64,000 bases of DNA, taken from contig JNEU01000826.1 in the NCBI GenBank assembly GCA_000697475.1, forward strand, positions 305,794-369,793, written 5' to 3'. Both the position numbers and the translations under genes were made by a program. Below the pieces are notes generated by a model, which was given only the letters and a program-made list of their open reading frames with translations, did no database searches and was not told where the DNA came from. The first letter of the stretch is position 1. Each line of letters starts with the position of its first letter. Source of the stretch: Lichtheimia corymbifera B2541 (taxonomy: Eukaryota; Mucoromycota; Mucoromycetes; Mucorales; Lichtheimiaceae). Below, one piece after another: positions 1 to 64,000 of the stretch.

Positions 1-766
1 TTTACTTTCAGTGATCCCACCCAAAGAGCACTGTCGTATATCCACGATGACTATATATATCGGTCACTTTACTATTGTTGTAGCTTACTTTTTTACCAAG
101 TCGATCATCTGATCCTCAACTAGATATCTCTTCTACCATTTTCAAAGAGTAAAAGTTCTATCTTCTATCATTGACCACGGATATCGATTTAATAATAGGA
201 CGACACAGCGTTAAGTCATGGCAACACCTCTGAACCAACAAGCTGAGCAACCTCAAGCTGAAATCATCTCACTCTCCCCCCATGCCTTGATAAAACTCGT
301 GTCACGCAAAGGTAAAAATGACCAAGCGCCAACGATTAGGATAATGTGTGTTTTTCAAGGTTGGACAAAATTTGACATGCTATCGTACCTTTGTGCAAGA
401 TGACACGGAAGCACCAAAGTGCAGCACCTTCTATAAAAGGAAAAGTCCAGTGCTCATCACTGATACACATTTGGATTTCCGCACCCCATGTGCACAAGCA
501 CGGAAGAAGCACTTTTTTTCAAATCGCGCATAAAGAATGATTGTGACACATGGCAACATACAATGATCGAATAAATTTGTACACGTTGTATTGAAAACAG
601 ACACAAATATATATAAAAGAAACAAGAACTGGATGTGTGTGTGTGTGTGTGTGAGTGTGTGTGTGTGTGAGAAACAAGATGATACAATTGAGATATAAAA
701 AGGTGTGTGTTGTTGTTATGTGTTGATTTGCTGCTCTTCTGATGATGATGTTGTTATATAGTGAGT
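1..766. other. Left-edge stretch, no convincing gene
   Basis: No recognisable gene. An ATG at 218 opens a 61-codon frame, and a possible small intron (donor near 310, acceptor near 359) could join it to other short frames, but nothing in the product is familiar. Positions 633-669 hold a GT microsatellite. The last part is probably the 3' flank of the kinase gene that ends at 767. Confidence 0.3.
633..669. repeat. (GT)n microsatellite
   Basis: About 37 bases of GT dinucleotides with a single GA interruption near the middle. It lies about 100 bases past the stop codon of the PX-AGC kinase gene, in its presumed 3' untranslated or flanking DNA. Confidence 0.9.
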
Positions 767-3215
767 CTAGTTGAGTTGCTGAGAGAAATTGCTGGATAAG
801 GATGGGGCCGAGTATCCCTCATCACGCCCCAGGCTAGTGTCGCGATGATAGTCGTCGGGTTGAATATCGCTGTCAGAATAATAGTAGTAACAGCGATTGT
901 CGTCATTATCGGAACGACTTCCGATCAGTGAAATGCCGGCATTACTTGAGGAACCATAGCTGCTGGTGTCATTGATGTATGAGTAACCTTGAAACGCTTC
1001 TTGAATCGACGAGGTGAGGAGATCGGTATTGGAAACAGGGGTAAGCCTTGGTGTCATGTTGAGAAAATCTCTGTCAAAATTGCTCAAGTCTGTTTCCGAG
1101 CGAAGGTGGGGAACATATTCGGGAGGGATCCGTTTGTGATACACGTCGGACCAATCAAGGGAAGCAAAGTAAGGGTGGGATCTGATGATGATGGGTCCAT
1201 TGGGCCCTGTACCCAATCGTTTATGCTCGTCCCGCCATAACAAACCGGCAATGAAATCTTGAGATACATCATCAAACGCATCCGTGAATTCGAGATCATC
1301 TTCCAATATCCGCCGGTACATTTCCCCATGTTCTTCGTGATAAAATGGTGTGATTCCTTCCAACATCTCATAGAGGATCATGCCAAGGCTCCAAAAGTCA
1401 ATTGCATACGTGTAAGGTTCTTGCTTTAGAATCTCTGGCGCAAGATACTCAGCAGTACCACAAAAGGTCCCGGTGCGTTGATTATCCAATCCAATGGCTG
1501 GCTCGAATTGCTTTGATAAACCAAAATCAGTGAGGACAACATGCCCTTCGGCATCCAATAAGATGTTCTCAGGTTTCAAATCCCTGCAAGTTACAGAGAT
1601 TGGTTAGTGTATTCTCAATGATCACGCTGACCTTTTCTCTCTCTCACCTGTAAACGATGCCTAAGCTATGCAGCTCTTGTAGTCCCAACAAAATCTCGGC
1701 GGCATACAGACGACTACGTGCTGGGGAAAATACTCGATGTCTTGCGAGCTGGGTTGCAACATCACCTCCACGATGATAATCAAGAACCAGAAATAGTTGG
1801 TCTGCATCTTGAAACGCACAGTGTAGTCGGACGAGGAAAGGATGTCGTATTTCAGCGATTGACGTAAGAATATCCCGTTCCATCTTTGTATGCACAATCT
1901 CACGCTGTAGCACCACATTTTCCTTGCTAATAGCTTTGAGAGCCAGTAAGCGTCGAGGTGACCGATAGGATTGCACCAATAATACCTTTACAACAATAAC
2001 TAAATTAGCTCATCGAAAACACAACCACCTTTACCACCACGTGCTTTGCTGCGGGATTTTCCTCTACACACTCCTACATACCTTGCCCATACATCCGCGA
2101 CCAAGCACTTGCAGAAATCGGTAATCTTGTATCGTGGGAACATGGTGCCGCTCTTTTGAAATGGTATCCTCGTTGTAATCACTCTCCCCCCTTTGAGATG
2201 GTTGCACTATTCTCATGTGGGATGATGATGATGATGATGGATATGTGTCGAATGATGAATAGGATGACGTGCGTTGTTGTTGTTGTTGCTGCTGATGGTC
2301 AATTGGAATTCTGGATGATGACGGGACACTGTATTCGGGACCGACATCTTCCATTACAATATCGGAGACGCTATCCATCATAGGCGCCGCCAAAGAAACT
2401 TTTTCTTGTAATGGTCGTGATGATGATGATGGTGCTGGTGGGACTGGAATAATGGCATCATTCTTTTGGGTGAGGGAAATATCATCTGCTGTAGTAACAG
2501 GGCTGCGTACAAATTCGGTATCTTCAGGTCGTTGCTTTGTCAAAAAGTCGCGAAACAATGTCGATTTGCCAATAACTGGATCCAACGCACATCGCTTCAA
2601 ATACGTCTCAATCTTTTCGGAATTTGGCTTGGTGGATCGTCGTCGAGAAAGTCGATGGAGGAATGCACGTATACTTGCTTTTTTACCGGTGCCATAGAGA
2701 CGTAAATCAGGCTCCACAAGTTGTGGCAATGAGATCCTTGATTTGCGATAGTACTTTTTGACCTAGAAAGTAGCCATCAATATAAAGACAACATGGATCA
2801 TCCAATTCTAACTCCAATTACCTTTCTATCGAAATCGATGAAATCGGGTAGATAGCGTACAAGAGACTTGTGCAGTAACTGATCCTCGATGATGACATTA
2901 AAGACCTAATGGTGTTTTTTCATGCATTAATAACAAAGATAATGGGCTATGTTTCAGATATTTCGTCATCCGACTTACTGTAAGCACGCGACGCACTCGT
3001 TTCTTCTTTTTGCTATCGTAATCTTGTAACATGAGGGTCGATTCGATAACAGCGATCTCGAGTTGAATGCCTCCGTTGTGGTTGAGGACACTGGTGTTGG
3101 ACTGAGTATACATGATGGAGGAAGACATTGTGCTTGATCCGGTCGGTGGAGCATTCCGATGGTGTGCCGACGGGCTTTCCGAAGACCTTGTGGATGGCAG
3201 GAACGCGATTGGCAT
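767..3215 (-). CDS. PX domain-AGC serine/threonine kinase (SGK3/Ypk-like)
   Basis: Five exons (3215-2979, 2905-2822, 2762-2082, 1985-1648, 1583-767) sum to 718 residues in frame. The N-terminal third is a PX phosphoinositide-binding domain, spanning exons 1-3 and including RRVLTVFNVIIEDQ and the KKYYRKSR region. A low-complexity Ser/Gln linker follows. The kinase domain has the Gly loop GRGCMGKV, ALKAISKENV with the ATP lysine, YRDLKPEN, DFGLSKQ and the activation loop TFCGTAEYLAPE. The C-terminal tail has a turn-motif-like TPRLTP and a hydrophobic motif FQGYSYI, both typical of AGC kinases. A PX domain before an AGC kinase is the SGK3 arrangement. In that family PX binding to PI3P places the kinase on endosomes, and PDK1 and TORC2 phosphorylate the loop and tail. 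Phosphorylation here is inferred. The Gly loop carries Cys-Met where Ser/Ala-Phe is usual. Confidence 0.88.
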
Positions 3216-3735
3216 AGGATAGTTGTAAATGTGTAACTTGTGTGGAAAAAGAATGAAATAAAGAGAGAGCGGAGGAAGGAATATGCCCTATGTGGATGTT
3301 GTTGTAGGCTGTATAGGAACAAAAAAGAAATGAAGCAACGCTACACAGGATGGTTTGCTGTTGCTCTGACGGCCCCCGTATTACCTAAAACGTGCCTTCC
3401 GACAAAGAAAAGCTTACACCTCCGTATATAACGACATCTGATGTGATACCACCCACCACTATATACCTTTTACCTTTCATTGTTGCCTGTTGCTATAGAA
3501 ACCCATTTATCGTTATTGTAGTAGTATAAAACATAAACAAACTTCCCCTTCCATGCATTATCAGCCACACCACCTCCTTGTATCTACTACCTGTTGGCAT
3601 ATCAAAAAATAAATTCTCCTTGGTAACTTCATGACATCACGAGTTTAGTACATGTGACAACCAGGTACACTCATCTTAGGGGTACAATAAATGTCAGGGT
3701 ATACGTTTTATTTTGCTTGTGTCAGATGGGATTAG
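3216..3735. other. Intergenic, promoter side of the PX kinase
   Basis: This stretch separates the start of the PX kinase from the stop of the SNAPC1-like gene; both genes are on the minus strand. It is AT-rich with several short frames that show no protein-like pattern. It should contain the PX kinase promoter and the SNAPC1-like 3' end. No distinct element was recognised. Confidence 0.5.
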
Positions 3736-5182
3736 CTATTCTGATGTTATAGATGATGATGAAGAGGGTGACCCTGGCTGCTCCTGTTGTGAATATGGGG
3801 TGTCAGCCGCATCAGCCACTGGTTGAGGCTGAGATCGCCTTTTCTTCTTATGTGAGGATCCAGCTCGTTGTCGATTATGAGCATTGAATATAATAGGTTT
3901 CTTCTCCAGTCGTTTTAATCTCGAACGCCATAAAAGACGTGTTGCATTGCTTAGTGTTTGTTGAAAGTCGTTTTCATCAGCGCCAAGACTGCTATTACGC
4001 AAGATACGTTGTAACGTGGGGCGGCTACGTTCAGTTACTGTCGTCTTTCGCCTTAGCATATGTTGTGCTGCTATGGGGGCTTGTGTGGTGGCGATGGCTA
4101 GTTGCTTTGCTCGCTGATATGCATCGGATATGTCTTTGAACTGTGATGCTTGGTTTGGCTGTAAAGCAGCAGATACCTTTAAATGAAAACAATGTTAGTC
4201 TCAATATCACTTTTTCCCTTATACTCTCTCCTACTCACAGCATCATTGCTAGTCCTCCATCTTTTCCACTTTTCGATCGTATGAATCAATCTGATAACGA
4301 AAAAGGAAATGAGCAGAGTAATCTAAATAAATACGGGAATAGATCACTTACTCTCTCTCTGATTGCATCTCCTTTATCTCAAATGGATTCACAGGTTTCA
4401 ACGCAGTTTCGACAACGAAAATGAAGGCACCATCAGTCATCATTTGCTTGAAAGCAAGAGCCGCTCGGCCATGGTTATGGGTACTAGTGTCAGCCAAGCC
4501 CGCAACATAAAAGTCATGTAATTGACACCATGTCGCTACCATAAATGAGTTTGCATAATGAACCTAATCCATCTCTAACAATGAACTTACTTGGATCAAC
4601 GCGTATCCCAAAACGTTTCCAACATGTGGGCTGTGAGTAATAGATGAAATACAATGTGTAGATAGCTGCAATCTTCATCGCCGGCTGATCACTCATGATG
4701 TAGGCTGGATAGTAATGGTACGAACAATGAATATGGCATAGGTGGATGTATGGACGTTGATCACTTACAGCTCCCAGCATCATAGAACGCTTGCAAGTAA
4801 CGTGGTCGATCCTCCTCCTCGATAGCGCCAAAGTGAATGAGATAAAACTGCAAGGTCTCCCACGCATGTTGGAAATCGGTATAGTCGTGGTGTTCGTGCT
4901 ATGAATAGAGATCGTTAACACTGTTTCGAAGATCGCATGTAGCAAGACGCTTACTGCAACAAAGTTGGTCACCAAGAGTTCCACATCGTGGCTAATCGTG
5001 GGTCGTAAAAGGCCTCTTTGGCTTCGATCGATGCGTACAACATCAGCTGCGTCAAGGACGCTAGAAGGGTGTCTGTTGATCATTTCGTTGCAAGTTGTGG
5101 TAGAGAAAACAACTAAATTTGCAGAATAGCTCGGGACAATGTCAGCACCAACAGCGATCCCCCTCTCAACACAATCATGCAT
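3736..5182 (-). CDS. SNAPC1-like subunit of the snRNA-activating protein complex
   Basis: Six exons (5182-4955, 4898-4769, 4704-4591, 4535-4352, 4290-4239, 4176-3736) give 382 residues. An internal ATG at 5083 gives 349, and both stay in frame. Animal SNAPC1 is about 370 residues. Matches to SNAPC1 run through the N-terminal half: HDVELLVTNF, then YTDFQHAWETLQFYLIHFG (family: EDFTELWRNMKFGTIFCG), IAAIYTLYFIYYSQP (family: RVGALYLLYGLYNTQ), FGIRVDP, and HGRAALAFKQMMTDGAF in the place of the family's FRKLRLDRAF. The C-terminal part is basic and Ser/Gln rich. SNAPc binds the proximal sequence element and recruits Pol II or Pol III to snRNA genes; SNAPC1 contacts SNAPC4. The upstream neighbour on the same strand is the SNAPC4-like gene, which strengthens the call. 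The N-terminal start is uncertain. Confidence 0.82.
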
Positions 5183-5453
5183 ACCCTGCTACTCTTTGTT
5201 AAAATAAAATGAGACGTTATGTCTGCTTTAACCCAAAAACTACCATCACTATCAAAGACGCTTTCAGTGTATGCAGTCTTAGCTAGATGTTTAACAAAAA
5301 TATGGGTATCAGGATGTTGTTTATATAAGGTACTGCTTTTTACATGAGTGGATAAGAAATTATAAACATCAATCTACTATAACGAGTAATTTTCTATCTA
5401 GTGTGTCGAACAATGAGCCTTTATCTTGGTATCATGATGATTGAGGTAGTGAT

Positions 5454-7760
5454 TCAGGATGATGCTTTTGCCTTCCCCTTTGTACGTGATCGTTTGGACC
5501 TTGCTTTTTCTGCAGCTTTTGCTTCTTGAGCCTTCCTGTTTTCTGCCGTTTTCCAGAACCGTAAAAGATGGTTATCAGTGCGACCAGGAAAGAACTTTGT
5601 CAACATCGACCACTTTCGTCCGTGCTCCTCAATAAGTGCATAGAGCCTTTCTTCTTCTTCAGCGGTAAACGGGGCAAAAGTAAGGGAAGGATCGAGAATA
5701 TTGGTCCACCGTTCACGGGCCTGCATATCCGTACGACCTGGCAAATGCCGTTGTATCTTGTTCCAATTGCCAACACCATAAAAACTCACAGCACGTCGAA
5801 GTGTTTCATCCTCTTGTTCTGTCCACTTTCCACGGCGAATGGCAGGGTTGAGTGATTTCATCCAACGTTGAAGACATTGATTGCCCGTTCGATTGCCCAA
5901 CATGCTCGCTGTTTGTTGCCAATTTCCTTCGCCCAAAAGGGCTACTGCTTCTCGTAACGATAAATCATCTTCTTCGGTCCATTTCTTCTTTGAATGACTG
6001 GTATTCCTTTCTGATTGATATCTCGAAAAGCATTGTGAAGCGGTGCGATTGGATCCATGCTCCTTGGCTATCAATTCCCATTTGCCGTATATGCCATGCT
6101 TCTCCACCAATTCATGTAGCTTTTGTGATTCTGCTTTGGACCATGGCTTTTTGTTGATTCTTGGATGTTCTTGGGTTGTCCACTGAATAATGCATTGCAC
6201 TGGTGTTCTTGAATGTACCTAAAGAAAATAACCCTTGTGAACAATGACTCTTTGCTTTGAGTGATTCCATACGTACATAAAGTGCGCTAATACGCTTCCA
6301 ATTCAACTTGTCCACTGGTACGTTCTCCAATTCCTTATCCGACATCTTGTCAACATCCCATATCTTGTGTTCCTCTTTGCTAGTATTATTAAACTGAATT
6401 TAGTAATCGCGTATATATGTTGAGAAGGATACATAGATACCTGGCAACGATCGAAACAACCAGTGCACGTCGTGCTTCCGCATGTACACCATCAAATAAT
6501 CTTTGTCGCTCTGAATTTGACCCTGTATTACATTGTGAGCAGGAAATAAGAAACCTAAACCTTGTCTTTGTTTTACTTACAAGTACGTCGCACAACGCCC
6601 ATACTTTGATCGATAGTATCCTGTTGGGAAGGATCGGTTGCGATGGGTGGTTTGTTGCCATCTTCGTCAATGAAAAAGTCATAGGTCGTCGGGTACTTTT
6701 TGTGGATCTTGACAGGCTTTTGGTCCATTTTCACTTCCATACTTGAGAGGTCTCGAACGTTTTGCTAATAAATCCATGTTGGTTATAGGTTTAATGAAAC
6801 CACATTTCGCATATTTACCATCAACTCTTGCGTTGCACGTATCCGTTCTTCAATCCATCCAAGTTGATTCTCAGCATGTTGCTGCATTTCCATGTTTAAG
6901 CGTAATGCCTCTGCAATCGCAAGCGATCCACGGGTATATTCATCAAGATCAGGAAAGTCAATCAATGAGCTTAGCACATCAACAGGTTGCTCTAATGCTG
7001 ATGATAATTCTGATGATAAAGGCGAACTTGATGCTGCTGCTTCGTCTTGTGTAGATGTTGGTTGTGAGTCCAATACTGATGCTTCTGCTTCTTCTTGTGT
7101 AGATGTGGGTTGTGAGTCTAATGCTGGTGCTTCTGTTTCTTCTTTTGTGGATGTTGGTTGTGTGTCTGGCACTGATGCTGCTGCTTCTTCTCGTGTAGGT
7201 GTTGGTTGTGTGTCTGATACTGATGCATCTGTTTCTTCTCGTGTAGGTGTTGGTTGTATTTCATTTGGTGCCGTTGCTGTGGCACCCTCCTCATCAACAT
7301 GATTCGATGGTGTTGAACTTTCCATTTCTTGTTGACTTGTAGCATTCAATGACTCGTCAATGTTTTCATGTGTTGTATGCTTCTTTGTTTTCCTGGTCGC
7401 TCTAGCTCTTGAAGGTCGCAAGGATGATGACTCTTTGACGTTGGTTGTCTGTCGCTCGGCATGTGGTTTACGTGCAAGACGTGTACTGGATCTTAAAACA
7501 CGAGAACTTGGCTCTGGTGCCGGTGCTTTTCCTTTAATGCGAAACGAATATGACACTTGTCGTTTCCTTTTGCGCGGCTTTCTAGTGGTGTCCTCAATGT
7601 CGTGATCAGCTGTGTCTGACATGCGTCCTTCCACTTGATCAGTGTCAGAATTTGACGATGGTAACCCGGCCTTTGAATGCTGTTGATCGTTTTCAGATAG
7701 GTTCAAGTGTGTATCACTGTCGGCCGGTTCATGTTGGGTAGGTGTCTTTCGTTTTGACAT
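5454..7760 (-). CDS. SNAPC4 (SNAP190)-like Myb-repeat protein
   Basis: Five exons (7760-6819, 6764-6581, 6522-6441, 6379-6277, 6218-5454) give 691 residues in frame. The first ~310 residues are basic then Ser/Thr/Glu-rich, with five 16-residue repeats. The C-terminal half starts with a half Myb repeat (KLNWKRISALYVHSRTP, then EHPRINKKPWSKAE) and continues with four Myb/SANT repeats. Each has the tryptophan pattern: KPWSKAES/KWELIAK, KKWTEEDD/NWQQTAS, GKWTEQED/NWNKIQR, APFTAEEE/KWSMLTK. The order matches animal SNAPC4, where a half repeat (DWEKISNINF, then EHPSINKQEWSREEE) precedes the full repeats. In SNAPc this subunit is the DNA-binding scaffold for the snRNA proximal sequence element. A generic Myb factor is the alternative, but the half-repeat pattern and the adjacent SNAPC1-like gene argue against it. 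The tail is very lysine/alanine rich. Confidence 0.85.
7030..7269 (-). repeat. Five tandem 48-bp units within the SNAPC4-like gene
   Basis: Five consecutive 48-base units encode a 16-residue acidic Ser/Thr/Glu repeat. The core is a QPT-S/P-T motif followed by a charged stretch and a Ser/Ala run, for example SQPTSTQEEAEASVLD. The last unit on the plus strand (first in the protein) is the most diverged. The units stay in frame, so copy number can change without breaking the protein. Confidence 0.9.
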
Positions 7761-10188
7761 GCTTCAAGGTGGAAGAAGATGCTGACTTTTGGTTTCCTGC
7801 AAGCCGCCAAATTCATCTTCCAGCAGCAACAGCCTATGGGACATGCAGGCGTTGAGCTTCCCTTATACCCATCCAAGCACACCCACATTCATTATTCTCC
7901 TTGATAGAAAATTATAACAGCTTTAGCTATGTAGTAGGCATTGTGAAACCAAATTTAATATACATAAAAATATGGCTGCCCAAGAAGGAGAGCACTATTT
8001 CACTACATAGCACAGAGTACTATATTATGTATGAGGTTGGGGATATAACTCTTGTTCACGGCCATATTCATGAGTGGTAAGGCTGGTATCTATCGGATGG
8101 TGTCGGTTGTCCTTGTGTATGTATACCCATTGGAATGGCAAATAGAAAAAGAAAATGTTGAACAATGCACACAAGGTTCCGTGTGGGCAACACAAGCAAA
8201 TGAGATATGCTTGTTGACCACGTACAACTTTTTTGCCCTTTCATGGAATAGCATTGAAGATTAGAAACGTCTCGTCCTACTCGAATTTCACAAAAGAGAT
8301 GTTCGTCTCATATACATGCAACTAAGGTATCAACACAACAAGGTCAACATATGACATCCTATAGTGAATATCGCTTACAAGCAACCACGTTTTCCTTGAT
8401 GACTCTGCCCTACAGTATTGGATTGCGTGTGCCACAAAGTTTCAGTACAGAAAAAGTAACACTAGCTAGTAGATTGAGAATACAAGATTCGTGAACCAGT
8501 ACTTAGTGATTGTATCTTTAGTGTTTTCTTGGGGGGGGAGAGGAAAACTACTTACACCAACCACGCTGTTATACATAATTATGGGACACAGTGCACGGAT
8601 GAATTACGAGCATCTAGTAGAGCTACTTCATGTGAATAAACAAGCGGAAAACAACACGGGAATAGGCCGCAAGTTGTACAAGGCATGTCGGGTACACGAA
8701 GCATCAGCGGTTGGTCCATGTTATACAAGTAAACTGGTACATCTTGACACATCTCTCCTCAAAACCTTTGTTGTGCATTTGACCAAGCGACACAACAAAC
8801 TTTAACGTTATTGATGGTGTCATTTGAATGCATATGATGATCCACGTTTGATATACGACACACACACAAAGCGAACATGATGGGGGTTACGATCAAAGTG
8901 ATACGGGTTCCCACCAGCCAAATCCTTTTACGTGAGGAGATGTTTGTTGTATGCCGCACATCACGTAGAACAGCCGTGCGCACATCTACATGTAAACTTT
9001 ATTGCATTTTGGGCATATGTGCACGGACTAATGTCCCATTTCAGTCGCTTGTCCTCAACACAAATAAAGGGTCCCTTCGCACCACATAACCGACACTGCA
9101 TTTCAGCTTCACTATGGCCTGACTCAAAAGATCTATGTTCTTGTCTTACCATTGCTTGCTTGTTACACACACTGGGACAACATCCGTGGAAACAAAGAAA
9201 AGAGAAAGGACAAAAGTTTTGTCGATTGCATATACCATTGTCGGCATAATGCGCAACGTTCCGATTTTTTTTTTGGAGCATGGATATAGTAGGCTTCAGG
9301 GAAGAAGGGTGTTTCATCGGTGGTGAACCGACCAAGATCCAAGAGATGAAAAGAGATGGTAAGCAGCTCCAGGTGACAAAAGTAGAATAATCAACCTCTC
9401 ATTATGCATGTGAATAATCTACATAGATCGGTTTCTCCGCGCTTGAATAGATGATGCACCAGAACACGATATCAGCTTATTCCCAGTTGTACATCGATGG
9501 ATAAGGACAGGTGCACCGGAGACGAGGCAAAAGATGCAACCTATCCACCAGCTTGTGTTGCACTCGGAATCTAAAACTAGGATGGTTGTGCGAGTAAGAA
9601 AGCTTCTTTTCCCTTGCCTTTATAACCCCTTTCATTCAGGGCAGCTTACGTTCTGACGTATGCAAACATCGATATGTATTCGATGGGAAGGTACCAATTT
9701 TTGATTTTTTTTTTTACCATGCCGTGTCATTAGCATAGCATGACTCCATTTCAATTGCTTGCAGCTGAGACTCATTTGATGATCCAAATCCTTGCTATTG
9801 CGCTGACGATCACCGGCATAATGTCCTGGTTTTCGCAAGATATCATCCGAAGTACATTGAGTGTCCGACTGGATAGTGGGCCCAGCGGTGTCTATATATC
9901 GATGGTGGAGACTTGCATATGTACATTCTAACAATCCAAAAAGATTGACGGATTGTGGTGATTGTTACCGTTGCACCAAAAGAAATGTGGTGCAATCCCG
10001 ATTGTCTACTTTCTTTCCTTTGACCCAAAGCAAGCTTTTCTCCTTCTAGACGTATGTACCTGGATATAAAAAAGGTGTCTTTTCCACACGCTTCCTTTTT
10101 TCTTCGCCTTTCTTTTCCTTTTAGGCTACCTATTCCCACTATCATATACCTCTATCTTTTTGATACCTACTACTTTAATCCAACATAA
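7761..10188. other. 2.4-kb gene-poor divergent region
   Basis: The region lies between the divergent SNAPC4-like and P450 genes. Many short frames exist on both strands, but none has protein-like composition, plausible splice partners or a familiar motif. It holds a poly-G run near 8532, a T-run near 9266, another near 9707, and the P450 promoter at the right end. I see no tRNA, terminal inverted repeat or mobile-element signature. Confidence 0.5.
10065..10070 (+). promoter_or_regulatory. TATA box, P450 gene
   Basis: TATAAA lies 119 bases before the P450 ATG and is followed by a pyrimidine-rich leader. The position is reasonable for a fungal core promoter with a short 5' untranslated region. 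Confidence 0.45.
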
Positions 10189-12287
10189 ATGATAGTCGCA
10201 GCTCCATCTTGGAATTCTCTCACCACATGGCATCCCGCAAAAGCAGGAGCTCTTACCGCAGCTGCAAGCTTTGTTGCTCTTGCCGCCATTCTCTATCGTC
10301 AGCTGAGTAGCTCCAACAAGGATCAAGGAGATAGTATCCCATCCCCTGAGGGATCACTTCCATTTATCGGTAACGTCCCCCGATCTTATCAATCCATTGC
10401 CCACACCAAATCATATTCACACACTTTCTTTCCTATAGGTCATCTTTGGAAACTACGCAAGGGTGCCGTCAAGAAATGTCTTCAATGGCAAGACGAGCTC
10501 GGTATGTAATTTAGATATCAATCTCATTATTACTTATCACTCAACTACAAAAATTCTAGGTCCTATCTATCGCCTTAACCTTGGCATGGGCAAGAAGTGG
10601 GTGATTATCGGTAGCCCCACCGTTGCACATGAGATCTTGGTTGCCAATGGAAGCATGACAGCTATTCGACCTTATCAACGACCCATTCATGACATCTTAA
10701 CCCTTGGAGGAAAGTAAGTTTCGAATTATCTATATCTATATCATCATCTCAGCGCGATGTCTAACGCGCCATTTATCATTTAGAGGTGTTGCTTTTGCTA
10801 GTCCATCGAAAGGATGGCGTATGATGCGATCAGCTTGTAAGTTTCATGATGCTAGAATCATACAACGTAGGCTCATTCAAATTTTCTCTTATGATAGTAC
10901 ATGCATTGGTTAATCCCAAGAACCTCGAAAAGTATAGCACGCTCTTGGATAAGGATGCCGACGACTTGATTGGTTACTTTTTATCACACAATGGGGGCAA
11001 CGTGAATCCTGAACTTGCATTGATGCGTACTGCCCTCAACTTTGTGCTCATCACTTGTTTCGCTATCAATCTTGGCACTTTGGATGATCCATTATTTCGA
11101 CGAATTTCTATTTCGGTAGAAGAGGCAGCTTCATTTGTTGGTGTGAGCAAAGAGGCGCGTACTTTCCTTCCCATTCTTGGCAACAAATTTCAAGAGCGAT
11201 TCAAGGATTATATCAATAACCGACATCACCCATTGCTTCGTGAAATGATGGCTCAGAGCATGGATACTGGCAAGGAGTGCCTTGTACGAACATACCATGA
11301 ACTCCGTGATGAAGGCATTATCGACGATGACGATATTGTGGTTGCCATGAGTAAGCTTTAGAGTTTAGGCTATGTGTTTGTGTGTGTGCGTGTGCTGTTG
11401 TCTAACCTGATGTGCGTTCTTTTTGTATAGCGGAGATCATGACTGCAGGCTCGGACACCACAGTTGCCACGATGCTGTGGCAATTACTTATTCTGGCCAA
11501 GTATCCCGAAGTACAAGCCAAGATGCAAGCTGAAGTTGATGAGTTCGTTAAAAAGCACGATCGACTACCAACCTTTGCCGAACGTGAAGCCACGCCATAT
11601 ATTATTGCTACTCAAAAAGAATGTATCCGTTTCCGACCCACATCCTACTTTGGCCTTCCCCATGCTGCTGATCGAGATAGTAAGTACAATGATATACAAA
11701 TTCTGGCCATGTGATTTCATTTCGCTCACATGACCTCATAGTCGTTTGGCGCGGCAACATCATCGAAAAGGGCACTACTATCGTAGGCAACATGCGAGCA
11801 TTGCACACCAGCACTGAGCTATTTGAAGATCCAGAAGAATTCAAACCCGAGAGATTCTTGGGTCGACCCGCTCTTACCATGTTCAGTGAAGCCAATGGCA
11901 ACGTCCAAGACCGAACCAATTTTATTTTTGGATTTGGAAGGTAAGAATTGCGCACAGCAATCCATAATTGCGGATACACAACATAATACTTACACCTACG
12001 CCACAACGGCTTTCTTTCTTTCCACAGACGTACATGCCCTGGTATTCATTTGGTGAGTGACAATATCTTACGATGATCGTGTTGTGTTATAGTGATACTA
12101 ACAGCTATCCACTTAGGCCGAGTTACAAATGTACAACATCTTTGTTCGCCTATTCCAAAAATGCACCATTATGCCTGGCCTTGACGATAATGGCCAACCT
12201 ATACCCATTGATCTTGAAAGTCTTTCATCCAGAAGCTTTGTATCACCTCCTGCACCTTATCAGGTGCGCTTCGTTCCACGCGTTTAA
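10189..12287 (+). CDS. Cytochrome P450 monooxygenase
   Basis: A multi-exon P450. An N-terminal hydrophobic anchor (TAAASFVALAAILY) implies the ER membrane. The proline-rich hinge PSPEGSLPFIG is interrupted by an intron at about 10370-10437; removing it restores PFIGHLWKLRKG, which fits the family better than reading through. Further on are the I-helix oxygen-activation motif AGSDTT, the K-helix ExxR as ECIR, the PERF region as FKPERFLG, and the heme loop FGFGRRTCPG with its cysteine ligand, split by an intron after FGFGR. The C-terminus is PYQVRFVPRV. Such enzymes use NADPH-P450 reductase to hydroxylate lipophilic substrates; the substrate here cannot be told. It stands alone with no biosynthetic partners nearby, which favours a housekeeping or detoxifying role. 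An AATAAA lies about 25 bases after the stop. Confidence 0.93.
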
Positions 12288-13943
12288 ACTTGTACACTGT
12301 AGAAATAGCACTAATAAACCCAGCGTGTATATACCAACCAACATATGGTTAAGGATTGGGGATAAACATTCACGAAAAAGGATGACAAGTGAAAGTGCAA
12401 CACCAGATGACCAAGTCTTCTGGCGGCCGTTATCAAATCGCTAGCACAGCAGTAAGACGACGTAGCATCTTGTTACACAATGACCACTACTGCATCGTAC
12501 TCAGGGGGAAGCTTTCTACAAGGCATTAGCAAGCAACATCCCAACTAAGCCTAACAAAGGATTTATAGCATGCAAGCTTTCAATTGGTGCATATCCTCAT
12601 TTCCTGTCATACAGCAAGCTTGCTCTAGTTGCAAGATAATGCATGACATGACAGTGGCTATATAGTATTATCAAGGATTCAACATCATCATTGCGCATGA
12701 CGAAAAGGTTCAAATATCGTATTTACCCGTGAAGCTAAAAGGGCATGGTATGTGAAGTACTATAAAATATGTCGCAAGCCAGCTTGACGAAATCATGGTA
12801 GCTCCTCGCATACCATTATCTACGCCATCATCGCCGCATGGAATGATCTTGTGACCTGGAAGATAGTTCTTTTACTGAGCAGCTTTTTCTCACAGCTTAC
12901 AAAACCATATTTTCCACGTGATTGTCTTTGAAAATCTGATTGCCGTTTACTGATCGATGATTCTCAAACACTGGGTTCTACATACGTAAAAGGTAGATAT
13001 GAATAACACACTCTTCCATATGCCAATCGCATTATAATTCCCCTTAGTAGAAGGTTCACTGCAGCATGAATTGCGAGGGGGGTGGACTAAAAGTTTGCTT
13101 GAAAACAGCTTGCACATGATGACGAATCTTGTCGTTTCCTCATCTCGATAATGATGCAGCGCACGACCGGACAAGCAATCTTTTGGTACTGCATTATGGA
13201 CTAAGTGTGTAAAAGGCAGCTTGTGTCTTACAGACACGCTCACACATATTCCCATTTTTAGATAGTGGGCGGGGGTAGAACTATGCATCATGTATGAACG
13301 CTGATCATTACAACTTGAAAGGAGCTGCAAGCTGCATCAATGTTGCCTCACGTCATCCTGTCCCTTTCTTGAAGGATCACCGATTAGTGTTTGATTAGTA
13401 CATCCCGTGCAAAACTCTAATTTCGTCAATCAAGAATGCACCCAGCTTATTATGGATAATGGTCTTATTCTTGGTTTTCTTAACTACGCCATGCACAGCA
13501 TCAGCATCTAATCTATTTGCTGCGGGTTTGAAGCCTCCTACAGGCGCTTTGTCCTTCGTTACCCCATGTTTAGGTTACGTGTATACGAATTGGGCTATTC
13601 AGAGAACATGCAGCAGTGATGATGGTCTGTATGATTTATTTATTGGAAGGATTTTACAAATCTATTTCTCTTTCTACAGCTATGAAAGGCCTCGTTTTCC
13701 AATTCCATGCACGATGATAATTGAATGGGGCCTTCTTGGATACCACTGTCACGTGAGCCTGCATAACGACATCCTGAATTTGGGTTGAGCTGGCGACCTC
13801 TTTGACCACGTTCCAACGCTCCATGCCCTTTTTACGGAACTTTTTGAATCGCATCAAGCATGACTCTGCTCTACAAGTAGGTTAAAAATAAAAAGCACAC
13901 ACCTGGTAACATCGCAACTGACGACAATGACGTGGTAAAGTAG
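12288..13943. other. 1.6-kb stretch without a supported gene
   Basis: The region lies between the P450 and XRCC2-like genes. A minus-strand 67-codon frame starting at 13857 has protein-like, basic composition at its N-terminus (MRFKKFRKKGMERW) and could be a first exon of a gene divergent from the XRCC2-like gene, but no continuing exon was found. The other frames look random. Confidence 0.4.
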
Positions 13944-14774
13944 ATGTTCGATGTTCGTCAAACTGTGCCAATGCCGCTTGAAGGGTTCTCGGAATGGATC
14001 AAGCAAAGCATGGAGAGAGAAGGCGTTCAAACTGACAATGCGGTGAACCTTTTTGGACCGTCAGGAGGTGGCAAGACGTGGACTTTGACAATGCTTGTGG
14101 AGGACACGTTGCAGCATACGGATGGCAGCATCCTTTGTCTCGATTTGGATGGACGTTGGAATACGACACCTACTTTAGGACATGAGCGATTTCATCTCTA
14201 TCAACCATCGACAGCAATGCAGGTGGCTTCTATGTTTGAATCCCTTGATGATTGGTTCGATCAACACGCTGATGAGATGGTGCTATGGGTACTCGTGGAT
14301 GGTATTACGATATTGGATGGATCCATGCTCAGCAATCTCAGGCAATGTCAACGCAAATGGAAGTTCGCATTAGCAACAACATGTGTCAACCATGCCCATC
14401 ATAGCAGCAATCTCCCTTATGATTATTATTTCTACATCTCCAAGGAATCCTCCAGTCATCACCCTCAAGTTAAAATGACATGGCCCATTGTTTCAAAACC
14501 TTTCTCTTTGATAAATAATAATGACCATCAGCACAATACAAGTGCAATACGACCTTCTTATCTACATTTGCCATTTATCATGAATATGGATGTGGCGAGG
14601 GGGATCGAGGCTTCTATTGCCATTGAAAAGAGAATATCTAAACTCCTTTTACTTGCGTCTCCATACGCTCATCTTTTCTCTACCAATGCGACTCTCGTGG
14701 CCTTTGGCATCAACAAGATAAATGTTGTCAAAATTGGGACCCAGAAGCTCATTGTACCTGTCAATAGATGGTAA
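13944..14774 (+). CDS. RecA-fold ATPase, XRCC2-like Rad51 paralogue
   Basis: A single exon of 276 residues, close to human XRCC2 (280). The Walker A motif GPSGGGKT is at residues 38-45. It is followed by ILCLDLDG, which matches the position of LFIDTD in XRCC2, then a HLYQPST strand, and a Walker B-like strand VLWVLVDG at about 113-120. KFALATTCVNH resembles the ATTQ sensor segment. XRCC2 is a Rad51 paralogue in the BCDX2 complex, which assists Rad51 filaments in homologous recombination. Beyond residue ~190 the similarity fades. The last 126 bases overlap antisense a well-supported TPMT exon, so the true C-terminus may end earlier or use an intron: a GTAAGC donor lies at the stop codon. The RecA fold is well supported; the XRCC2 assignment is less certain. 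Confidence 0.65.
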   Translation: MFDVRQTVPMPLEGFSEWIKQSMEREGVQTDNAVNLFGPSGGGKTWTLTMLVEDTLQHTDGSILCLDLDGRWNTTPTLGHERFHLYQPSTAMQVASMFESLDDWFDQHADEMVLWVLVDGITILDGSMLSNLRQCQRKWKFALATTCVNHAHHSSNLPYDYYFYISKESSSHHPQVKMTWPIVSKPFSLINNNDHQHNTSAIRPSYLHLPFIMNMDVARGIEASIAIEKRISKLLLLASPYAHLFSTNATLVAFGINKINVVKIGTQKLIVPVNRW

Positions 14775-15481
14775 GCACGTAGATCAAAGTTAAAAAGTGC
14801 AACGGAGTTACTTACACATCTACCGATAAACCGAATGGAGGACCACCTTCCTTTTCTTCAAGAGGGAACATGAGTGCTACAAGAACACCTCCAGGCTTGA
14901 TAATCTCGGCCATGCGGGAAGCCCACTGAGGACGCATCGATGGTGGCATTGCGCACAAGAAGCTATTGTCCCATCCTATAAGCATGCATATCCCAGTTCC
15001 CAGATCATTCTACTAGTAGACTTACGTATAATCGTAGATCAAGTCATAACCACCTTCTGGGTACTTGAAGTTGTAAAAATCATCACAAATAAAGTCATAA
15101 TTGCTGCCCTTTGGTATCTCCTACATTAATAGCAAATCAGTATCCATGCACACATCCTGCATGATAGAACCCCCTACCTTGTTCAACTTGTCAACGCACG
15201 TGGCACTCATATCCATACCAGTCATATGTCTTTCAGGAGTCGCAAGAAGTAGCACATCGTAACCTAGTGATAGGCTGCGTGAGACGGATGAAGAATGCAC
15301 CATCATCGAAGAAGTATATATCCTTACCACTACCACAACCTGGGACAAGACCACGACCCTTGGCAGGAAGCAGATCGCTGTGTTCCTTGATAAGAGTTAC
15401 CAAAGCAGGGCTCGATTCACCGTGATCCCATTGAGTGTTGCCATCTTGCCATTTCTTTTCCCAATCGATAGGCTCGGTCAT
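14649..15481 (-). CDS. TPMT/thiol methyltransferase-family SAM enzyme
   Basis: Five exons (15481-15328, 15263-15178, 15120-15026, 14962-14816, 14757-14649) give 196 residues in frame, somewhat short for the family. The order matches the TPMT family (plant HOL and thiopurine methyltransferases): MTEPIDWEKKWQDGNTQWD, GRGLVPGCGSG for SAM binding, HMTGMDMSATCVDKL for the acidic loop, YDLIYDYTFLCAMPPSMR, KPGGVLVALMFPLEE, and the end ESRIGREKMSVWRRK. The family transfers methyl groups from SAM to thiols, thiocyanate or halide ions. The acceptor at 14963 was chosen because the alternative seven codons upstream brings a stop, whereas this one restores DYTFLCAMPP. The ATG at 15481 fits the family start. 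Its last exon lies entirely within the convergent XRCC2-like ORF. Confidence 0.88.
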
Positions 15482-16673
15482 GTTGTTCAGTAAAGTTCGA
15501 AACTGGTGGGGAAAAAGCAGAAGCATGAGCGGGGCCTATATATATACAGATTGTTCCACTGAGATGATGGCGCACATAGTTAGTTGATGATATCAAGCCC
15601 TTCCATTTACCTCGTTTCATATCCACAATGAGTTCTCCTTTTGATACAATATATCCCATTCAATCATCATAAATATAATTCACACTTTGCCATCGCTATT
15701 ATATAGCTGCAATTGATGCGTTGTTGTAGAAAAGATATTCACTCTCGTTAACAATGGATGCGCCACGTCATTTCTCGTCAGCTCATGTTTCATTCGGAGC
15801 CGGATAATCCTGCATCGGCAATTCGTTGTCTCCGTAGGCAGTTACCAATGATCCCCGTGACTTTTGATCTTTTGTCTCAACTACCTCCAAACACAATTTC
15901 CAATATGCTTTGTCAGCTACCATCATATAAATATGACTTTTCGTTCAGCACTATCAAATGGAATCATCTGAAATTGTTGTTGTTGTTGTTGCATAAGAAG
16001 TGTGGTAGTAGTAGTAGTAGTAGTAATATAGTAGTTGTAGTAATGCGCGCATTATGCATCATGACCCCCCGCACCTTCTATATCAATAAAGAATATCAGT
16101 GCAAGGAGAAGGGTTGTCGTTGGCTGATATTCGTCATCTGACAGCATAATGGGAACAGCATGAGTAGGATACCCGTGACCCCGCATTGATCCGTTCGTAG
16201 ATGATTCCGCATCTGGCTTGGGATGAGTGATTTCAGCTTTTATTATGCAGCCATTAATTAATGGTCGTCTTCACCGCCCATGAATACGCTGCATGAAATG
16301 ATGGCCCATTACCTAAATACGTATTACCATTCTTGAATGAGATGATTCCCTTTCTCCCGTAGAATAAGAGTCGTGTGAGATGTGTGATCGTTTCCCAGTT
16401 TATATAGTACTAACAGATGACCTTGGGCTGTCCAGACTATTGCAACCACGAGGTTTTACACAAGCTCCCCTCCAGGTAGTGTAACGTCAAATCATGTAAC
16501 CGTTCTCGGCACGTCAACACGTTTGGACCATGTGCACGTTGTGCACAAGGCGTCGCTGTGGCTCACAAGCCGATCCGATTGTTTAAATCTCCCGCCATTG
16601 TTTTATGTTGTCGTTTTCTTTTCTTTCTTTCTTCACCGTTACTCTTGGCGTCTTCACTCTACCATCATTAGCG
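15482..16673. other. Divergent intergenic region with trinucleotide repeats
   Basis: The region is shared by the divergent TPMT and Zn2Cys6 genes. It holds a (TTG)n run at about 15974-15991 and a (GTA)n run at about 16004-16025. An open frame at 15758-16141 spans both runs and reads as Leu and Ser homopolymers, so it is not credible. The right part should contain the promoter of the zinc-cluster gene. Confidence 0.55.
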
Positions 16674-17564
16674 ATGACTGCGAATAATTCCGCCACGGCC
16701 AACAATAATCATGCAGCAGTGCCAACCGATAAGCATAGAAGAAAACGTCTCAAGGTCGTTAGCGCATGTCTCGAGTGTCGTCGCAAAAAGACAAAGTGTA
16801 ATGGTGAAACACCATGTGCTGGTTGTATTAAAGCAAAAGTTGATTGCAAGTATGTGTCCACCTTGCAACAGCAGCAGCATGTAACCCGATCTCGGTCGGC
16901 AGCGGCACCTGTGGCTCGTCACCACCAACAACAGCAACACTCATCGCATCGGCAACATCATACAACGGCAACAACAACATCCATGGCAGCAGCAGCAGCC
17001 AGTACATCTTCTGGTTCTAATAGTAATACCACAACAACGCATGCCAATCGAGCTACCGTCAATGCTATTGAGCAAAGGCTTACTGTGATTGAAGATATCT
17101 TGCGTGCTCTCTTAAAAGATCGTGCTGCAACTACAACTCCTGTTCCTGCTGCTGCTGTCGCTACTCCATCTACCACTGCTCAAGGCTATTTTGCCCATTC
17201 TCATCCATCGCTTCAGTCGTCTTACACGGCATCGATGCATCATGCTTCTCATGTCCATAATTGGTATCCAACACGGGATTGGGTTTATACCTCCTCCCCA
17301 TCTTCCAGCTCCTCAACATTCTCCTCTGCATCGTCAGCACCACCACCAACTTCGGCATTTCACTTGCCGCCTTTACGTCAACATCAACCATCACCTCCTT
17401 CGTCTTCTTCATCATCGGGACCACAGTCATCCACTTCGATCCGTAGTCTCTTGAACGACAATGATGATTTGCCTACTCCACCTCCTACAGCCACCTTTTT
17501 CGAAAAAGAAGCACCTGTATCAATTGGAACCCGCCAATACGCCGAGTACTATATGACGCCTTGA
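16674..17564 (+). CDS. Zn(II)2Cys6 binuclear cluster transcription factor
   Basis: 296 residues from the ATG at 16674. The N-terminus has one complete zinc cluster with six cysteines, ACLECRRKKTKCNGETPC followed by AGCIKAKVDCKY, preceded by the basic stretch KHRRKRLKVVS. The linker after it is made of Gln, His, Thr and Ala runs. A short helical segment (ATVNAIEQRLTVIEDILRAL) is probably a dimerisation coiled coil. The rest is Ser/Pro rich. The large fungal-specific middle homology region is absent, so the protein is short for the class. These factors bind CGG-type sites as dimers; its targets are unknown. An in-frame ATG at 16605 would add 23 hydrophobic residues resembling a signal anchor, which is unlikely for a DNA-binding protein. 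Confidence 0.9.
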   Translation: MTANNSATANNNHAAVPTDKHRRKRLKVVSACLECRRKKTKCNGETPCAGCIKAKVDCKYVSTLQQQQHVTRSRSAAAPVARHHQQQQHSSHRQHHTTATTTSMAAAAASTSSGSNSNTTTTHANRATVNAIEQRLTVIEDILRALLKDRAATTTPVPAAAVATPSTTAQGYFAHSHPSLQSSYTASMHHASHVHNWYPTRDWVYTSSPSSSSSTFSSASSAPPPTSAFHLPPLRQHQPSPPSSSSSSGPQSSTSIRSLLNDNDDLPTPPPTATFFEKEAPVSIGTRQYAEYYMTP

Positions 17565-18792
17565 TAACTTTCCACCATCAACCATTGCAAAAAGAGTCAT
17601 ACAACAACCCCCAACACCCCCCACACACACATACCCCTTTTTGTACACCTCTCTTACACAACAACATGCAACATGCCAAACTTTCTCTTTTGCTGGTCAA
17701 CCGGTTTGCCTTGCATCTTTTGTGATATGATACCCTTCTTCCTCTTCTCAAGAACATGCTGTCTATGTATGCCACACCCCTACTTAGTATTATCCTTTTT
17801 TAGAGTCCCTTTCATGAGCACATATCAATCACCCAATAAAAAGTTTATATCATCATGAAGAAGAAATCGATGGCAGCAGCAGCAGCTACCTGTCAACAAG
17901 TTTTGTGTATCAAACGAGATGATTCATGTTTCAGGTGTATCTATAAACTGGGTACCTGGCGTTGATCTCATATTTTTATCGCCCTGGTGTAGAGATCGTC
18001 GGCTGATTAAGACCTTAATAATGACGCTATGTGTGTTTTATGCATGGAAGGACACACCTATTTTCATGCACGATGCATCCTACTATATCGAGAAGCATGT
18101 GCCATGCTGCTTTCTCCGGTAGTGTTCCCACATAACAAGAATAGTTGATTGCATTATTATGACCATGGTGGGAGGCACAACATCACACTCAGCCACGGTA
18201 TGCTTCCATTACAAATGATCTTTTTACGAAAAAAGGTGCTGACTGATGAGCCTGGTGATGAGATTAGGGAGGATAAATATATGGATGCAGCATGACAAGA
18301 TGAGTAAAGGGCGGGGAAGAAATTAAAGTTCCTTTCAACACATGGAAGGTAATCTAATTCGTTTTTTGAAAGGAGACAAGATGAAAGAACTAAAGAGAGA
18401 GGGCTGTGCGTGTCGCGTGGATGTGGCGGTTAATGTACATTTGAAGAAGAAGCCGAACCTTAAAATGTCCCAAGTAGTAGTAGTAGTAACACACACATCA
18501 CATACACACGGCCATGGTCAAGATTGAAATGACTTTAAAGTTGCTTTTGATAACAAAGGGTAAAAAGTGAATGAATGAATGAATGGGATATTTATTGTGT
18601 ATGGTTTCATCATGGACAACGAGCTGCAATCATATTGGTTGTGTTGCTGTAAGTCTTGTGTCTCTTTGTTTCGCCGCCATCCAACTCACCTATCGCTTCG
18701 AGATAATCCTTTGTTCCTTTAGCCCCTGGCAACACAAAGAGCCGAGGGTCGCAGCTTTACACCTCCAATCAACCTGCCAAGTGTGGGCTTCC
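17565..18792. other. Intergenic, no gene seen
   Basis: The region separates the zinc-cluster gene from the FYVE gene. The left part is its AC-rich 3' flank. A (GTA)n tract lies near 18475-18486 and four copies of TGAA at about 18568-18585. An open frame from 18583 runs into the FYVE gene but lacks similarity upstream of 18793. No RNA gene or mobile element was recognised. Confidence 0.5.
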
Positions 18793-19694
18793 ATGGACAT
18801 TTACGCTCTCACTCGCAAGAAGCGTCCTACGCATCTGACGCTTGGCCAATCGACGACCATCTCTCGACCTCCTCTTTCTACAATCGACACTATCGAATCA
18901 CCCACATTAACCGAGCAGTCGTCAGTCGATTCGAAACAGCAATCTTCCTTGAATAGTGCGTCCTCCTTTTCTGAACCCGTTACTGGACCACCAACTCGGC
19001 ACCACTGGAAGGTAAGTTTCAAGGGATATGTACCCCTATTATCATCGTCATCATCAACTGATGATCAATCCTGCATTCTATTAGCCTGATGCCGATAGTA
19101 CACACTGTGCCCAATTTGGTTGCAGGACAGCCTTTGGTCTCTTTGAAAGGAGGCATCATTGTCGCAAGTGTGGAGACATCTTTTGCTCGGAGCACTGTGC
19201 TCAATCGATACGGCTGGATCAATCATCTCGCTTTCATCCCAAGGGTATATTATCACGGTGCTGCAATGGATGTGCAAATGACTATCGTCGCTGGTTGACG
19301 GGTCTAAAGGATACCCAGGAGCAACAACATCAACATCAACAAGATGAACATGGAAGAGAAAAGCATTCTCGTCGACGTACGGGTATCATGACACATCAAC
19401 CACACGCCATGGAAGGTGTGACAGAGCTTGGGAGAGATGGTATTAATATTTATACATGTGTATATCGATTCATGATTTGTATATTAACAATCTATATTCT
19501 CAGACATTGTAGAAGCTAATCGACATCCTATTGCCATCAAGAGCAAACATGAAGGTAAGACTGTGGGTTTATATTACCGGGATATGGAAAGCTATGGTGG
19601 TACCTTGATCGGCATCAAACTCACTTTTCCATTTTCAGTGGCCTTCAATCCAATTCCATCCGTACCTGCAGATTGGCAATGGTCAACCTTTTAG
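18793..19694 (+). CDS. FYVE-type zinc finger protein
   Basis: The ATG at 18793 gives MDIYALTRKKRPTHL and a Ser/Thr-rich leader of about 73 residues. An intron at about 19013-19084 then joins HHWK to PDADSTHCAQFGCRTAF. The zinc finger has eight Cys/His ligands, including RRHHCRKCGDIFCSEHC, the FYVE core, and RCCNGCANDYRRW. A Gln/His-rich stretch and two more introns follow, and the protein ends VPADWQWSTF. That ending recurs in a conserved fungal FYVE protein family (S. pombe C9B6.03-like), as I recall. FYVE domains bind PI3P on endosomes. The domain lacks a perfect WxxD: it reads HWKPDADS. The role is presumably endosomal or vacuolar trafficking, but it has not been shown. Confidence 0.85.
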
Positions 19695-19964
19695 ATCATT
19701 TCCTCCCCTCCTCACTTCACACAACAACAACAACAACGCACATCATCATCCCACACTCACGCATTATCCGCCATGTCATTATATATATTCCATCCATGTT
19801 TTTTCTTGTTCTAACAACATTCATACACTTTATTTATAAAACTTTTTGGGCATATTTTTTTATGGGTAGTCAAGGTGGTGATATTGCTATGTAATAGTGT
19901 TTCCATGACGTCGGTTGTGTAGTGGTTGATTCCCTTTCCTTTTCCCTCCGCTACTGCTCTCCCA

Positions 19965-21842
19965 ATGAATACCAACGACAGCGACGACGAGTTCTTTCGA
20001 GAAACGCATTATGCACGCTACGGCTATGATAGAACGTAATAGCAACCAACAGCTTCTTAATTACAACACTCACCTTCGTATCCTTTAGAAATATCTATGG
20101 ATTGGCAGTTCTCGATTCTCGGAAACCAACATGCTTGGATCGCGCAGAGGAATTTCCTTCCCATCGATTCGAAAGTTTCCCGTCAACAACCACCGACAAC
20201 GCACCCGATCCGCTAAAGAAACCTGTTCGCCACCTTATTGCTGCTTCGTCTTCCGAAATGGTTGGATTGGCATCGCGCGATGGATATTGGAATAGTCTTC
20301 ATATGGGTCTCGGGCTTACCATGGGCCGACACGAAATGATTGCCATGGATGCTGTGGAGGAAGGGGACCGTGTTTTGGTGGCTGTAGCTATTGCAGAGGT
20401 AAGTTGATATGTGAGTGCATTGTGTGTTTCCTATCACGTTGTAAAGCTGATATGCAATACGGTCATCACGTGACTAGAAAGAGCCCAACGACACATTTCA
20501 ATACTCCCTTCGGATCTTTAGCAGCTCAGCACCCTATCTGGAGCAAGCGTTGATCGACATTGCAGGCAAGTATGTTCAAGGAGGAATTGGGTTTCATCTA
20601 ACAAATGTACCAGATACCCGACAAGTGATACCCTTATCAAGTGCGCCTATGCATTTGACTCATACTTGGAGCAAGGAACAACATCAGCTCATGTTTTTAC
20701 TCACGGCACTGGATGGACGGATACATATGTATATGGCACAAGATGATAACATTTTCAAGCAAGTCGAAGATGTGGGATCTTATTATCCAATGATGGCAGA
20801 AATATGCGAGCACCGTTTAAAGTAAGTATAGGGATGATGCCGTCTTTCATTCAAGGTTTATAACTTTTACAAAGGATTCTCTTCATGCATATCTATGATC
20901 GACCTAATGGCCAACAAGTGATCTGCGCGGGCGGGCAAAATGGGGATGTGATACTGGCGATCTACGATCCAGGTACAATACAACAAGATCTTGTTCAAGA
21001 AAGGTTACTAAATACATATCATGATGCTGTAGATGGAAACCAAGTAGCATATCATACCACCCGTGTATTCAGTCCCATTACATCAGTGCTTGTATTCCAG
21101 CAACGCGTCTCCAATACGGTGCATCCAGAGGATGAGCTTCATATCGTGGCAACGTGTGCCATCGAATTGGCTATTGTATACAGGTATATATGGGTAATTT
21201 GGGTTTTATAAACGGTCAAGAGGTTTATTAATAGGATGAGTTTATTATAGATCAATCGAGAACAATGGCTTGAGCAAAAGCCGTGTGCTACCACAATCCG
21301 GGAATTACGACAGTGTAATGTGCTCTCATGCTATGGACGTTGACTGGGATGGCGAACGTGAAATCATGATTGGTACCTACGGTCGACAAGTTTTGATTTA
21401 CAAGCAAGGTAAAGAGGGAGCGGTGGTAAATATATCCAGGGGGTAGATCATTTACACAAAAGGCAAATGCAGTGGCAGGAACACAAGAATATAATGTGCT
21501 TTGGAGACGACAATTTGCATATCCAATCTATCGCATCTCCCATTTGGATCTCAACCGTGATGGGCTGGACGAGTTGATTGTCTCGACCATGTACGGGGTC
21601 CATGTCTTTCAGGTAATGTGATAATAATATGGGATTTTTTTTCCATTCGTGCTAATACAGCCGAATGTTTTTTTATATTCCCCCTTTGTCCATGGGTGTA
21701 GCCAAATATGAAGAGAGCGCGAGAACGATTACTAGAGGTGCTACAGTACGTGGAAGGAAACAAACGACGCATCTACGAGCTTGTATTGGAATGGAGGCAT
21801 CAGAAGGAAATGGAGAAAGCTATTGTGTTCGAGTCACAGTGA
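19965..21842 (+). CDS. Kaptin-like (KICSTOR subunit) beta-propeller protein
   Basis: A multi-exon gene of about 470 residues, starting MNTNDSDDEFFRETHYARYG. The body has propeller-like blades. The most diagnostic are MDVDWDGEREIMIGTYGRQV, LIYKQ and LDLNRDGLDELIVSTMYGVH, which resemble the DxDxDG-x-EI-x-x-GTYG blades of kaptin. NIYGLAVLD at the start resembles kaptin's first strand. An earlier blade reads QQVICAGGQNGDV. The C-terminal exon is a charged helix (NMKRARERLLEVLQYVEG). In animals kaptin joins ITFG2, SZT2 and C12orf66 in KICSTOR, which tethers GATOR1 to lysosomes to restrain TORC1 under nutrient loss. A generic FG-GAP/WD protein is the alternative. The gene follows the FYVE gene in tandem, with a 270-base gap. 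Confidence 0.72.
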
Positions 21843-23096
21843 AGAAGGAGATACGGAAGAAGAACATATTTGGAGCGTGTTTCGTGTGAGCAGCAACAGG
21901 CAGCAGCAGCAGCAACATCAGGGATCACCCAAAATGAGTGCACCCGAGCCAGTCATCTCCCATTCTTTCTCCTCGACAACAACAACAACAATACATCATG
22001 AAAGACAAGAACTTGGATGTTCAATGGTTACACATTTCCCATGACACACCCTGTTTCTTTTTTCAAAAAGACAAAAGTGGCCCTTTAATACAAATAAATT
22101 CGTAATGGAACGGTTCTTTTAAGATAACAACATGATGATACCGATGATATGACAGTAAGATTGGAATAGACTTTGAAAACGGTGGTCTCGGCCCCGTGGT
22201 ATGTGATAAAATGCAAGTTGGTACGAAGGCATTGGCACAACCAAGAAAAGGGATGATAATGTGCATCTGTGCAAAAACACATGACTATGTGTGATACGGG
22301 GGAGAACATGGGGGACCAAAATACCTGATGCAAAGCCGCTTATAATCCGCCATGTTTGGGATGCAATGCAATGGGTGAAAGAAGACGTTCCTGATAAAAA
22401 TTGCGCATATCCTTTTCTGGTTAGCGGGTGCACACAGACCGGTGAATTTGTTTGGTTCAAACAAGAGCGTTGGTGCCTGTTCGCCTGATGGCCCATTGCC
22501 CAATGTGTAGTTGTGCTCTTCTTGTAGCGCTATGTATGTGGCGTCTAGAACCTCTTTCCTCGACATACCCTATATACCCCGTCTCTCATATCCCCTTGAC
22601 GCCCTCCTCTCTTTGTCTAAAGCAGGTGAATACAAGGGTGCCGATTGAGTCTGGAACCCACTTTGGCTGCCGATCGTGCTTTTTATCCCGAGAGATTAAG
22701 TAGTGGAAGGGGTAAATGTGTGTGTGCGAATAATGGGGGTAGACCAGAGTATAGTGGGGGGGTGGGTAGAGTGAAGAAGAAGCCCACAACAGCAGTTTAT
22801 GCAGTATGTCGTGAAACCTAAACAGGCAGCTGTGCAACATCCGCAAAACCTGAGAGATAAAAAGGTCGCGACCACATTCCCCCCACTGGGTCGTGCGTTC
22901 GTGCAGTTCTTTTTTCTCTTTTTTCTTTCTCTCTCTCTCTCTTTATCTTTTTCTTTGACTTGTCTACAACAACCACTTGCTCCTCCAACGTTGCTATAAC
23001 GACCGCCTTTACACAACAACAATAACAACAAAACCTTCTGCTCATTGCACTCATCATTCCAATCGCCAACTTAAACATACACCTTTGGTCTTCACC
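21843..23096. other. Intergenic with one weak minus-strand candidate
   Basis: The region lies between the kaptin-like and GNAT genes. It contains CAG/CAA runs just after the kaptin stop, a possible minus-strand first exon at 22285-22566 (listed separately), and a long pyrimidine tract at about 22908-22960 with (CT)n, typical of a fungal promoter or 5' leader upstream of the GNAT gene. Confidence 0.5.
22285..22566 (-). CDS. Possible small hypothetical gene
   Basis: The ATG at 22566 opens a 93-codon frame whose first ~55 residues have balanced, protein-like composition (MSRKEVLDATYIALQEEH, then GPSGEQAPTLLFEPNKF). The later part looks less protein-like, so an intron or frame end may fall near 22400. 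TATATA lies just upstream of the ATG on this strand. I do not recognise the family. A chance frame in promoter DNA is the main alternative. Confidence 0.25.
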   Translation of the reverse strand: MSRKEVLDATYIALQEEHNYTLGNGPSGEQAPTLLFEPNKFTGLCAPANQKRICAIFIRNVFFHPLHCIPNMADYKRLCIRYFGPPCSPPYHT

Positions 23097-23795
23097 ATGG
23101 CCACTGTCCCACCGATGCCTTCTCCACCATCACATCATCCCACAACCTCGCCATCCTCTCCTCACTATACACATCGAAGACCATCATCGACCACGGGTCA
23201 AAAGCGAGGGTTGACAAGAGTCATCAGCAGCATGCATCCTGATGAGAAACCATCAAAGACACGTATTCTATCTCCCACCCGTGCTTGGTTAAAACAAGGA
23301 GACATTGTTCATGATTCGCAGTTACGCATGTTCAAGGTATCTTTGGGTAGCAATAAGGGTAGCATGGGTAAGTCTTGTATCTCCTTCATTATTTGGTTAT
23401 GAATCATTGCTGACATTTTGTCCTTTCTTGATAGCAGCTTTATGCTATTTGCCAACGCGAGTACATTCAGTGGTCGAGTTTTATCATACGGTATGTTAAA
23501 GAGATTGGATTTATCAATATAAAAAGTCGACTCATTGGTGATATTCATTCAATAGGAAATCCCTGCAGCTTATCGACACCGTGGGATAGGCGATATGCTC
23601 GTCAAATATGCACTACAATGGGCGGAACGTTCTGGACTGCTGGTCATTCCGACATGCCCTTTCGTAAAGCGATACCTGAAACACCACCAAGGATGTCATG
23701 CACCTGTTGTTAGCACTGAGCAAGAAGGCGTCGATAAAATGGTCAGAATGCTTCCAACACCCAAGGATGAAAAGGATAATGTGCTCTTGCAGTAA
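23097..23795 (+). CDS. Small GNAT-fold N-acetyltransferase (NATD1/YjdJ-like)
   Basis: Three exons. The first is a Pro/Ser/His-rich leader (PSPPSHHPTTSPSSPHYTHR) and a basic stretch that could include a mitochondrial targeting signal. The domain follows: CYLPTRVHSVVEFYHTEI, AAYRHRGIGDMLVKYALQWA (acetyl-CoA binding, R-x-x-G-x-G), and SGLLVIPTCPFVKRYLKHH. The IPTCPFVKRYL ending is diagnostic for the compact GNAT family PF14542. The introns splice cleanly at GSM/AAL and YHT/EIP. The family's substrate is unknown. The C-terminal ~35 residues extend past the domain. Confidence 0.82.
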
Positions 23796-24827
23796 ATGGA
23801 TCACGCAAACATATACGATGGGCACCTTTTATATATGTATATGCAACACAATTCCTCCATGGCTCAGCAATAGCGCCCAACGGGATAGCATCTGGAACAA
23901 CATGCACGAACAATGATCCCAGCGAACAACGACGTAAACTCCCCCTCACCTTCTTCGACGATGGCCCTGATTCGCTCAATGGAAAAAAAAAGAACCATTC
24001 AATCACACAACATCCGTTACGTTGATACTCGATATGTAGTTAACCCCGTGACAAAGAAGGATCCTAGCAGTTTTTTTTCCTTCTCAGACACAAAATAGCT
24101 AGTGGAGTAGTAGTAGATTTGCAGTCTTTTGACATTATACACATTTGCATTATCATCTCCCAGTCTTTTACAATTTCACATGCATCATGTCGATACCCTG
24201 GTAATAATAGAGAAGAATTTTATATACCATAACAAGAATGACGGATGAGCTGATGTCTTAAAGTTTAGCTTTTCTATTGCCATCAACGCTAATGTTATTT
24301 TTTTCAAGCGCCTACAGCACCAAAAAGTCAGTCATCATTGTACCTTGATTCACCAAGCGTTGTTTTTTAAGATCACCTTATCGTACAATAGTTACGTAGG
24401 AGGAACCAATATAAAAGTGATCCACCTCCTCCTCTCCTCCTCCTCCTCTCCAGTAACCGGCAGGTCGATGACTGGTTTCAAGGTACCTGAAGGAAAGTAT
24501 ATCTTGACAGGATGACTTTAGCAACCATGTAGATCAATATAAAAAAATGCATGCCAACCTACATTGTGAATAATAAAACTAGTTGACTCGTGTCTATGAG
24601 ATTGATCCACCTTGACAAAGTCCGGAAGAGGATATGGAAATGCTGCATGGAGTAACACAAAGGTTGTACACATACCAAGCAGCATCCGTATTTGGTCGTC
24701 CCTTGCTTTTTTATATATACGGCACTCACTTGGATCTTTCTCTTTTTCTCCTTTATTATTACATCCGCATTCAATATCTAAATCCTTTACTTCTTGACCA
24801 TTCTTTTGTATCGTATTCTATTCTTTC
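23796..24827. other. Intergenic, Kin1 promoter side
   Basis: No supported gene. A TCC-rich tract lies at about 24424-24451. A TATATATA cluster near 24711-24718 and a pyrimidine-rich stretch precede the ATG at 24828, consistent with the core promoter of the Kin1-like gene. Short frames on both strands look random. Confidence 0.5.
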
Positions 24828-27820
24828 ATGACAGCCGCCACCCTCACGCCACCCACTGCGGTTCCAGAACCATCAACCACAGCTTCACGCACTACTACTC
24901 CACAACGAGCACCATCTGTCAGGTCTTCTCATGACCAAAAACGTGCTGCACGGGACTCGTCATTGCATCGCCAAGAAAGCCGACACAGCCATCACAATTC
25001 GATTGACAAAAGCCAGGACCATTCGATACACCGACGCCAATCCGAGAGACGTAAAACCATGCGAGTGGGCAATTACGTGATCAGCCGCAAGACGATCGGT
25101 GCAGGAAGTATGGGCAAAGTGAAACTGGCCGAGTGTATTACCGACAACGACCGACAACAGGTACGTCTTTTGCATACAAAACCTATTACACGTATGTATG
25201 ACTAACATGTACATACCCTATAGTATGCAGTCAAGATCATGCCCAAAGTGAATATAACCAGTGCCAGCAGCGGCAGCAGCAGCAGTAACGGCAATGGCAA
25301 ACCAAAGGATCCCAAAGATACACCAAAAGAACGAGAGCAGCGTACGATACGTGAGATGGCCATGATGCATCTCCTGAGGCATCCCAACATTTGTCAACTC
25401 AAGGAGTGGGTCACCGAGGGCGATTATTATTACATGTTCCTCGAGTATGTGAACGGCGGTCAGCTGCTTGACTACATCATCAGCCACGGTAAACTTCGTG
25501 AGAAACAAGCTCGAAAGTTTGCCCGCCAAATTGCGAGTGCTCTAGGTATGCGGTTGGTTTCATTCAAGGCGTATATATCACCTGTATATACTTATCGGAT
25601 TTTCTTTCTTTCTTTAGATTACTGTCATCGCAATTCTATTGTTCATCGTGGTAAGTGGGGGAGGATTGTGTTGTAACACGAGTTCATTGTGAATTCTCAC
25701 CTCCTCTTTCCGTAATTGGGTAGATCTGAAAATAGAAAATATTCTGATCACGCGGGATGAAGATGTCAAAATCATTGACTTTGGCCTATCCAATATTTAC
25801 TCCCCGTCCAGACTCCTCAGCACTTTTTGCGGTTCTCTTTATTTTGCTGCCCCTGAGTTATTACAAGCACGTCATTATACCGGGCCTGAAGTTGATGTAT
25901 GGAGCTTTGGTGTGGTCCTTTATGTCCTTGTTTGTGGTCGCGTCCCATTCGATGATACAAGTTTACCAGCTCTGCATGCAAAAATTAAAGCGGGTCGGGT
26001 GGATGGTTACCCTGATCATCTAAGCAAAGGTACATTGTTTGTGTGTGAGGTGTCTTAAAAAGACTTTTTTGTATTGATATCTCCTCGCCTCCCCCCTATA
26101 TTTAGATTGTGTTGATCTTTTGACCCGTGTACTGGTGGTGGATCCGAAAAGACGTGCCACGCTATCCCAAGTCATCAACCATCCATGGATGAACAAAGGC
26201 TATGATGATCCAGTTACCAACTACATTCCTCATCGACAAGCACTGGAATCTATCGATATGGATGTTGTAGAAGGAATGGGCGGCTTCGGATTTGGTGATC
26301 CGCGTGACATTTATGCAAGTCTGGAGCACATCATTGCAAACTCCGATTATCAAAAGGCCGCTTCACGAGTAGACCAAAATTATCAGCATCAATTGCATTA
26401 CCAGCAACAACAGTCATCCAAGCCTCGTTGGAGACGCAGTTTACGCTCACCATCAACAAGAAGAAATGCATCATCACAACATCAACAACAACACGCCATG
26501 GATGATCCACAATCACTCCCAGCAATGTATGACCCCCTCGTATCCATTTATTATCTTGTCAAAGAAAAGAAGGAGTTTGATCAAAGACAACAGCAACTCA
26601 AGGATCAACGATTGGCACCTGCAGCACAATCAGTGCCTATTTTACGACGATCCAATAGCAGCTCATTCTCATCCATGGGTGGTGGCTCATCTCATGTGGA
26701 TTCGGGTTTGACACGGAGGAAAACGGATCGTATCCCCAACACACCAAAATTGAACGACAATGATGAGAATAGCAATGGAATGATGCCCCGGTCAGGAAGC
26801 TTACACTTTCCAACAAGGTCACAGAGTACCCGTGTTGCTACAACATCTTCAACCTTGTTATCACGTAGTAAAAGTGCAGCTCGTCGTCTTGGCGCTATTA
26901 TCCCCAGCAACAATAACAACCATCAACAACGATCATCTCTTGACGCAGACAAAGTACTTCCTCCTTTACCAACCACCAACACGATCCCACCTCCTCATCT
27001 TGAGACGGAAAAGACACCAACATCCTCCTTGTCTACACCTCTTAAAAAGACCTTTCACCAGCTTGTGACCACCACCACAACAGCAACATCCAATAAGGAG
27101 AATGACAAACAACAACAACAACATCGTCCCTCCCCTTGGCGTAGATTATCTATTGGACGTGGAGCAAAGCAACACAACCGTGCTTCAATGGAAGCTGCCA
27201 GTGCTCATGAACCCATGCCAACCAATAAACCCATTCCTAGCAGCGCGCGTTCTTCTGACATTGCTGATCCTACCATTGGTATGTATACAAAAGAGCAATG
27301 TATATGTGTATACTCATCTATCATGTTCTCTATAGACCCATCTTCTGTGGCAGGACCTGCTATGAGCACACATCCAAAGAGTCTTTTCAACTTTAATCGA
27401 CGCCATTTATTCCGCAGCACGCCTCAAAAGCTTTTGGATGATTTGAATGATCTCTTATCACTCATGAGTATCAAGACCCAACAATCCATGCTGGAGCCCT
27501 ATGTGCTTTTCTGTGAATGCGATTATCCCGATTGGACACGATTTCTATCCAAAGCACCCACCGTGGAAAATCCTACCTCAGACTCTACAACAACACCATC
27601 CGGGCAATCGAGCCGTATTGAGTATTCCGATTTGGAAGAAGGCGAACCATTACGCTTCACTGTCATGATTTATCAGGCTCGATGGGCTGGCGGTCGTCTT
27701 GGTGTCAAAGTCAAGGAGGCAGAAATTGATGAAGCAATCCTCACATCCCACACAAAAATCTATCGCAACTTGTACCACATTATCCTTTGCGAACTCGGCA
27801 AGATGACCAGCAGTCGCTAG
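24828..27820 (+). CDS. Kin1/MARK-type serine/threonine kinase with KA1 domain
   Basis: A Ser/His/Arg-rich leader precedes the kinase domain: [20 protein letters not shown], then [10 protein letters not shown] (ATP lysine), an inserted Ser/Gly run, [24 protein letters not shown] (exon junction after HR), [41 protein letters not shown], and [13 protein letters not shown]. At least four introns lie in the kinase part. A long Ser/Gln/Asn-rich middle follows. The C-terminus has a kinase-associated KA1 domain ([19 protein letters not shown], then [13 protein letters not shown]), which binds acidic lipids. Fungal Kin1/Kin2 act at the plasma membrane in polarised growth, exocytosis and septum placement. 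The frame remains open through 27275-27335, although a GTATGT there could be an intron donor. Confidence 0.93.
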
Positions 27821-27860
27821 TAGCAGTGACCACTCAGTTCATTCATCACCCACATATATC

Positions 27861-27885
27861 CATCATCATCATCATCATCATCATC
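27861..27885. repeat. (CAT)n microsatellite
   Basis: About eight CAT units, followed by more CAT-like sequence to about 27918. It lies in the space between the convergent Kin1-like and TMEM209-like genes. Confidence 0.85.
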
Positions 27886-28103
27886 TCCATCACCATCATC
27901 GTTTATATCATCATCATTGATACCATTTGTAGTGCATTTCAATTTCGTACATAAAAAAGAGCGCGCATGTAATGGGATTACTGTGTTTGTATACTATATG
28001 CAAATTGTGGGATCTGGGTTTATTGTTGGATAATGTGCAGCATGGTTTAGTAAAAGATCTCTTTCGATATACTAGATGGATAAAGCATCGTTAGTTTGCG
28101 TTT

Positions 28104-29934
28104 TTATCCTTTGTGTACTACGAATACATACTCTTCAGTGATGTAAAAATAGATCAACAAGAATTTCAAGATTTCGCCTTGTACCTAATGCACGAGAACA
28201 GGGTCAGTATCGTCATGTCAAATTGAGGGGTGGCATCTTACCGGTAAGAGGGGAGGAACAACATTGGGCATGGTATGGGTCAAATAGGTTTTGAAAACGT
28301 GGAACACAATCTAAGAGAAAAGAAATCAATCGCCATGTCCTCCATGCACCAAGCAGTTATACAAACCTCAGAGTCAGATGGCAGATCAGATTCTTTGGTA
28401 ATCAAACGGAATCGTGATTGCTTGCCCAATTCTATCCAAGCAAAACGTCAATGCACTAGCCAACGTAATGCCAATCCCTGCCTGATATTCTTACCTTGCA
28501 TGCGTTCAATGACATATTTTCTGGCGCGGTTATTTTCATATCCAGGCAAGTTGAGCAGCTTTTGGACCAATGCGACAGAAAGTGCATTATCGTCCTAATA
28601 GAAACCAGACATCAACCACCTATTTCCTCCTTTCACGTATCCATGGGCAACTTACCACATAAGACGGATCAGTGATGAGCAGAGCGAGAATGTTGAGAGG
28701 GCAATCAACAAAGCTGGTGCCTTGTTTGGGTAGTTGCTTTTCCACAGCTTCCACAGTGCGTACAGCAGGTGTAAAAATGTTTGAAGAAATCCACTACCAT
28801 AAGCACATAAGTATGCATTCCACATGGATCCAATCCTCTTTCCAATGTAGTTAGTTACCTGACGTAAGCGATCATAATAAACCTTGGATGAACGATCTTC
28901 GAATCGGTGCCAATTTTCTTGGAAATCATCATACTACGTGGTGATGGATCAATTAGCCTCTATGTATCTTCCTTCCTCCCTTTGAGAACTATTTACCTGT
29001 TCCGATCTGAAACGTTCAATGATATTTGGCTGTGGACAAAGACGCCACAAGTACTTGTTGGTGCGAGTGGTCTTCTTTTTGCGTGTCACATGCGAAGGAG
29101 TATATTCGAGTTTGGGCAATGAAATGTTGAACGATGGATCGCCTGATCTTTCTGCTGGCATCCAGGCAAATGTCTTTGGATCATAGGGTGAGGTTGCCTT
29201 GGTGATTTCAGGAATCGCTAAATATTTCCCCTTCCAAATCAATATCCATTGCGATAGCTTATATTGACCATTACATACCAGGAGAATCATTGATAGGTCC
29301 CTTCCATGGTTGTGATCGTGCCTGGGGATTGGTGGATGGAACGGCTGGTGGTGCACTCGCAGGTTGATTGTTGTTTGTAGGTGGTTGCGGTTGTGGTGTC
29401 GAGGATGCCTTTTTCTTTGTTGTAGCTTGGATGTATTGGTTCTTTGCAAAGCAATAAACGTGATCAATGAGCATGTAAACACCTCGCGTAACAGGGCCAG
29501 TGTTGAAGAGATAGTTGTACAGGGGGAACTTTTGTAAGATCGACTGGCTGGACTGGGTTGATGTGACATGGGAGAAGACGTTGAAGAGAAAAACAAGCAT
29601 CATGATAACTTCTATAGGCATTCGTTAGTGTCAAGTGGATAAATCTGCTCACGATCTTGTACATGCCTAAAACAGTTGCCAGTCTTGAAGACAACAGTGC
29701 AGTGAGGATGGGAATATTTGACGATGTGATCAGACGCACCGCAAAGAACACGGCCGCCATGGCTATCAGATTCCTCTTGATAACATATTCATTCCACGTA
29801 CTGCTGGCTAGTAATGCTGCTAGCATGTTGGAGGGAGGTTGGGTGGAGCAGTACGAAGAAACAAGATAGAATGCATTTACTCCAGCCAGCGCGTTTAACC
29901 ATCCTCCGCAGGCCTTCTTCAAGTCACGCGACAT
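28104..29934 (-). CDS. TMEM209-like nuclear envelope protein
   Basis: A multi-exon gene. The N-terminus has hydrophobic segments, LIAMAAVFFAVRLI in the first exon and VIMMLVFLFNVF in the second, followed by a Pro/Gln linker. Diagnostic pieces of the C-terminal domain (PF09786, cytochrome b561 N-terminal/TMEM209) are WRLCPQPNIIERFRSEQ, then NWHRFEDRSSKVYYDRLRQW with ISSNIFTPAVRTVEAV (human: [20 protein letters not shown]), ENNRARKYVIERMQELGK, and DLPSDSEIVFHVFKTYLTH (human: DLPTDSAIIMHVFCTYLD). TMEM209 sits at the nuclear envelope and interacts with nucleoporins; yeast Pom34 is a possible functional counterpart. The last exon is uncertain: the frame stops at 28104, short of the animal end, and a GTATGT at 28129 could start another intron leading to about 28000. 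Confidence 0.75.
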
Positions 29935-31836
29935 CCCTCCGCAGCTGTGCCGCAGGTGGATTTTATGAACTGTTGCTATCCATTACTTTGATTGAGCATT
30001 CCACAATGCTTGCACACTTTATCAGTTCGATCTATCATGACAACAATTCCCACGCCCACTCGTATATAAACAAGGTTGTTGTCACCAACACTATCATACG
30101 CCCTTTGTACGCATACCATCATCAATCAATGGCCCTTTGGTAAGTCTTCAGGATATTCTTTATTTGATTCCCCAAAACGAGGTTGCTTAGGCATTCATTC
30201 TTTATGTAGCTCACCTCATTGCCTTACCCACTTGGTGTGCTCATTGCTGCCTAATGACACTTGGCTGTATTCCTTGATGGATCCTTTGTGGTAGGTATCA
30301 TTTATATGTTGATAAATGTTATTAAAAGGATGCCTAGTACATTTGTAGGCAAAAGCAACCCCAATCTGATGGGTAGTTGGGACCCCCTTGTGGGTGGCAT
30401 AAGTATATGCATCCTTCTATTACCAACGGTGCAACCAGCAGCTCTTTTATCTTACGGTATAGATCGTTTTCCTTCGCCAAAGATGAAGCTGTGCGCTAAA
30501 TGAGCGAGAACACATCTGGTCCGGCTGAAGCAAGTGCACCTACGCCAAGGACTGCGCAAAAGTTGATCCGTTAGCATCATTCCTTTATATTTAAAATTAC
30601 CCACCACTACAAGAGGGGGATATACAAGCACTCTCAAAAAAGCGCGACTGGATATAGTTATGAGGCCAGGTTATAGAGGTACTATATACTGCAACAGTCG
30701 AGAGGGGTTGGCACTAAATTGCATATAGCATTTCTAGCTCAAAATCTCAACAATTACCAAGAGAGGTACACAGCATTTACTCGAGGTCTCAAGAAGGATG
30801 ATTTCACCATCATGGGATACGCTCGAAAATCCTAAAGTGATATGAACAATGACGTCCAAGACAATCTCAACGAGATCATTGGGTGCTTGAAGAAACGCTG
30901 ACTCGAGGAGCTTTCACGTAAAGTCAAAGTCGGTAGCGCAATTGCGTGACGAGATAACCCTGAATTCGTGGATATCAAGGTGTCTCTCGGGTATGTTCTG
31001 CACAAGCATATAATATCCTAGGATTACATTTACTAACATTTTATATAGCAATCACCCATGGACAACTGCTCGGTTGTAGTTGACAGAACTAGCAATACAG
31101 GAAGATACGATCGTACCATGCCCCGGCAATATTTGTATTTTCAAGCGCAAAGCACTGTACATACACATGGTCATGAAGTAATGGATTGCGGTATTATAGT
31201 GCAGACTCAATGCGAAAATAGCTGATGTATCAATGAATAAAATGATAGCAGCATGTATGGAAATTGGAGCGTATTGTATATCGCTGGAGAAGAGCATAAT
31301 GACTCGTTTATTGTGGTCAGCTTTTGATTCTTGCTACCAATATGCTTGGTTGGCTGTACATACTACATGCATCCTTATTGTAACAGCCCAGCCTTTGCAA
31401 TCCTTATTTCAAGAGTATAGAATGATTAGCCAACTTGCCACAATCAACCACTCATTATCCTTTTAAGCAAGGTGTTCAACATTCTTACCGGCTATGTTAA
31501 CTTTGCGGTTGCCATTTTCATCTCCATGGATACAATGAAGCAATTAGATGCGTGATGCCTTGTATGATGATGTTCATTGTCTGTTGGGATCATTCTACGG
31601 AATAGTGCGATTCACCGTCGGTGTGGTACAATGAAGCAAATGAACCATGATATCCATAGGTACCGAAGACTCTTTATGATAGAGGTGGTTGCTACGCCGT
31701 ATTGATGGATGCATTGTGTGCTTGGATTAATTCGGCATTCCGCTGGATTACCTAAGCAGGCGTTGGATTTCCTTTATATAGCATCGTTCCTGGGCTGCAT
31801 GCTTTCCATACGTTTCTTTCAAAGTCAATTGTTACA
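29935..31836. other. 1.9-kb gene-poor region
   Basis: No intact gene. Several plausible splice signals follow the ATG at 30129, but every joined frame stops quickly. A decayed coding stretch at 30660-31080 is listed separately. The sequence from 31100 to 31830 is AT-rich with short random frames and holds the promoter of the DUF3605 gene. Confidence 0.5.
30660..31080 (+). pseudogene. Decayed ORF, possible Mucorales repeat or IS607-like remnant
   Basis: Three pieces of coherent coding sequence are interrupted. About 30669-30725 reads GYRGTIYCNSREGLALNCI. After a frameshift near 30719, AFLAQNLNNYQERYTAF runs into FTIMGYARKS. A TAA at 30833 and a TGA at 30899 interrupt the downstream frame (MNNDVQDNLNEIIGCLKK, then KVKVGSAIA). 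An intron-like GTATGT...TATATAG at about 30991-31050 may have separated a further exon. The GYARKS motif resembles the start of serine-recombinase-like N-termini in repeated Mucorales proteins; that link is from memory and weak. The stop codons and the frameshift are directly visible. Confidence 0.45.
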
Positions 31837-32396
31837 ATGTCACTCAGCACCTCCAGCAGCGATGAGTTTTATGGCGATCACGTTCATAAATGGGAGGAGA
31901 TTCACCATCTAGTTTGTAAGCTTCTATTGGAAAAAGTGAGGGTGTGGCACCTGACACAAAAGTTGACGTCTGTAACATAGCAACTAACCAGGTGAAGCTT
32001 ATCCGCCGTAACCGTGAAGGACAACGTCGATACCGCGCATGGATTGAAGACACGCTATCAAAGTACAAGGATATTGAGGATTATCTGCTGACCGAGAAGC
32101 TGCATTTCCCTGTGGATGATAATGATGAAGAACGACCTCATGTTATCGTGCTTCCTAATGACTTCCCATATTCCATGGAACCTGGCATCCAGCATATCCT
32201 CATCTGGTCACAAAGGTCCCTCAAGGAAAAATACGTGTTGGAGATCTTGGAAGAACGATATGGATCCTCAAAGTGGGAATGGGTCTATTTTGTCAATCCA
32301 CCAGAGACACAAAGCGTACGTCGACTCCCTCATGTCCATGTATTCATGCGTCCTATTCAACTTCAGCAAGTGAATGGTGGTAGCCATAGTGATTAG
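31837..32396 (+). CDS. DUF3605 domain protein
   Basis: Two exons (31837-31915, 31981-32396) give 164 residues. The start MSLSTSSSDEFYGDHVHKW leads to EEIHHLV, and after the intron to TNQVKLIRRN, YKDIEDYLLTEKLHFP, LPNDFPYSMEPGIQHILIWS, and RLPHVHVFMRP near the end. The NDFPY-x-x-E-x-GI-x-H-x-x-x-WS signature identifies PF12239 (DUF3605), a fungal family including N-acetylglucosamine-induced proteins. No biochemical activity is established. The conserved His-containing segments suggest a compact enzyme-like fold, but that is a guess. Starting at the later ATG (31944) would drop the conserved WEEIH segment, so the spliced start is preferred. Confidence 0.88.
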
Positions 32397-32531
32397 TTTG
32401 TCATGAGGATAGCGATCAAGCATATAGACACACTTTGATTGAATTCCCGCACACCCCTCTTTCCATTCTACATATAAACGCGGGCTCTCTTCTTTTTTCT
32501 CACTTCCCAACAGTACTCTGTTTATCACGCC

Positions 32532-35037
32532 ATGAGCTTCTTTTGGTCATTTGGCAGTAATACGAAGAAGAATGCAAGTATCCACTTTATATATTGAGCT
32601 TTGTTTCATGAGAGCTGATCGAGTGACATGCAGGAACCAAGCACTCCACCACCTCATTCACTACCCGAGCAACAGCAATATGCACATAAGGCTATGAGCA
32701 ACACTTTTCGAAAAGGCGTTCAATACAACAGTAAATAACTGATAAATGCCTGTCCTTGACTATGCTTGTTGACGTCTCTCTTTCTAGTGAAAATCGTATT
32801 GCGTGGTGACGTTATGACAGGCAAGACAGCACTGTGTAAGGATCAATGTCGTACATATTATGAACATCCACACTTATCGCATGGCTAGTTAAACGCCTTC
32901 AGGGAGAAGAGTTTGATGCTTCCTATGTTTCGACCCCACAAATCCAAGTGGCCAATATACCATGGCATTACAGAGGTAAATCTTATTGGGCATTTCATTT
33001 CCTGGTGAGTGTATCTGACTATCCTCGAGCAGACTCCAACGACATCATCAAGATCGAAGTATGGGACGTGGTAGACAAAGCTCACAACAACAAAAATACC
33101 AGCACAGAATCGGGGATCAAGCTTGAACATAATGCACAGCCCAAGCAAGAGCAACAACAGCAACAACAACAACAACAACAACCATCATCCACTGAATCTC
33201 AACAGCTGGGACTCGACGCATCCACAGTCAATGTCTATCGCAACACACACGCTGTTATATTCCTATTCGATGTCAGCAAGCAGTGGACCTTCGACTATGT
33301 AAACAATCAGCTGGCTGATGTACCTGAAGCGCTTTCGGTGCTTGTGATTGTAAGTATCTCTTATCTAACCATAGTAAATGGAGCCGTTTTATATTAATCT
33401 TTGTGTTATTTAGGGCAATTGTAATGATAAGAGGTAGGTAAGTCCTAATCCTTCAAAGCATTCATTGTTCGAAGGAAGGAAGGAGGGTGACGAAAAGACA
33501 AAAGTGATCTCATTGTATTATCAGCGCGGAGCGAGTAGTGAATTTAGATCAGATTCATGCCACCCTTTATCAGCACAACAAGGAGCGAATCGAGAAATCA
33601 GCCATCAAACCCAACCTGATACGCTATGCAGAAACCAGCATGAAGACAGGCTTCGGATTGAAATACATTTACGACTACCTTGCTGTTCCCTTTTTACAGC
33701 TTCAGGTAAGCACCCCACTTTCAACAGAGAACGTCTCATTCAAATGGCTTTTTCAAAGATGGAAACATTACGGAAACAATTGGAGCTCAAGGCAGTTGAG
33801 ATTGTTGATATTCTCGAGGCGCTTGACATGGATGAAAAAGTACCAGAGGTGATGAGACGTAGACGAGGCCAGGATAACTTTGATCAGCGTATGTATATAT
33901 ATATGGCATTCAACACATCATCATCCATCATCTCACGCTTCATTATCAGCATCTGAACCTCATTTGGCAAGACAACGAGAGGAAATGCAAAATATATGGG
34001 AACAAGATGTCAGTGGGATTGCTGCTGAAAGTAGGTGATGAAAGGATGATTGAAGATTGTTCATTGACTGAGGAATAACAAAATAGATCCCAGCCCATTG
34101 GAGATTCCTGAATCGCCTTCGTACATACGTAAAGAAACGCCTCCACCACCAGTGGCACCTGTACAAGGCCGTCGACGCGAAGGATCACTTGTATCTGAAT
34201 CCGATCATATGCCAGCCGCTGTAGATCAGTTTGATGCCGGAGAACTGAATGATGATTGGTTTGCATCAGACGACACACCTCTTGCTATCAAGCACAAAAT
34301 GCCTTTCAACAAAGCCGATTCGGATAATGAAGAGGGTGGTGGCAATCCCATGGTAGCCGGTGACGAGGATGTGGAATCGGTCGAGTACTATACTGCAGCC
34401 AAGGAACCCGTGGTGACCACAGCAAAACCCAAGCAACAGTCAGCCTCAGAAAGTGAAAATGGGGAGGATAGCGACAATGACCAATATAACTCGCCTTACG
34501 GAGACTCCTTCACAGCAACAGAACCTCCATCCCTATTCAAAAACGAATTTGGTAACGTGTGGGGCATGCAGCACGAGGATCCATCAATGATGGTGGTGCG
34601 TCAAACAAGAATTGAATCGGACAGCGAGGATGAAGATAATATTGCCACCACTACGACTACTCCTGGTTTGGCGCAAGAATTTCATCGTCCAGATATTGGA
34701 ACACCATCCTCTTTTTCAGGTAGTGGATTTGGAGCTTATGAAGAGATTGGCGGTGATGGCGAGAACCCGTGGTCGTTGGATGATGATAAACGACATCAGC
34801 AAGAGGATGATGGTAGCCCCTGGCGCAGCGAACCGCTCGAGAAAGAGGTAAAGGAATCATAGATAAAAAAGGAATGTCATGGATTGATGCGGTATTATCG
34901 ATTATTAGGTCAATGCGCATAATCAAGAAACTGAAATCATGTCCGAAAAACGGAAAGGCAAGAAAAAGGCATCATCTTCCAGCAGTGGCAAAAAGAAGAG
35001 TAAACATGGAAAAAAGAAGAAATCCTCCACGCCGTAG
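32532..35037 (+). CDS. RABL6-like (Rab-like protein 6) GTPase
   Basis: A many-exon gene. MSFFWSFG opens it. After an intron come AMSNTFRKGVQYN and VKIVLRGDVMTGKTALW, matching human RABL6 MSNTFRKGVQYNMKIVIRGD and the G1 loop GxxxxGKT. Next are RLQGEEF, IQVANIPWHYR, DIIKIEVWDVVDK (replacing the usual DxxG), DVSKQWTFDYV, GNCNDKR (G4), and RYAETSMKTGFGLKYIYDYL, then PFLQLQ. The domain carries a Gln-rich insert at about 33147-33182. The acidic tail keeps the short motif GGNPMVAG found in the human protein and ends in Lys/Ser runs (GKKKSKHGKKKKSS), also like human. Human RABL6 affects proliferation and nuclear-cytoplasmic shuttling. The fungal function is unknown. Exons between 33350 and 34090 were placed only approximately. 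Confidence 0.88.
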
Positions 35038-35419
35038 ATAGCATTCATTATGAAACAAAGCCATTAAAGTCATATTGCATGAATTCACTATGTGCTACGT
35101 TGGGTGATATGAATGGCTACTTTTTCCCCAAACAATGTTTCACCCACACAATATGTAGTTTTAAGGAAGCGATTTATTGTTGCAAATGCAATAATCTTTG
35201 GGTATTATTATATATAACTCGTCGCTCTGATCCCCTTCATTTGGTATAAAAGAGTAAAGGTTGGGAAAATATACATAGTAGATGGCCGTATGAGTTGTGC
35301 ATGCGTGCGTCGTAGATGTGAGTGTGTGCGTTCGGACTTTTTAAACCAACCTTGTTGCACTTGGATGATTTCCAGGCCGAGTGAGCTCTTTCAAGTCTTT
35401 CCCTACAACCAAAGTGGTG
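35038..35419. other. Intergenic, RNF5-like promoter
   Basis: No gene. TATAAA at 35245-35250 lies about 170 bases before the RNF5-like ATG on the plus strand. The left end is the 3' flank of the RABL6-like gene. Confidence 0.5.
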
Positions 35420-36367
35420 ATGGAATCAACAGACAGCGTATCCCGGAACCATGATACGACCGAGATTGAAGCGAATGACACTGTAAACGACATGCCGTCT
35501 CCAACTACGGATACGATTACCCATCACGAGCCATCTGAAGACGATATGCCTCAGCAGTTGCTACCCGAGCGGAAACGACAGCAGTTCTCATATACAGCCA
35601 ACGAATTAAGGAGAAGACATATTAAAAACGAAGAAAAGGTGGATAATAGTGGAAGTGGTTTTTATGAATGTAATATATGGTAAGCTATACTTTGAGCTAT
35701 AAAAAAGTACACTAATTCATCTATCTTTATAGTTTCGACACAGCTACTCATCCCGTGCTTACATTATGTGGTCATTTGTTTTGGTAAGAGCATGATATTG
35801 TATGTTATAAGATATGTTGTTATTGATACATGTATTGTAGCTGGTCTTGTTTGGCTCAATGGCTTAATGCACAATCGAGAAACCCAACATGCCCGGTTTG
35901 TAAGGCAGGATGTGGAAAAGATAAGGTGATACCGGTATATGGAAGGGGACGAGAAGAAAAGGATCCAAGGTAAGGATGATATTATTGAGTTATTGAGTAC
36001 TTGATCTGACGCCATATGTTATACATATTAGGAATGATCCCTCTATTCCAACTCGACCAGCTGGTCAACGACCACCACCCTTGCGAGATCCCAATACACC
36101 AGGCTCCTCTTTCTTTGGACAACCGTTCCGGGGTATGCATACTGGAAACAACATTGCCATCTCGGCTGGTATCGGTTTGTTCCCTTTTGGCATTGCATTT
36201 GTAAGTTGACATGTGTTACAAATCTCGAATGAAGCTAATTTACCCTATTACAGAATATCCCAACCTCCAATGCTGGTATCCATGGGCAACCGGGCCAGAA
36301 TTCTTTCATGTCACGCTTGATACTAATGGTGATCATCTTGCTACTCGCTGCTATCATCTTTTATTAG
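35420..36367 (+). CDS. RNF5/RNF185-type RING ubiquitin ligase of the ER
   Basis: The first in-frame ATG is at 35420 (MESTDSVSRNHDTTEI). An acidic leader is followed by a C3HC4 RING: FYECNIC, FDTATHPVLTLCGHLFCWSC, LAQWLNAQ, and CPVCKAGCGKDKVIPVYGRG. That last segment, with VIPVYGRG, is diagnostic for RNF5, RNF185 and plant RMA1. RDPNTPGSSFFG and GIGLFPFGIAF precede a C-terminal hydrophobic anchor LILMVIILLLAAIIFY, typical of tail-anchored RNF5. The family works with UBC6/UBC7-type E2 enzymes in ER-associated degradation. Introns fall inside the RING and before the anchor. Confidence 0.93.
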
Positions 36368-36759
36368 TCGCTACAATTATCTTCCTCCTCATCCATGATC
36401 CATGAATACCACCCATTCACTTTTCTATATGCAACAACACACACACTCTCACACGCTCACTCATGCATGAACACACCATATTCCATTCTACTGTTGTAAC
36501 CCTTTATCCACACGTTTTTCTTTTGAATGTCAAATACACTTGTCCATTTCCTCTCGGATCAACAAAGTTGAAGGATGGAAATGGTGGACTGGAGCAGGAT
36601 AATGATTCACTTGCATTGGTTCGGGAAACAGCTGAGAATGGGACAAATGGGCTATTCATTAAATAGAGTGTAAGTATCATACGTCGATCCTGAAGCTCTG
36701 ATTTTTCAGAATAATGGTTTGCTTATTTATCCATGCATGCTAATTTGTCACGATTGGGT

Positions 36760-36782
36760 ATCTGTCGATCAGATCGACAGAT
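36760..36782. promoter_or_regulatory. 23-bp perfect palindrome
   Basis: Two 11-base arms (ATCTGTCGATC and its exact reverse complement) flank a single central A. An imperfect smaller palindrome, GATTGGCAATC, lies about 10 bases further right. A dimeric DNA-binding protein site or a cruciform is possible. It is about 660 bases upstream of the PDK-type gene and 390 bases after the RNF5-like stop. Confidence 0.5.
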
Positions 36783-37350
36783 CATGATGCGGATTGGCAA
36801 TCGCAAGAATCTACTAAGCTGCCTGTAAATTGCAGAAGTCGGATTGGGATCCCACCAGCTTCTAAGCAAATCACTTTATATATCAGCCAAGAAAAAAATG
36901 CTAGAGTGGAGAAGAAGAACACTGGAAATGGTTGACATCATTCATTTACTTACGAGTGATGCTCAGAGATAATACGATGCCCATAAACCAAGGAGATATA
37001 GTAATATGTATGCGCACGGTCACCTTGTTGAATGATGATAATAGAGGTGATCTTGTCATGCTCATCTGTACATAACATCATTGCCCAGAATAAAGTTTCT
37101 TACGTCATGCCATCTGTATCAACTGAAACCGTAACCAGCTCAAGCCCACTTTTTAGGGTGCATATGCAAAAAGGCCTGTCATTTGTTTCGAGAACATCGA
37201 TAATAATGGAGGTACTTCTCACACGATGATGATATATGAATGACTACCAGCAAAGCTATCATTGATCATGTGCCATGAATCAGTAGTAGATGATGAGACA
37301 ACACGTCATGAAGCATGAAAAGGACCTGCTTGTGAGCCACACAATATGTA

Positions 37351-37357
37351 TATAAAA
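37351..37357 (+). promoter_or_regulatory. TATA box, PDK-type kinase gene
   Basis: TATAAAA lies 83 bases before the ATG at 37440, a normal fungal distance. Confidence 0.5.
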
Positions 37358-37439
37358 GGATCTAAAACGGGTGCAGCATTGTACGGATTTTATTTGTTCA
37401 CATGCGTCACGCGTGGACAACCCCTTTTCTTTCTTGCTA

Positions 37440-39239
37440 ATGTCGTTCCAAATCACACCACAGCTCTATGAAAAGATCAAGCACTTTGCAAAGTTCCCAC
37501 AGACAGCTGTCTCTCTTCGACAAATGGTCATGTTTGGTAATGCTTCACAATGTCCATTGTCTAGTGCAACAGGTATTGACGATACGCTCTTATAGGACCA
37601 CGGCCTTCAAAAGGCACTATGTTCAAAGCCAGTCAGTTCCTGCATGGTAGTATCAACGTTTCCTTGTATGCTTTCAAATGCTGATATCTATATATCTCTT
37701 TGTTTCTAGAGGAATTACCTATACGTTTGGCCCATCGTGTCAAAGAGCTTGAAGAGTTACCTGGTCATCTAAGCGAAATGCCATCCATTGTCAGGGTGAA
37801 GAATTGGTATGCACAGTCGTTCAAGGTAGGACAAATGGGTTCTGGATCATCAACAGGATGACCGGGTATCGTATCACAGAGGAACATTGTATCTCACAAT
37901 GTTATGCTTTAGGACTTGCTTGATTTACCACCACCCACACTTTCAAGCACAATGAAGGAGCGTATCAAGCAAGCATCAAGAAAGAAACCTTATTTGCCAC
38001 ATCATGTCGTCAATCCTACTCCTCCTCCACCTCCTGCTCACACTAATTTGCATCCTGTGATACCCATTGGACATCGGTAAGAAAGGAAAGGGTGGATACG
38101 TAGGGATATATGTACTCACCTATGATACGACATCACAAGTGCAGTTATTATACCAATGTAGAGGAAATCGATTGCTCTCCTGAAGTTTTGACGTACACCG
38201 AGAACTTTGTCAAGACCATTGAACAAATCAAGCAACGCCACGACCCCGTTGTCATGACAGTAGGCAAGTGACGATTCGTGTGTGTGAGAGACACAGACAA
38301 AGGATGAGAGTATACTTACACACTGCTCTTTAATAGCACAGGGCATTCTAGAATACAAGGAGCTCTTGAAATCCAACACGATGGATACGGAGGTGCAGCA
38401 ATTTCTTGATCGATTTTACATGTCGCGTATGGGTATTCGAATGCTCATTGGTCAACATTCGGCTCTCTACCGTGATCCAGTGCAAAAGAACTACGTGGGA
38501 GTGATCTGCACCAAGACCAATATTCGAGAAATCGTAAAGGATGCCATTTCGAATGCACGATACATTTGTGAAGAGCACTATGACATATTCAAGGCACCAG
38601 ACGTTCAAGTATATTGCCCTGGTGATATCGAATTCATGTATGTCCCATCCCATTTGATGCACATGGTCTTTGAGCTACTCAAGAACTCGTTGCGTGCAGT
38701 CGTCGAGCGGTACGGCAAGGATTATGAAGACGAGTATCCTCCTGTCAAGGTCGCCATTGCGCATGGAAAGGAAGATATCACTATCAAAATATCGGATGAA
38801 GGTGGTGGTGTTCCACGCTCCGGGATCCCGCTTGTGTGGACGTACATGGTAAGAATGAAAGGATGATATTGGATAGGGTTGTAGCCTAACAGGGTCAATA
38901 TAGTATACGACAGCCAAGCGGCAAGATATAGAACGTCCTGACGAAGACAGATCGGATTTCAATGCACCCATGGCTGGATTTGGGTATGGCTTACCTCTTT
39001 CTCGATTGGTAAGGATGAACAATTCAAGGATTGGATAAGCATGGATTGCTCATGATGGAAACGGTGATAGTATGCAAGGTATTTTGGTGGCGATCTCAAG
39101 TTGATATCCATGGAAGGGTAAGTGATTCATATTGATAGTGTGAGCAGCAGGATATACTCAATTGGGTTATTTTAGCTATGGCACGGATGCCTATCTCCAC
39201 CTCAACAGATTATCAAATAGCGATGAACCCCTTATGTAA
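37440..39239 (+). CDS. Mitochondrial pyruvate dehydrogenase kinase family (PDK/BCKDK)
   Basis: A multi-exon gene. The start MSFQITPQLYEKIKHFAKF and VSLRQMVMFG, then PRPSKGTMFKASQFLH (joined over an intron) and EELPIRLAHRVKELEELP, match the PDK N-terminal four-helix domain. Further pieces are RFYMSRMGIRMLIGQHSALY (the active-region helix), HLMHMVFELLKNSLRAVVER with the GHKL N-box, ITIKISDEGGGVPRSG (G1 box), FGYGLPLSRLYARYFGGDL (G2 box) and GYGTDAYLHLNRL at the end. The family phosphorylates and inactivates the E1-alpha subunit of pyruvate dehydrogenase (or the branched-chain complex) in the mitochondrial matrix. An insert rich in proline (PTPPPPPAHT) sits between the helical part and the catalytic part. 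No strong targeting peptide is visible at this start. Confidence 0.93.
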
Positions 39240-39343
39240 AAGAACTTTATGCATTAGATCATCCTCCCACTCCATTCTTTCTTCACTCCGCATCCTTTTC
39301 ATTCATCCGTTTTTGACATTGTTCAAGAGAACTGATTTCTACT

Positions 39344-39790
39344 ATGAATGAAGATACCGATAATGTGACCTTTCCCACCGTATGCATTTTTTTAATCTTA
39401 TCGATAGCTTCGTGTTAACAACTGAGGGGTATTTAGGAAACTATCCAAGCAGTGTTCAAAAACTCATGGAAGGAATCGAGCACCAAAGGTAATAAAAGAG
39501 ATGTAGAGGATCAATGGCAAATAGCTCAATGTGCTAAGACGATCGATACAGCCAACAAAGATTCAATACAGCTTTCATGCGAATTTCTTCGGCTTTTCAC
39601 TACCGGTAATTATGATAAATGACTGTGGGATAGACGCGACTTTTTTTTTCACTGATACGCATATATAATACAATCAGAGGCTGTGCATCGAGCGGCTGCT
39701 GAAACGGATCGCAGCACTGACAATGAAAGTAAACGATTGATGACTGAAAGCTTAGAACAAATTTTACCTCAGCTGCTATTAGATTTTTGA
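39344..39790 (+). CDS. CENP-X / MHF2 histone-fold protein
   Basis: Four small exons (39344-39379, 39437-39488, 39552-39605, 39678-39790) give 84 residues in frame; human CENP-X has 81. The protein reads MNEDTDNVTFPT, ETIQAVFKNSWKESSTK, ANKDSIQLSCEFLRLFTTEA, and ends SLEQILPQLLLDF (human LEKVLPQLLLDF). The histone fold pairs with CENP-S/MHF1. The dimer acts in the CENP-T/W/S/X kinetochore complex and in the FANCM/Fml1 DNA-repair complex. The second intron (39489-39551) was defined by requiring the conserved STKANKDSIQL joint; reading through would insert unrelated residues. The stop lies only 35 bases from the convergent stop of the next gene. Confidence 0.88.
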
Positions 39791-39825
39791 TGGCAATGAA
39801 TGAAAACACTTTTTTTTATATAAAA

Positions 39826-41788
39826 CTACATCTGCAACTGACCGTTGGTATGCTGATCAATGAAAGAAGACTGGGTAATGGGTACAAATGAGGGTGTGTG
39901 TTGTTGTGGTTGTTGTTGTATGGAATCGGGTGGTGAAGGAGCGGGTAGTGGTTGTTGGGAAGAATGCATCGAGGTAGGGTAACTAGCGACAGGCATCGTG
40001 CCAGCGATGCTGTACGGTGGTTTATGCGATTGCTCGTGTTTTTTGAGAGACCGTACATGAAGATAAGCCTTTTCACATCCAGGAAAACTGCAAATATGAG
40101 GGCGGGAAGTTGCATGTGTCTTGATGTGGGTGGTGAGTGAATCCGGTCGTGGGAATCGTTTCGTACAACCTGTAATAAGCTCAATTGTTAGCTTTAATCC
40201 TTATTACACAAACTAGGTGCACATACCAGGATGAGAGCACACAAAAGGACGTTCACCAGTGTGGGTTCTAAGATGAGTATGCATCTTGTGTCGTTTCATG
40301 AATGGCTTATCATTGCGTGGACACCCTATCCATTCACATCGATAATTTGGCTAATGTATGTATATATAACAATGAGTGAGCATGATCTATGTAACATAAG
40401 CAAATATATATATATACCTTGCCACTTCCCACGTGTACATCTCGTAAATGACTAGTCAACTCATGAACCTGGTTGAATTCTTGTCCACAATCCTTCCATA
40501 AACATTTGATTTCTTCATTTGATGACTCTTCATGATCCGTTTCTTGTTGTCGACCTTGATCATTGGATCGTTGTTGAGCTGCAGCATCGGGTTCTAATCT
40601 TGATCATTAATATCTAACACAATTCCCTTTTGAGGAGAGAGGATGATGAAGGAAAGCTTACCAGGGGTGACGGGACTGCTTTGTAAGGATGATGTACGCT
40701 TTTCTTGTTCTAGCTCCACCAAACGAGCAATCAATTCTTGTCGAGTCATTGATGCATATTCTTTTGGACATGATAATGATGATGTAGTAGGGTTGGTGGT
40801 GGTAGTAGCGGCGGTAGTAGTCGTAGTTGTAATATTACTGGTCGTATTAGTGATTGTTGCACCAACATTGGATATATCAGTAGATGTAGATGGTGCAGAA
40901 ACAGTGTGATGAATAGGTGGACGACGAGAAGGAGGACGACGTTGATTCTTTTCATCGATGGCCAGTAATGAGGGTGTGGCTGGAGATAGGGTGCCTTCGG
41001 GTGTAGTTGAGGCGTTACTAAGCTGATCCGCCGCATTTGTACGCTGTTCATTGCCGAGAGAATTGATTCGTAGATCTTGGTGGTCTGTGTTAGGCTGAGA
41101 TGGGTGTGATACTGCGGGCATCGTGCGCCTTTTCTTGTTTGGTGTATCCATAATTATCGATGCAGACGTTGTTGGAGTCGGTTGTGATGTAAAAGATGAT
41201 TGATCCATATGATGGATATTAGATGCAACTGCTGTGGGTGGTGGAGGTGCAATAGATTGTGTGGCAGAGGACGTTGCATGTGTTTGGATCATTGTCTGCA
41301 TAAACATTTGCTGATCAGGTTGCTGCTGTTGTTGTCCTTGCTGATTGAACGTTGTATTGAAAGGGTTATCTTGGACGTTGCCTTGCAACATGTCGTTCAC
41401 CCAAGCAAAACTAGGATCCACGATGCCATCTGTATGTGGTGGTGCCTGTGCCTTTTCAAGAGCATGTTAATACCATATCGTTTCACTATCGAAAACAAAT
41501 AAAAAAAAAGTAGCATACCATAATCATGGAATCAGAATACATGTTTGCTGAGGGTGCTGTCATGTTGGCCTGAGAAACAGTAGAGAAAGAGATGGCATTT
41601 TGTTGTTGGAGTAAATGGTTATGGGCTGCGTCAGGAAGTTGTTGTTGTTGTTGTTGTTGCTGGACATTGAGAGCGACAGCACGATCAGGTTCCGAGCTTG
41701 GGTTGAACATTGCCAGCTCTGGAGCTTCCTGCTGCTGACCATTGCTCGAGGCCATAACGGCAGCGAAGACCAATTGCTGATTCTGCAT
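39826..41788 (-). CDS. C2H2 zinc finger transcription factor (GLI/ZIC-like finger spacing)
   Basis: The first in-frame ATG is at 41788 (MQNQQLVFAAVMASS). The N-terminal half is low complexity, with poly-Gln, Thr and Asn runs and a basic KKRRTMP stretch. A helical SMTRQELIARLVELEQEKRT precedes the fingers. The fingers, spread over three exons, are CLWKDCGQEFNQVHELTSHL with a long linker, RCEWIGCPRNDKPFMKRH, FVCSHPGCTKRFPRPDSL, and ICSFPGCEKAYLHVRSLKKH. The CxxxxC spacing and THTGERPF linker are typical of GLI/ZIC and of fungal regulators with tandem fingers. The C-terminus is Pro/Gln/Ser rich. DNA target and pathway are unknown. The promoter-side first exon might extend further upstream. Confidence 0.85.
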
Positions 41789-42057
41789 GTCCCCGGAGCA
41801 CTGGAGTAGAGAGGGTGGTCGGTGAGCAACAATACCAATGGTGTGATGCACATCACATCCGTGACTATGAGTAACCTTATCGCTGGTTGGTCAGGTTCTT
41901 TCTATTCCTATCGACATCCGCTATCCATAGAGACATCATCTCATTGCTCAAGTTCTGCATAACTCATACGAATGAACCCTTGCAACATGAATAAAATGCT
42001 TTCCCTTGTGAGTAATCATCCGTTGTTTAACTCTCTTTTACACACTTTCTTATCAAC

Positions 42058-42398
42058 ATGCCAGGACCTGGAACATTTTTCGCCTTAGGAGCCGCCGGTA
42101 TAGCTGGAGCAACTGCCTTTGCAAACCGCAATAAAAAGAAAGAAGAGCTTGGACAGAATAATGATATGACACCACATGCTATGGCACGTCGAGGATCGAG
42201 AGGCATGGAAAATGACCTCTATGAACCGCGTAAACAGGTAATGTGACAATGGGTACATGTAACAAGTTGTATGTAGCAATAATAACGTTCATCGTGTAAT
42301 ACTAATAGGCCGAAAACTATTGGCGACGTGAATATGGTGTCAATCTTAGCCACAACTCAGAACACCATTTCCCTGGTGGCCGAAGAGATTCCAAATAA
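42058..42398 (+). CDS. Small conserved-looking protein with hydrophobic N-terminus
   Basis: Two exons join at KQ/AEN to give about 90 residues. MPGPGTFFALGAAGIAGATA is a Gly/Ala-rich hydrophobic segment followed by NRNKKK, which looks like a short membrane anchor or mitochondrial signal-anchor. The soluble part ends AENYWRREYGVNLSHNSEHH, then FPGGRRDSK. I do not recognise the family. The clean splice (CAG/GTAATG ... TAATAG), coherent frame and ATG context support a real gene. Confidence 0.6.
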
Positions 42399-42884
42399 AA
42401 AGCTGATATTTGCTACGTTGAGTGTACAACGTTTGTTGTTGAATTGTAAATGCTTGGCATAGAGCACCGATAGCTTGGAATATTATGTTTCAGAAGCTGC
42501 ATGTGTTTTTAACGCCGCAACCCAGAGCACGGATGTATGCTACGCATCGACCACACAGTGGCACTTTTTGATGCAAGTAGTACATGATGAGAATAGTGAA
42601 TTAGAAGAAAGGTATCATGTCAAATGAAAGGATCCACCCTTTGGAATGTCGAGTAACGAGCTAAATTCCCCTTTTATCCCTATTTTATATTTCATCATGA
42701 TCTCGCTCCTGTCTACGGAAAAAGAAAGAGATCAGCGATAGACTAGAAGGTCGTTTTGAGAAGCCGATGCATGTGTACCCGCCCATTGTCTTTCCTTTTA
42801 CAGTGTTCCTCTCATCTTCATCCACAGCAGCTTTTCTTTCTATTTTCATTTTTCTTTCTTCTCCTCTTTGTTCCTTAAAAAACA
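42399..42884. other. Intergenic, tricalbin promoter
   Basis: No gene. A pyrimidine-rich leader (about 42790-42870) precedes the tricalbin ATG, as is common in fungi. Minus-strand frames here are purine-rich mirrors of that leader. Confidence 0.5.
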
Positions 42885-45800
42885 ATGGCCGACTCAAACG
42901 GTTCACCACCACAAACCGTTCCTCAACGCGATTCCTCTTTGCCCTCTTCTGAAAAGACACCTGAACCTCATGTCGCGAACGCAGCCATTTCAGCATCAGA
43001 GGACTTGACACCTGAACAAAAGCGCGCTCAAGCCGAAGACAGTATCCAGCACACTGGTTTGTCAGAAGCATTCAGCAAGAGTCAAGAAAAGCATCGCACG
43101 GGTCATTTAGCAACTGACCTTGGAACAAGTGACACGGCTCAAGTTATGCAAGCGCTAGCAAACGCCAACGCCAAGCCTGTTGCTGAAGCCAAACAAGCGA
43201 GTGATGATGATAATGAGCCCAGTGCTGCTATTGCTACACCCAGCAACAAGACGCCAGGAAGTTTTCCACCTGCCAGAGTTGGATGGACAGCCTTTTCACC
43301 ACTACCCAACCCTGGAGATGAAAAGACAATGGAAGCTCTCAAGGAAACATTCTCAACAGACGCGTTGGTGGACATGTTCAAAGGATCACGTAACTCGGAT
43401 GGCTCGGAAACCCTTTCCAATGACCTCCTCGCACAATATCTCAACGAGTCGTACTACGGTGAATGGTATCACAACGCCGGCGTTATGGTGTTTTCGGTCG
43501 TGTTTACCTGGTTGCTCACAAAGTTTGGTGGTGGTCTAATGATGTGCCTTGTCGTGGGTGCATTTTTGGGTAAGTGGGATTCTACTTGGATTGCCAAGGA
43601 CACACTAGGGACTTTGATGGTTCGGCGGAAAGGGCATGAGAGGGCAACCAAGGGGAGAAGGATGGGATGACACTATGCCTATTTGGGCTATTGTCCACAG
43701 AAAGAGAGACAAGGAGGAGGAGGAGGATAACGCGCCACGATCCCATTACTGATCAATCCAAACCTTTTTTTATAGCAACCTATTATCAGACTTCGATGCG
43801 TCGATTGCGTCGTAATGTCCGAGATGATATTCAACGTGAACTTATGAGCAACAAGTTGGAGACGGATATCGAGTCAGCTGATTGGATCAACCACTTTGTC
43901 ACTCGCTTTTGGCTTATTTACGAACCCGTACTCTCCGCTCAGATTATTGGCATTGCTGATGCTATCTTGATTGAAAACACTCCCTCATTCCTTGATTCGA
44001 TCCGCTTAAGCAGCTTCACCCTTGGTACAAAGCCCTTCCGCATCGATGGTATCAAGACTTATCCAAGAACGGAACCCAATGTCGTGGTATGCATCATCTT
44101 GCATAAGATCCTATTATCATTCACTGTGTCGTGCTAAACCTTATATCATAGTGCATGGATTGGTCAGTCACTTTTATTCCCAACGATGTCCTCGATTTGA
44201 CCCAACGTGATCTCAAGTCCAAGGTCAATCCAAAGATCATCCTCACTATCCGTGTGGGCAAAGGCATGATCGGTGCTGGTATGCCAGTGCTTTTGGAAGA
44301 TCTCGCTTTCAGTGGAACCATGCGTCTCAAGTTTAAGCTCTTTAACGAGTTCCCTCATGTCAAAACGGTCGAAGCCTCTTTCTTGGAAAAGCCCCAGTTC
44401 GATTATTCTCTCAAGCCTGTTGGTGGTGAAACATTTGGTTTTGATATCAACAATGTAAGTGTGGGGATCTATTATATCATCTTTAAAGCACGTGGACTAA
44501 TGCTCCCATCGTTTCTCTCATAGATCCCTGGTTTACAGACCTTTGTGCAAGAGCAAGTGCATGCAACTCTTGGTCCAATGATGTATGCTCCCAATGTATA
44601 CACTCTTGATGTTGCTGGCATGATGGCAGGCACCACAGACCTCACAGCAGCCAATGGTGTTTTGGCTATCACCGTGTACAGTGGTTCGAACCTCAAGGCC
44701 AGCGACTTGTTCGGCAGCTTGGATCCCTACATCACTTTCCATGTTGGCAATATCCATAACGCTGAGCTTGGACGTACAACTGCTATTGAAGATACCAACA
44801 ATCCCAAGTGGAACGAGACCCACTTTTTGCTTCTCAACAACCTCAATGAATCCATCTATCTCCAAGTCATGGATAGAAACAGCAACCGTAAAGACACTGC
44901 CGTTGGTGTTGCCAACTTTGATCTCAAGGAGCTTAACGAATCCAACAATGTTGCCCAAGGTCTCAGCTTGGTGGTGTTGCGTTCTGGAAAGCCTGTCGGT
45001 GAAGTCAAATGTGACATGCACTACTTCCCCGTATCCAAGCCCGAGAAAAAAGAAGATGGCACCATTGTTCCACCTCCCGATTCCAACAGCGGTGTGTTAC
45101 GCTTTACTGTGCACGAGTGCAAGGCTTTGGGTGGTGATAATTCTCGAAGCAGTGGATTCGGTCTTCCTATCATTGGCGGCAAGGATGATACCAATGCATA
45201 TGCTATTGTGAGAGTGAATGGTCAAGAAAAATTGCGTACCAAGGTGTTCAAGCGTAGTGTCAATCCTCGTTGGGACAAGTTTATTGAAGTCTTTGTGGCC
45301 GACAAGACCAAGTTGGATTTGGGTGTCAACGTCGTCAATAGTAAAGAGTTTGTGGATGACGAGGTGATTGGAAGATGGCGTTCAAGCTTGCTCAACTTGG
45401 AACAAGAGCATATCAAGGATGGTGTGGACTGGTGGAACCTTAAGGATGGCGCTGGCCAAATCCATTTGAGTGCCATGTGGAAGCCTATCGTCATGACTGG
45501 ATTTGCAGATGGTCTTGGTAGTGTTCAATATCGTCCTCCTATTGGTGTAGCTCGTCTTCATTTCTTTGGCGCACGTGATCTCAAGAACGTTGAAGCTCTC
45601 ACTGGTGGCAAATCCGATCCTTATATCCGTGTCTTGTCTGCTATGCAATTGCGTGGAGCAAGTGAACGCGTTGATGATAACTTGGATCCTGATTGGGACC
45701 ATGTCATTTACGTCCCCGTTCACTCTATGCGTGAGGATTTGATCTTTGAAGTCATGGATTATAACGACATCCAAAAGGACAAGTCCCTTGGTCTCTACGA

Positions 45801-48092
45801 TTTTATTCTCAAGGATATTGTCAAGGAAGTGAAGACCGAGGATGGCCAAGTGTACTATGAGCCTACAGAGCCTATTGACCAGTATGTATATATATCTTCC
45901 ACGATCCTATGTATAACTCAAACTGACCTTTGATATTTTTTAGATGGGTTGATTTGATGAGCCCAGAACGTCGCAAGGGCAAGGGCCGTTTGCATTTCGC
46001 TGCTTCATTCATTCCAATGATGGAACTTCCCCAAGCTGAAAAGAAGGAGGAGGAGGAGAAGAAAGAAGAGAATAAGGATGAAGCCAACAAGGATGAGACC
46101 GCAGCAGCTAATGGTCAAGAACCACCTGCAACTCCACCTGAGGAAGCTGACCAACTTGCAGTTGCCGAGTTGCCTGAATCCGATCTTCATGGTGAGCTTA
46201 TCAAGTACAACGCAGACAAAAAGATCGATTACCTTGCATATGAATCTGGGATCCTGACGGTCACTATCCATGGTGCCAAGTACAAGGAGCGTGTTAAGGG
46301 CTTTGCTGAAGTGCTTGTTGACTCCAATGACCCACAATGGCGTACCGCTCAAATCAAGGGTGTTGATTTACCTTTCAATGAAACCGGTGATGCTTTTGTC
46401 AAGGAAATGGACTTTTCTCGAGTTGTTGTGCGCATTCGACCTAGCAGCGATGATGACAAGGATGATTCAACAATCGGCTATTACACCAGCTCTGTGCGTG
46501 ATATTGTGCGACGTATCATGGAAAAGACTGATGAAGAAAATGAGGAGGGTGAGACCTTCCGTTTGATTGATAGCGATGGTGCTACCATTAGCTTGAGCTT
46601 CAAGTTCACTCCTGTTGTCAAGTTCAAGTTGGACCCTAGAGAGAGCCTTGAGAGTAAGTTCTATATGTCATTTGGGTGATTTTACGTATACTAACGTTCT
46701 ATTCTAGACCAAGGAAACCTGACAGTGACACCTATTCGTGCAAGCAATCTCCCATCGGCTGATCGTTCCGGTACCAGTGATCCATTTGTTGTCTTTTTGA
46801 TGGAAGATATCAAGGTCCACAAGACTGAAGTTTACAAGAAGGAACTCAATCCTAAGTTCGAGAATGAGCAATTCACTGTACCAGTTGTAAGTATTGAAAG
46901 CTGCAAGCTGTTTTCGACAAGATGAATTCTAATGATGTTTTTGGATAGGCAAATCGTATTGGCGTCAAGCTTGTCGCTGAAGTGTATGATTGGGATCAAA
47001 TTGGCAAGGACACGTTGCTTGGACGATGTGAAGTGGCTTTTGATGGAGAACAGCTTGAGAGCTTTGCCGCCAAGGATGTTGAAGCTTCTTTGGGTGGTGG
47101 TGCAACCATTCGCCTTCGTATGTTATGGTCGCCACAACTTTTGGCTCGTAAACGCACTGGTACAACACTTCTCAGCTCTACGACCAAGATCTTTACTTCT
47201 GCACCAGGAGCCGCTTTTGGAGTTGGCAAGGATGTTGTCGGTGCAGGTTTTGGTGCTGGCACCAAGGTGATTGGCACAGGTGGTAAAGTCATTGGCGGTG
47301 GTGTCTCTGCTATTGGTGGCGGCGTCTCCGCCATTGGTGGTGGCGTATCTGCTATCGGAAGCGGTATTGGCAGTGGTATTCGAGGCATTGGTCGATTCGG
47401 CAAAAAGGACAAGGCAAGCGATGCAAGCTCAGATTCATCATCCACCACTCCAGCTCCAGTTCCTGTTCCTACTACGAGCACCACAAGTACCAACCATGAT
47501 GGTAGGGTTAGTGTTGACTCTAGTGCAGTTCCAAGACAATACATGGGTGAAGGTATGTGATTTGCTATACGGATGACTGAATAACTTTGACTAAATTCGA
47601 TAAAAAGGCAATGGTGGTGGATTAACTGGTACATTGAATGTATCATTGTTGGGTGCCAGAAATCTCAAGGCCATGGATCGAAGTGGCACAAGCGATCCTT
47701 ACGCACGTGTACGTATGGGCAACAAGATTGTTCACAAGACCCGTCATGTGAAGAAGACATTACAACCTGAATGGTAAAGACAATGAGACAACGTATCCAA
47801 TGATCATCAGCTAAACTTTACATTTTCCAGGAACGAATCATTCTCAGCACCTCTAAATGGTGGTAGCTCCATCCTCGACATTAAGATCAAGGACAAGAAC
47901 ACGCTCAACGATGTTGATATCGGTGATTGCTTTGTCAACGTTGCCGAGTTATTGCAAAACCAAAATGTTTTTGAAGGATGGTTGCCACTGGAACCTCAAG
48001 GAACTGGTGAGGTACATATTCGAATGGATATTTCTTCAGATGGTGGCGACAATGGCAGCTCGACTAGCCGTGGATTGTTTGGCAGAAAGTAG
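42885..48092 (+). CDS. Tricalbin / extended synaptotagmin (SMP and multiple C2 domains)
   Basis: A large multi-exon gene of roughly 1,500 residues. A soluble leader precedes a hairpin membrane segment (NAGVMVFSVVFTWLLTKFGG with LMMCLVVGAFLG). An SMP lipid-transfer domain follows, starting TSMRRLRRNVRDDI and including ADWINHFVTRFWLIYEPVLS and FDINNIPGLQTFVQ. Then come C2 domains: C2A (LKASDLFGSLDPYITFHVG), C2B (NAYAIVRVNGQEKL), C2C (GGKSDPYIRVLSAMQL), a degenerate one (ILTVTIHGAKYKERVKG), and two canonical C-terminal ones (SADRSGTSDPFVVFLMED and AMDRSGTSDPYARVRMG). Tricalbins tether ER to plasma membrane and move lipids. Between the last two C2 domains lies a Gly-rich linker with repeated GGGVSAI. 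The first intron (43570-43775) interrupts the membrane hairpin region, and the ORF read through it is spurious. Confidence 0.95.
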
Positions 48093-48751
48093 TAGTAGCA
48101 GTATCATTATCTCTGTAAGCGCAATAATCCTACAATGAATATATTGATGAATACATACCAACAAAGAGACTTAATCATGTGCATGTTTCCAAATGTTTAT
48201 CATCATCCTTAACTAACTTTCAGATAACGACGACATTTTGCCTTTTATGTCACAATGCAATAAGAATATCATATAACTCGCATCTCGAGCAATGCAATGA
48301 ACAATGGGATTTCCAACTTGTAAATGAAATACGCAAGCATACATATATACATACATAACATCATTGATGGAATGACACCGGGGATCATGATCCGTGTGAG
48401 AGATAACGTCAATGACTTGGTCAAGCTCAATGGTCGCACATAAAGCCATGAGGCTGAGTGATTGTGATACCGACAAATTGTTGGTATAAAACAACGCTAA
48501 TCTGAGGAAGTGGGGTGGTGGAAGAAAACTACTTTTGATAAGGCATTCACACACATTAAGGTTATTTTCAATGCTGCAAAAGGCCATGTTGAAGAGGGCG
48601 TTGTTTGCATTGGCGTCAGTGGAACCACGGGAAGGATGAAAGGACGGCCCACTCAACGTTTGTACTCATTTGAGCCGAAACAAGTGATATAAAATGCTGA
48701 AATCGGTCCTCTAATTTTTTCTCTTTCTTCTTGTTCTTGCCCTGTTTGACC
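48093..48751. other. Intergenic, no gene seen
   Basis: The region separates tricalbin from the C2H2 gene. Frames on both strands look random. A pyrimidine-rich leader just before the next ATG (about 48713-48745) is the likely promoter-proximal part. Confidence 0.5.
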
Positions 48752-49840
48752 ATGGCTTCCCGCCCTGCACCCACCCCCTCGCACTTTTCAAGTTCGGTAT
48801 ATCTGGGGGATCTTTCTCAACTCTTTCAAGAAATCGATGCTATAGAAAATGGGCCTACATCATCCACCAATGCCAATACCAATATCATCAACGAGGACTC
48901 TCACAATATGACTACAACCTCTTCCTTTCCAATTCTCCCCTCTGAAACACCCACGTTTAACGAGTATCGTCCGCAGCTTACCAATATGATACCATCAACA
49001 CCACCACCACCACCACCTTCTTCTCAACCACAGCATCCACCTTTCTTGTACGATAACTATACCACAGCAACTCCAGAAAACGATCTAGTGGACCCACACG
49101 CAGGATCCATGCAGATGCCATATTCGACCTTGGATTTTTCACCTCATCTTTATCTATACGACCCTGAAAACACTGCATCCATGGCATCAACACAACATGT
49201 TCCTCCTCCACAACCAGATCCACTACCATCATTACCAACGACTATGACATCACCGACAACAATTCAATACGATGATACATCGATAGCAGCGACGACGCCA
49301 CAATACAATGACACCACAACATACAATACACAAGGTCGATCTATTACTTTTGCTACAGACGCGACAAGCAATGGATACTTGTTACAACAAACGGATGCAC
49401 TACAAGCATGGAGATCTCAGCAAGCGTCAATGACTAGCTTGAGCAGAAAAACGAGTCGAAGCAGTATGGGTGGTGGTCCGTTGAGCAGAAGCAACAGTCG
49501 TAGTAGTAATGGGCGTTATCAATATCGTAGTCGTACTAGTTCCTCATCTGGAAGTGCGATCACGCTCTATTCCAACAGCGAGACCCATGAATGCATTGTG
49601 CCTGGTTGTAACAAGACGTTTTCACGTAAACGAGATATTTGGCGACACTTTTTCTTTGTGCACAAGGGAATGCCTTTTATGCACATGGGTGCTGCTATCA
49701 TGTCAGGTTGGCAATTCACTTGTGAGAAATGCGGCAAGGATTATTCAAGGAAGGATTCACTTAAACGACATCAACAAAAGAAGCATCCTGAATTGTTTGG
49801 TTCCTCCTCCTCCTCTTCCTCCTCCAAGAATAAGAAATAA
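48752..49840 (+). CDS. C2H2 zinc finger transcription factor
   Basis: A single exon of 362 residues from the ATG at 48752 (MASRPAPTPSHFSSSVYLGD). An acidic helix (DLSQLFQEIDAIENG) may be an activation segment. The middle is low complexity with Pro, Thr and Ser runs. The C-terminus has two C2H2 fingers: HECIVPGCNKTFSRKRDIWR with HFFFVH, and FTCEKCGKDYSRKDSLKRHQ with QKKH. A 20-residue spacer containing MGAAIMSGWQ separates them. It ends in a Ser run and KNKK. The finger pair, with an HxxxH first finger and RKD/RKD contact residues, resembles small fungal regulators, but no target is known. Confidence 0.88.
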   Translation: MASRPAPTPSHFSSSVYLGDLSQLFQEIDAIENGPTSSTNANTNIINEDSHNMTTTSSFPILPSETPTFNEYRPQLTNMIPSTPPPPPPSSQPQHPPFLYDNYTTATPENDLVDPHAGSMQMPYSTLDFSPHLYLYDPENTASMASTQHVPPPQPDPLPSLPTTMTSPTTIQYDDTSIAATTPQYNDTTTYNTQGRSITFATDATSNGYLLQQTDALQAWRSQQASMTSLSRKTSRSSMGGGPLSRSNSRSSNGRYQYRSRTSSSSGSAITLYSNSETHECIVPGCNKTFSRKRDIWRHFFFVHKGMPFMHMGAAIMSGWQFTCEKCGKDYSRKDSLKRHQQKKHPELFGSSSSSSSSKNKK

Positions 49841-50168
49841 GCATATAAGGACCCCTCCTTTATTCTGCATCTTTTTTTTGCATTCCATTTCTACTATTAC
49901 TATCATCATTGATATACATGCATTTCCCCTTTTTTGCGTCGTATTACGGCTTTGTATATAGTTTCCATTTGCACACACACAACACACACATATTATCATA
50001 TACTACTACACAATAAAGCCATCCGCATCCGTCTGCCAATCACAAGTGGGAAAAAAGTCCCGCTGGATTTTTTGGATGACGTTCAATTTTGTTTTTCAGA
50101 GGGGTATTGCTGCCAATCCACCGCACACACAACTTGAACCTCCCCACTCTGCACACCACAAACACGCA
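49841..50168. other. Intergenic with polyadenylation-like signal
   Basis: The 3' flank of the C2H2 gene and promoter of the NDUFA11-like gene. An AATAAA at 50012-50017 may serve the upstream gene. CA-rich microsatellite-like sequence lies at about 49971-49989. No gene seen. Confidence 0.45.
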
Positions 50169-50786
50169 ATGACCGCCAACGATAACAACGATTGCCTTTA
50201 CAATGCTGGCAAGACTACCGTCATTTCCGGTTCTCTCGGTCTCGTCGTGTCCGCCATGCAGAACACTGTACAAAAGCACACCGAAGGCGCTAAAGGCGTC
50301 TTCACCAGAACCGGAGGCACCATCGCGCTCTTTGGTAATTAAACACTCGCGCAATGCGCCTAATCTTTCGCCATTCGTATTGCTGACACACTCGACCTAT
50401 TTATATACGCTTTATTCAGCTGCCATGGGTGGTATCTTTTCGTTGACCGAGTGCGCTTCCAAGAATATCCGTGGTGAGAGCGATCCATTGAATGCTGGTA
50501 TTGCCGGTTGTGCCGCTGGTTTGGTGGCTGGTCTCAAGAGTAAGTATATTGATGTAGGAAACGAACGCCATGTAGAAAGAGACTGACGACATAACATCAC
50601 TATTCAATAATAGCCCATTCGATTGCCAAGATGTGCGCTGCTTGTGCAGGTGTTGGTGCTACTATGTACGCCTACGAAGCCTCTGGTGAATTCAAGGGTC
50701 TTATGGATGGAAAGACTCAACAGGAAAAGAAGGATTACAGAGACTCGTTTTTCAAGGGTTATAAGAAGGCTGAAGAGCAGGCATAA
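50169..50786 (+). CDS. Mitochondrial complex I subunit NDUFA11 (B14.7)-like, Tim17/22/23 family
   Basis: Three exons give about 150 residues. MTANDNNDCLYNAGKTTVIS leads to four short membrane segments of the Tim17 family: SGSLGLVVSAMQNTVQKH, RTGGTIALFGAAMGGIFSLT, ECASKNIRGESDPLNAGIAG with CAAGLVAGLK, and CAACAGVGATMYAYEA. The motif ECxxxxxRGExDPLNxxxxG is shared by NDUFA11 and fungal 21.3-kDa complex I subunits as well as Tim proteins. The charged tail (QQEKKDYRDSFFKGYKKAEE) is closer to the complex I subunit. It would sit in the inner membrane. The presence of a complex I subunit fits a respiring filamentous fungus. The paralogue Tim22 is a less likely alternative. Confidence 0.85.
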
Positions 50787-50960
50787 GCATCTCAATCTCT
50801 CATTCATACGCCATCTCCAATATTTCCTCTCCTTGCCATTTCTCTCGCTCTGTCTAGATTTTCCCCCCATCAACAAAATGTGTGTTTGACCCAACATATA
50901 AAAAATCTCTCTCTGCTTTTTTTTCTCGGATCAAACAGAAAAAATGTCATTATTATGGGT

Positions 50961-52919
50961 TCATGTGAGATATCTTCGTAAGGGACGCATTAAATCTCGA
51001 TTAAAGGCGACTTCAGTAAACTTATCCGACGCTGATGCTCGAGCATTGGATGCCATGGCCTTGTATTCTTGATCCGATAACGAGAGTGCTTCATGCAAAC
51101 AATCGGCAAATGTATCAACAGTATTGGCCAAGTAGCCAGTCCGCTTTCCATCGTATTCAGTGACAATATCCAACTCTGGTCCTGCTGACTTGTGTGCTAC
51201 TGGGATCAATCCGGCTGCCTGTTTTATCATCTTAATCAGCGTCGTTTATTATCCAAGAATCCCTGATTACTTACCTGGTATTCGACAACGACAATACCAA
51301 AATGCTCATTCCACATTGTATGGAAGCCAACCTTGGACGTGGTTAATTTGGAAACAAGTACATCAAACGCCGCATTGACTTCAAATCGTACATAATCCTA
51401 CAGAGACCCCCACTCAATCAATATAACCGGTCGCTTGATACCTGCATCCATCATTACCTGTACTCCCAGATCTTTGGCTTCTTGCTTTAAATTCCTGATT
51501 CGATTTTCATCTCCTTCATTCCGTGCACTTCCAATGAGGACCAGCTCAAAATCAGGCGTATCTCGCCATTCAGGATGCTTCTCCAAGAGTTTAGCTAATG
51601 CCTTGATTTGCATTGAATGATCTTTCTCTGGTCTAAAGAATAAAATGTTACATTAGCGATGATTATGGTTGCTTTCCAATGATCCACATACCTGAATTGA
51701 GCCACACTAACAATCTTTTGTTTGCGACCATCGAGGCTGTACTCGTTCAAGCGATCGGTATCACAAGGTGGGTAGACAATATCGGCATCGGTTCGCCAAA
51801 GACTGTCAATGTGCCCCTTTGTCCACGATGAATTCACCATCACAACCTCGGCAAATGATCCACACCAACTATAAACGCGTGCAAAGATGCGGTAGTAGCT
51901 GCAAAGAAAAAATGTCAGCAAAGGTGCCTTGACATTGCTACCAGTGTCAGCCTCCTTGATACTCACATCATTTTGCCAGTGCTCCAAATAGCACTCTGTG
52001 CTAGTCTTTCGTCATTGTTGTATTGGCCACGGCGCTCATACACCCGTTGTAACATATCTGAGCTAGTAAATTGAACATAAGTGTGCGTCAAGATATGGAT
52101 CATGGCTTGTCAATCTTACCTGACTGTTGGATAATGGACATAGGCTGCAATCTTGACATGTGAAAGGTAATGAACGACTGGATATGTGAAAGCATAACCC
52201 ATGGTATCTGCATAAAAAGAGGTTAGTACAAGTACGCATGACAGGATATAATTAATGCGTATGTACTTGCCAAAGAAAAGGTCAGGCACCAATTGAGTGA
52301 TTGCCTCGTAACCCATCACCATGGATGCCAGACTCTGCATAATGAGCGTGAATCGAGGATAACTGGACGAAGGATATTAGCCTTTTCCACTGAGATAAAC
52401 GTGTGTGCAAATCTTACCGATCATCCTCAACAAGATATCGTGTATACAAGGGGACAATCGCTAGAGTCCGAGGATTGATGTCAATACCGAAATTGTCCTA
52501 CCAGAGCATTATATCAATATATGCCAATAATCGGGAGGTCAATGATAATACCTTGGCTTTGAAAAGCATTTGCTCCTTGGTCGCATCGGTATCGCCAGTG
52601 TATATAACGCAAATAACGTGAGGAAACTCCTTTTGAACGTCGCGAATAGCTGTCCATAAGACGCGTTCACCACCACCTCCCGCATTGCTGTCGAAACAAA
52701 GGTGAATAAAACAATGCTCTATAGTCTATGCTGAAGAGCTTACCAGTATGGGTGGAAAAAGCCGAGGAAAATAGGTTCACTGTCAAGAGATGGGTTGCCG
52801 AGAGATCCCAGTATACGCTGCCGATTTAGCTCCACATTGTTGAGTGTCCGTAAACGGATAAAACGATATATGAGCCATGTTGCCACCAACGTTGCCGTAA
52901 TCCAAAAGGTGATGGCCAT
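50961..52919 (-). CDS. ALG11: ALG11, GDP-mannose:Man3GlcNAc2-PP-dolichol mannosyltransferase
   Basis: A multi-exon gene. The start [20 protein letters not shown] is an N-terminal membrane anchor. Next come [20 protein letters not shown], the diagnostic ALG11 N-terminal signature, then [91 protein letters not shown], and [20 protein letters not shown]. The GT4-type C-terminal half has [38 protein letters not shown] with the E(x7)E-like region, and [12 protein letters not shown]. The enzyme adds the fourth and fifth mannoses on the cytosolic face of the ER in N-glycan assembly. The first exon ends within PYC, and at least six introns are present. Confidence 0.93.
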
Positions 52920-53643
52920 TTTGAGCGAACAAAGCGTCAGGTACGACTGGCTATGCGGTGCTTCTTTGCTGCAAGGTGCTTTCGGTCAATTAAAAAGAGA
53001 GCAAATCACGTTACTAGAACTCAAATCTCTTATCGTAGATTTACGTTACGTAGCTAGACAGCATTGATCAATAGGCGTCAGATTATGCATCGAATAGTTT
53101 TCATTAGATGTTTTGCATATAAGTCAATTACAACTAAAATCGCATGATGGTTTCTATGCTGCACGCAATAATTGATGAGGAGAGGGGTCTGAGCGCGTGA
53201 TCGTTATTGAAGCGAGTTTCTGTCTGTAGCTGTTGGTCATTTCAATTAACTCATAAAGGGAGACAATGAAGATTCATTGTGTTTTTTCACCATGACCTTA
53301 TTCTGCTGTATCACATTGTTCTACATTTTTTGAGATTTAGTTATCGAATGATAGATAATTACCCGCTTCTTTGACGTTGCATGGCAGTAACCCGAACCAG
53401 TATGTAACGCGGAATTGTCGAACCATCATACGTAGTACATATACCATCGTGTGCTGTAGTTATTTGAATGTCGGGTTTTATCCTCAAGCATAGTGCTACA
53501 TGGAAAGGCTGTAGATCAGCCACGTGGCAAACCACGATACATACGTACGCCCCGCTTTTATATACATAATCGAAAGCCCATTATCAAAGTACAAATCGAG
53601 AATTCTCTCGTGCACATTGCTTAATGTATATTGCTATTTACAT
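52920..53643. other. Intergenic, no gene seen
   Basis: The region lies between the tandem minus-strand ALG11 and MYSM1-like genes and holds the ALG11 promoter. Frames look random. No repeat or RNA gene was recognised. Confidence 0.5.
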
Positions 53644-56600
53644 TTATTGGGTGCAAATGGTGGTGCTATTACTGGTGGCTGTATCTACTTCAGGGGGATT
53701 GGCGGTGTTCATAGGAGTAGGGTTGTTGTCGTTGTTGTCTTGCTGAGATGATTGATCTTTTTCAATTGGCGGGTCATATCGTGTAATCAGGTGTCGTACT
53801 TGATCCAAGTATTGAGACACATCCTCCGAGGGTAAAAACATGTTTGCTCGTAATGAATCCAAAAGCTTGTCCAGCCGGGTTCGGGACTCGTGGAAAATTT
53901 CATGCATATCCACTTTGCTGTGCAACATGTTAATATCTTATGCATTGCTTTCCCACAAGTCTCTTTCCACTTACTGCTCGTAATCCTTGAATTCTTCCAT
54001 CAAATGCTCGAATTCTTTCATGACGCTGGCTGAAATATGGTCGGTTTGGATCACAGTGCGACGACATGCGTATGGGAGTCCTAAGTTTCATGTCAATCTC
54101 GACAGCCATTACCAAATACCATATCCTTTGACTTACTAAATTGCTTCGTCTCGTTCCAGCGAGAACTGATGTGTAGATATTGTATGATTGAATGATCGCT
54201 GACAATCTCTGGATCGTAAGGTGTGACGATAACCCCAATGAATGGTTCGTCTCCAGTATCCTGATGCCGAAAGAGAGTCTAGCAAAAATATATCTCAGTC
54301 GTTAGCTTTGTATAATATGTATGGGCACATGGTACTCTACCTGATATGATGTCTGATTCTCGATATCCCGGATACTTGGCTGTGGTTCAAAAGTGGGATG
54401 CGAATGGTACCAGCCAACAACGCCATATCCTTGCTCTGCAAAGACCTCACGTGCCCTCATTTCAGATTCCGGATCCATTTCACACTGGGAAAATCATTAG
54501 TCTTAGCCTCGTGCTTTCCATCAGTGATCTGATCCCACTTACTTGAATACCAGTACTCGTGCTACGACATGGGAACACACTCTGGACCTTGAGCAGCTTC
54601 ACACCATCTTGTACAACATAGTTGCCTCCAAGTAAACCAATAATCTCGGTATGTGCCAAATGTGAATGAAAATCCATCACAAGCTAATAGAACATTGATT
54701 GATTAGCAAAGTACGGGCATACACAAAATGAGCACATACCAAAGCATCGCTTGTTATCTCCACTCTGAATGGGGCAGGATCTTCATCGCTGTAGTAATCC
54801 ACTGGTACAAGACGAAAGGGATCATAGCCGCGGCCAAACTCATCGCTATTGTAATGCTTGGGTCGTTTGATTATCCGTTTAGGTCGTGACAGGTCTGAAA
54901 CATTAAAGCAATAAGTATGATGCAATCAAGGGGGTCTCAGTGCTGTGCTGGCTCTTGGCTAACTTTATACCTTTCGGTTTCCCATGTTCAATAACACGTC
55001 CTTCAAGCTCTTTTGGATCGACCCTGTTGTAAGTGTTGCACAACATGTTTGTGAGACTCGATTGGAGTGAAGCATTCCAGTTGGTCATATGACGTACCAT
55101 TCTCCAAGTTCATTTCGAACTTTCCGTTTTCGTGGCCTAATAAATGTTTGTATAAGCAACATGGAATTGCATCATTCTCTCTCCCACGTGCTGCTCGTGT
55201 CGACGACGCCACTTACCCTTCATAGCCAATGACCAAATCTGCTGCAGCAAACATATCACTCTCATCCTCATCGAATGTTTTCTGAGCTATCCGCTTGGGA
55301 GGTCGTGGTGCATTGTTGATACAACCGACATTGATGGCTCCCACGCTTTCCAAATACTCGTGTACACGTCCAATTGCATTCACGTCGCCACAATCCTTGA
55401 GGCCCTTTCTCGCTGATGTTTTGGTCAGGTAACGAGGTCGACAAGCCTTCCACCCGTCGAGTAAATGATTGCGAATCTTAAGATAACGATCAGGTGTCTT
55501 TGATGCCTTGTTCTTGAACCATTCTGGATTGTTGGCTTTCTCATCTTCTCCGATAACGTATCTGTCAAATTGCTATATAAGACACACAAAATGAGTAAAA
55601 AGTACATGTGCCTTGCCATGAGATCATCCCAAGCTACTAACTGTTTCAGAATCATCCTGATGTTGATCCATGTCCTCGCTTTCCTCCATTTTGATATCGA
55701 TCTCCTTTGGCTCATCAGGATCCAGTGGTATTGTAGCGGTTGCCATTGGATGCGGATCCTCTTCCTCTTTCAATATCGCGGTATGATCCTCAATTAAATT
55801 GTCGTGTGTTTTGCTGGAGAAAACCTCCTCCTTTACTGGAGTCGAATCCCTTTCCTCTGTTGTCTCTGCAGCGACATCCTTCTCGACCGTGTTATCAATC
55901 TCGTGTTCCTCCTGTTCCTCCTCCTCCTCCTTCTTCGATTCCACATCTTCTTGTTCTTCGATAAAACGGATGTCAGGCACCTCTTGGTCATCATCCGATC
56001 CTTCAGTTATAGATATATCCTCATCATCCTCATCCATGTCGACGTTATCCGTATTAAGTGGTGATGTTGATGGCGTTGTTTCTAATCTGGGCGCAGTATC
56101 ATTGCTTGGAGAATGGTCAATGACGGTTTCTGGGATGGTGGTATCTTGGCTCTTTGTCGGCTCGACTTTGGATGCCTATAACATACAAATCAATCACCTT
56201 TTCATCCACCCAATGATACCACGTGACTAGATACCTTGTTGTCAGATGCCGTCCAATGTCTTGCCCGATTCTTGCACTGTAAAGGATTCCGAGTCTTGAC
56301 ATCGTTGGCAATTGCTTTCCAATTTCCATGGCCATGTGTGTTCTATTCACGCCGAGATTAACATCATTATTCTTGCCACTCATCCTTGACTTACTATTGC
56401 TTCACGTAATCGTTCATCTTCATCGGCGGCCCAACGTGTTTTGTGCGATGGAAGTGATGCGGAAGACCTTGCTGATATAATGATAAGTACAATGAAGCAT
56501 GGTTGCACACAAACGCATGATAAAGACCACAAACCTTCAGGCTTTGGTTTCTTTGATGGCTGCTTTTTACGTTTGCTGGGAGAAGACATGGTGGCTAGCG

Positions 56601-56966
56601 TATCGTTGCCGTAATAATACTGTTCCTCGGCAAGCATTTGTTCAATCAGCTCTCGCGATCGATCGTCCATATCCTATTGTGAAGCGTGTGCCTGACATTA
56701 GCCTTCTTGCTACAATGAGTACTGGAATAAAGCTTGCTATATTACATTATGGAAGTGTAATGGTGGATCAACTGGTTCTGGAGATATGTTCCTAGTTGAA
56801 GAATGGGGAGACCGCGTCAGTTGATCAGGATTGGTGCAATAGCTGTTTTTAACTGACGATCGACTCACGTGTGTGTCTGATCAGTGGGTATCATTGAAGG
56901 TTCATTGGAGATATGGTCGTCGTCGTCGTCAATGTCAATGAATTCGTTTTCGTCGTCGCGGTTCAT
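53644..56966 (-). CDS. MYSM1-like SANT-SWIRM-MPN histone H2A deubiquitinase
   Basis: A multi-exon gene with the three-domain order of animal MYSM1. A SANT/Myb repeat reads [37 protein letters not shown], then CKNRARHW. A long acidic Glu/Asp linker follows. The SWIRM domain starts at [20 protein letters not shown] and includes [19 protein letters not shown] and [20 protein letters not shown]. The MPN/JAMM domain reads [48 protein letters not shown], then [20 protein letters not shown] with RDIENQ. The HSHP...S..D zinc motif is complete, so a metalloprotease is expected. Human MYSM1 removes ubiquitin from H2A. The start [18 protein letters not shown] (ATG at 56966) is plausible but how its exon joins the next one was not resolved; a later ATG at 56670 ([13 protein letters not shown]) is the alternative. 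Confidence 0.88.
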
Positions 56967-58042
56967 TTGAAGAGGGAAGAGTGAGAAAATAGCAACGTAT
57001 GTGTGGAGCGGTGAACCTCTGTGAAAGACTTCAATGATAGCACTTCAACCCACCTCCACCTCCACCCTCCCATCGGAGCATCAAAAGTACAACCAAATCG
57101 TCCTTTGTGCTATCCATCATTGACCACCCGTTTGCATGAAATACATCAGAGGATACCCGACTTTGAAAAAATCCAGTATACCGGTACATGAGGCATTTAT
57201 CACATTGGTCAACCAAAAATCAAACACTGCAGGTTAGATAAACGTGTGAGTTTTTGCCTGTTTCCCACCATTTACAGCCATGTATGGTTAAAAAGAAATA
57301 ATAAAAGAAGGTCGGCAAGGAGACCCGATGCATGTTATCAACGGGGAAAAAAAGCACCTCGTACACCAAAAAGGAAAAACATGGTTCTTGCTTACAACAT
57401 GACAAAAAGGGATGATCTATACATACAACTTGGCTGTTATCATCACCATCACTAACCACCACCATCGTCAGATGACTTTCCTCCTCCATGTTGTTAGTCA
57501 ACAAAGAGCGTTCGTCCAGCCAGCGTCATATTGCATCTTTTTTGTTGATGCGACATATCAGGCCAATTGTGCCAAGCACTTTACAACAAGATGCTCCTTA
57601 CAAGATATTGCTGCGATGAATATGCTATTTGCACGATAACAATAAAATTGCTCAGGTCATTGACAGCGTTCATTAGAGGCCAGTGTTTTTTGAGTATGGG
57701 TTGAAACATTGAGCATACGCAAGAAAAGGATATGTACGAGAGAGTGGTATATGCAACTCGGCGGGAGGCACGTGTGATAAAGCGATATGTTTTTGCAGAT
57801 CAGATGAATCACAAACTGGATCCTCCCCATTTGCAAGCAACATCCTTTGTTTCACAATTCTCTTTCTACATGCCTGCAGTGAACGAGTGGGAACCTCGAC
57901 TATATAAGGTGGAGATCAAATCGACCACTTTAAGCTTTCATTCATATCCCTTCTCCCTTTTCCTCCTTCCCTTCTTGTCACTGTATACATCGCAAGTGCA
58001 CGAGAGTTATCTTGTTTCCATAGCTCATCTTCTATCAGCACC
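56967..58042. other. Divergent promoter region of MYSM1-like and PMA1 genes
   Basis: No gene. A CCACCT-rich tract lies at about 57049-57071. TATATAAG at 57901-57908 serves PMA1, followed by a CT-rich leader (about 57930-57990). Highly expressed fungal genes often have such pyrimidine-rich leaders. Confidence 0.55.
57901..57908 (+). promoter_or_regulatory. TATA box, PMA1
   Basis: TATATAAG lies about 140 bases before the PMA1 ATG, followed by a CT-rich stretch where transcription commonly begins in strongly expressed fungal genes. Confidence 0.6.
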
Positions 58043-61000
58043 ATGTCAGCTAAAAATGATCCAGGCGATAAAGTCCTCGAAGGCACTATCGAAATGAAGG
58101 CTGAAGTCACCAATGAAAAGCCGTTGCGCAACACGCGTGATCTTCCTGATATCAAAAACCTTACCGTGGAAGAGTTGTATGACAAGGACAAGTATGATTT
58201 GTCCACCATGGAGCCTGGCGATGTCTTTGTGTTGCTACAGTAAGTGTTGTATCATTAGCCTGCATATATTCATCAGTCATTCACCATCATCTTTTGATAG
58301 AACATCGTCTGAAGGTCTCACCTCCAATGAAGCCGCAGCTCGTGTGGAGAAGTTTGGATACAACAAAATCGAGCACAAGGAGCAAAATCCATTCTTACAA
58401 TTCCTTGGCTTCATGTGGAATCCTCTATCATGGGTGATGGAAGCTGCTGCCATTGTTGCTATTGCTCTTTCAAACGGCGAAGGTCGTCCACCAGATTGGC
58501 CTGATTTTGTTGGCATTGTCTTGCTGTTGTTAGCCAACTCCTTGATTGGTTTTCTTGAAGAACGTCAAGCTGGTAATGCTGTCAAGGCATTGATGGAAGC
58601 ATTGGCTCCTGAATGCAAGGTTAAGCGTGATGGCGAGTGGCAAACAATGGAAGCTGCCAACTTGGTACCAGGCGACATTATTAGTATCAAGCTGGGTGAT
58701 GTCGTGCCTGCTGATGGTCGTCTTATCACAGCTCATGGTGCAGTCTCGATTGATCAAGCAGCTCTTACAGGCGAATCGCTACCAGTGGGCAAAGAAGTTG
58801 GTGATGAGGTGTTCTCAGGATCAACGGTGAAACAAGGCGAAGCCGAGGCAGTGGTGATTGGTACTGGTCTCAATACATTCTTTGGTCGTGCAGCAAAACT
58901 TGTAGGCGAAGCTGGTGATGAGCTAGGGCATTTGCAGACCATTTTGGCAAGCATTGGTAACTTTTGCTTGTGTAGCATTGGTATTTTCGTGGTGCTTGAG
59001 ATCATCATCATGTATGCAGCATTCCATTACTCTTATCGACGTGGTATTGACAACATCCTCGTATTGCTCATTGGTGGTATTCCGATTGCCATGCCCACTG
59101 TCTTATCCGTTACGTTGGCCATTGGTGCAAAACAGCTTGCGGAACACAAGGCTATTGTCACTCGCATCACTGCTATTGAAGAAATGGCTGCTGTTACCAT
59201 CTTGTGCTCTGATAAGACCGGTACATTGACGTTGAACAAGCTGATCGTTGATAAGCCCACCGTCAAGTGCTATGCTGAATTTGATGCAGATGAAATCATG
59301 CTTATCTCATCATATGCCTCACGTACTGAGAATCAAGATGCCATTGACTTTTGCATTGTCAACTCATTGCCTGATAGCAAGCAAGCTCGTGAAGGCATTG
59401 AGGAACTTGAATTCAAGCCGTTTAATCCCGTTATCAAGCGCACTGAGATCACTTATAAACGTCTATCCGATGGCAAGGTCATGCGTGCTACTAAGGGCAT
59501 GTCAGCGTTCATTATGGATTTATGCACACGCAACAAAACGGATCAGCAAATCAAGCAGCTCGAAGAGGACGTTGATGAATTTGCTCGCCGTGGTTTACGT
59601 TCGCTTGCTGTTGCTGTGGATGAAGTCCCAAGTGGAGATCCCGAAGGTGAAGGTCTTGGTTTTAGACTCGTTGGTCTGCTTCCGATTTATGATCCTCCTC
59701 GTTCTGATACCAAGGAAACAATCGATCGTGCCATTGCATTAGGCGTGCAAGTTAAAATGATTACCGGTGATCAATTGGCCATTGCAAAAGAAACTGGTCG
59801 TCGACTTGGCATGGGTGATGACATGTACCTTTCTCAATCTCTCAAAGAAGGTCCACCACCAGGATCTGGATATACCACTGTGGATGATCTTGTGCTCAAG
59901 TGTGATGGCTTTGCTGGCGTGTATCCAGAACACAAGTATGAAATTGTTGAACGATTGCAAGCAATGGGCCACATGACAGCTATGACAGGTGATGGTGTCA
60001 ATGATGCACCAGCACTTTCCAAATCCAATGTGGGTGTTGCCGTTGCCGACGCATCAGATGCAGCTCGTTCAGCAGCCGATATTGTATTGACCGAACCAGG
60101 TTTATCAGTCATCATTGAAGCGTTTGTTCATTCTCGTCGTATCTTCCAGCGAATGCGAAATTATTCAATCTACACTTGCTCGGTCACCATTCGTATCGTT
60201 GTTGGATTTGCTATCATGTGCTTTGCTTTCGAGTTTGATTTCCCACCTTTCCTTGTGCTGATTATTGCTGTCATCAATGATGGTACTATCATGACCATAT
60301 CCAAAGATCGCGTACGTCCATCACCTTTCCCAGACAGCTGGAATCTCTTTGAGATCTTCTCTTATGCGATTGTCTACGGTCTATACCTTGCTGCTTCAAC
60401 CATTGTGTTCTTTGCCGTTCTTTACAAGACGTCTTTTTTCCAAACCCACTTTGGTGTGCAAAACTTTACCGATCCAAATGATCCAGTATTACACGCGGTG
60501 ATTTATCTTCAAGTGGCATCCATTTCTCAGGGTCTCATTTTTGTTACTCGCTCGCATGGTTTCTTTTTTATGGAACGACCTTCAACATTGCTCATGTGTG
60601 CATTCGTCGTAGCACAAATTGTGGCGACATTTATCTCAGTTTATGCACAATGGGGATTCACCGACATTCAAGGTAGTGGCTGGACATTAGCAGGCATTGC
60701 CTGGGTATGGAACTTTGTCTGGTTCCCTCCACTCGATTGGCTTAAGTTTGCTATGCAACGTGTATTCCGCCCAAAGACAACAGCTGCTGCCATACAACAA
60801 GGTGCTGGTGCCCCTCGCTCAAGACGCTCATCCATTGTTTCCACCTCAGCATCAGCACGCTATTATGCCAATCGCACACGATCACTACGTGCTCTCGAAC
60901 GTCCCCGTAACTTTGGTCGCCGCTTGCTTGGTCTCAACAAAAAATTGTCCATGGATCCAACTGAGCTACGTCGTTTCTCTTCTATTCAGGTACAATTTCT

Positions 61001-61115
61001 AGTCCAGCATGACACAACCGACACATGTACTAACTACTACTATGAATGCATTGTGTATTTATAGACGAGTCAAGCCGCTCAAGTGCTCAACAGTGGCAGC
61101 AACAACCGATCATAG
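58043..61115 (+). CDS. PMA1: Plasma-membrane H+-ATPase (P3A-type)
   Basis: Three exons (58043-58239, 58301-60989, 61065-61115) give 978 residues in frame. MSAKNDPGDKVLEG opens an acidic cytosolic N-terminus. Hallmarks: the A-domain TGES loop in DQAALTGESLPVGKE, PEGL-region GGIPIAMPTVLSVTLAIGA, the phosphorylation site CSDKTGTLTLNKL at about Asp370, the N-domain KGMSAFIMDLC segment, and the hinge MTGDGVNDAPALSKSNVGVA. Ten membrane segments are expected. The pump uses ATP to expel protons and drives nutrient uptake. The C-terminal tail has Ser/Arg runs (PRSRRSSIVSTSASARYY) and ends SIQTSQAAQVLNSGSNNRS, where yeast carries its glucose-responsive autoinhibitory phosphosites; regulation there is inferred. 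It is about 60 residues longer than the yeast enzyme. Confidence 0.97.
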
Positions 61116-61800
61116 CTCTTATGATTGCACTCATACGTATCCTTTACTTCAATCCTTTTCCTTTGAGCTTATTACAATTAGAAGTGTATATAATAAGTGT
61201 TGATGTAATAAGATCGAAAATTGTATTATCTTCCTGATTGTTATGCTGCCCTTGATTTGAAGAATGTATCTAAAGAAATCATAACGTTCATGTATGTGAA
61301 AGGCCTGCTGCATGTGAGATCTCTGCTACAGGCAAGTATTTTGTGTACAAGCATGTGGGGCAATGGTATTGTTTGTCTCGAGGGTTCGTATTCATAAGGC
61401 TGTACATTACAAGAAAGATAGGTACAATTGCTATGGGTTTATTATCGTTGAATATACAAGCGTCTATTTAAACCTATGTATAATCCTGAGAATTACCACA
61501 GCTATCATCCAGTATCAGCATACGAAAAAGGAAGCGTTGACGAAAGAACAAAAGCTTCCCGATACAATGATGGTGTGGATGATCCAATCTCACTTTTCCA
61601 CCCTTCAAATTTCTATCCTTCCTTTCATTCCAGAAACCAACCAGTGGATCACAGTGAGTCAGTGGGTATCTTTGTGTCATTCTATTCTTGGTTGCTGCCG
61701 TCGTAAGCATCTTTATTCATGATTGCTGTGTGTGCCTTGACTCTCATTCTTCAAGATATAAGCCCTCTCATCCATGGTAGTCCTCTGCAGCATCCACGTA

Positions 61801-62080
61801 TCATGGCCGATCCTTCCTGGTGACGAGGTACCAAGTACCAACACGAAATTCAGAATCACCTATCACTGTCTTTGATTGCATCCACCCATCCATCCATAGC
61901 CATTGCAAGTCCCAAAATGTTGATAGAAAGAACTCCAGTGATCGTTTCCATTCATTCAACTGTTGGTCAGTCACTTGCTTGGTCATTTTCTCTCGCAGTT
62001 CAACGAAGTGGAGAATGCTTGTAACGTGAAGTGAGGTTGATGGCTGATATGGCATCACCCTTAGGGATACCGTATGTATT
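61801..62080 (-). pseudogene. ORF fragment, possibly LIM-binding (LDB/Adn1)-like
   Basis: An open frame contains MPYQPSTSLHVTSILHFVEL, QQLNEWKRSLEFFLSTFWD, and FRVGTWYLVTRK. The layout loosely resembles the N-terminal part of the LIM-binding/Adn1 domain, where a helix is followed by W-x-x-x-x-x-x-FF and then an aromatic strand. The frame ends at 61801 where the domain would go on. Shifting frame at about 61826 reads YLVPRHQEGS, which fits the LPRYF-like step slightly better, so a frameshifted relic is possible. The resemblance is from memory and weak; an unknown gene exon or a chance frame are alternatives. Confidence 0.25.
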
Positions 62081-62160
62081 AGATCATGTTGCTATGCGTA
62101 AATAAAACTGGGTCTATACAACGGCTATCTGTTGTCCATGTGGAAATGGCTGCAAGACAA

Positions 62161-62420
62161 GTTGCTGCAAGTATCTTGAGACAATGGAGTAGAGAGTTTG
62201 ATGATAGCAACAGATGCTACGTTCGGCTGAAACAGAGAAGCGTGCAAGAGCGTGTGTTGTAGTAGAGTGACAAGGCTGTGAACGCTGCTTGATACAATGG
62301 CGCAGAGACATTGCTAATAGCAACTGCTGGAATGAATGTTGTTACGTTTGATTGTCGTAAAGGAGCGTGCAAGAGAGTGGTGTGTAGTGTCAAGAGACGC
62401 GTGTGTTGTAGTAGGCAGTG
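62161..62420. repeat. Imperfect tandem duplication, unit about 110-140 bp
   Basis: Two diverged copies, about 62161-62271 and 62283-62420. Shared anchors in the same order are an ACAATGG-G--AGAGA block, ATAGCAAC, TACGTT, and GCGTGCAAGAG (62240 and 62365). The 16-base GCGTGTGTTGTAGTAG is identical at 62250 and 62399. The second copy has about 25 extra bases. Nothing coding is apparent. Confidence 0.6.
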
Positions 62421-62639
62421 TCCACGCCATGGACTTGCCATTCAGTCAAAGACAATCGGATCAAGGCAGTTGCAGGATCGACACGATGGGGTGAAGCAGC
62501 ACAATCGTTTGCAGGCTGTAGTTGTAGTTGATTGCATCAACAGTTGAGAATGGGAAGAAGGGGGAAATAAAGTGGGAGTGGAAGAGGTGGAAATTAAATC
62601 TGTCAGGCAGTCAGACATATCCATATACACTGATATCAA

Positions 62640-63125
62640 TGCATAACATTGGGATTGCCTCTCTCGAACCTCAAACTTTCACACAGTATGCTCTAGGACA
62701 TGCTGAACAACTTTGTCTTAATAAAGAACCCTTGCTTCATTTGAAAATTTCGAAAGGGAGAGCATAATGTGGGATTGACTATGACGGATGAAAAGTGGGA
62801 AAGCGCCGGATTTATGAAAAAGTCAATTAGTATGTATTTTATTGGGATTCCCCATCTCGCACTTGAAACTTGGTCAGACGGTACTCTCGCACATGCTGAT
62901 CAACTTCATTCATTTAAAAACCGCATGATTCATTATGAATATTTTGAATGCCGGCCAGCCCAAATGTAGGAGCGACGAAGAGAAAAGCAGTGTCGGCGCT
63001 CCTATTCCCCGAGTTTGCCCACCTCGAACCTGAAACTTTCACACAACACCCTTTCGACCACGCCGAGCAATTTCGTTCTCATAAAGAACCCAGAGTTAAT
63101 TATGAAAACCTTGATGTGGGAGAGA
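62640..63125. repeat. Three diverged copies of a ~125-bp unit with tRNA-like boxes on the minus strand
   Basis: Copies lie at about 62640-62765, 62835-62960 and 62998-63125. Shared blocks in order include CTCGAACCT-AAACTTTCACACA, CATGCTGA-CAACTT and ATAAAGAACCC (first and third copies best). Anchors start at 62663, 62856 and 63023, so spacing is 193 and 167 bases. Read on the minus strand, each carries a box-B-like GGTTCGAG about 40 bases after a box-A-like TTGCTC/TTGTTCAGCATG. In the first copy the D-arm even closes as GTTC...TAGAGC. Frames through the copies give related peptides (LEPQTFTQ, LEPETFTQ). This could be a tRNA-derived SINE-like repeat. Confidence 0.6.
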
Positions 63126-63316
63126 CGACGAATGGATGGTAAAATGAATTATACTTCATAGTGTGGACCCCATCATTGTGTTCACATCTTTCCCTTTTAT
63201 TTCGAGAGCCGATCAAAAAAAGAAATAAATGAATGAATGTGAATATCTATACTACTTTATCATCTTTTCTCTCGAGAGCTCGCTCAGGTACTCAACCGAC
63301 GAGAATCTTCTTTCAT

Positions 63317-64000
63317 ATGTCACATGATCAACAAGACAATCCTCCTGCTTGGGCGATGGCCCTCATCGAACGGCTCCAAGCTTTGGAATCTCAACAGCAA
63401 CAGCAACATCAACAACAACCTGGCTCTAATGCAGATGAATCCATGGAAGAATCAATCAATGATCCTTTCATATCCACTCGTTCACCAGAAACGGATCTCC
63501 ATCTCTATCCTGAATTCAAGGCTGCATTACCAGGTGTTGACCAAGACTTCTTTCGACGTCCATTACCAGAAGCAGAACGCAGACGCTTTTTGGCAGATTG
63601 TCCTCGCAATTTGGCAAGAGAATATTTACCTCCTGTCCTCAATGATATTCCGGTTAGCCGTGAAACCAAACGGGTGGACAGCCAATTGGCAGACATCCAA
63701 TTCCGCCTTTCTGGAATCACACGACCATTGGATTTATTCCTGCATCGGACTCTTCAACAGGGTCCCCCATCACGTGAAGCTGTCATTGAGTTCATCAATG
63801 TCGTACACGAATTATTGGTTGACACCGCATCTCATATCAGTCAACAGCGAGTCAACAACATGTATCGGCATACTCAAGGCAAAGGTCAAGCACCCCGTGT
63901 GGCTCCTACAGCATCAGTTTCTCCTTTATTGGACCCCAAAGCATTGGTGGACCATGTTTCTTTGGCAAAAGCGGTTTACCAAACCAGCAATCGTAATGGA
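63317..64000 (+). mobile_element. Start of probable DIRS-like retrotransposon ORF1 (truncated by window end)
   Basis: The frame from ATG 63317 stays open to the window end (228 codons, no stop). MSHDQQDNPPAWAMALIERL begins a Gln-rich leader; then come DLHLYPEFKAALPGVDQDFF, RRPLPEAERRRFLADCPRN, YLPPVLNDIPVSRETKRVDS, and QLADIQFRLSGITRPLDLFL. The YPEF-AL---D-DFFR, PPPLND and ITRP(I/L)D--(V/L)HR steps resemble the gag-like first ORF of DIRS-type tyrosine-recombinase retrotransposons, which are known in Mucorales. The match is from memory. A host gene with this domain is the alternative. If the call is right, reverse transcriptase and tyrosine recombinase ORFs should follow to the right. The ORF looks intact so far. 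Confidence 0.5.

Follow-up and report, generated by a model that had tools for sequence, protein, structure and literature searches.

Genes for three core SNAPc subunits, two classes of conserved small-RNA promoter and a 3' box in the early-diverging fungus Lichtheimia corymbifera

The genome of Lichtheimia corymbifera encodes all three core subunits of the snRNA-activating complex (SNAPC1, SNAPC3 and SNAPC4; 3/3) and the nuclease INTS11, and its small-RNA genes carry two conserved classes of promoter and a 3' box. These features suggest that this early-diverging fungus has probably kept a SNAPc system of three core subunits that drives both promoter classes in the style of animals and plants, using DNA signals of its own. 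The textbook view of fungal snRNA transcription is built on yeasts. In open-licence PubMed Central, the collection that we searched, we found no paper on SNAPc, snRNA promoters or 3'-box anatomy of early-diverging fungi, a weak sign that none exists. A fungal SNAPc is no novelty in itself: SNAPC3 of other Mucorales is named in some database entries, and annotations of both SNAPC3 and INTS11 exist for related fungi.

SNAPC4 and SNAPC1 are real neighbours on the minus strand of the window (the whole stretch of 64,000 nucleotides that was analysed), as the preliminary description had it, and both genes have intact frames and GT-AG introns. The SNAPC4-like gene (7760-5454; gene model, PDB comparison and Pfam Myb repeats) comprises five exons (7760-6819, 6764-6581, 6522-6441, 6379-6277 and 6218-5454) encoding 691 amino acids. 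Aligned to human SNAPC4, its Myb array (half repeat Rh plus Ra-Rd, residues 403-666) maps to 5532..6442 on the minus strand with two introns within. The first exon (6819..7760, minus strand) is translated into a low-complexity N-terminal extension that contains imperfect repeats of the type QPTPTREEAxASVxD and in which a Pfam search found no family. A minus-strand spacer of about 370 bp (5084..5453) separates the SNAPC4 stop from the ATG of the SNAPC1-like gene (5083-3736; gene model, orthologues and PF09808), the six exons of which (5083-4955, 4898-4769, 4704-4591, 4535-4352, 4290-4239 and 4176-3736) encode 349 amino acids. This start, a methionine at 5083, matches that of the L. ornata and L. 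hyalospora proteins; an in-frame ATG farther upstream, at 5182, would give 382 amino acids. The PF09808 domain, residues 64-260 of the 382-residue model, extends across all six exons at 4105..4993 (minus strand; coordinates worked out by hand from the exon table).

Profile and structure comparisons bore out the identities proposed for both genes. SNAPC1 matched PF09808 far beyond chance (E=4.6e-30) and human SNAPC1 at 2.5e-7; a six-frame search of the genome with PF09808 returned no match, presumably owing to the division of the gene into six exons. For the Myb protein, described at the outset as SNAPC4 with half-plus-four Myb repeats, the top solved structure was human SNAPC4 (E=1.1e-40, residues 403-666); c-Myb followed at 5.2e-33, and the first chain of CDC5 type came at 2.1e-14. 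SNAPC4 was the best match for all three array queries, narrowly so for Rb-Rd. It is barely credible that the gene encodes a c-Myb- or CDC5-type protein lying beside SNAPC1 by chance. Such a reading could draw on repeats Rb-Rd, which taken alone are almost equally near SNAPC4 (1.2e-37) and c-Myb (7.4e-34), and on residues 245-461. This stretch, with the half repeat but not Ra, matched no SNAPC4 chain in the PDB even at E<=10, so that the half repeat is recognised solely within a longer stretch. However, the half repeat together with Ra (residues 397-513) favoured SNAPC4 (8e-25; c-Myb 2.6e-11, CEF1 7.5e-9), and the array follows SNAPC4 order across 264 residues.

The third core subunit, whose presence the preliminary description had left to a search of the genome, was found there: a spliced SNAPC3 model matched PF12251 with E=1.6e-55 and human SNAPC3 at 7e-31. 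SNAPC3 lies on contig C339 and the SNAPC1/SNAPC4 pair on C212, and the earlier suggestion that adjacency possibly reflects coordinated expression of the subunits is unsupported. Among the matches listed, the SNAPC3 relatives were seven Mucorales proteins and three plant proteins (3/10), the latter being the sole non-fungal ones. The three proteins would be expected to form a functional snRNA-activating complex. When compared with the base-contact residues of human SNAPc given in part of PMC9652321, the fungal proteins differ at SNAPC4 Y389 (Q) and R445 (N) and at SNAPC3 K194 (S, weakly aligned) and W350 (F); W348 of SNAPC3 is retained, and R151 falls outside the aligned part.

The snRNA genes do share upstream elements, as had been anticipated, with separate ones for Pol III-type and Pol II-type genes. 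In the five Pol III-type genes, a 13-mer, ACCCACAAGTTGA, was identical and positioned exactly 34 bp before the start of the TATA box (5/5). These genes represent three families, namely two U6 genes (U6a and U6b), SRP RNA and an unknown pair; a third U6 match (L015), fused to a tRNA-like stretch, was excluded from the promoter comparison. Among 96 loci the 13-mer was confined to the same five genes (7 loci, two genes having been fetched twice), although the pattern searched with did not contain it. Counted from the start of the SRP RNA model, it begins at -65 with TATA at -31. The candidate element thereby occupies the place of the human U6 PSE, which spans -65 to -48 according to a passage of PMC9652321. 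B-box-like internal words occur in or near SRP RNA and L093, suggesting that TFIIIC may take part there.

The U1, U2, U4 and U5 genes lack the -65 13-mer and instead have in common CCnAAAAACTATAAAwARGG around the TATA box (9/9, or 8/8 without L005, a truncated U1 variant without the ATACTTACCTG 5' end, for which Rfam gives 37.8 bits against a cut-off of 69.5). With matrices derived from the other RNA families, each of the nine sites scored higher than any of the 127,960 positions in the window. The 9 bp directly above TATA likewise scored higher in each than at all 57 TATAAA sites in the window (0/57 as good). The pattern AAACTATAAAWARG had six matches in 35 Mb and none for the reversed control, and five of the six were U2 or U5 promoters; L017, also a match, was rejected as an snRNA promoter, having no Rfam match and sitting, by eye, where a coding gene ends. 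A looser version, for which U1a and U4 are too divergent, gave 39 matches versus 8 for the control, 12 of them belonging to one dispersed repeat (8 compared). Among loci from this looser search, AAATGATA was present within 700 nt in 8/30, corresponding to six known U2/U5 genes, L033 and L051.

This TATA-fused block is the only element common to the Pol II genes upstream. The best match to the 13-mer in Pol II genes had 4-6 mismatches in 14/15, with none at the -65 place; L033, a gene without RNA identity, has a copy with two mismatches at another place. A separate upstream PSE was sought as 6-8-base words, allowing one mismatch, in 13 upstream regions and was rejected, the words being no more frequent than in dinucleotide shuffles (observed counts were reached by 24 to 58 of 60 shuffle sets for word lengths 6-7 and by 34 to 39 of 40 for length 8). 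The U6 promoters were likewise rejected as variants of the Pol II element, with scores in the Pol II matrix of -3.3 and -0.2 that 305 and 115 of the 127,960 window positions reached. The human arrangement, in which Pol II and Pol III snRNA genes have the same PSE, was not seen among these genes.

A AAATGATA box is located 9-32 nt downstream of the U1, U2, U4 and U5 genes (9/9). Such a box is present after U6atac and RNase P RNA as well, at which neither promoter element was found. The corresponding pattern, AAAWGAAAATGATA, matched the genome 34 times versus 5 for the control. We fetched 30 of the 34 matches and scanned them for promoters; 23 were compared with Rfam, the other seven (already known genes, the snR10-type L051, or L033) being kept out of that step. 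Ten of the 30 were known or Rfam-placed RNA genes, one was L033, two (L060 and L064) resembled RNA genes by eye, and about 17 had no recognised RNA. One of the four unfetched matches, C409:85892, is placed immediately downstream of the truncated U1. Together, the promoter and 3'-box signals led to U3, an Afu_182/snR10-type RNA, SRP RNA, U6atac, RNase P RNA, several RNAs without identity and probably U12, which Rfam placed weakly, below its cut-off. Promoter scores for L060 (11.3), U12 (11.0) and L064 (10.0) did not exceed the best control (11.9), though no more than one of the 127,960 positions in the window scored as high as any of them.

INTS11 is the catalytic subunit of Integrator and its nuclease. 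The fungal gene matched INTS11 at 6.7e-218 versus 4.8e-91 for CPSF73, and INTS11 was the annotation of all organism-named relatives among the matches listed (best 120 of 1701). It was the only Integrator subunit found in a genome search for Beta-Casp genes; INTS9 was not among the three genes recovered by this search, which could miss a diverged, intron-split gene.

We propose that SNAPC4, through its Myb repeats, and SNAPC3, joined by SNAPC1, would bind the -65 element of U6 and SRP RNA, and that the bound complex would help to position TBP/TFIIIB on the TATA box at -31 of Pol III-type genes. On the Pol II side (U1, U2, U4, U5 and related genes), SNAPc may act through the CCnAAAAAC block fused to TATA and recruit Pol II. 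Cleavage of the nascent RNA could then take place near AAATGATA, perhaps through an Integrator-type nuclease containing INTS11. Binding of SNAPc to both promoter elements is predicted here. It is unlikely that SNAPc serves the Pol III-type genes exclusively, through the -65 element, with TBP by itself reading a strong TATA box at the U1, U2, U4, U5 and snoRNA genes as in budding yeast. The restriction of the 13-mer to Pol III-type genes (5/5), its absence from that position in Pol II genes and the TATA-centred Pol II block with no separate upstream word would all fit such a division, but a bare TATA box would not need the conserved 9 bp above it, which recur over four RNA families and are equalled at none of the 57 window TATAAA sites. 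In addition, parts of PMC6004067 and PMC9845283 describe both classes in animals and plants as using SNAPc or its element.

A further alternative, to which we give very little weight, is that the SNAPc genes are expressed for another task while other factors read the elements; TBP/TFIID, for example, might do so at Pol II genes, and a different Myb activator or a zinc-finger one at -65. The altered PSE-contact residues and the dissimilarity of the U6-type element to human PSEs could be taken this way, yet a TATA distance of 34 bp that is invariant in three families is more what one would expect of a core promoter factor than of an ordinary activator, and the element sits where the human PSE does. 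SNAPc is not known to have any other general task, although SNPC proteins reportedly have a piRNA role in the worm. Use of both promoter classes by SNAPc remains our preferred reading.

Taken together, the genes for all three core subunits and for INTS11, the 3' box and a PSE-like element placed as in human U6 suggest that the animal/plant snRNA system was the ancestral state, with its loss coming later in fungal evolution. More tentatively, and with considerable doubt, this fungal lineage may have a complete but re-wired SNAPc/Integrator system, a surviving intermediate between those of animals and plants and of yeasts, in which one AAATGATA box cut by INTS11 marks a regulon of U1, U2, U4, U5, U12, U3 and H/ACA RNAs, perhaps with RNase P RNA and U6atac. 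A SNAPc system of the kind we favour would offer a compact setting in which to study how a single factor tells Pol II from Pol III, and the consensus elements are useful in themselves as finders of small-RNA genes.

Among known systems, Saccharomyces is similar in having TATA-containing Pol II snRNA promoters; its U6 gene uses TFIIIC boxes, and yeast is not known to have SNAPc or Integrator. Other early-diverging fungi have the same SNAPC3 and INTS11 families by database annotation, in entries where we saw no promoter or 3'-box analysis. Like human core SNAPc (PDB 7xur, 7zwc), the fungal set consists of SNAPC1, SNAPC3 and SNAPC4 with their defining domains. Human Pol II and Pol III genes use one interchangeable PSE (in passages of PMC6004067), and the Pol II snRNA genes are described in parts of PMC9758055 and PMC6004067 as lacking a TATA box, the addition of which shifts them to Pol III; the fungal Pol II snRNA genes, in contrast, carry one. 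Plant promoters, as outlined in sections of PMC9845283, combine a USE (RTCCCACATCG) with TATA, and as in the fungus a TATA box is found in snRNA genes of either polymerase; one USE serves both polymerases, and its distance from TATA sets the choice. The fungal Pol III element has CCCACA in common with this USE, whereas the fungal Pol II genes differ from those of plants in having no -65 element. The plant 3' box, given as CA(N)3-10AGTNNAA in part of PMC5079582, differs in sequence from AAATGATA, and the same source attributes plant snRNA cleavage to a complex containing CPSF73 rather than INTS11. As in the metazoan Integrator/3'-box system, the fungus has an INTS11 orthologue and a box just below its Pol II snRNA genes.

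The SNAPC4-like gene (7760–5454, minus strand; five exons, 691 amino acids) is followed on the same strand, about 370 bp from its stop to the next start, by the SNAPC1-like gene (six exons, 349 amino acids), which begins at 5083 when the ATG of its orthologues is used and ends at 3736; a second in-frame ATG lies upstream at 5182. Both models have intact frames and GT–AG introns, confirming the tandem pair reported in the preliminary description. The spliced SNAPC1-like protein matched the Pfam family PF09808 (4.6e-30; 105.6 bits, cut-off of 23.8) and human SNAPC1 (2.5e-7), and a protein search returned only relatives from Lichtheimia ornata (95% identity) and L. hyalospora (87%). Immediately below SNAPC1, the ORF list contains a gene (1644–3287, minus strand) that by eye resembles a protein kinase.

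The Myb protein likewise groups, as had been proposed, with SNAPC4 and not with CDC5 or MYB proteins. Among solved structures its best match was human SNAPC4 (1.1e-40, residues 403–666); c-Myb (5.2e-33) and CDC5-type chains (at best 2.1e-14) scored lower. The preference was much clearer for residues 397–513, comprising the half repeat and Ra (8e-25 versus 2.6e-11 for c-Myb), than for Rb–Rd alone, which are just slightly nearer SNAPC4 (1.2e-37 versus 7.4e-34); residues 245–461, with the half repeat but lacking Ra, retrieved no SNAPC4 chain at E ≤ 10.

The third core subunit, SNAPC3, is encoded in the same genome on a different contig (G000:C339). Its spliced model, one among eight compatible exon choices, matched PF12251 (1.6e-55) and human SNAPC3 (7e-31), and its conserved part retrieved ten proteins, three from plants and seven from fungi of the order Mucorales: Lichtheimia (Mucoromycota), Dichotomocladium, Phascolomyces, Zychaea, Circinella and Fennellomyces. 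As some of the seven fungal entries are already named as SNAPc proteins, finding SNAPc in Mucorales adds no new annotation by itself. With about 12,000 genes assumed, we estimate that two among three given genes would be adjacent by chance in about 5 in 10,000 cases, which makes the SNAPC1/SNAPC4 pairing notable, though a single case; coordinated expression of the two genes is unproven.

We searched the whole genome (34,979,012 bases, 432 contigs) with Rfam models and found two U1 genes (one of them a variant that falls short of the cut-off), three U2, one U4, three U5 and three U6 genes. At one fetched locus (L015, around 1460–1610, plus strand), a tRNA-like stretch, in which ARAGORN with the bacterial code found no tRNA, is fused directly to a U6-like RNA without the usual U6 5′ end.

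Upstream of the snRNA genes we found shared proximal elements, as the earlier interpretation anticipated, but of two kinds: a PSE-like 13-mer at the Pol III-type genes U6a and U6b and an extended TATA at the Pol II-type genes U1, U2, U4 and U5. A U6a/U6b core pattern, which did not include the 13-mer, gave 11 genome matches at ≤3 mismatches versus 5 for its reversed control. These included the SRP RNA gene (115.7 bits, cut-off of 70) and a paralogous RNA gene pair that matched no Rfam family, L089 (from 1511, plus strand) and L093 (minus strand). The two paralogues differ in their 5′ part, agree almost completely over a 3′ domain of some 100 nt and end in a T-run. The exact 13-mer ACCCACAAGTTGA is common to all five genes, spanning three families, at an invariant 34 bp upstream of the TATA start, and is followed by YRWYRART and then GAAAACCA[AC]TTTAAAAG, with one base different in L093. 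Across 96 fetched loci (284,482 bases, overlaps counted) it occurred in seven, all at these five genes, two of which were fetched twice; no exact match occurs in the window, where four two-mismatch copies were counted (2.0 expected). The start of the SRP RNA model, and by eye that of the U6 5′ stem, lies 31 nt downstream of the TATA start, which puts the 13-mer at −65 to −53.

All nine U1, U2, U4 and U5 genes, the truncated U1 included, carry the block YCnAAAAACTATAAAwARGG, with the TATA starting 36–46 nt above the first base of the model (21 in the truncated U1). Under matrices that left out the site's own RNA family, each of the nine scored higher than any of the 127,960 window positions; judged by the 9 bp above the TATA alone, each also scored higher than all 57 TATAAA sites in the window. 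The exact core AAACTATAAAWARG has six matches in 35 Mb, five of them U2 or U5 promoters (reversed control, 0), and a looser search gave 39 matches versus 8. This search also listed a dispersed repeat with the TATA-type word GTAAAAGCTATAAATAAGG (L031, L032, L034, L037, L040, L045, L047, L054), perhaps a transposon end, with 12 copies among the listed matches, several close to contig ends.

The same nine genes have AAATGATA 9–32 nt below the model end, and it lies downstream in 8 of 30 loci fetched from the looser search, six of them U2/U5 genes already known and the other two, L051 and L033, new. The truncated U1 (L005, minus strand) lacks the end that pairs with the 5′ splice site yet keeps promoter and 3′ box, and is probably a pseudogene. 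The 3′-box pattern AAAWGAAAATGATA had 34 genome matches versus 5 for its reversed control, and 30 loci were fetched for inspection. The box directly follows U2b, U2c, U4, U5a, U5b, an Afu_182/snR10-type RNA (L051; RF01496, 66.6 bits, cut-off of 65; snR10 weak, 33 of 70 bits) and L033 (minus strand), which has the Pol II element, resembles an H/ACA RNA by eye, folds well (z of −2.8; 2 of 200 shuffles equally good) and matched no Rfam family. It also follows U3 (67.3 bits with the plant family, cut-off of 80), U6atac (L056; 46.7, cut-off of 33), RNase P RNA (L074; 94.1, cut-off of 28) and, weakly, a probable U12 (L080; 27.6, cut-off of 53, E 0.084); no RNA was recognized at 17 of the 30 loci. 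With U6atac scoring above its cut-off and the probable U12 below, the genome seems to have a minor spliceosome. The U6atac and RNase P RNA genes (both minus strand) combine a T-run with the Pol II-type 3′ box, though they have neither promoter element. L060 and L064 (plus strand) are candidate small-RNA genes by eye; both have the 3′ box, match the promoter weakly and, again by eye, contain C/D-like boxes. They share a TTCTTTA-type start with U4, U5c, U3 and L051, seen by eye except in U4 and U5c.

A Beta-Casp search of the genome returned three genes, orthologues of CPSF73, CPSF100 and INTS11, the last (L022) matching human INTS11 at 6.7e-218 versus 4.8e-91 for CPSF73. INTS9 was not among the three, and a diverged, intron-split gene could escape such a search. 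There were 1,701 INTS11 relatives at E ≤ 1e-150; among the best 120, every entry with an organism name is fungal, many are already called Integrator complex subunit 11, and Mucor, Rhizopus, Mortierella, Rhizophagus and Dimargaris (Kickxellomycota) are represented. According to PMC5079582, metazoan Integrator cleaves pre-snRNA aided by the 3′ box, and plants have a different 3′ box and a CPSF73-containing complex as nuclease.

Judging from sequence, SNAPc probably acts via both the −65 element and the CCnAAAAAC block. At U6, SRP RNA and L089/L093, SNAPC1 would hold SNAPC4 and SNAPC3 together as these bind the −65 element and help to set TBP/TFIIIB on the TATA at −31; at Pol II genes SNAPc would act through the CCnAAAAAC block beside TBP. 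That it serves Pol III genes only we consider unlikely, weighing that block against the absence of the 13-mer from Pol II genes at the corresponding place and a search of the Pol II set that found no further upstream element.

The gene pair is thus confirmed, and its interpretation as an animal- or plant-like system for snRNA promoters is supported. The proteins are further members of known families and were in part annotated before; what seems new is the promoter and 3′-box anatomy together with INTS11 in an early-diverging fungus, of which we found no report in the open-licence literature searched, and it is a variant of known systems. The human U6-1 PSE spans −65 to −48 (PMC9652321), and the plant upstream element, RTCCCACATCG (PMC9845283), has CCCACA in common with the fungal 13-mer, a likeness that is suggestive and no test. 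In SNAPC4 the fungus has Q and N in place of the human contact residues Y389 and R445, and in SNAPC3 both K194 and W350 are replaced, as expected if a different DNA sequence is read. Whereas human Pol II snRNA genes, as described in PMC9758055 and PMC6004067, lack a TATA and adding one shifts them to Pol III, the fungus has a TATA in both classes, so the polymerase must be chosen by some other cue; with the changed contact residues, this suggests that the fungal system is not a plain copy of the human one.
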